This document shows positions 1 through 23,387 of a DNA stretch of 23,387 nucleotides, one piece after another. Under the pieces are notes generated by a model, which saw only the letters and a program-made list of their open reading frames with translations, searched no databases and was not told the origin of the DNA. The stretch's first letter is position 1; every line of letters begins with the position of its first letter. Source of the DNA: a virus; the IMG/VR virus record IMGVR_UViG_3300030099_001784, positions 1-23,387 of that record. The stretch is one strand, 5' to 3'. Both the position numbers and the translations under genes were made by a program.

Positions 1-603
1 CCATATTTTTTTGCAAGTTTAGGGCTTAATTTATTAGGTGGCCTTTCACAGAGAAGGGCTGCACAGGAAAGAGCAAGACAAACATATCTAGCAGCGTTAA
101 GAGCAAACCAATCAGCAGAAGAATCTTTTGGTCGTCAACAATCAGCTTTAGGTGCTAGGTTAAGAGAAGAACAGGCTACAACAGCACAAAGCAGATTAGC
201 TAAGACAATACAGGGTTTACAAGCAAAAGGAGCTTTGAAGGCTACAGGAAGGGCAGGTGTTACAGCTAGTCTATTATTGGCAGATCAGGAAAGACAGACA
301 GCTAATGCTAGAGAAGCGTTAAATCAAACACTTGAATCAGCAACTAGACAATACAGAAGAAATACACAAGGTCTTGTAGCACAGAGAGATGACAGACGTA
401 ATAGGTTACAAAGTCAGGTAAATCAGGCATATAATCAGATACCAAGCTTAAGTTCTATTATTCTTGGTACAGCCACCCAGGGTCTGTCTCAATACGCATC
501 ACTCACCGCAGGTCTTGGGGGAAGTACCTCAACCACAGGAGGAACAGAAGCCTTGGGATTTGGTACAGCAACTACACCTGCTAGTTCAATTTATGTTGGT
601 TAA
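1..603 (+). CDS. internal virion protein, gp14-like (3' part, start outside window)
   Basis: The frame is open from base 1 to the TAA at 601-603, giving 200 visible residues. A TTG at 235 could start a shorter protein. The 78 codons before it have the same Ala/Gln/Arg-rich helical character, so the true start lies upstream of the window. The visible N-terminal part looks alpha-helical or coiled-coil (ARQTYLAALRANQSAEE and similar). The C-terminal 50 residues turn Gly/Ser/Thr-rich and probably unstructured. In T7-like phages the slot directly before the gp15- and gp16-like genes is gp14, a small internal core protein ejected into the cell envelope during DNA entry. The assignment comes from position and composition, not from a recognised motif. 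The next gene starts 2 bases after the stop. Confidence 0.6.
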   Translation, partial: PYFFASLGLNLLGGLSQRRAAQERARQTYLAALRANQSAEESFGRQQSALGARLREEQATTAQSRLAKTIQGLQAKGALKATGRAGVTASLLLADQERQTANAREALNQTLESATRQYRRNTQGLVAQRDDRRNRLQSQVNQAYNQIPSLSSIILGTATQGLSQYASLTAGLGGSTSTTGGTEALGFGTATTPASSIYVG

Positions 604-605
604 TT

Positions 606-2966
606 ATGACTAATAGTTTTCAAAGCACCGCCTTTCAACCTCAAGCAAGTCCTGTAGATACTTTTGTACAACCTGTATCTGTACAACCTAAAAGTGGTAT
701 TGAGCAGTTAGCTGAAACATTAAAATCCATAAACCCTGCTATACAAAGTTTTTTAGAAACAAGGATAGATCAAGCTGTAAAAGAAGAAGAAGCAGAAGGT
801 ACAGAATTAGCTATTGAAGATGCTGCTAAGAACTTTAAAGATATAAGTAGAGGTGTAAAGAAAACTGATGGAGAAGATGCTGCTAGAAGACTAATTGGTG
901 GAAGTATCTTTGCAGATCGTGCCTATCAAAGAACTAAAGCAGAAATCTTAGGTAACAACTTAAAAAGTACTTTATCCAATAGCTATGCAACCACACAGGT
1001 AGATGGTAAATCTTTAAATAGTTTTTCTCTTCAATCACCACAGTTTCAAACATGGCTTGAAGGAGAAAAAACAAGAGTTGTTGATCAGTTAAGTGATATA
1101 AATCCTACCTATGTAAATAAATACTTTTTACCAAAATTAGCTGAAGCTACAACTACCGTAACCTCTAGTCATATAGAACAACATCAGGAATATAATCTTG
1201 AAAGATTAAAAAACTTAGCTGTTCCTCTAGTAAAAGGATTGATAGTAAGTGATGATGAAGAAGACCAGACTTTAATCACTACTTTTGAAGAAAGTATGAA
1301 TAATTTAGGTCTTGTTACTAAAGATAGAAGTAATCTCAACAAAACAATAGTTGGAGTTTTACTTGATCAGGCAGAGGCTGTTGGTCTTTCTGGTGATGGT
1401 GATATAGAAGGTGCAGAGAATATTTTAGATATAGCTTTAAAGTTTCCTTATGGTGTTGATGGTAAATTAAACCTTACTGCCCATCCTGATTATCAAGGCA
1501 AAGTAAACACATTAAAAAAACAAATAAATGATTTTGCTTTTACTCAGGAGAAACGCAGACAGATACAAAAGGAAAGAGATAAAAATGATGACATCGTAAA
1601 CACTATTGGTAGATTTGCAGAAACAGGTGATGCAAGCCTTATAACTAATTTACAGAAAAAATATCCATTAGAAGCATCAAAAATTGGTAATGCTGCTGTT
1701 GCTTTAGATGGTAATACAAGAGAAAGATCAGCACAGATAGAAACAAGAATAATAAATGATGGCTTTGCTTCTAAGGCAGATGCAGCTACTGCTGCTTTAG
1801 GTTGGTATTTAGATGAAAGAACTCCTAAGACTCAAGCAAACAGAACTAGATTAAGTCAACTTCTAGGAGTTGCTAATGGTTCTGAGAATGGAGATTTTAG
1901 TAACTTAAATAAGATGTTATCAGAATTAAATAGCCAACTAAAAGGTGAGTTTAGTGGAGCATTATTTATTACAGGTACAACAGGTCAACTTAATGACAAA
2001 GGTTCTTCTGCTGTGAATGATCTTTTTAACGCAGCAAAACTAGAATCAATTCGTTACATCTTAGGTGAGGGTAAAGGTGTAGATCCTTTAACTGAAATTG
2101 AAAAATTAGAAGAGATTAAACAAAAAGCTATTAAAAAGGCTAGAGATCAAGTGAATTTAGTAACACCAAAAAGCGGAGTGACAGAGGTAGGAGAAAACGA
2201 AGGACAAAACTTAAGTGATATAGAAGGTGATTTTGAAGCAGGGGCAGCAACAGAAGTGACAGATGAAGAAGCAAGACGGATTATAGAAGCAGAAGATGCA
2301 GAGGAGAATAATATTTTTACAGTAAAAAGAGGTGATACTTTAACCTCAATAGCAACACAAACAGGAGTATCAATTCCTAATCTAATCAAACTAAACAAAA
2401 TAAAAGATCCAAATAACATACAAGTAGGTGACAACTTAATTCTTAAAGAAACAGAAGCAAAAACTACTGAAGCAACTACTAAAACAACAACAACACCAAC
2501 TATCACTCAAAGCAGTAAACAACAGTCTATTGTTACAGCAGCTAATGAATTAGGAATAAAACCAAAAGATCTTGCGTCTGTAATATCACAGGAAACAATG
2601 GGTACTTTTAATCATCAGATAACAGGTGGTGAAGGAGGTAACTATAAAGGGTTAATTCAGTTTGGTATTCCAGAGCGTAAGAAATATGGATATAGAGATG
2701 ACATGACCTTTGAAGAACAGATTACAGGACCAGTCGTAAGATATTTAAAAGATAGAGGAGTAAAACCTGGTCATGGTGTTAAGGAGATATATGCAGCTAT
2801 ATTGACAGGTAATGTATCAACTCTCCAACGTGATGGTCTAACAAGAACAGATTCTTTTGGAACATCAGTTGAAAGTGCATTGCCAGAGCTAAGTCAGGGA
2901 GGTTCACATTACAACAATGCCCTTGATTTTCTTGCAGAACAAGGAAAGTTTAAACAAAAATCTTAA
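606..2966 (+). CDS. internal virion protein with LysM and lytic-transglycosylase-like domains (gp15/16 slot)
   Basis: A 786-aa protein starting at the ATG 2 bases after the previous stop. Residues 1 to about 540 are helical and charged with no recognised domain. A LysM peptidoglycan-binding domain spans about 569-616 (FTVKRGDTL, then NLIKLNKI and VGDNLIL). A Thr-rich linker (about 620-640) follows. The C-terminal domain, from about 650, resembles soluble lytic transglycosylases: E663 in VISQETMG fits the catalytic glutamate, followed by GGEGGNYKGLIQFG. The likely role is local cutting of the cell wall by the ejected core so that DNA can cross the envelope. In T7 the transglycosylase sits at the N-terminus of gp16. 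Here it is on the preceding protein and paired with LysM, so the modules are arranged differently. The domain calls are by eye. Confidence 0.8.
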   Translation: MTNSFQSTAFQPQASPVDTFVQPVSVQPKSGIEQLAETLKSINPAIQSFLETRIDQAVKEEEAEGTELAIEDAAKNFKDISRGVKKTDGEDAARRLIGGSIFADRAYQRTKAEILGNNLKSTLSNSYATTQVDGKSLNSFSLQSPQFQTWLEGEKTRVVDQLSDINPTYVNKYFLPKLAEATTTVTSSHIEQHQEYNLERLKNLAVPLVKGLIVSDDEEDQTLITTFEESMNNLGLVTKDRSNLNKTIVGVLLDQAEAVGLSGDGDIEGAENILDIALKFPYGVDGKLNLTAHPDYQGKVNTLKKQINDFAFTQEKRRQIQKERDKNDDIVNTIGRFAETGDASLITNLQKKYPLEASKIGNAAVALDGNTRERSAQIETRIINDGFASKADAATAALGWYLDERTPKTQANRTRLSQLLGVANGSENGDFSNLNKMLSELNSQLKGEFSGALFITGTTGQLNDKGSSAVNDLFNAAKLESIRYILGEGKGVDPLTEIEKLEEIKQKAIKKARDQVNLVTPKSGVTEVGENEGQNLSDIEGDFEAGAATEVTDEEARRIIEAEDAEENNIFTVKRGDTLTSIATQTGVSIPNLIKLNKIKDPNNIQVGDNLILKETEAKTTEATTKTTTTPTITQSSKQQSIVTAANELGIKPKDLASVISQETMGTFNHQITGGEGGNYKGLIQFGIPERKKYGYRDDMTFEEQITGPVVRYLKDRGVKPGHGVKEIYAAILTGNVSTLQRDGLTRTDSFGTSVESALPELSQGGSHYNNALDFLAEQGKFKQKS

Positions 2967-2972
2967 ATAACC

Positions 2973-5900
2973 ATGACTGATTCAAACCCAATAGCTCGCT
3001 TGTCTAAAATTAATCAAGAAAGACAAGAACGCAATAAAAAGTTTCGTGCAAGTCAAAAAGAACTTAGTAAAAAATTAAAACAAACTAAAACCTCTAAAGT
3101 TATCAGAGGTGCTTTGTCTGGTCCTTTAAAAGCTGTAAATGAGACTGTTGAGTTTGTAGATGATATTTATGATTATGCTGTTGGTAATCCATACGATAAT
3201 AATGAGCTTATAGATCTACAGGCATTAGGTCTTGAAATAAAAGGTGATAAAGAAGATTGGGCATATACCGTACCACAAGCTATAACACAGTTCTTATTAC
3301 CTGCTGGTGCTATCAGTAAAACATTAAAAGGTACAAAGCTAGTAGGAATGAATAATGCGTGGGTAAGAAATGCTTTTGCAGGTTTTGTAACTGATGCTGT
3401 TGTGCAAGATCCTTATGAAGAGAACCTGTTCAATATGATCGACAAGCACCCAAGACTAGGGGGTGTTATTACTGACGTTTTAAAAGCAAAGACACCAGAA
3501 GAGATAGGTGTTGCAGATGCACGTTTTAGGCAGGCAGCAAGTGGATTAGTAGCAGGTGAAGCTCTTACTGCTTTAGGTCTCGGTGTAAAAGCTATAAAGA
3601 AAACACCTGAGTTGTATGAAAGAGTCATAAAAAGATTATCAAGACGAGATGAAATATTAATGACAGATAATGTTGTTGATAATCTTGGTGATGAAATTAT
3701 TGATGATCTAAATCTTCCTAACAAAGTTGTGAAGGATGGTGAGAAAGTAGATACAACTTTCAATACAAAAACTAAAACAGAAGGACAATATTTTCAAACC
3801 ACTACTCTCACAGGTGGTGGTGATCCTGACGTACAAAAACTAATTATTGATAGGGCAGACAAGATAAAAGAACTTGATGCTAATAATGCCTGGCCTTACA
3901 AAAGAACCTTTGCAGACATGGTTCAATCTGCAAATGATCTCTTACCACAGGAAACCATAGAGTCTGCAAGATTATTTAATGCTAGATATGGCAGAGGAGG
4001 GGAAGAAGACTTACCTGCAACATTAATAGCAATGAATCAGTTGATGAATAAAAACGCTATCAACCTAGCTTCATTAGCAAAAACTATTGATGAAACTTTA
4101 GCTACAGGTAATAAAGGTGGATTTTCTGAAGAACTGAAACAGCAATTTATTACTGAAGCAAAAGTATTAGATGGTCTTATAACCCTTAACAAACCCCTTA
4201 AAACAGTACCTGCACAGACATTAGCTGCTAACAGAGCAGGTGGTGGAGTAGGTAAAGTTGCTGCTTCTGTCGATGATTTAAAAGGTAGAACACCAGCAGA
4301 AAAAGCAATAGATCAAGCTACCGATCTTAGGGGGACTGTAAAAGAACCTACAGATCCATTAGCTAATTTTTCAATGCAAGAAATACTAGATGCTGCTGAC
4401 AAAGGTGATAAAGCATCTTGGAAAAAATTAAGAATAATTACCAAGAAGTTACAAGCTGCACAAGGTAATCCTCAAGCCCTACAAAAAATGGCGAATGAAA
4501 GCAGACTGATGAGAGGATTGAAAGTAAATAATGAGATTTTTATAAATTCAATACTTTCTGGTCCAGAAACACACGCTGTAAACATTCTTTCTACTTCTTT
4601 AAATACTTTAGCTAGACCATTAGAACAAACACTTGGATCGTTTGCTCAAGGTGATATAACAGGTGCTATCAGAGGTGGTAAAGAATTGTATTACCTAATG
4701 TCATCTATTACTGATTCTTTAAAAGGTGCAAAACTATCTTTACAAATTGAAGATAACATTATTAATCCAGGAGCAATGATACAAGATTCTGATCGCTTTC
4801 AGATAAGAATGGAAGGTAACGGTACTTTGGCAAATATGGTTAATGGCTTTGGTACTATTATTCGTCTACCTAGTCGTTTCTTACTTGCAGAAGATGAGTT
4901 CTTTAAACAACTTAACTTTAGAGCCTATGTAAAAGCCAGTGCTTGGGAAGATGGCATGAGAAAAGGTTTGCAAGGTGCTGATTTGCAGAAACATATACAA
5001 CAACAATTTGATGGCACTATTGAAATTGTAAATAAAAACAGCATGGCGAATGTAAAAGATAAGTCTGTTTTAGACCTATTTGAAAAAGCACAACAATATG
5101 CTGCTGAAACTACATTTACTGCTGATTTACCAGAGGGTAGTTTAGGTGGTGCAATACAAGGAGTGGCAAGGCATCCAGCAGGTAGAATAATCTTTCCTTT
5201 TGTAAGAACACCAATAAATATATTTAAGGCACAGGTAAGAAGAACTCCTGGTGTAAATATGCTTTTACAAGAATATAGACAAGCACTTAAAAGTACTGAT
5301 CCATCTGTAGCAGCAAAAGCAAAAGGTGAAATGATTCTTGGTGGTGCTATATGGTCTGTTGCAGGCATGACTGCATTAGCAATCAATGATCCTATGTCTG
5401 AATTGGCTATCACTGGTGGTGGTCCTTCTGACTTTAATATGCTTAATCAAAAACGTGCGACAGGTTGGCAACCTTACAGTTTTAGGTTTCTTTTGAGAGA
5501 TGAAAATGGTAAAGTACGCATGGGTAAGGATGGTAAACCTAGATATAAATATGTCAGTTTTAAAAGGTTAGATCCTTGGTCTTCTTTTCTTATGATGGCT
5601 GCTGATGCAGCATCTATCACAGGTGGTCTAAGCAAACAGGATCGTGATGATTTTGGTGTTGCTGCTTCAGTTGCATTAGGTCGTAATATTACAAATAAAA
5701 CTTATTTACAAGGTATTACTGAACTTGCTGATTTGTTAGGAAAGCCATACCAAATGGAGAGTTGGCTTGCTAGAAGAGCAGCAGCAACTGTTAATCCATT
5801 TAGTTCTCTTGGTAGATCCTTAACAAAGGCAACTGATGGTCAAATTATGGATAAGAGAGTAAGAGCAGGTGATGATAGTTTTGTAATTCTTAGAAAGTTT

Positions 5901-6533
5901 CATAACGAATTAGCAGCAACAATACCTGGTTATGGAGCTAATTTAAGACCAATGAGAAACTTTATAACAGGTTCTATTATTGAATATCCAGTTGGTTTTG
6001 GTCCTGATAATATGAGTGTTTTTAATCCAATCAAAGAAACAAGTAGTATCAATAACAATGTTCTTACAACACTTGATGATATTGGTGCAAGGATAACTCA
6101 ACCATCAGATGAGCTTAGTCTTGGTAGATTACCCAGTGGTCAAGCTATCGGTAGTGGTATAGAACTTACTTATGATGAACACCTTGACCTGATAGAAGAA
6201 ACTGCTTTTGTAAAAATTAATGGTCAAACTATGGTCAGAGCTTTACACAACAGAATCCAACAAAAAGATTTTCAAGCACTAATGAAAAGTGTAAGAGGTG
6301 AATTGATAGAACAGAACAATATGGATATAGAAGTACAGGCACAAGAAGCTAACAGAGATTTAGCAGAAGATATTTTAAGAGATATTGTTAATAAATATAA
6401 AAAAGCAGGTAAACAGATATGGTTTAGTAAAAATCCAGAACGCAAAAAAGAATATCTACAACTTCAAGCTACAATTAGGCAAGAAGCTAACAATGACATC
6501 CTTGAAGGGTTTCAACAACTTAACGCTAATTAA
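2973..6533 (+). CDS. large internal virion protein, gp16-like
   Basis: A 1186-aa protein, the largest in the window, placed between the LysM/transglycosylase protein and the tail fibre with gaps of 6 and 2 bases. This is the position and size class of T7 gp16 (1318 aa), the internal core protein that forms part of the trans-envelope DNA channel. No transglycosylase motif is visible, which fits that activity being carried by the preceding gene. The N-terminal 60 residues are Lys/Arg-rich. Several moderately hydrophobic segments occur: about 95-115 (VPQAITQFLLPAGAI), and again near 790-810 (MILGGAIWSVAGMTALAI), which could insert in a membrane after ejection. The rest is predominantly helical. 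The name rests on synteny and length, with no family signature that I can name. Confidence 0.65.
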   Translation: MTDSNPIARLSKINQERQERNKKFRASQKELSKKLKQTKTSKVIRGALSGPLKAVNETVEFVDDIYDYAVGNPYDNNELIDLQALGLEIKGDKEDWAYTVPQAITQFLLPAGAISKTLKGTKLVGMNNAWVRNAFAGFVTDAVVQDPYEENLFNMIDKHPRLGGVITDVLKAKTPEEIGVADARFRQAASGLVAGEALTALGLGVKAIKKTPELYERVIKRLSRRDEILMTDNVVDNLGDEIIDDLNLPNKVVKDGEKVDTTFNTKTKTEGQYFQTTTLTGGGDPDVQKLIIDRADKIKELDANNAWPYKRTFADMVQSANDLLPQETIESARLFNARYGRGGEEDLPATLIAMNQLMNKNAINLASLAKTIDETLATGNKGGFSEELKQQFITEAKVLDGLITLNKPLKTVPAQTLAANRAGGGVGKVAASVDDLKGRTPAEKAIDQATDLRGTVKEPTDPLANFSMQEILDAADKGDKASWKKLRIITKKLQAAQGNPQALQKMANESRLMRGLKVNNEIFINSILSGPETHAVNILSTSLNTLARPLEQTLGSFAQGDITGAIRGGKELYYLMSSITDSLKGAKLSLQIEDNIINPGAMIQDSDRFQIRMEGNGTLANMVNGFGTIIRLPSRFLLAEDEFFKQLNFRAYVKASAWEDGMRKGLQGADLQKHIQQQFDGTIEIVNKNSMANVKDKSVLDLFEKAQQYAAETTFTADLPEGSLGGAIQGVARHPAGRIIFPFVRTPINIFKAQVRRTPGVNMLLQEYRQALKSTDPSVAAKAKGEMILGGAIWSVAGMTALAINDPMSELAITGGGPSDFNMLNQKRATGWQPYSFRFLLRDENGKVRMGKDGKPRYKYVSFKRLDPWSSFLMMAADAASITGGLSKQDRDDFGVAASVALGRNITNKTYLQGITELADLLGKPYQMESWLARRAAATVNPFSSLGRSLTKATDGQIMDKRVRAGDDSFVILRKFHNELAATIPGYGANLRPMRNFITGSIIEYPVGFGPDNMSVFNPIKETSSINNNVLTTLDDIGARITQPSDELSLGRLPSGQAIGSGIELTYDEHLDLIEETAFVKINGQTMVRALHNRIQQKDFQALMKSVRGELIEQNNMDIEVQAQEANRDLAEDILRDIVNKYKKAGKQIWFSKNPERKKEYLQLQATIRQEANNDILEGFQQLNAN

Positions 6534-6535
6534 CT

Positions 6536-8869
6536 ATGGCTACTAACACTGCTGCATCTTTTACAAACCATACTGGTAATGGTACTGCTGGTCCTTTCAG
6601 TATCTCCTTCTCCTATCTATCAGAAGCTGAAGTTGATGTTACGGTTGGTGGTGTCTTAAAAACTATTACCACCCATTACACATTCACCAGTGCTACACAG
6701 ATTACATTTACCAGTGGTAATGAACCTGGTAATGGTGTTGCTATTAATATTCAAAGAGATACAAATATAACTGCTAAAAAGGTAGATTTTAATGATGGTA
6801 GCGTTCTTACAGAATCAGATCTTGATACACAGAATGATCAGATACTATTTGCAGTACAGGAAAACTTACGCAAACTAGACACCATAGAAGAAAATGCCAC
6901 TGGCGATCAGACAGATGCAGAGATAAGAACTGCTGTAGGTAATGCAACTGATAGTAATGTCTTTACTGATGCAGAAAAAACTAAATTAGCTGGTATATCT
7001 ACAGGAGCCACTACCGATCAAACAGCTAGTGACATAAGAACTCTTGTTGAAAGTGCCAGTGATAGCAACGTATTTACTGATGCCGATCATACAAAGTTAA
7101 ACGCTATTGAAGATAATGCAACTGCCGATCAAACTAACTCTGAGATCAAAACAGCTTACGAAGCAAACAGTGATACTAATGCCTTTACCGATGCAGAGAA
7201 AACAAAACTATCAGGTATAGCTACTGGTGCTGAAGTAAACGTACAATCAGACTTTAATGCCACTTCTGGTGATGCTGTAATCCTTAATAAACCAACAATA
7301 CCGAGTGCCTTAAATGACCTGTCAGATGTTAATACTACTGGTGCAGCAGATGGCAAGATACTTAAATTTCAATCATCCAGTAATACTTTTATTATTGCTG
7401 ATGACGCTAACGATGGAGGAGGTGGAGGAGGTGGTAGCTTAACTGATGGTGATAAAGGTGATATAACTGTTTCTTCGTCAGGTTCTTCCTGGAGTATTGA
7501 TGCTAGTGCAGTATCAACAAATAAAATAGCTGATGATGCTGTAACACAAGCAAAGATAGCTGATGATGCGGTGGGTGCTGATCAAATAGCAGCAAGTGCT
7601 GTTGTAACAGGTTCTATAGTAGATGACGCTGTAACACAAGCTAAAGTTGCAGATAACGCTATTGGTGCTGATCAAATAGCTGCTAATGCAGTAGGTGCTA
7701 GTGAGTTAGCAGATAATGCAGTTGATGAAGCAGCTATCGCTGATGATGCTGTTACAAGAGATAAGATTAATGCAGTATCAACATCTTCATTACCAAGTTT
7801 TGAGGCTAAAGGTGATGGAAGTTCACAAGATGGATATATACAACTTAACTGTTCACAAAATAGTCATGGTGTGAAAATTAAATCACCTCCTCATAGTGCT
7901 AATGCAAGTTATACATTAACTCTTCCTAATAATGACGGTGATGCAGGCCAGTTCTTAAAAACTGATGGTAGTGGTGTATTAAGTTTTGATACCGTTTCTC
8001 AACCTGATTCAGATAAGATTACTGAAGGCAATACAGAAGCAGAAGTAGTTGATACTGGTTCTGATGGACACTTTAAAGTAACTACAGAAGGTACTGAAAG
8101 ATTTAGAGTTATAGCTGATGGTAAGGTCGGGATCGGTACTTCCACTCCAGGAGAACTGTTACAAATCTATGATGCGTCTGGTAATCCAACAATTAATGTC
8201 AGGGCTAATAATCAAAACACTGCTTCATTAAAACTTGAAAATGACGATGGTGATTGGACTATCTCTTCTGGAACTTCTAGCTACCCTTTGAATTTTGCAG
8301 TTGGTGGCAGCAATAAATTAACAATACTGAATGATGGTAAGGTTGGCATTGGAGATACAACACCATCTACAGAGTTAGAAGTTAATGGAACAGTTACAGC
8401 AACAGCTTTTGCAGGTAGTGGTGCAAACCTTACTGGTATTTTAGGAGGGATTGTAGGTTTTAAACATGTAAGAAATACAAGTACAACAAGTTTGAATACA
8501 ACAAGTTTCACCACAATTTTTTCAATATCTTATACACCTCAAGATGGTGCAAATAATAATGTTTATGTTTTTGTAAGTGGACAGTTTGAACAAGATGATC
8601 AAGATGGACAAAAGGCAGAGTTTAAAATTTCTTGTAGTGGTCAACATACTACTGATATTGTAGGTAGTGAACAAAAAGTTGGAACTGATCAGAACCAACA
8701 GTCAAACTCATCAATTTGCACATTTTTAAACGATACAAACATTTCAAATAACAATGCGATTACATATAACTTTCAAGCAAAAACAACTTCTTCTCAATCT
8801 GACTTTAGACCAAAGACAAGTTTGTGTTTAACGGTTATTGAAGTAGCATCTGGAGTAGATCAATCTTAA
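6536..8869 (+). CDS. tail fibre protein, gp17-like
   Basis: A 777-aa modular fibre. Residues 1 to about 115 match the T7 gp17-type virion-attachment domain in character (GPFSISFSYLSEAEVDVTV, VDFNDGSVLTESDLD, DQILFAVQE). Residues 123-233 are three 37-aa repeats. A run of eight glycines and a serine (about 292-300) makes a flexible hinge. Residues 329-408 are eight decapeptide repeats. From about 520 there are two KVGIG..TP blocks of the kind seen in many marine phage fibres. The last ~130 residues (from GFKHVRN) form a separate, probably receptor-binding tip. The protein binds the baseplate-like tail at its N-terminus and the host surface at its C-terminus. A further fibre-like C-terminus lies just downstream in another frame, which suggests that the tip has been exchanged. 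Confidence 0.88.
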   Translation: MATNTAASFTNHTGNGTAGPFSISFSYLSEAEVDVTVGGVLKTITTHYTFTSATQITFTSGNEPGNGVAINIQRDTNITAKKVDFNDGSVLTESDLDTQNDQILFAVQENLRKLDTIEENATGDQTDAEIRTAVGNATDSNVFTDAEKTKLAGISTGATTDQTASDIRTLVESASDSNVFTDADHTKLNAIEDNATADQTNSEIKTAYEANSDTNAFTDAEKTKLSGIATGAEVNVQSDFNATSGDAVILNKPTIPSALNDLSDVNTTGAADGKILKFQSSSNTFIIADDANDGGGGGGGSLTDGDKGDITVSSSGSSWSIDASAVSTNKIADDAVTQAKIADDAVGADQIAASAVVTGSIVDDAVTQAKVADNAIGADQIAANAVGASELADNAVDEAAIADDAVTRDKINAVSTSSLPSFEAKGDGSSQDGYIQLNCSQNSHGVKIKSPPHSANASYTLTLPNNDGDAGQFLKTDGSGVLSFDTVSQPDSDKITEGNTEAEVVDTGSDGHFKVTTEGTERFRVIADGKVGIGTSTPGELLQIYDASGNPTINVRANNQNTASLKLENDDGDWTISSGTSSYPLNFAVGGSNKLTILNDGKVGIGDTTPSTELEVNGTVTATAFAGSGANLTGILGGIVGFKHVRNTSTTSLNTTSFTTIFSISYTPQDGANNNVYVFVSGQFEQDDQDGQKAEFKISCSGQHTTDIVGSEQKVGTDQNQQSNSSICTFLNDTNISNNNAITYNFQAKTTSSQSDFRPKTSLCLTVIEVASGVDQS
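6902..7234 (+). repeat. three 37-residue coding repeats in the fibre shaft
   Basis: Three in-frame units of 111 bases. Each reads approximately xDQTxxEIRTxxxxxSDSNVFTDAxxTKLxxIxxxA. Protein similarity is high but synonymous codons differ, so this is an old duplication kept by selection and not a recent slip. It probably forms a trimeric shaft segment. Confidence 0.85.
7520..7759 (+). repeat. eight decapeptide repeats in the fibre (xxIADDAVxx)
   Basis: Residues 329-408 fall exactly into eight ten-residue units such as AKIADDAVGA, DQIAANAVGA and AKVADNAIGA. The regular I/L at position 3 and A-V/I at 7-8 suggest a beta-solenoid or helical trimer shaft. The matching 30-base DNA units could recombine and change shaft length. 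Confidence 0.85.
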
Positions 8870-8871
8870 AT

Positions 8872-8988
8872 AATGAAGTAGATAATACGAAGGGTAGCTG
8901 GTCAATACAAGAAGGTGCTGATGATTTATTTCTTATAAATCGTGTAAGTGGTAAAAAGTATAAATTTAATTTAACTGAAATTAATTAG
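8872..8988 (+). pseudogene. remnant of a tail-fibre C-terminus, shifted out of frame
   Basis: Directly after the fibre stop, the -1 frame reads 38 codons to a TAG at 8986-8988. They include GSWSIQEGADDLFLINR and GKKYKFNLTEIN, a typical ending of marine phage fibres as I recognise it by eye. The stretch has no ATG, GTG or TTG start, and this frame is closed upstream by a TGA at 8839-8841. It therefore cannot be an independent gene. I read it as the old C-terminus left behind when a new tip module was recombined in front of it, or as the result of a 1-base deletion or sequencing error. No slippery heptamer is present between 8842 and 8869, so programmed frameshifting is unlikely. Confidence 0.6.
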
Positions 8989-9112
8989 TCTTATGTTGCA
9001 TCTGCCTTGTCATTAACCCCATAGTGACGTAGAGAGGGCTGATTGCTACTATAAGAAGCAGAACCACTAAACTCATCATTGAGCAAGCTCGTATTATCTG
9101 GTATTTAATCAT
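8981..9112 (-). CDS. possible small single-span membrane protein (43 aa)
   Basis: The minus strand reads an ATG (bases 9112-9110) to a TAA (8983-8981): MIKYQIIRAC, then a hydrophobic span SLVVLLLIVAISPLYVTM (about residues 14-31), then a polar Gln/Lys/Arg/His tail. The hydrophobic core with flanking basic residues is what a small inner-membrane protein (for example a pinholin-type or regulatory peptide) would look like. Its start codon overlaps the start of the + strand gene at 9111 through a shared CATG, and its end overlaps the fibre remnant. No ribosome binding site is visible. It may be a chance ORF, although nothing else explains this stretch. Confidence 0.4.
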   Translation of the reverse strand: MIKYQIIRACSMMSLVVLLLIVAISPLYVTMGLMTRQMQHKTN

Positions 9113-9341
9113 GTTTCAAAAGATAGCTAATGTTTTGAGTATTCTCTCATTCATAATGGTAACTTCAGTTATCGGTGGAGGGTACTTTGGATATAAGTAT
9201 GTAACATCTGAGCAGTTTAAAGCAAAGATAATGAATCAAGTTATGGGTAATGTAAAAGGTATGATGCCTAATGTATTAGATAAAGGCTTACCTAAAACAA
9301 CAGGGCCATCTATGGCTATTCCTAAAAAACTTGGATTGTAA
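9111..9341 (+). CDS. small membrane-anchored protein of a cyanophage family
   Basis: A 76-aa protein with one transmembrane segment at about residues 7-28 (NVLSILSFIMVTSVIGGGYF). It is followed by GYKYVTSEQFKAKI, a helical region, and a Lys/Pro-rich end. I recognise this kind of sequence as recurring in marine cyanophages, but I know no function. The next gene starts at the base right after its stop, so the two are probably one translation unit and may act together. No good Shine-Dalgarno is seen before the ATG. Confidence 0.7.
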   Translation: MFQKIANVLSILSFIMVTSVIGGGYFGYKYVTSEQFKAKIMNQVMGNVKGMMPNVLDKGLPKTTGPSMAIPKKLGL

Positions 9342-9971
9342 TTGAAAATACCAGAAATAAATATACCTGACATACAAATACCAGAAGTTTACGTTCCACA
9401 AGTATCGTTACCAGGGTATGAACCTTTAAATGTAGAAACTATAGGTTGTAAATATTTTCATCGAGATGTTAAGAATACTGGTAACAGAAATTTATTGATA
9501 GACGATCCAAACGGGGTTGTAAGTAACTGTCCATATCCATCTTTTATTCCAATGAACTATCAGGCGGATCAATTGATTATTGTTGAGGAAGCTGCCGTTG
9601 TAAATGACGAACCAGCAAAGTTACCAGAAGGTAAACCACCTCAAGCTGAAATACCAAAAGAAAAGAAAAAAGGTGATGTATTTGTAGAATGTCCTGGTAA
9701 GAACGATCAAAGAGTAGGTGACTTTCGTAACGAAAAGAAGCTGGAACGTGTTGTAGGGCATAAAAGAAGCGAAGATGGAACTATATGCACCACGTTGTAT
9801 GAGGACGTTGCTTTCAAAGATCAGTACCTCCCAGAATTTAGCACTGTTGTCTCTACTGCTGCTATTGCTACTGTGGCTGCGACTACACCAATTATTCTCA
9901 ACCTTGTAAAACCGATAGTAAAAAACTTAATTAAGAAGGTAACATCAAAGAAGAAAACTAATCAGTCTTAA
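9342..9971 (+). CDS. IP-repeat protein with C-terminal membrane anchor, unknown function
   Basis: A 209-aa protein starting at a TTG immediately behind the previous stop. The N-terminus has a proline-periodic pattern (KIPEINIPDIQIPEVYVPQV, residues 2-21) likely to form an extended rod. The middle is charged and holds several cysteines (C36, and others near residues 64, 118 and 150), which may form disulfides. Residues about 168-190 (VVSTAAIATVAATTPIILNL) form a hydrophobic span followed by a Lys-rich tail, so a tail-anchored topology is likely. Similar N-termini occur in cyanophage proteins as far as I recall. The function is unknown; a virion or envelope role fits the late position. It meets the minus-strand operon tail to tail with a 14-base overlap. 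Confidence 0.7.
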   Translation: MKIPEINIPDIQIPEVYVPQVSLPGYEPLNVETIGCKYFHRDVKNTGNRNLLIDDPNGVVSNCPYPSFIPMNYQADQLIIVEEAAVVNDEPAKLPEGKPPQAEIPKEKKKGDVFVECPGKNDQRVGDFRNEKKLERVVGHKRSEDGTICTTLYEDVAFKDQYLPEFSTVVSTAAIATVAATTPIILNLVKPIVKNLIKKVTSKKKTNQS

Positions 9972-10671
9972 TTGTGTGCGTATGTGGTATAACTTGATTT
10001 GGTGGTACTGTTACTTTTATCCCTTCACAAATCTCTGCGTATTTTCCAACGAACTGTACTCCTAACTTTGCCTGTTCTCCACATACTTTTAGCCTAAATA
10101 ATGCAAGTTCTAATTTTGTCTTTTCGTATAATATTTTTTGATTTTTTATATTTACTTCTGTTGCTTTTAAACATAAGTCAGGTGCTTTACCTAACGGAAT
10201 ACTGATCTGTGCTGAGATCCCATAGTTCAAGTTATAGTTATCTTTTTCAAATCTTGGTGTCTCCTGCACATACTTTATAGCTCCAGTATCTTCATCATAA
10301 ATATTCTGTCTGGTAACGTATTCTATGGGTCGATTGAATGACCAAGCATCTGTCACATAAGGGGTAATTGTAAGACTAGGAGAACTACAAACAATACCTT
10401 GAGACATACGAAACTGAGGTGTTGATTGAGGTGCAATCATAGTTGCATTATTATTTACTGTACCCTGTGCATTAGAACTAGGACTTGCAACTGTTGTATT
10501 AGCCAAAACTCTTGTAGGACAAAGGATTAGAGCTATTGCCCAAAGGTAGCTTCTACGGTTACGGTGGTTGTTGTGTTTATTGTGCGATTTATTGTAGTTA
10601 TCGTGTCTAACCCTGGTGAGATTATCGTTTCTTGTAGAGAAAATGGAGATCCTTCTGTTACTATCTGCCAT
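9958..10671 (-). CDS. exported cyanophage protein with long basic N-region (237 aa)
   Basis: Last gene of the minus-strand operon. The mature part (from about N58) includes NYGISAQISIPLGKAPDLC and then a helical segment with LFRLKVCGEQAK, a pattern I recognise from cyanophage genomes without a known function. Four cysteines in the mature part suggest oxidising conditions. Residues 37-57 (RNRR, then a hydrophobic core at 43-51, then VLA|N) are a signal peptide h-region and cleavage site. The ATG at 10671 lies 139 bases inside the upstream gene and is preceded by GGAGAG at 9 bases, so this start has a ribosome site. No other ATG, GTG or TTG precedes the hydrophobic core. The first 39 residues are thus overprinted, very basic (many Arg, Asn, His) and atypically long for a signal peptide. 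Confidence 0.7.
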   Translation of the reverse strand: MADSNRRISIFSTRNDNLTRVRHDNYNKSHNKHNNHRNRRSYLWAIALILCPTRVLANTTVASPSSNAQGTVNNNATMIAPQSTPQFRMSQGIVCSSPSLTITPYVTDAWSFNRPIEYVTRQNIYDEDTGAIKYVQETPRFEKDNYNLNYGISAQISIPLGKAPDLCLKATEVNIKNQKILYEKTKLELALFRLKVCGEQAKLGVQFVGKYAEICEGIKVTVPPNQVIPHTHTIKTD

Positions 10672-10970
10672 CTAGGAACACTCTCCAAAGTAGGGCTGGT
10701 AAAAGAGAAGTTGACGTTGTTAATAGTTTGAGTAGCGTCTGCCTGTGGTGTCGGGTTGATATAACCATTCGTATCATTGCTCTTTATATTATTCCCACTC
10801 GCAGAATATGTATAACCTGTACGATATTGATGGCTTGTAATAGTTTCATTAATAATACTCTGGGATGTAGAATTAGTGGTTTGACTACCAGTACGAAAGG
10901 TAGGCACAACAGGATTTGCAAGGGTTCTTGCAGGTAATATCATTATTATTAGCAAAAACCATTTAGTCAA
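10533..10970 (-). CDS. small exported Thr/Asn-rich protein (145 aa)
   Basis: Third gene of the minus-strand operon, with its start overlapping the previous gene by 8 bases. Residues 1-18 (MTKWFLLIIMILPARTLA) are a clear Sec signal peptide, with predicted cleavage after A18. The mature protein is rich in Thr, Asn, Ser and Ile and has no cysteine. It shares short blocks with the 171-aa protein upstream: TYSxSGNNI, then GSxFSLxE. The two genes are therefore probably an old duplication. No catalytic motif is seen. The last 40 residues (TITTINRTINTTTTVTVEA) look beta-rich. The function is unknown; it would act in the periplasm or outer envelope. Confidence 0.7.
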   Translation of the reverse strand: MTKWFLLIIMILPARTLANPVVPTFRTGSQTTNSTSQSIINETITSHQYRTGYTYSASGNNIKSNDTNGYINPTPQADATQTINNVNFSFTSPTLESVPRWQIVTEGSPFSLQETIISPGLDTITTINRTINTTTTVTVEATFGQ

Positions 10971-11478
10971 TGGTGATCGTTACAGTTGTTTGTCCAATAC
11001 AGCTAGTACCTGACCCTCCAGCAGTACAAGTATGAACACCTGATGAAAGGCTAGTCATACCAAGAGATCCTGCTGTACCACCTGATCCTACTGTTGTCTG
11101 TCCTCCAAGATGGGGTAATGCAGCAATACCTGCTGATGGGGTAACAGCCGATGGTGTTGCATCACCCATAGTTACTGATTCTGTCAAACTAAATGCTGAT
11201 CCTGCACTTGTAATGGCCTTGTCAGTCTGAATCATTGCTGGAACTCCTGCTGTTAAGCTGCCTACATTTAATCCACCAATTGCACCAGAGGTTGTTGACC
11301 CTCCAGAAGTCACAGAAGGAGTAATGTTATTACCTGATAATGAATAAGTCGTTCCAAGCTTATTTGTAACGCTATATGGCATATCTACAGTAATCTGTGC
11401 AGATGTTGTGAACTTTTGAGTTATGTCTGCAAAAGTTGCTGTTGGCAGTAAAAGCAAAAGTGGTAAAAGTCTTTTCAT
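10963..11478 (-). CDS. small exported Gly/Ser/Thr-rich protein (171 aa)
   Basis: Second gene of the minus-strand operon, coupled to the preceding gene by an ATGA overlap. Residues 1-17 (MKRLLPLLLLLPTATFA) are a textbook Sec signal peptide. The mature part is low-complexity Gly/Ser/Thr/Ala with blocks TTYSLSGNNI and SAFSLTESVTMGD that recur in the 145-aa neighbour. There are two cysteines near the end (HTCTAGGSGTSC), possibly a disulfide loop. It looks like a beta-rich surface or periplasmic protein. I recognise similar signal-peptide proteins in cyanophages but cannot name a function. Confidence 0.72.
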   Translation of the reverse strand: MKRLLPLLLLLPTATFADITQKFTTSAQITVDMPYSVTNKLGTTYSLSGNNITPSVTSGGSTTSGAIGGLNVGSLTAGVPAMIQTDKAITSAGSAFSLTESVTMGDATPSAVTPSAGIAALPHLGGQTTVGSGGTAGSLGMTSLSSGVHTCTAGGSGTSCIGQTTVTITID

Positions 11479-11903
11479 GATTTTGATTTGTCTTTGTTTT
11501 TGTCTACAACTTCAGCACCAATAATTTTTAGTGGTGTTTCTATTCTAATGGTTTGATAACCACCTGACTGTGTAGCTAATAACTGTTCCACTTCTTTCTT
11601 GTTCAATGGCTTATCTTCCTTCTTATATGTGCCATCACCTCTTTTCTTAGCACCCTCTAATCCAAAACTAGCTAATGCACCTGTTAGAAGCGAAGCAGGG
11701 AAAGTTATATCTTTTGGTTCTGTGCTGTATCCAGGTATTGTTATGTAGTTTAAAGAAACTATAAAACCACTCCAACCGACAACAACAAGTCTTACTACGA
11801 CTGAAATAAAAGCTAATTGTTCTTCTTTATCTTCAATCGTATTCTTTATCTTTTGAAGAGGATTAGGCTTTTTCTGTTCGTCCATGTTCTTGTTTTCTGT
11901 CAT
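11475..11903 (-). CDS. two-span membrane protein, holin-like candidate (142 aa)
   Basis: First gene of the minus-strand operon. The N-terminus is charged. A strong hydrophobic span lies at about 30-52 (LAFISVVVRLVVVGWSGFIV) and a weaker one at about 66-84 (ITFPASLLTGALASFGLEG), followed by KKRGDG and a charged C-terminal tail. Size, topology and the ASFGLEGAKKR-like end of the second span recall phage holins, and no other holin is visible in the window, but this is only resemblance. It is followed by genes for three exported proteins. It starts 27 bases from the divergent gene at 11931, leaving little room for promoters. Confidence 0.55.
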   Translation of the reverse strand: MTENKNMDEQKKPNPLQKIKNTIEDKEEQLAFISVVVRLVVVGWSGFIVSLNYITIPGYSTEPKDITFPASLLTGALASFGLEGAKKRGDGTYKKEDKPLNKKEVEQLLATQSGGYQTIRIETPLKIIGAEVVDKNKDKSKS

Positions 11904-11930
11904 AATAGGTATAGATAAATGCTTTGAAAA

Positions 11931-12161
11931 GTGATTGAAGTAGTAGCAGCAGTAGGTGGAGCTTTGCTAACAGCTTGTTTTGTTTCTGTTGGTTCTATTT
12001 CCTATAGAGGAAGACAATCAAGAGATGATCTTGTAAGAAATACAACTGCAATAGAGTTATTAACAGATAAAATTGATTCTATGGATGATAATATGAAAGA
12101 AATTTTTCATAGATTAAAAGAAGTAGAACTTGCTGTAGTAGAACTTAAACCTAGAAGATAG
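11931..12161 (+). CDS. small membrane-anchored coiled-coil protein (76 aa)
   Basis: GTG start. Residues about 3-22 (EVVAAVGGALLTACFVSVGS) form one membrane span, followed by a basic stretch and a coiled coil over about 33-72 (heptad-like LLTDKIDSMDDNMKEIFHRL and on). Topology resembles an inner-membrane spanin or haemolysin-XhlA-like accessory protein, so a part in lysis is possible. No outer-membrane partner or lipobox was found. Divergent from the holin-like gene; an 8-bp hairpin follows directly. Confidence 0.6.
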   Translation: MIEVVAAVGGALLTACFVSVGSISYRGRQSRDDLVRNTTAIELLTDKIDSMDDNMKEIFHRLKEVELAVVELKPRR

Positions 12162-12163
12162 AA

Positions 12164-12188
12164 AAGCCCTAGATGGGGAATAGGGCTT
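12164..12188. terminator. hairpin terminator, better placed for minus-strand transcripts
   Basis: AAGCCCTA and TAGGGCTT form a perfect 8-bp stem around a 9-base loop. On the minus strand the stem is followed by TTTTC, on the + strand only by ATTG. It may therefore end the antisense transcript coming from the 12931-12707 gene, and serve weakly in the other direction. Confidence 0.55.
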
Positions 12189-12189
12189 A

Positions 12190-12210
12190 TTGACTTGTGC
12201 GAGGAGTCAA
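12190..12210. other. second small hairpin next to the terminator
   Basis: TTGACT and AGTCAA enclose a 9-base loop with GAGG. TTGACT could also be read as a -35 box with CAAAAT 17 bases on, but the -10 is poor, so I do not call a promoter. Confidence 0.3.
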
Positions 12211-12260
12211 GCCAAAATTAGCAAATATATACATAATTGGGAAGTATATAACTAAAACCT

Positions 12261-12422
12261 ATGCTTGCAATCATCAGACCAATCCTCTTCACCTTCCTCA
12301 GATCCAAAGCAATAAGACAACTTGCACTAGATCTGGTTCGTGCCTGTGTACAAAAAACTGATAATGATGTCGATGACAGATTATGCGATATGTTGGAGCA
12401 GGCATTATTTCCAGGTAAATGA
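12261..12422 (+). CDS. small conserved-looking protein (53 aa)
   Basis: ATG start and TGA stop, with an ATGA overlap into the next gene at 12419, which strongly supports translation. The N-terminus is hydrophobic-amphipathic (MLAIIRPILFTFLRSKAIRQ), then LALDLVRACVQKTDNDVDDR and an ending LFPGK. It could lie on the membrane surface. I recall proteins of this shape near the lysis or packaging genes of cyanophages, with no known role. Confidence 0.65.
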   Translation: MLAIIRPILFTFLRSKAIRQLALDLVRACVQKTDNDVDDRLCDMLEQALFPGK

Positions 12423-12748
12423 ACCATCAGGAATTTTTTGAAGTTCTCATTGGTACTACACCACCCGAAATAGAACTTGATATTGAAATCAGAAGAAGAG
12501 AAATCAAAGAGATGCCTAACGAAGTCGTTAGAGAAATCTGTCTTCAGTTAATGAAAGATAATAAATTACAGGATTTTCTCATCATGGCTGCCATAGATCG
12601 TATATCAGATATGAATACAAAGCTTATACGCCATGAAATATCAGAACATCACAGAACAAATAACATAAAACCAGCTAAAAAGAAAAAATATAAGACAAGA
12701 AAGACACTACTCGATAGGTTTAAGACTATGCTGAGCGTGTTCAGATGA
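12419..12748 (+). CDS. hypothetical protein (109 aa), translationally coupled
   Basis: Starts inside the stop of the 53-aa gene (ATGA). Mostly helical: an acidic N-terminal half (EIELDIEIRRREIKEMPNE) and a very basic C-terminus (KPAKKKKYKTRKTLLDRFK), which could bind nucleic acid. No motif was recognised. The 3' end overlaps the convergent minus-strand gene by 42 bases. Confidence 0.6.
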   Translation: MNHQEFFEVLIGTTPPEIELDIEIRRREIKEMPNEVVREICLQLMKDNKLQDFLIMAAIDRISDMNTKLIRHEISEHHRTNNIKPAKKKKYKTRKTLLDRFKTMLSVFR

Positions 12749-12931
12749 CCTTTTATCGTCCCATAACACTGTGTAATAGTATTGATTAGCACCAACACTA
12801 TTTGTCTTTGCTATAGCTTCTGTAACTGTTCCTATATGTTTCTTATATTTACTACCTGAGTAGCCAATCGTATGGTTTCTTACGACACGATCATCAATCT
12901 TAAACCTTTGTCCTACTATCTTGATAGGCAT
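12707..12931 (-). CDS. small basic beta-type protein of a cyanophage family (74 aa)
   Basis: The pattern FKIDDRVVRNHTIGYSG, then GTVTEA, then YYYTVLWDDKRSSEHAQH is one I recognise as recurrent in cyanophages: a short barrel-like fold similar to KOW/SH3 proteins, with an invariant-looking SEHAQH end. The function is unknown. It is the only minus-strand gene in the packaging area and overlaps the end of the 109-aa gene. It is separated by 44 bases from the divergent terS-like gene. Confidence 0.65.
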   Translation of the reverse strand: MPIKIVGQRFKIDDRVVRNHTIGYSGSKYKKHIGTVTEAIAKTNSVGANQYYYTVLWDDKRSSEHAQHSLKPIE

Positions 12932-12975
12932 AATTTTCTAAAACAGGGTATATTGGTTTCAAGAACATTTTAACT

Positions 12976-13203
12976 ATGGAAAAAGCAAATAAATTAGAAT
13001 TATTAGAAACCCTTCATACAGTTCTCATACAAGAATTGTTAGACAAGGTAAAAAGTGGAGCAGCAAAACCTGGTGATCTTAACGTAGCAAGACAACTGTT
13101 GAAGGATAATGGTATTGAATGTATTCCAACAGAGAAGAGTCCTATGGAAGATCTTATGTCCAACCTTCCAGACCTTGATGTAATACCTGCTTTAGAAAGA
13201 TAG
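12976..13203 (+). CDS. terS: terminase small subunit, T7 gp18-like
   Basis: A 75-aa protein (T7 gp18 is 89 aa). It has helical ELLDKVKSGAAKPGDLNVARQ followed by LKDNGIECIPT and an acidic/hydrophobic end (DLMSNLPDLD), the pattern of cyanopodovirus and T7-like small terminases. TerS binds the concatemer and loads the large subunit for packaging. It sits two genes before terL, as expected, but a methyltransferase-like gene is inserted between the two subunits. That gene's TTG start follows its stop by one base. No Shine-Dalgarno is visible. Confidence 0.75.
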   Translation: MEKANKLELLETLHTVLIQELLDKVKSGAAKPGDLNVARQLLKDNGIECIPTEKSPMEDLMSNLPDLDVIPALER

Positions 13204-13204
13204 T

Positions 13205-13801
13205 TTGAAAGTTCTTGTAGCCTGTGAATACTCTGGCAGAGTAAGAGATGCCTTTATATCACAGGGGCATGATGCCATAAGTTGTGATCTACTGCCTACA
13301 GAGGTGGAAGGACCACACTATCAGGGAGATGTCAGAGACATCCTCTATGATGGTTTTGATTTGATGATTGCACACCCCAGTTGTCAGCACCTTGCAGTAT
13401 CAGGAGCAGCACACTTCTGGAGAAAAAAGAAAGAACAGAAAGAATCATTAGACTTTGTAAGACTGCTGATGAACGCACCGATACAGAGATGGTGTATAGA
13501 AAACCCTGTAAGTGTTATCAGTTCTGCCATAAGACAACCAGATCAGACAATACAGCCTTGGATGTTTGGTCATGGAGAGACAAAGGCAACATGCCTGTGG
13601 CTTAAGAACCTACCAAAACTAAGACCTACAGATATTGTTGAGGGTAGAGAACCAAGAGTGCATATGATGCCACCAGGACCTGACAGGTGGAAAGACAGAT
13701 CTCGTACCTATGATGGAATAGCACTGGCAATGAGCCAGCAATGGACAGAAGACAATCCTATTCAACTAAGCTTTCTTGAACAATATGCAACCGCTTCCTG
13801 A
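13205..13801 (+). CDS. cytosine-methyltransferase-like protein between the terminase genes
   Basis: A 198-aa protein with a TTG start. It begins MKVLVACEYSGRVRDAF, a Rossmann-type start like SAM-binding motif I. It has D28 in ISCDLLP, then DLMIAHPSCQHL (residues 52-63), where C60 falls where C5-cytosine methyltransferases have the catalytic Pro-Cys, and IENPVSVI with E99-N100, like motif VI (ENV). The usual proline before the cysteine is replaced by serine (HPSC), and the C-terminal target-recognition and motif IX-X regions of full enzymes are missing, so activity is uncertain. Phage proteins of this type are often annotated as DNA methylase. In this slot T7 carries lysis genes 18.5/18.7. The stop overlaps the start of terL by 17 bases. 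Confidence 0.65.
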   Translation: MKVLVACEYSGRVRDAFISQGHDAISCDLLPTEVEGPHYQGDVRDILYDGFDLMIAHPSCQHLAVSGAAHFWRKKKEQKESLDFVRLLMNAPIQRWCIENPVSVISSAIRQPDQTIQPWMFGHGETKATCLWLKNLPKLRPTDIVEGREPRVHMMPPGPDRWKDRSRTYDGIALAMSQQWTEDNPIQLSFLEQYATAS

Positions 13802-15506
13802 GAAACTACAAGACTTTAGATACTTTCTAATCATAACGTGGCGTCATCTTAACCTACCTGACCCCACACCAGTTCAATTAGACATAGCTGAGTATTTACA
13901 GCATGGACCTCGTAGAAAGATCATACAGGCGTTTAGAGGCGTAGGTAAAAGTTGGATAACAAGTACTTATGTCGTATGGAAACTACGGATGAATCCACAA
14001 CTAAAGTTCCTTGTAGTCTCTGCAAGTAAAGACAGAGCAGATAATTTCTCTACTTTCACCATGCGTCTTATCAATGAGATGCCAATATTAGCTCCACTGC
14101 GTCCAGAAGACACTCAGAGGAACTCAAAGATAAGTTTTGATGTTGGGCCTGCATCTGCTGATCATGCCCCTTCAGTAAAGTCTCAGGGTGTCTTAGGACA
14201 GATGGCTGGTAGTAGAGCAGATGAAGTGATTGCTGATGATGTGGAAGTACCAAATAACAGCTTTACTCAACCAATGAGAGACAAGTTAAGTGAAGCTGTA
14301 AAAGAATTTGATGCCATACTGAAACCTAACGGTAAAATTACCTTTCTTGGTACTCCACAAACAGAACAATCTCTTTACCTAACCCTTGAAGAGCGTGGAT
14401 ATACAACACGCATATGGACTGCACGTTATCCAGAACTTAAAAACAATTATGGAGATAGATTAGCTCCTAAATTAGCTCAGAGGCTATCAGAAGAGCTTGT
14501 AAAGCCTAAAGATCCTGTTGACCCTGATAGATTCTCATCAATAGACCTCATGGAACGTGAAGCCTCCTACGGACGTTCTGGGTTCTCTTTACAGTTCATG
14601 CTAGATACTTCTCTATCAGACCAGGATAGATACCCTCTAAAGCTATCAGATCTAATCATCAGCAGTGTCAACCCAGATCATGCACCAGAAAAGGTGATTT
14701 GGTCATCCTCTCCCGAATACGTCATCAAAGAATTACCCTGTGTAGGTTTTAATGGAGACCATTTCTACAGACCTGCACAGCAATTCGGTGACTGGATTGA
14801 ATATACAGGCTCTGTTATGTTCATTGACCCCTCTGGTAAAGGACGTGACGCAACAGGATACGCTGTAGTCAAAATGCTTAACGGTAACCTTTACGTTCCT
14901 GATGCTGGTGGACTAAACGGTGGTTATTCAGACGCTGTATTAACAACACTATCCAAAATAGCCAAGACAAATAAGGTAAACACCATACTCGTTGAGTCAA
15001 ATATGGGTGGCGGTATGTTCGCTGAACTCCTAAAACCTTTCCTTCTCCGCTATCACCCCTGTGAAGTACAAGACGTACGCAATACAAAGACTAAAGAATT
15101 ACGCATCATAGACACCTTAGAACCAGTAATGAACTCTCACAGGCTTATATTCGACCGCAAGGTAGTGGAAAAAGACTATAGATCTAACCCTAATGAAGCA
15201 CCAGAACGTAAATTAAAACTTCAACTCTTCTATCAGATGTCTCGCATAACAAAACACAGAGGTTCTCTTGTACACGATGACATACTTGATGCTCTATCAG
15301 GTGCAGTAGCCTACTGGACTGAGTATATGAACCAAGATGAAGACAGAAACATCAAATCTCGTAAAGATGAATTACTAAGAGTTCACTTAGATAACTGGGG
15401 GTCTTACCTAAACAACACCGTCACCCAAACAGCCCTCGGAATGTCCCCCACTCAGATAAGTAATTCTAATGGTTCCTCTGATGGATTCATTAATAATTCT
15501 TATTAG
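13785..15506 (+). CDS. terL: terminase large subunit, T7 gp19-like
   Basis: A 573-aa protein from the ATG at 13785. A TTG at 13776 would add three residues. The similarity to T7 gp19 is recognisable by eye: AFRGVGKSW with K55-S56 (ATP-binding Walker A), VVSASKDRAD, FDVGPASADHAPSVKSQG, GSRADEVIADDVEVP with D151-D152 (Walker B), and FLGTPQTE (coupling motif). The C-terminal RNase H-like nuclease has D348 in FIDPSGKGRD, E404 in VESNMGGG and D498 in HDDILDAL. It is the ATP-driven packaging motor and also cuts concatemers at the genome ends. Codons here end in C more often than in the structural genes upstream. It is the last late gene; a repeat-rich non-coding region follows directly. Confidence 0.95.
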   Translation: MQPLPEKLQDFRYFLIITWRHLNLPDPTPVQLDIAEYLQHGPRRKIIQAFRGVGKSWITSTYVVWKLRMNPQLKFLVVSASKDRADNFSTFTMRLINEMPILAPLRPEDTQRNSKISFDVGPASADHAPSVKSQGVLGQMAGSRADEVIADDVEVPNNSFTQPMRDKLSEAVKEFDAILKPNGKITFLGTPQTEQSLYLTLEERGYTTRIWTARYPELKNNYGDRLAPKLAQRLSEELVKPKDPVDPDRFSSIDLMEREASYGRSGFSLQFMLDTSLSDQDRYPLKLSDLIISSVNPDHAPEKVIWSSSPEYVIKELPCVGFNGDHFYRPAQQFGDWIEYTGSVMFIDPSGKGRDATGYAVVKMLNGNLYVPDAGGLNGGYSDAVLTTLSKIAKTNKVNTILVESNMGGGMFAELLKPFLLRYHPCEVQDVRNTKTKELRIIDTLEPVMNSHRLIFDRKVVEKDYRSNPNEAPERKLKLQLFYQMSRITKHRGSLVHDDILDALSGAVAYWTEYMNQDEDRNIKSRKDELLRVHLDNWGSYLNNTVTQTALGMSPTQISNSNGSSDGFINNSY

Positions 15507-15575
15507 GTCGCATCTGTAGATAAATAACACCCTTTCTATTATGAAAGGGGGGGACTATAGGGGGGGATAGCGACC
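15506..15575. repeat. nested palindromes directly after terL
   Basis: Outer arms GGTCGC (15506-15511) and GCGACC (15570-15575) enclose an inner perfect hairpin CCCTTTC-TATTAT-GAAAGGG (15530-15549) and a G-rich segment around CTATAG with seven G on either side. No U-run follows, so it is not a standard terminator. It could be a transcription pause or a packaging-cut structure. Confidence 0.6.
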
Positions 15576-15749
15576 ATAGATCCCATAAGTAATTAAAGAC
15601 CTAAAATAAGTAGTTAATAGATACTAAATAAGCAGTGAACAAGTAGAAAATAAGACTACATTAGCAGTAAATAAGCAGATGATAGTTGTTAATAGTTGAT
15701 ACACAAGACTAACCGCCTACAGCAACCTAAAATAAAATATATAAGATCC

Positions 15750-15835
15750 CTATAAGACATCTCTGGGCAGTCTATAGGGATCTTATAGATACCTATAGGA
15801 CATCTCTGGGCAGTCTATAGGGATCTTATAGATAC
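15750..15835. repeat. 43-bp tandem repeat with T7-promoter-like cores
   Basis: Two copies (15750-15792 and 15793-15835) differ at one base (CTATAA versus CTATAG near the start). Each contains CATCTCTGGGCAG and then TCTATAGGGATCTTATAG. The first copy is also palindromic with flanking sequence: AGATCCCTATA (15744-15754) against TATAGGGATCT. CTATAGGG is the initiation core of the T7 promoter, so each unit might hold a phage polymerase promoter. That is unproven. Confidence 0.85.
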
Positions 15836-15935
15836 CTATAGATAACTCTTATAGATAACTATAGATACCCATAGATATCTTTTAGTTATCCTATAGATAT
15901 CCTATAGTTACCCTTAGGTATCTTTAAGTAACTCT
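15835..15935. repeat. array of about 10-11-base TATAGATA(C/T) units
   Basis: Units such as CCTATAGATAAC, ATAGATACCC, ATAGATATC and CCTATAGTTACC follow one another. TAG steps fall at 15839, 15852, 15862, 15872, 15883, 15894, 15905 and 15915, spacings of 13, 10, 10, 11, 11, 11 and 10 bases. This is close to one DNA turn per unit, degrading towards TTAAGTAAC near 15930. T7 has arrays of a CCTAAAG heptamer beside its terminal repeat (SRL/SRR), a possible counterpart. Confidence 0.75.
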
Positions 15936-16079
15936 TAAATCAGGTCTAAAAACTTTTTGGAACAAAAATTTGAAGGGTTTACGCATATATACAAAAACAA
16001 AATTTACCCCTATGCATAGACTTTTTTCTGTAGATTTTGTAGTTAGTCTTTGTAAATAATTCATATGACTAGGTTTTTA

Positions 16080-16096
16080 CTGGACTTATAATCCAG
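16080..16096 (+). other. hairpin resembling a tRNA anticodon arm
   Basis: CTGGA-CTTATAA-TCCAG is a 5-bp stem with a 7-base loop that fits the C-U-NNN-A-A anticodon loop pattern. Bases 16083-16096 match the attP segment at 20732-20745 in 13 of 14 positions. No D-arm, T-arm or acceptor stem is seen around it, so it is not a tRNA gene. Confidence 0.45.
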
Positions 16097-16186
16097 TTTG
16101 TAGGTATTTAGAGTCTAATTGTTACAAAGTGTTAAGATTTTCTTATTTTATTTTATCGATGCCCACCACTTAGTAATACTGATAGT

Positions 16187-16230
16187 CAGTACTAGCTAAC
16201 TAATAGATACCTAATAGATAGCAGTACTAG
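16187..16230. repeat. small repeat cluster before the first early gene
   Basis: CAGTACTAG occurs at 16187 and 16222 and flanks two tandem 11-base units, TAATAGATACC and TAATAGATAGC (16201-16222). The units resemble the TATAGATAC elements 300 bases upstream. Confidence 0.7.
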
Positions 16231-16251
16231 TCCTAGAACCTTTGACAATTT

Positions 16252-16464
16252 ATGAACCACACAAAAAAGCTGGTAACAGCTTCCGACTGTGAAAGTTGGA
16301 TAAGAGATCTTTGTAATAATAATAAAGACTTTCATTTTGATGACAATGTCTTTGACATTCCATGCTTTAGTAAAAAGGAAGCTGCAGATGTAAAAGAAAG
16401 AGTCAAAGAATGCTTTCAATTATTAAAAGATCCTTTTGAATATTTAACAAAATATTCGAGTTAA
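16252..16464 (+). CDS. early hypothetical protein (70 aa)
   Basis: First gene after the inferred genome end. ATG start, AT-rich. Mixed helical protein with SDCESWIRDLCNNNKDFHFD and a Lys/Glu-rich second half (KKEAADVKERVKECFQLL). Three cysteines have no metal-site spacing. No family is recognised. In T7-like phages genes in this place are the first to be expressed and often block host defences or take over host machinery; nothing in the sequence proves that here. An imperfect hairpin follows 2 bases after the stop. Confidence 0.6.
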   Translation: MNHTKKLVTASDCESWIRDLCNNNKDFHFDDNVFDIPCFSKKEAADVKERVKECFQLLKDPFEYLTKYSS

Positions 16465-16465
16465 C

Positions 16466-16501
16466 GAATCCTTAGAGCCTTTTAGAAGGTTCTAAAGATT
16501 C
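16466..16501 (+). repeat. intergenic hairpin, copy 1 of a family
   Basis: GAATCCTTAGAGCCT pairs with AGGTTCTAAAGATTC over 15 positions, with one C-A mismatch and one G-U pair, loop TTTAGA. Only CTTAAAAAT follows, so it is a poor terminator. The GAGCCT/AGGTTC boxes recur at 16889 and 17573. Confidence 0.7.
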
Positions 16502-16512
16502 CTTAAAAATCA

Positions 16513-16535
16513 TCCAGGAAAAAATTTATCCTGGA
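16513..16535 (+). other. 7-bp hairpin in the leader of the 105-aa gene
   Basis: TCCAGGA and TCCTGGA pair perfectly around an AAAAATTTA loop. It lies directly after hairpin copy 1 and about 30 bases before the ATG at 16566, so it is part of the 5' leader and may stabilise or process the message. Confidence 0.5.
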
Positions 16536-16543
16536 GGAATCTA

Positions 16544-16568
16544 GCCCCAGAAACTTATTAACCAAATG
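16544..16568 (+). promoter_or_regulatory. conserved leader box at the start codon, copy 1
   Basis: GCCCCAGAAACTTATTAACC-AAATG leads straight into the ATG of the 105-aa gene. The same box (about 21 of 25 positions, one gap) precedes the ATG at 17010. No Shine-Dalgarno is present, so this AT-rich leader may be the initiation signal. Confidence 0.55.
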
Positions 16569-16883
16569 GAAACAGTAAACAGACAGAAGTCTTTAAAAGC
16601 GGCTCAAGCTTTTGATAAGATCCAAAACTTACAATGGACATCTGATAACTGGACAGACAAAAGTCCTTTTGATTTATTCAAGCAAGTTATTAGAACCAAG
16701 GGATTTGGACATAAAGACTTATTAATGATTGGTGAGGCTCTCCTAGTCTTTGGACATGATGACGTGGACAAGGAAAGAGTAGAAAATTATTTATCTACAT
16801 TGGATGAACTAGACGAGCTTTACAACACTGATTATGAAAGGTACGAGGAAAGAAGTAAGGAGACAGGAATAAGTCTTACTTAG
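16566..16883 (+). CDS. early hypothetical protein (105 aa)
   Basis: ATG start within the conserved leader box. A helical, soluble protein: the N-terminal 50 residues hold SLKAAQAFDKIQNLQWTSDN, and the C-terminal third is strongly acidic (DDVDKERVENYLSTLDELDE) with likely coiled-coil character. No motif is recognised. It is flanked on both sides by hairpins of the same family, so it looks like an independent cassette of hairpin, leader and gene. Confidence 0.62.
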   Translation: METVNRQKSLKAAQAFDKIQNLQWTSDNWTDKSPFDLFKQVIRTKGFGHKDLLMIGEALLVFGHDDVDKERVENYLSTLDELDELYNTDYERYEERSKETGISLT

Positions 16884-16888
16884 ACAAT

Positions 16889-16919
16889 CCCATAGAGCCT
16901 CTAAGGAGGTTCTATAGGG
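16889..16919 (+). repeat. intergenic hairpin, copy 2 of the family
   Basis: CCCATAGAGCCTC and GAGGTTCTATAGGG form a 13-bp stem with a bulged T and one G-U pair, loop TAAG. It carries the same GAGCCT/AGGTTC boxes as copy 1. The right arm includes CTATAGGG, also found in the 43-bp repeats. Confidence 0.72.
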
Positions 16920-16988
16920 TTCTCTCATAGATTGAACCTTAGTAGTTCTTATATAGTTCTTTAGAGCTATGGAGGAGCTACAAATACC

Positions 16989-17012
16989 GCCCAGTAACTA
17001 ATTAATCAAATG
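16989..17012 (+). promoter_or_regulatory. conserved leader box at the start codon, copy 2
   Basis: GCCCAGTAACTAATTAATC-AAATG, nearly the same as the box at 16544-16568. It ends in the ATG of the 52-aa gene. Confidence 0.55.
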
Positions 17013-17168
17013 ATTATTAAATCAAACAGCACTCTTTCATTAGTGCAAACAATAACCGATCAACTTTTATTAGTTGTAAATGGTACAGTGTCTCAACCTG
17101 TATTAAGATCTTGGCACATATCACAAAAGGATGAAGCAATCCAAGAATTTGATAGGTGTACAAAATGA
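17010..17168 (+). CDS. early small protein (52 aa)
   Basis: ATG at 17010 within leader box 2, TGA at 17166-17168. Sequence features: LVQTITDQLLLVVNGTVSQP, a short amphipathic or hydrophobic segment, then a charged tail ending in FDRCTK. The stop overlaps the next start (ATGA at 17165-17168), which supports it as a real gene. Function unknown. Confidence 0.6.
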   Translation: MIIKSNSTLSLVQTITDQLLLVVNGTVSQPVLRSWHISQKDEAIQEFDRCTK

Positions 17169-17308
17169 CTAACAACCACCAGGAGGAAAGTCTAAAGGCT
17201 GCCAGGCGTGCAGAGATAGAGAGACTATGGTTTGCAGAGGAGGCAACTAATGAAGACTTAATGCAAGCTTATAAGTCTCTTGATATTAAAAAAGAAGATT
17301 CATTATGA
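17165..17308 (+). CDS. early small charged protein (47 aa)
   Basis: Coupled by ATGA to genes on both sides (starts at 17165, stop overlaps the next ATG at 17305). Helical and highly charged (ESLKAARRAEIERLWFAEEA). An AGGAGGAAAG stretch lies just inside its own start and cannot serve its own ATG. Function unknown. Confidence 0.58.
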   Translation: MTNNHQEESLKAARRAEIERLWFAEEATNEDLMQAYKSLDIKKEDSL

Positions 17309-17460
17309 AAACTTTAAAAGAACTTTATCAAGAAGAATTGAATTGGTTTTTAAATAACAATTATTTCAATTCAAAAAATTCTACTTTTAAAAAAATACAA
17401 AAATCCGCAACTTACTATGCGAATGTAAGATTTCAAGATCAATTTAATAAGCCTAATTAA
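17305..17460 (+). CDS. early small basic protein (51 aa)
   Basis: Third member of the ATGA-coupled trio. AT-rich codons, with many Asn, Lys, Phe and Tyr (LNWFLNNNYFNSKNSTFKKI), and net basic. The TAA stop lies within the loop side of the following terminator hairpin. No family recognised. Confidence 0.58.
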   Translation: MKTLKELYQEELNWFLNNNYFNSKNSTFKKIQKSATYYANVRFQDQFNKPN

Positions 17461-17486
17461 TTTTAGGCTTCTTTCTTTTTTTTTAT
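17449..17486 (+). terminator. strong intrinsic terminator
   Basis: AAGCCTAA and TTAGGCTT form an 8-bp stem with a 6-base loop, followed by CTTTCTTTTTTTTTT. It overlaps the end of the 51-aa gene and should end the first early transcript. Confidence 0.85.
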
Positions 17487-17572
17487 TTATTTTTTTGTGT
17501 GTTAGTTGCTTATTATCCGTAGCCGAACTTTAAATGAACCTATTAAGAATTTTTTTGAAATGAATTTTTAAC

Positions 17573-17593
17573 AGGTTCTTTGGAGCCTTATTT
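17573..17593 (+). terminator. intergenic hairpin, copy 3 (boxes in reversed order), terminator-like
   Basis: AGGTTC-TTTG-GAGCCT makes a 6-bp stem followed by TATTTT. GAACCT at 17536-17541 is also complementary to AGGTTC, so two exclusive pairings are possible, as in an attenuator. It lies in the 150-base gap before the 131-aa gene. Confidence 0.5.
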
Positions 17594-17613
17594 TAAAATT
17601 TCTTTAATAAACA

Positions 17614-18009
17614 ATGACCAAAAAAACATACTACATTGGCGATCTAGGCAATGTAATGTCAGAAGAAACTTGGCTAGAAATCCATAGCCTGGTTTATCCT
17701 TACAAAGGTGTTAATGAAGGTAGAAATGTTGATGGAAGATTTCATTTAAAAGATGGAAGATTCTTTGATATTTTTCAGACAGCTTTAGGTGATGGAATCT
17801 ATGATTATGACATAGCTGTAGATTCTGGTTCTATCGGATGTATAGAACAAAGATGGATGGATCATCAAGAAGATATAAGTACAGGAATTATTGTTGAAAT
17901 GGAAGATGATTTTGTTTCTTATTCAATAGAAGGCAACATTTTTATAGGTCCATACAATATCAATACCAGTATTCTTTCTTGGATGAAAGAGGGAGATTTA
18001 GTGAAATGA
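17614..18009 (+). CDS. early acidic protein (131 aa) with YYIGDL...GDGIYDYDIAVDSG pattern
   Basis: First gene of the second early operon. It begins MTKKTYYIGDLGNVMSEETW and has FQTALGDGIYDYDIAVDSGS (about residues 55-74). This resembles a widespread family of uncharacterised phage and bacterial proteins with a GD.CYV..W..GDG.Y..D.G.IG arrangement; I cannot give a family name. It is acidic: 23 Asp/Glu against 10 Lys/Arg by my count. It is probably beta-rich. An acidic early protein could mimic DNA as T7 Ocr does, but the fold pattern seen here does not require that. The stop overlaps the next start (ATGA). Confidence 0.68.
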   Translation: MTKKTYYIGDLGNVMSEETWLEIHSLVYPYKGVNEGRNVDGRFHLKDGRFFDIFQTALGDGIYDYDIAVDSGSIGCIEQRWMDHQEDISTGIIVEMEDDFVSYSIEGNIFIGPYNINTSILSWMKEGDLVK

Positions 18010-18359
18010 AACCAACTAAAAAACCAACACAAGGTAAAAACTTAGATGAATTTATCAAGCATTTAGAAATAGGATTAGATGCCGCAGGTCTAAATCTTGA
18101 AGAATACAACTCTATGTATGTATTAGATAAAAAAACTAATGAACGAGGATTTTTGTTTTCTCAAGTTATGGATGATGCTGAATCAAGTGTTGTAGTTTTT
18201 AATGATCGAGTTGAATTTCCTAGTGGTACTGCGATAATCATTAACAAAACACAACCTGCATCACAAGTAGCAATTTTATTTATAGTTTCAATCATTCAAA
18301 ACAATCCTATAGAAGCACCATTATGTCCTGAATGTGAGAAAGAGGAGGTGTTGGCATGA
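18006..18359 (+). CDS. early hypothetical protein (117 aa)
   Basis: I choose the ATG at 18006, which overlaps the previous stop as ATGA and has GGGAG about 10 bases upstream, over the in-frame ATG at 17979, which would overlap by 31 bases. The N-terminus is basic (MKPTKKPTQGK). A hydrophobic stretch ASQVAILFIVSIIQNNP (about 84-100) is probably a buried helix. The end CPECEKEE holds a single CxxC. No function is recognised. The next gene is again joined by ATGA. Confidence 0.62.
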   Translation: MKPTKKPTQGKNLDEFIKHLEIGLDAAGLNLEEYNSMYVLDKKTNERGFLFSQVMDDAESSVVVFNDRVEFPSGTAIIINKTQPASQVAILFIVSIIQNNPIEAPLCPECEKEEVLA

Positions 18360-18562
18360 AAGTAAAAAACTTTTCTAATATCCCTATCGAATTTCTTATT
18401 GGAAGTTGTATAACTTTATCTAGTGAGGATGAGGGTAGGGTCGTTAAACAGGTGTGTATGGACCTTGATAGACATTCTATTATTCTTATTGATGATGAGG
18501 GTAATGGAATGTATTGGGAGTCCTTACAGCATGCAGAGATCCAGTTCCAGGGAGGTAGGTAA
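18356..18562 (+). CDS. early small protein (68 aa)
   Basis: ATGA-coupled to the gene before it, with GAGGAGG close upstream as ribosome site. The pattern of short beta strands (IEFLIGSCITLSSEDEGRVV, then HSIILIDDEGNGMYW) suggests a small beta barrel. The next ATG follows the TAA directly. Function unknown. Confidence 0.62.
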   Translation: MKVKNFSNIPIEFLIGSCITLSSEDEGRVVKQVCMDLDRHSIILIDDEGNGMYWESLQHAEIQFQGGR

Positions 18563-18787
18563 ATGAGTCAACATACTATCTCTATGTCTTGTCGAATAGA
18601 TGAACTACCAGAACAGCATCAGGTAACTATTGTTCATTTAGTTAATCATCTTGCAAGCTTGCCTGGTGCCTATCAAGAGAACGCTATGGGTAGACTTGCA
18701 AAGATTGCTGTAGAGAATCCTTGGCAAGATGACATAGAAGGTCTTGAGAAGTTTCCATTACACGAAGAGGATTTTGATTATGAGTGA
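18563..18787 (+). CDS. early small protein with acidic tail (74 aa)
   Basis: Starts at the base after the previous stop, with GGGAGG upstream. A helical middle (VTIVHLVNHLASLPGAYQEN) and a strongly acidic C-terminus (DDIEGLEKFPLHEEDFDYE). No motif recognised. It overlaps the next gene by 8 bases. Confidence 0.6.
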   Translation: MSQHTISMSCRIDELPEQHQVTIVHLVNHLASLPGAYQENAMGRLAKIAVENPWQDDIEGLEKFPLHEEDFDYE

Positions 18788-18944
18788 TTATCCGTACAGT
18801 CTTAATGCCATTGCTAGTCATCTAAGGGATCTATCAAAGGAGTTATCTAAGTTGTTAGATATTAGTCATGATGACGCATGGGAAATGTGCATACAAAAAC
18901 TAGATGATAAGTTTTTAACAATGGATAAGGAGGGTGATCAATGA
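18780..18944 (+). CDS. early small protein (54 aa) ending MDKEGDQ
   Basis: I take the ATG at 18780 (GAAGAGG about 10 bases upstream) rather than the ATG at 18744, which would overlap the neighbour by 44 bases. Helical: IASHLRDLSKELSKLLDISH, then DDAWEMCIQKLDD. The last seven codons belong to a 24-base element repeated at the end of the next gene. Function unknown. Confidence 0.6.
   Translation: MSDYPYSLNAIASHLRDLSKELSKLLDISHDDAWEMCIQKLDDKFLTMDKEGDQ
18921..18944 (+). repeat. 24-base gene-junction repeat, copy 1
   Basis: ATGGATAAGGAGGGTGATCA followed by ATGA encodes MDKEGDQ-stop, supplies an AAGGAGG ribosome site and contains the next start codon. An identical copy is at 19127-19150. Confidence 0.9.
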
Positions 18945-19150
18945 GTAATCTTTACAAATCTTTTACAATCCCATCAAAAATATTTGATTGGGGTAAATGG
19001 TGGTTTGAAATGTCATCAATACAAAGACAAAACTGGCTTAGATATTGGAGACTTGAAAGAGTTGAAGAACTAAGACAAGAAAAAAGAGATCGAGCATTTA
19101 AAGATCACCTTTTTGAAAAATATTATATGGATAAGGAGGGTGATCAATGA
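18941..19150 (+). CDS. early small basic/aromatic protein (69 aa) ending MDKEGDQ
   Basis: ATGA-coupled, using the AAGGAGG of the junction repeat. Many Trp and Arg (WGKWWFEMSSIQRQNWLRYW, then RLERVEELRQEKRDR). It is probably one long amphipathic helix that could bind nucleic acid or a host protein. The C-terminus is the same MDKEGDQ as in the previous gene, which differs otherwise. Confidence 0.6.
   Translation: MSNLYKSFTIPSKIFDWGKWWFEMSSIQRQNWLRYWRLERVEELRQEKRDRAFKDHLFEKYYMDKEGDQ
19127..19150 (+). repeat. 24-base gene-junction repeat, copy 2
   Basis: Identical to 18921-18944. It again gives the last codons of one gene, the ribosome site and the start of the next. Confidence 0.9.
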
Positions 19151-19326
19151 AAAAACCTTTTACTAAATTATTGTTAGATCAACCGCACAATGTAATTTTA
19201 AAACATTTAAAAACTCGTACAAAGGACATCTTAAAACAAGGCAACTTATTTATAAGTCGTATGCCTGTTGTTCCCTATAACAGCGTACAAGACACTATTA
19301 GAGGTAAGAATGATTCAATGTCCTAA
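19147..19326 (+). CDS. early small protein (59 aa)
   Basis: Starts inside junction repeat 2 (ATGA), with AAGGAGG 9 bases upstream, so translation is well supported. Basic N-terminal half (KKPFTKLLLDQPHNVILKH), no motif. The 3' end overlaps the zinc-ribbon gene by 17 bases. Confidence 0.6.
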   Translation: MKKPFTKLLLDQPHNVILKHLKTRTKDILKQGNLFISRMPVVPYNSVQDTIRGKNDSMS

Positions 19327-19579
19327 CTGCGGTAGCAGAGAGTCTATAGCACACCAAGCAAGGCAAAGACCTAATGCAAACTATGTGTGGAGATCCAGGA
19401 CTTGTAAAGCATGTAAGAAGTCTTTCTCAAGTCGTGAGTATTCATTGGAAGAACTTGCTAAGTTGATTGATAAGGATGAGGAATCTGTAGTGGATTTACG
19501 CAACCAATGTGATGATCTATTGGCAGACCTTACCGAACTTATAACCCAGTACAAAACAACAGATGCCAAAGGTAATTAA
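19310..19579 (+). CDS. zinc-ribbon protein, NrdR-like N-terminus (89 aa)
   Basis: The ATG at 19310 has GAGGT just upstream; an in-frame TTG at 19268 would put 14 unlikely residues before the metal site. C4-P-N-C7-G-S and C32-K-A-C35 form a four-cysteine zinc ribbon, with WRSRTCKACKKSFSSREYS between and after. This is close to the zinc ribbon of the ribonucleotide reductase repressor NrdR (RRRxCxxCxxRFTTYE). The ATP-cone domain of NrdR is missing; a helical tail with likely coiled coil follows. It may be a DNA-binding early regulator. Confidence 0.68.
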   Translation: MIQCPNCGSRESIAHQARQRPNANYVWRSRTCKACKKSFSSREYSLEELAKLIDKDEESVVDLRNQCDDLLADLTELITQYKTTDAKGN

Positions 19580-19697
19580 CTTTAACAAGTATAAATACGA
19601 ACGTAACAAGGTAATAGATGAGAAGATAGCTAATGCAGAACTAAGGATTTTTGAATTGGAGTGCCTTATTGAAGCATGGAGACTATCTAAACATTAA
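19563..19697 (+). CDS. small coiled-coil protein (44 aa)
   Basis: Overlaps the zinc-ribbon gene by 17 bases and ends 76 bases before int. Charged helix (NKVIDEKIANAELRIFELEC) and no other feature. Frame and codon use fit the neighbours, so it is probably real. Confidence 0.5.
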   Translation: MPKVINFNKYKYERNKVIDEKIANAELRIFELECLIEAWRLSKH

Positions 19698-19706
19698 AAA
19701 AATTAC

Positions 19707-19733
19707 TTGACTTTTTAAATTAGTTTGTATTAA
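19707..19733 (+). promoter_or_regulatory. possible host-type promoter before int
   Basis: TTGACT (19707-19712) and TATTAA (19728-19733) are separated by 15 bases, short of the ideal 17. A Fur-box-like sequence at 19732-19750 and AAAGGAG before the int start (ATG 19774) follow. Confidence 0.4.
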
Positions 19734-19773
19734 AACTGATTCTCATTCTTAACTACTACTAAAGGAGTATTCC

Positions 19774-20658
19774 ATGCCCAGAGGAATCCCGCAGTCGAGA
19801 TGCCCACGTTTATCTCAGGCTGTAAGGACTGTATATAACAGAAGAAAGCGTGGTACGCCTGATGCTGACTATTACATCATGCGTATGAACCATAACATTA
19901 AAGCTATAGGTGATTTACCTGTCAGTCAGATAACAGAACCGCTAGTTAATGTTTTGATTGATTATCATAGGGAAACCTTTGATAACAGTAATAAAACTAT
20001 CAATAAGAAAGTATCTGCTCTAAAGATTACATTGGAGGAGATGGCTTCTGATGGTTATATATCTATGATTCAGTTTCCCAAGAGACTAAAGGAAACTAAG
20101 GGTCGAACACATTACTTTACTCAGTGTATGGAAGAGGATTTATTAAATACTTTCATGCATTGGGGTCTTTATGAACACCATGACTTTGTTAAATGCCTGA
20201 TGGATACAGGTGCAAGACTGAGTGAGTTGTTCGGATTAGAGAAAAGGTATGTAGATTTTAATCTTAATCAGATAACTTTTCCTGATCGTAAATGTGATAA
20301 CCCTGTAAGTGTACCGATGACTGATGAGGTACAGAAGATACTAAGACCTTATTATTTAAAAGCTAGAGCTACTGATAAGTTGTTTCCTTATAGCAGCTAT
20401 TGGCTTAGAACTATTTGGAATAGGGTGAGAGATCATCTTGGCTATGCAGATAAGGATTGGTATGTACCGCACCTATGTAGACATACTTGTGCGACTAGGT
20501 TAGTACAAAGAGGTGTTCCTTTAGGTGTTGTAAAGGATTGGATGGGTCATGAATGTATCCAGGCAACAATGATATATGCTCATCACGCACCAAAGCAGTT
20601 ACATGAAGCTGTAAAGGTGCTAAATAGTAAAGAATCCAGTACATCCATAGCGTCTTAG
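19774..20658 (+). CDS. int: tyrosine-family phage integrase
   Basis: A 294-aa protein with AAAGGAG 7 bases before the ATG. Residues about 30-100 form the SAM-like core-binding domain (VSQITEPLVNVLIDYHRE). The catalytic domain has R148 in DTGARLSEL, H233-x-x-R236 in HLCRHTCATRL, H259 in WMGHE and the nucleophile Y268 in MIYAHHA, so all five visible catalytic positions are intact. It should join attP to a tRNA-Leu gene of the host; a tRNA-like att segment lies 72 bases downstream. The order int-att-RNA polymerase is that known from cyanophage P-SSP7. The N-terminus is basic (RCPRLSQAVRTVYNRRKRG) and may contact arm sites. Confidence 0.93.
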   Translation: MPRGIPQSRCPRLSQAVRTVYNRRKRGTPDADYYIMRMNHNIKAIGDLPVSQITEPLVNVLIDYHRETFDNSNKTINKKVSALKITLEEMASDGYISMIQFPKRLKETKGRTHYFTQCMEEDLLNTFMHWGLYEHHDFVKCLMDTGARLSELFGLEKRYVDFNLNQITFPDRKCDNPVSVPMTDEVQKILRPYYLKARATDKLFPYSSYWLRTIWNRVRDHLGYADKDWYVPHLCRHTCATRLVQRGVPLGVVKDWMGHECIQATMIYAHHAPKQLHEAVKVLNSKESSTSIAS

Positions 20659-20675
20659 GTGATGTTGATGAGATG

Positions 20676-20810
20676 CTTACTGTTACCTACGAATTTATAT
20701 TTAAGTCTTTGTTTTATCTGCGGATTAAATAGACTTAAAATCCAGAGACTGTAATGGTCGTGCCGGTTCGAGTCCGGCCACTCGCACCATCAAGTAGAGG
20801 TAGCAGTAAG
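20676..20810. repeat. 13-bp inverted repeat flanking attP
   Basis: CTTACTGTTACCT (20676-20688) and AGGTAGCAGTAAG (20798-20810) are inverted copies with one T/C difference, which would still pair as G-U in RNA. They bracket the tRNA-like segment almost symmetrically. They could be integrase arm sites or the base of an RNA fold. Confidence 0.7.
20731..20789 (+). other. attP: attP: 3' part of a tRNA-Leu(UAA)-like gene
   Basis: The segment runs from the anticodon loop (CTTAAAA, anticodon TAA) through a class II variable arm (GAC...GTC), the T-arm GCCGG-TTCGAGT-CCGGC, the acceptor strand CACTCGC, discriminator A and CCA. No 5' half is present upstream. Integrases that target tRNA genes carry just such a piece to restore the gene after integration. 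Cyanophage P-SSP7 is known to carry a 42-bp tRNA-Leu match next to int. Confidence 0.85.
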
Positions 20811-20845
20811 TAACTCAAATTGTTAATTAAAACAAGGAGTTATTT

Positions 20846-23239
20846 ATGAGCAAGCAGAAAGAAGTCGAGAAGGAAATGCTTGATCGAGGCTATGCTTCGA
20901 GGCAACGAAAAGTCCAGTTAAATATACAAAAGGGTAGAGAATCAGAGAATGATTATGCAAGAAGCATGATTGCTGCTGGTCTTGCACCTTTCTCTAAATC
21001 CATACAGCAATTTATTGATAGAGCTTGGAGGGGTAAACCAGGACCAAAAGCTGTAGCTGCTGTTAAATTGTCAGAATTTCCTGATGTAGATGTTGTGGCC
21101 TTCATTGCTTTTAAAGCAATCATTGATGGTGCATCACAGGGTAAAACAGCTACACAGATAGCCATGCAAACAAGTCATTTGTTAGAAGATGAAATGCGGT
21201 TTAGTGTCTTTGAAGAAAGCGATAAACGACATTTTACTGCTGTTAAAAAACATATTACCGATACAACTCACCCACGTTATAGACGCAATATGATGATAGG
21301 TCACATGAATAACAGAGGGTTTGTCTTTAAGAGGTGGGCAGAGGAGGAAAAGCTACGCATAGGTACAAGACTATTGGATCTTTTAATTAATACCCTAGGT
21401 ATGGTTAAGGTTATAACAAAAAGAATTGGCAGGACTAAACAAAACTATGTGGAGTTCACCGAAAGTATTAACGAATGGATGAAGAGACAGAGAGTAAATA
21501 GGTTTGCAAGCTACCCAATCTATATGCCCTGTGTAGAACAACCTATTGAATGGTTAAGCACTACTGATGGCGGTTTTCATACCAAGAGACTGCAACATAT
21601 CAAAGCTATCAAGAGCAGGGATCTCTCTTACTTACAAGAAGTATCAGAAAAGAAACCAACAGCGTTTTTTCAAGCATTAAATTGTCTACAGAATACCCAG
21701 TGGGAAGTGAATACAAGTGTTCTTGAAATTGCTCAAAGCTGTTGGGATAGAAGTATAGAAGTGGGGTGTTTAATAGATGCTGAAACATTACCACTGCCAC
21801 CAAAACCATTTGATATTGATACCAATGAGGATGCAAGGCTTAAGTGGAGAAAGGCAGCTAGTTTGATCCATGATCAAAATGCACACGATAGGATGAGGAG
21901 ATTTCAATGTCTGACTTTGTTGGATACAGCCCTTTATTACAAAGATGCTCCTTTCTATCATGTATGGCAAGCAGATTTTACCGGAAGAATCTATCCGGTA
22001 GCGTCTATTTTTAACCCACAGGGTAATGATTTAGCTAGAGGGTTGCATAGGTTTCATAATGGTGCAGCTATAAAAGATGAGAAGGCTAAGAACTGGTTAG
22101 GTATAGCAGGTGCTAATCATTGGGGTCTTAGTAAAAGTAGTTATGAGGAACGAATTGAATGGGCTAATACAGAAGGCTTTGCTTTGGCTGATCAGATAGC
22201 AACCAACCCAGAAGCAACTGTCAGTATATGGAGCAAGGCAGATGAACCATTTCAGTTTGTGGCCTGGTGTATTGAATGGTTTGAACTGCAACAGCAAGGC
22301 TATGGATATATATCAAAGCATCCTGTCCTATTGGATGGTACGAACAATGGCTATCAACACTTTGCAGCCATGACCTGTGATCAAGACCTTGCAGCAAGGG
22401 TCAATCTTATGAAGTCTGATGAAGTACAGGATCTATATGATGAAGTAAGGGCAGAATTATTAACTGATCTTGCTGATAGTGAAGACCTGTTAGCTGTTGA
22501 ATGGTTTAACAATAAAGATGTCATTACCAGAAAGCTTGTAAAGAAACCTGTGATGGTTATTCCTTACAGTGGTACGTTATTTGGTATTACAAAAGCAATA
22601 AGAGAATATTTATATAAACATGATGTAGATCTACCTTGGGAAAAAGATAGCTTTGCACATAACTATTATCTAGCTAGAAAAATTGTTCAGACTGTTAAAA
22701 AAGTATGTCCAAAGTCATCAATCATCATGGAATATTTAACAGACATTGCTAAATGTTATGGCAATGAACATAAAACAATGAAGTGGAATACACCTTCTAA
22801 GTTTTATGTTAATCAGAATTATTTCATACAAAATAGTAAACAAATAAGGACTAAAATAGGCACTAGCACTGTGTATTTGTCACTTAATGAACAGACTGAT
22901 GAGGTAAATGGAAATAAATCTACAAGAAGTTTTGCTGCTAACTTTGTTCATAGTTTAGACGCTGCTAATGTACATTTAGCACTCGAGAAAAGTCATCAAA
23001 GAGGTTTAAAAAATTTTACGACTATCCATGATTGCTTTGGATCTACTGCTGCTGATATAGAAGAATTTATTTCCTGTGTAAAACAATCCTTTGTTGAAAT
23101 GTATACGTCCAATGTATTAGATGATCTATACGATCAGTCTGTAATCCAGTTGGACAAACCACGAAAACTACCGACACCACCAGATTTAGGAGACTTTAAT
23201 GTCTGTGAAGTGTTAGACGCACTATATGTGTTCAGTTAG
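20846..23239 (+). CDS. T7-type single-subunit RNA polymerase
   Basis: A 797-aa protein with AAGGAG 6 bases before the ATG. The N-terminal domain is weakly conserved. The polymerase domain has DFTGRIYPVASIFNPQGND (T7 DWRGRVYAVSMFNPQGND), motif A LDGTNNGYQHFAAM with D497 (T7 D537), motif B KKPVMVIPYSG with K566 and Y574 (T7 K631, Y639), and motif C TIHDCFGSTAAD with D729 (T7 D812). SFAANFVHSLD precedes motif C, and the ending is acidic-hydrophobic (DALYVFS). All catalytic residues are present, so it should be active and transcribe late genes from phage promoters. The promoter-recognition loop (about 660-690) differs from T7, so promoter sequence will differ too. Confidence 0.96.
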   Translation: MSKQKEVEKEMLDRGYASRQRKVQLNIQKGRESENDYARSMIAAGLAPFSKSIQQFIDRAWRGKPGPKAVAAVKLSEFPDVDVVAFIAFKAIIDGASQGKTATQIAMQTSHLLEDEMRFSVFEESDKRHFTAVKKHITDTTHPRYRRNMMIGHMNNRGFVFKRWAEEEKLRIGTRLLDLLINTLGMVKVITKRIGRTKQNYVEFTESINEWMKRQRVNRFASYPIYMPCVEQPIEWLSTTDGGFHTKRLQHIKAIKSRDLSYLQEVSEKKPTAFFQALNCLQNTQWEVNTSVLEIAQSCWDRSIEVGCLIDAETLPLPPKPFDIDTNEDARLKWRKAASLIHDQNAHDRMRRFQCLTLLDTALYYKDAPFYHVWQADFTGRIYPVASIFNPQGNDLARGLHRFHNGAAIKDEKAKNWLGIAGANHWGLSKSSYEERIEWANTEGFALADQIATNPEATVSIWSKADEPFQFVAWCIEWFELQQQGYGYISKHPVLLDGTNNGYQHFAAMTCDQDLAARVNLMKSDEVQDLYDEVRAELLTDLADSEDLLAVEWFNNKDVITRKLVKKPVMVIPYSGTLFGITKAIREYLYKHDVDLPWEKDSFAHNYYLARKIVQTVKKVCPKSSIIMEYLTDIAKCYGNEHKTMKWNTPSKFYVNQNYFIQNSKQIRTKIGTSTVYLSLNEQTDEVNGNKSTRSFAANFVHSLDAANVHLALEKSHQRGLKNFTTIHDCFGSTAADIEEFISCVKQSFVEMYTSNVLDDLYDQSVIQLDKPRKLPTPPDLGDFNVCEVLDALYVFS

Positions 23240-23262
23240 TAATAAAGGATGACAGAAAGCAA

Positions 23263-23387
23263 ATGTACGATAATATCAAATTTACGTCCAACAGGGACGA
23301 ATATAAAAGAAACTACAACAGAAATTTCCAAATGATTAAATCAGAAATTCTTAACATCACATCACCCGTATGTCTTTTTCAATTTGC
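23263..23387 (+). CDS. start of a gene after RNA polymerase (truncated by window end)
   Basis: The ATG at 23263 opens a frame with no stop to the end of the window (41 codons), rich in Asn, Lys and Tyr (MYDNIKFTSNRDEYKRNYNR). A competing ATG at 23249 gives only 27 codons. AAAGGA lies about 13 bases before 23263. Too little is visible to assign it. Confidence 0.5.
   Translation, partial: MYDNIKFTSNRDEYKRNYNRNFQMIKSEILNITSPVCLFQF

Follow-up and report, generated by a model that had tools for sequence, protein, structure and literature searches.

A minus-strand gene cassette for membrane and exported proteins in cyanophages, possibly a late envelope-disruption module

In the window, by which we mean the whole sequence of 23,387 nt analysed here, from a virus of marine cyanobacteria, four overlapping minus-strand genes (g4, g3, g2, and g1) form an operon that is a version of a function-unknown gene cassette of T4-like cyanophages (T4-GCs 218/234/235/237), noted in 2010. 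The operon is part of a gene set that is common to otherwise unrelated cyanophages and that exports small proteins to the host envelope, probably late in infection. As the best explanation, we infer at a probability of about 0.4 that the cassette is a late, non-spanin envelope-disruption module, of which the window carries the podovirus version and which is specific to cyanophages. A wider form of this proposal, which we hold to be a little less probable, is that the cassette is a previously unrecognised, non-lipoprotein system of outer-membrane disruption (lysis) in marine cyanophages, that it extends across podo-, sipho-, and myoviruses and takes the place of spanins in many of the cyanophages that lack them, and that it includes an exported protein with a signal peptide placed after an overprinted extension. 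With its four-gene core, the cassette makes the way in which phages of Prochlorococcus and Synechococcus get through the outer membrane of their hosts directly testable by knockout, and it is a good candidate for outer-membrane breakage by cyanophages that are without the usual tools.

Operon Layout and Gene Content

As the earlier note had claimed, the four genes overlap on the minus strand within a late region that is otherwise almost entirely on the plus strand. A check of the open reading frames (ORFs) gave the order g4-g3-g2-g1, from 11903 to 9958, with successive overlaps of 4 nt (ATGA), 8 nt, and 139 nt (Table 1), and the flanking late genes, encoding internal virion proteins, a T7-type tail fibre, TerS, and TerL, are all on the plus strand. 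Only 27 nt separate g4 from the divergent plus-strand ORF at 11931. Because all four genes match phage protein families (E 1.8e-60 to 3.4e-33) and have homologues in hundreds of cyanophage records, they are real genes. Their products are one membrane protein (DUF6450) and three proteins with predicted Sec export signals. The unit is larger than the four minus-strand genes, as the convergent plus-strand genes 9111-9341 and 9342-9971 are part of it.

Table 1. Features of the cassette and its neighbours in the window.
Feature	Position	Strand
g4, DUF6450 membrane protein (T4-GC218; PHROG 2714/721), 142 aa, at the head of the operon	11475..11903	-
g3, exported beta-rich protein (T4-GC237; PHROG 564), 171 aa	10963..11478	-
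g2, exported protein (T4-GC236; DUF6322; PHROG 650), 145 aa, TTG start	10533..10970	-
g1, exported protein (T4-GC235; PHROG 848/1755), 237 aa	9958..10671	-
g2/g1 overlap, 139 nt, out-of-phase	10533..10671	-
g1 signal peptide (SYLWAIALILCPTRVLA|N), spanning the g2 stop codon	10501..10551	-
Convergent partner (T4-GC234; PHROG 570)	9342..9971	+
Small single-span protein (T4-GC414; PHROG 568, label 'plasmid stability')	9111..9341	+
53-aa protein (PHROG 2738/402), frequent neighbour between cassette and TerS	12261..12422	+
76-aa protein (PHROG 26178), N-terminal span and coiled-coil-like, divergent from g4	11931..12161	+

The earlier note had described g4 as a two-span membrane protein. One strong span, with basic tails on both sides, is indeed clear (in 134 of 141 sequences), but the second is weak and falls under the cut-off. 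Homologues of g4 include P-SSP7 gene 42 and P-SCSP2 gene 38. The three Sec signal peptides were described as clear; all three proteins are predicted to be exported, but an ordinary signal peptide at the N-terminus, of the cleavable type, is present only in g2 and g3 (cleavage of g3 is predicted near residue 17), and that of g1 is internal. The suspicion that two of the proteins are duplicates was borne out for g2, which has no cysteines, and g3: a profile-profile comparison (probability 96%, E 2e-9) and cross matches identify them as paralogues. The AlphaFold models of g1 and g3 are of low confidence and uninterpretable (pLDDT 65 and 61), Foldseek gave them no fold match (best E 0.47 and 8.6), and the cassette proteins as a whole gave neither a fold match nor an enzymatic one. 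A likeness of g1 to TolC/outer-membrane efflux proteins was unsupported by Pfam, a PDB sequence search, and Foldseek.

The convergent partner (9342-9971) encodes a Pro-rich protein with a C-terminal membrane segment, a basic tail, and no signal peptide; the 3' ends of this gene and g1 overlap by 14 nt, and 181 of 215 sequences of the partner have four cysteines. It is T4-GC234, not T4-GC219; the P-SSP7 gene 41 type of this partner is PHROG 9426. The 9111-9341 family is a cassette member in myoviruses, siphoviruses, and this podovirus lineage. Two small proteins lie on the other side of the operon. The 12261-12422 family also occurs in Syn5 and S-PM2, both without the cassette, and is therefore not cassette-specific; the 11931-12161 protein is present in some relatives only, and a similar-looking small protein, gp47, occupies the same slot in Syn5.

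The Out-of-Frame Start of g1

The start codon of g1 (ATG 10671) lies inside g2, in the -1 frame relative to it, and is directly preceded by a TAG in the g1 frame. Because of this out-of-frame start, the signal peptide (about residues 40-57) comes after an extension of ~40 aa encoded within g2. The overlap, 139 nt long in the window, measures 139-178 nt in nearly all relatives and 56 nt in the MPP-C phages, and g1-frame stops have been purged from it (0.02 per genome versus 1.96 expected). An amino-acid constraint on the extension is unsupported, as 4-fold sites diverge as much in the overlap (0.435) as upstream (0.411); hence it is its openness, not its sequence, that is under selection. A programmed -1 frameshift is less likely, since the end of g2 has no slippery heptamer, the TAG closes the g1 frame directly before the ATG in this lineage, and the frame is kept open right up to that ATG. 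The conserved out-of-frame start also explains why g1 is truncated or missed in the annotations of P-SSM2, P-SSM4, P-RSP2, and P-SSP7. In the mature part, four cysteines are near-invariant (214 of 221 sequences), and the low-confidence model suggests a beta region followed by a helix of ~40 aa.

Distribution of the Cassette

Sullivan 2010 (PMC3037559), in its passages on this cluster, describes T4-GCs 218/219/234/235/237 as a hypothetical T4-cyanophage gene cassette that shows signs of mobility and is associated with a 'plasmid stability' gene; those passages make no mention of export signals, of the paralogy or the overlap, or of members in podo- and siphoviruses. The statement of the earlier note that these proteins have no described function is right, but the families had already been described as a conserved cluster. 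Homologues of GC218, GC234, GC235, and GC237 are clustered together in the window, where a GC219 counterpart was not identified. DUF6322 and DUF6450 are unnamed in the cyanophage literature searched.

The core consists of g4, g2, g1, and the convergent partner, and is also found in siphoviruses and in the T7-like P-SSP7, P-RSP2, P-SCSP1u, and P-SCSP2; g3 is absent from these four T7-like phages, and no homologue of 9111-9341 was found in them. In every reference phage tested, the core families are either co-present (all four in Syn9, P-RSP2, P-SSP7, P-SCSP2, P-SCSP1u, MED4-117, and S-TIM5) or jointly absent (S-PM2, Syn5, P60, P-SS2, S-CBS1, T7, and HTVC200P). The cassette spreads over three tail types with its gene order conserved, GC234 being convergent to GC235-237 in 256 of 265 loci, and g4 changes side between the myovirus and podovirus layouts. 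A host origin is rejected: no host homologues were found, and the matches of a genome scan were all on contigs that look phage-like and had been binned with MAGs or a SAG. A defence system is likewise rejected, with no match in the PADLOC library.

Genomic Slot and Promoters

In T7-like phages, the cassette lies between the tail fibre and TerS/TerL, a slot that in relatives holds lysis genes (the holin gp50 in LUZ100 and a lysozyme in HTVC200P). The P-SSP7 cassette occupies this same slot, co-directional with the packaging genes, and that of MED4-117 follows the tail genes. In T4-like genomes, the cassette stands beside replication genes and hsp20, not in a lysis cluster. Of 46 non-redundant T4-like loci, 30 have the late-promoter motif NTAAATA (consensus from PMC2984593) ahead of g3, the first gene there, nearly always 28-41 nt upstream; a Markov control gave 7.9+-2.4 and coding controls 0/46. 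Of the 16 loci that lack it, 13 have a different conserved motif. The earlier idea of a promoter and timing of the operon's own therefore gains support from the T4-like relatives, but sigma-70-like sites in the window occur no more often than expected by chance.

What the Cassette May Do

We propose that g4 would act as an inner-membrane protein, holin-like in size and layout, that g1, g2, and g3 (the duplicate of g2) would pass by Sec export to the periplasm or outer membrane, and that the 9342-9971 protein, which is Pro-rich and convergently encoded, would complete the core as a membrane-tethered component. Made late in infection, the exported parts may build up disulphide-bonded in the periplasm and, in a putative complex with the membrane proteins, break through or weaken the outer envelope as infection ends. 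In this way, they would fill the role of spanins although they are not spanins themselves. Among the roles offered earlier (lysis, superinfection exclusion, or modification of the cell surface), lysis or envelope disruption is the best-fitting candidate, because of the slot, the late signals, and the spanin-less status of the carriers (see below). The co-occurrence of the core families, the cysteines conserved in both g1 and the convergent partner, a downstream exported gene that starts out of frame as in overlapped spanin pairs, and the spread over three tail types with the order kept point the same way. Objections are that g2 and g3 have no lipobox and the cassette no muralytic domain, that 16/46 T4-like loci are without the late motif, that the T4-like cassette adjoins replication genes and hsp20, and that the low-confidence models gave no fold match.

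An unlikely alternative, though the foremost, is that superinfection is blocked because the exported proteins cover the envelope of an infected cell or change it, which keeps further phages out. Superinfection exclusion is usually the work of one small early gene, and the four to six co-conserved genes are many for this purpose; moreover, most T4-like loci have the late-type motif and the PADLOC library gave no match. The export signals, the restriction of the cassette to phages, its patchy occurrence among phages that share hosts, and the non-late motif of 13/46 loci agree with such a block, as does the lack of the T4 r genes (superinfection, lysis inhibition) in cyanomyoviruses (reviewed in PMC2984593).

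That the proteins support host physiology (photosynthesis, nutrient uptake, or redox) from the thylakoid lumen or periplasm is improbable. In its favour, Sec signals in cyanobacteria can lead to the thylakoid lumen, cyanophages carry plastocyanin (petE) and other photosynthesis genes, and g1 has conserved cysteines. However, the genome scan found no host homologue, no photosynthesis, transport, or redox family scored above the cut-off, and the T7-like cassette sits in a packaging/lysis slot. Marginally less probable still is a place in the virion as minor tail or internal proteins acting at entry rather than exit, as the position right after the tail fibre (podovirus) or tail genes (MED4-117) and a convergent partner with a C-terminal membrane segment and no signal peptide might suggest; cleavable Sec signals would remove g1-g3 from the cytoplasm, where virions are assembled, and the S-TIM5 record labels other genes, not the cassette, 'virion structural', although annotation style varies between records. 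The S-SM1 labels are uninformative on this point. Finally, a selfish, plasmid-stability-like cassette that persists for itself and contributes nothing to the lytic cycle, to which the signs of mobility, the 'plasmid stability' link in those passages of Sullivan 2010 (PMC3037559), and the side change of g4 might point, is very improbable, because both the order of the genes and the overlap of g2 with g1 persist across deep phage lineages, stops in the overlap are strongly purged, and the 'plasmid stability' gene is dispensable in the four T7-like phages named above.

Comparison with Known Systems

A survey of spanins (PMC6139136) covered 20 phages that infect Prochlorococcus or Synechococcus and detected none in them. 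Those classed as spanin-less include P-SSP7, P-SSM2, P-SSM4, P-RSM4, S-SM1, S-SSM5, S-SSM7, S-RSM4, and Syn9; each of these phages has the cassette, whole or in part. S-PM2, Syn5, P60, and P-SS2 are also spanin-less and lack the module, which is therefore not a universal answer. None of the cassette proteins matched a known family of spanins, holins, or endolysins, whereas such a match would have spoken against the earlier note, and no peptidoglycan-cleaving domain was found in them with Pfam, PHROG, or NCBIfam.

Like the two-component spanins (Rz/Rz1, T4 PseT.3/PseT.2; PMC6139136), the cassette encodes Cys-containing envelope proteins from out-of-phase overlapping genes, in the same slot in T7-like phages; such an overlap is common among spanins, with both +1 and -1 cases, and is not required (PMC6139136). 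Unlike them, it exports three proteins rather than two and has no sequence similarity to them. A lipobox motif, as expected of an o-spanin, occurs in 0/205 g2, 0/192 g3, and 3/237 g1 sequences, and no credible lipoprotein ORF was found elsewhere in the window. Nor do g1-g3 include an i-spanin, with its N-terminal anchor and periplasmic domain: the signals of g2 and g3 are of the cleavable type, and it is by its C-terminus that the partner is tethered to the membrane. A unimolecular spanin combines a lipobox with a C-terminal span and has no periplasmic Cys; the partner has such a span but differs in its four cysteines and in having neither signal nor lipobox. Class II holins have two spans, N-in and C-in, and charged tails. 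The candidate g4 may be likened to them in that it is small and has a charged N-terminal tail, a basic C-terminal tail, and one strong and one weak span; the weakness of the second span and the lack of a match to any holin family are points of difference.

Among the gene clusters of Sullivan 2010 (PMC3037559), g4 corresponds to GC218, 9342-9971 to GC234, g1 to GC235, g2 to GC236, g3 to GC237, and 9111-9341 to GC414, in the convergent layout of S-SSM5, S-SM1, and P-SSM2; the window differs in that its cassette belongs to a T7-like podovirus and that g4 is joined to the g3-g2-g1 operon. By TerL, the nearest isolates are of the P-SCSP2/P-SCSP1u type (77%), which are MPP-C cyanopodoviruses (PMC9860041) and whose cassette genes are annotated as hypothetical proteins only. 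Although their sequences have diverged, g3 is missing, and the g2/g1 overlap is only 56 nt, these phages have in the same slot a minus-strand g4-g2-g1 that faces a plus-strand partner.

The Cassette and Its Gene Families

The window, an IMG/VR virus fragment of 23,387 bases, comes from a T7-like cyanopodovirus, and its nearest isolate by TerL is P-SCSP2 (77%; RNA polymerase, 45%), an MPP-C cyanopodovirus (PMC9860041). The four overlapping minus-strand genes, g4-g3-g2-g1 (for a membrane protein and three Sec-exported proteins), lie where the earlier note had placed them, and this operon and its plus-strand genes are a known conserved cassette. According to Sullivan et al. 2010 (PMC3037559), GCs 218, 219, 234, 235, and 237 form a cluster of unknown function, often with a plasmid-stability gene, which is present in every cyanomyovirus studied except S-PM2. 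The PHROG and Pfam families of g1-g4 are all annotated without function, and NCBIfam and PADLOC searches of the cassette gave no match above the cut-off. By tblastn, g3, g2, g1, and g4 match 250, 171, 393, and 310 phage records, respectively, without exception cyanophage or marine uncultured. A genome scan for host copies returned only four loci, each on a phage-like contig that had been binned with a MAG or SAG; no host copy was seen.

Features of the window, with the families and T4-like cyanophage equivalents of the cassette genes
Feature	Position	Strand	Family	T4-like equivalent
Internal virion proteins	window	+
Tail fibre, T7-type	6536-8869	+
Further cassette member	9111-9341	+	PHROG 568	GC414
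Further cassette member (partner)	9342-9971	+	PHROG 570	GC234
g1	9958-10671	-	PHROG 848/1755	T4-GC235
g2	10533-10970	-	PHROG 650, Pfam DUF6322	T4-GC236
g3	10963-11478	-	PHROG 564	T4-GC237
g4	11475-11903	-	PHROG 2714/721, Pfam DUF6450	T4-GC218
TerS	12976	+
TerL	13776	+
Integrase	19774	+
Single-subunit RNA polymerase	20846	+

Several neighbouring genes should also be mentioned. A fifth minus-strand ORF (12707-12931, 74 aa), just before TerS, overlaps the 3' end of a plus-strand ORF (12419-12748) and weakly matches PHROG 1690 (E 0.001). A 53-aa protein (12261-12422, +; PHROG 2738/402) recurs in most of the marine cyanophages that were searched, among them S-PM2 and Syn5, both without the cassette, and in podoviruses its gene mostly adjoins TerS. 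A DNA methyltransferase-like protein (PHROG 757; 13205-13801, +) is encoded between TerS and TerL. The sole muralytic-looking domain identified in the window lies within a putative internal virion protein (606-2966, +), which has a LysM domain and matches to PHROG transglycosylase/endolysin families.

A Core Shared among Cyanophages

The core of the cassette (partner, g4, g2, and g1) is smaller than the full set in the window and is probably older. In P-SCSP2 and P-SCSP1u, diverged g4-g2-g1 genes occupy the minus strand of the same slot, between tail fibre and TerS/TerL, opposite a plus-strand partner; in P-RSP2 they run opposite to the late genes; and in P-SSP7 partner-g4-g2-g1 are all on the plus strand, directly ahead of TerS. 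A search for g3 in these four phages found it in none. The homology of g2 and g3 (hhalign probability 96%, E 2e-9) suggests that g3 arose by tandem duplication of g2. In the deposited P-SSP7 record (L091 among the compared loci), g1 is unannotated and its reading is split across two frames (7969-8740), which may reflect either an error in sequencing or a gene that is broken.

The four core genes occur together in Syn9, P-RSP2, P-SSP7, P-SCSP2, P-SCSP1u, MED4-117, and S-TIM5, and are jointly missing from S-PM2, Syn5, P60, P-SS2, S-CBS1, T7, and HTVC200P. The two partner families (PHROG 570 and PHROG 9426) are linked by position and by weak similarity at the C-terminus (P-SSM2, E 1.6e-4; also P-SCSP2).

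Layout was compared by profile searches in about 280 IMG/VR loci, some contigs being counted twice: the partner is convergent with g1 in 256 and co-directional in 9, and 152 of 247 convergent pairs overlap tail to tail. g2 and g1 share a strand in 277/277 loci, as do g3 and g2 in 245/245. The position of g4 varies; it adjoins g3 on the same strand in 96 podo-/siphovirus-type loci and stands ahead of plus-strand genes in 89 myovirus-type loci.

The g2/g1 Overlap

All 279 loci that contain both genes have g1 in the -1 frame relative to g2. With few exceptions, the g1 frame stays open for 139 nt or more before the g2 stop. Stops in the g1 frame are almost absent from the final 138 nt of g2: a set of 97 non-redundant genomes has 0.02 per genome, where reshuffling of synonymous g2 codons predicts 1.96 (upstream control, 3.43 observed and 3.75 predicted); related phages are counted here as separate, so the evidence is the size of the effect and not a p-value. 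The remaining frame is full of stops. Divergence at 4-fold sites is not reduced in the overlap, so selection acts on the open frame and not on a given peptide. g1 likely starts at an ATG formed by a codon ending in A and the next TGG (Trp) codon, at -139, -166, -172, or -178. A GGAG-like sequence often precedes this start, and in some loci the codon at this position is TTG or GTG. The classical signal peptide of g1 begins only at about residue 40, straddling the g2 stop. P-SCSP2 and P-SCSP1u have an overlap of 56 nt, and their g1 has no extension. The annotated g1 starts in P-SSM2 (L092), P-SSM4 (L007), and P-RSP2 (L315) remove the signal peptide, and the open frame there reaches far upstream into g2.

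Promoters and Genomic Place

The published late promoter of cyanomyoviruses is NATAAATA (PMC2984593). NTAAATA lies upstream of g3 in 30/46 non-redundant T4-like loci, nearly always at -28 to -41 (Markov control, 7.9+-2.4; coding control, 0/46), and 13 of the 16 T4-like loci without it have another conserved motif, CTAYATATA/CTATATAG. Most of the loci without the late motif, which make up roughly a third of the T4-like set, have in common (for example L004, L088, L168, and L213) the block CCGAAC...TGTAAGG...CTAYATATAG, 20-80 nt upstream of g3, perhaps a second promoter class. The late motif is absent from podovirus-type loci, and nothing stood out in a promoter search of the window. In other T7-like phages the slot that the cassette occupies here holds a holin (LUZ100) or a lysozyme (HTVC200P).

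Protein Features and Possible Function

By a simple heuristic for signal peptides and membrane spans, a signal peptide with an AxA-like site is found in 221/237 unique g1, 185/205 g2, and 181/192 g3 sequences, and lipobox motifs in 3, 0, and 0 of them; g4 has one clear span, and the partner (12% proline) one C-terminal span. Four cysteines occur in 214/221 mature g1 and 181/215 partner sequences, none in g2, and two or none in g3. The low-confidence AlphaFold2 models predict beta strands followed by a 40-residue helix for g1 (pLDDT 64.6) and an all-beta g3 (pLDDT 60.7); Foldseek found no match to either in the PDB.

Kongari et al. 2018 (PMC6139136) listed P-SSP7, P-SSM2, P-SSM4, P-RSM4, S-SM1, S-SSM5, S-SSM7, S-RSM4, and Syn9 as spanin-less, together with S-PM2, Syn5, P60, and PSS2, and offered plain fragility of the picocyanobacterial outer membrane as a possible explanation. 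The first nine all have the cassette or parts of it, and we therefore rate late envelope disruption highest as its role, with a probability of roughly 40%. Since the last four are on the same list and lack the cassette, there must be other routes as well. As alternatives to envelope disruption, superinfection exclusion seems unlikely, a role in the lumen or in physiology is improbable, and association of the proteins with the virion slightly more so. A spanin identity was rejected: the cassette shows neither the lipobox nor the N-terminal anchor expected of spanins.

Follow-up and report, generated by a model that had tools for sequence, protein, structure and literature searches.

A phased array of TAG-centred repeats beside the predicted left genome end of an uncultured T7-like marine podovirus

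We identified a phased array of TATAG(A/T)TA units at positions 15818-15935 (+ strand) of a 23,387-base stretch of viral DNA, referred to below as the window. The array is real and goes beyond what chance would produce. Judging from sequence homology, it lies directly to the left of the predicted left genome end, the place which in T7 is occupied by the SRR repeats. Our best reading is that it is an SRR-like array, lineage-specific and dispensable, which probably constitutes a protein-binding platform.

Nine TAG trinucleotides were found in 15821-15935 (at 15829, 15839, 15852, 15862, 15872, 15883, 15894, 15905 and 15915), following each other at distances of 10, 13, 10, 10, 11, 11, 11 and 10. 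This confirmed the presence of at least eight TAG-centred units spaced by 10-13 bases, which had been claimed in a preliminary description of this DNA. The extent given there (15835-15935) was upheld as regards the array itself, but not its start, because a TAG at 15818, inside the arm of a hairpin, is already in step and extends the chain to 10 units. The Fourier peak of 15821-15935 (period 10.75, power 5.29) was reached by 0 of 1000 dinucleotide shuffles and the lag-10 identity of 0.505 by 0 of 2000 shuffles; thus autocorrelation and comparison with shuffled sequence, both proposed earlier as checks, came out in favour of the array. Tandem Repeats Finder delimited it as an 11-bp array of 10 copies with 71% matches (15815-15922). 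When all 23,387 bases were scanned (110-nt segments, step 10), the strongest signal in the 9.8-12 bp range started at 15741 (power 6.66, period 10.8), in a segment that also includes a 43-bp hairpin duplication.

Genomic setting of the array

The window encodes a terminase small subunit of the T7 gp18 type (TerS, DNA_Packaging_2; 12976-13203, + strand; PF11123, E 3.9e-18) and a large subunit of the T7 gp19 type (TerL; 13776-15506, + strand; PF22530, E 1.8e-36; phrog_38, E 1.8e-109). Further along come a gap of 745 bases, the early genes, a gene for an integrase (19774-20658) and a 797-aa ORF, which was taken for an RNA polymerase on account of its place and by analogy with phage P-SCSP2. The ORF between TerS and TerL (13205-13801) matched a DNA methyltransferase PHROG (E 1.1e-69). 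In T7-type genomes TerL is located at the right end and the early genes at the left end, and the 745-base gap therefore corresponds to the predicted concatemer joint. Judged by this gene order, the window spans the joint of an uncultured, MPP-C-like, T7-like marine podovirus. Among named phages, the closest to it is P-SCSP2 of Prochlorococcus (TerL 77% identical), assigned in passages of PMC9860041 to the MPP-C clade, which is without a DNA polymerase gene. DNA_pol_A was found in none of six long relatives, including L018 (same ORF at both contig ends) and the array-less L059.

The location beside a genome end, put forward in the preliminary description, was borne out, since the array has TerL to its left and the early genes to its right, with a conserved left-end element immediately following it. 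The order is fixed among relatives: TerL, poly-G element, hairpin, array, conserved element, terminal-repeat region and early genes. Where 400 nt or more were available past TerL (73 TerL loci), the poly-G element was present in 73, the hairpin loop in 72 and, searched by a fixed pattern, the left-end element in 68. The poly-G element GGGGGGGACTATAGGGGGGG (15547-15566, + strand), which directly follows TerL in all 73 and sits in the phiOR place, is a possible phage promoter or G-quadruplex. Its loop differs among relatives (ACTATA, ATTATA, ATAAA), and some contigs end inside the poly-G.

The array in related phages

Relatives were collected from IMG/VR as 80 loci identified by TerL and 69 stretches identified by pattern, which, after some short or repeated ones had been discarded, were combined into 100 contig rows. 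With the window, these gave 101 entries, 82 of which contained both the hairpin and the left-end element (the other 19 were left out) and represented 65 distinct junctions. An array of 3-12 TAG was present at 46 junctions, whereas 19 had 0 or 1 TAG; the expectation that close relatives carry the array in the same place therefore holds for the former and fails for the latter, the array being absent from one sister clade.

Among the 243 TAG-TAG steps, 128 were of 11, 39 of 10, 27 of 12 and 9 of 13, and 23 more were of 21-23 or 32. The phasing z exceeded 3 in all 31 distinct array-bearing loci, compared with 1 of 31 for the neighbouring stretch between poly-G and hairpin; this test was confined to entries with poly-G, hairpin and element and without a repeated array. 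Median z was 0.92 upstream of the hairpin and, in the terminal-repeat region, 1.63 in array-bearing and 3.23 in array-less loci, in the last of which GGACA repeats occur.

The unit logo, built from units in contact with neither the hairpin arm nor the left-end element, reads C-T-T-A-TAG-W-T-A-N-C, that is, TATAGWTANC every ~11 bp. The family period is closer to 11.0 than to 10.5 (mean Rayleigh R 0.86 versus 0.68; 31 arrays with at least five TAG), and in the window the last unit is 69 degrees apart from the first at 10.5 bp per turn. The proposal that all units face one side of the helix can thus be retained for neighbouring units, but not for long arrays, which drift off one face. In DNA looping in vivo, the apparent helical repeat is close to 11.0.

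Gaps between close relatives correspond approximately to whole units (9-12 or 23 nt). In 34 of the 46 arrays, hand-picked into six groups, 13 of 99 TAG columns were variable versus 67 of 283 other columns (Fisher p 0.031, a weak test, as the rows are related). The whole-unit gaps together with this modest conservation suggest turnover under some constraint. The hairpin-to-left-end distances of the 46 array-bearing junctions fit a 10.55-bp step (22 distinct lengths; a fit reached by 0 of 3000 random length sets). This ladder was rejected as proof of selection for a helix face, because the classes differ (A 10.6, B 10.7, C 11.25) and the gain and loss of whole units would yield it unaided.

A three-unit pattern matched 33 viral stretches; 19 were inspected, and 15 of them were without the hairpin and element context. 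TATAGWTANC arrays were seen in other phages (L281, L283, L285 and L287), that of L285 (12717-12745) lying right behind a T7-like TerL, without this context.

Hairpin and genome ends

The conserved hairpin upstream of the array (copy 1, 15741-15786, loop TCTGGGCAG) has a fold of -23.3 kcal/mol (z -4.6). In 50 hairpins the mean fold was -21.1 kcal/mol for native arms, -20.0 after same-class arm swaps and -15.4 after between-class swaps, a loss of 5.7 kcal/mol relative to native in the last case. A second copy of 43 bp (15787-15829) folds more weakly (z -1.2). The duplication (15744-15829) was present in the window and in L001, the junction of which is identical to that of the window. T7 has a hairpin at the corresponding place, and a hairpin in terminal-repeat-bearing DNA during T7 infection is described in excerpts of PMC4281155. 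By eye, no helical step was apparent in the distances from hairpin to left end in T7 (170), T3 (164), phiYeO3-12 (190) and K11 (123); in gh-1 such a hairpin was not found within range.

The 25-30 bases to the left of the left end are alike in T7, T3 (for example AATTTACCACAAAAATCTGAATGGGTA), phiYeO3-12, K11, gh-1, Syn5 and P-SSP7, the genome ends of the last having been measured (PMC3350473, in part). The left-end sequences of SP6 and phiKMV look unlike this element. Its match in the window, TTTTTGGAACAAAAATTTGAAGGGTTTA (15954-15981, + strand), leads to a predicted left end at about 15982, which 47 bases would separate from the array on its left. When a model built from the seven phages was run over 165 kb, the best match per record was the window-type element in 11 of 12 records (the sole miss was L018), with single E values of 0.05 to 7; because the records are related, these are not twelve independent results. 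In a second set, the model matched CRP-125 (L293, 1023-1053; E 2.7e-5) and Bylgja (L295, 190-224; E 2.9e-4) downstream of TerL and, weakly, P-SCSP2 (0.042); the match in HTVC119P was unconvincing (1.3), and P-SCSP1a, HTVC011P and L285 gave none. This element, common to many T7-like phages, may allow the prediction of ends in uncultured T7-like genomes.

A direct terminal repeat of 177 bp is predicted at 15982-16158, its left end by homology. The right end, at TATCG (16158), is tentative and derives from contig edges: of 16 edges (contig or stored-stretch) in the region that starts at the TerL stop and extends ~700 nt beyond the element, four (L003, L007, L028 and L079, that of L007 being inside its contig) fell at TTATTTTATTTTATCG within ~5 nt. 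Another four were in or at the poly-G, and no pile-up was seen at the predicted left end. Placing the right end by homology failed, as A(T/C)CTGTT, which occurs just right of the terminal repeat in T7, T3, phiYeO3-12, K11, Syn5 and P-SSP7, is absent from 15507-16251.

Inside the predicted repeat, CTGGACTTATAATCCAG (16080-16096) resembles a tRNA anticodon arm and is a possible attP for the integrase encoded at 19774-20658. A pattern scan of genome contigs for the anticodon-arm-like 20-mer gave no match, and some relatives contain another module, with GGACA repeats, in its place. A second, short TAG array with an 11-bp step, CTAATAGATAC, occupies the SRL place (16200-16221, + strand). On this side, TAG steps of 11 made up 50 of 129 in 29 array-bearing loci and 0 of 28 in 13 array-less ones (median Fourier z 0.08).

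Possible role of the array

We give roughly even chances to the view that the array represents this lineage's own SRR-type short repeats in the left-end processing region, a putative protein platform for marking or processing the left end. A protein would occupy neighbouring ~11-bp units along almost one face of the helix and, once bound, would assist in marking or processing the left end, for which a hairpin, a nick or cut and the filling-in of the terminal repeat are envisaged. Additional units would provide more binding sites, none being strictly required. This view is supported by the real phasing, seen in every locus tested, the fixed place between the upstream hairpin and the left-end element, the matches of the left-end model, the TAG constraint, and the short repeats of T7 (13 bp) and SP6 (11-12 bp). 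Array-less junctions and phages, the weak p value of the constraint, the period of 11.0, similar units away from TerL and the unsettled right end count against it.

The main rival is neutral repeat turnover, in which an 11-bp unit grows and shrinks by replication slippage beside the hairpin and is in step only by descent. Such a process, which we consider possible though rather doubtful, would be in keeping with the copy number of 3-12 (down to none in a clade) and the whole-unit gaps between close relatives, and slippage is evident in the 43-bp hairpin duplication of the window. It agrees less well with the lower variability of the TAG columns, with phasing in 31 of 31 array-bearing loci, and with the fact that the units have diverged, yet a spacing of 10-12 has been kept in 194 of 243 TAG-TAG steps.

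The other alternatives concern the identity of the binder. The preliminary description had suggested the TerS-like protein, and a packaging recognition site read by a TerS ring would suit an array adjoining the packaging end of a phage with a T7 gp18-type TerS; the TerS ring of PaP3 carries nine HTH motifs around it (PMC7672466, in part). However, in the loci with an identified TerS, this protein was 79-100% identical to that of the window, without tracking with the array, and L015 (10 units) and L028 (8 units) differ from L068 and L044 (none) by a few residues. The near identity of TerS with and without the array argues against a dedicated reader, and we regard this explanation as improbable. 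Candidate binders would then be a component of the machinery for replication or transcription, or else a DNA-binding protein of the host. We attach similarly little weight to an operator or origin, that is, an iteron-like array for a phage or host initiator in phages without their own DNA polymerase. The absence of DNA_pol_A from 6 of 6 long relatives would fit, as would the similar units of L287, beside a T7-like RNAP gene, and of L283, in the vicinity of a gene resembling a primase-helicase (both genes named by eye), but the array-less L059 is likewise without DNA_pol_A, and the array would be at the right end of linear virion DNA, not ahead of the early genes.

A variant of the favoured protein platform, to which we would assign a low probability, is that an iteron-like platform phased at ~11 bp evolved in this DNA-polymerase-less T7-like lineage and recruits a host protein at the genome end. 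Such a protein would couple end processing to host factors for replication or DNA bending, with the number of units tuning the strength. The natural series of 0 to 12 units in marine phages, with the other parts kept, provides a ready set for probing repeat function.

Comparison with known systems

To our knowledge, the T7-type short repeats SRR and SRL have no known or settled role. No description of an array such as that of the window was recognised in the literature searched, in which the known T7 packaging papers did not come up, and the available portions of PMC8779105 and PMC10438801 make no mention of short repeats. P-SCSP2 (OM416780; PMC9860041, in part) shares with the window a DNA-polymerase-less clade, an integrase, the left-end element and a hairpin, but has no phased TAG array, and none was found in Syn5 or P-SSP7. 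Since these three phages and 19 of 65 junctions are without it, the array is not needed for T7-type ends.

SP6 (NC_004831) has TTAG-containing units, many of them at 11-12 bp, which also adjoin the terminal repeat; unlike the array of the window, these repeats (unit CCTTAGT) are on its other (SRL) side. The likeness to the T7 heptamers suggested in the preliminary description did not extend to unit and spacing, as the SRL unit of T7 is CCTAAAG at 13 bp (V01146) and that of the window TATAGWTANC at 10-11. Moreover, unlike SRR and SRL, the array is missing from a whole sister clade of this lineage. What it has in common with the T7 repeats is its arrangement: a row of short imperfect repeats that adjoins the terminal repeat and has a hairpin on one side and the left-end element on the other.
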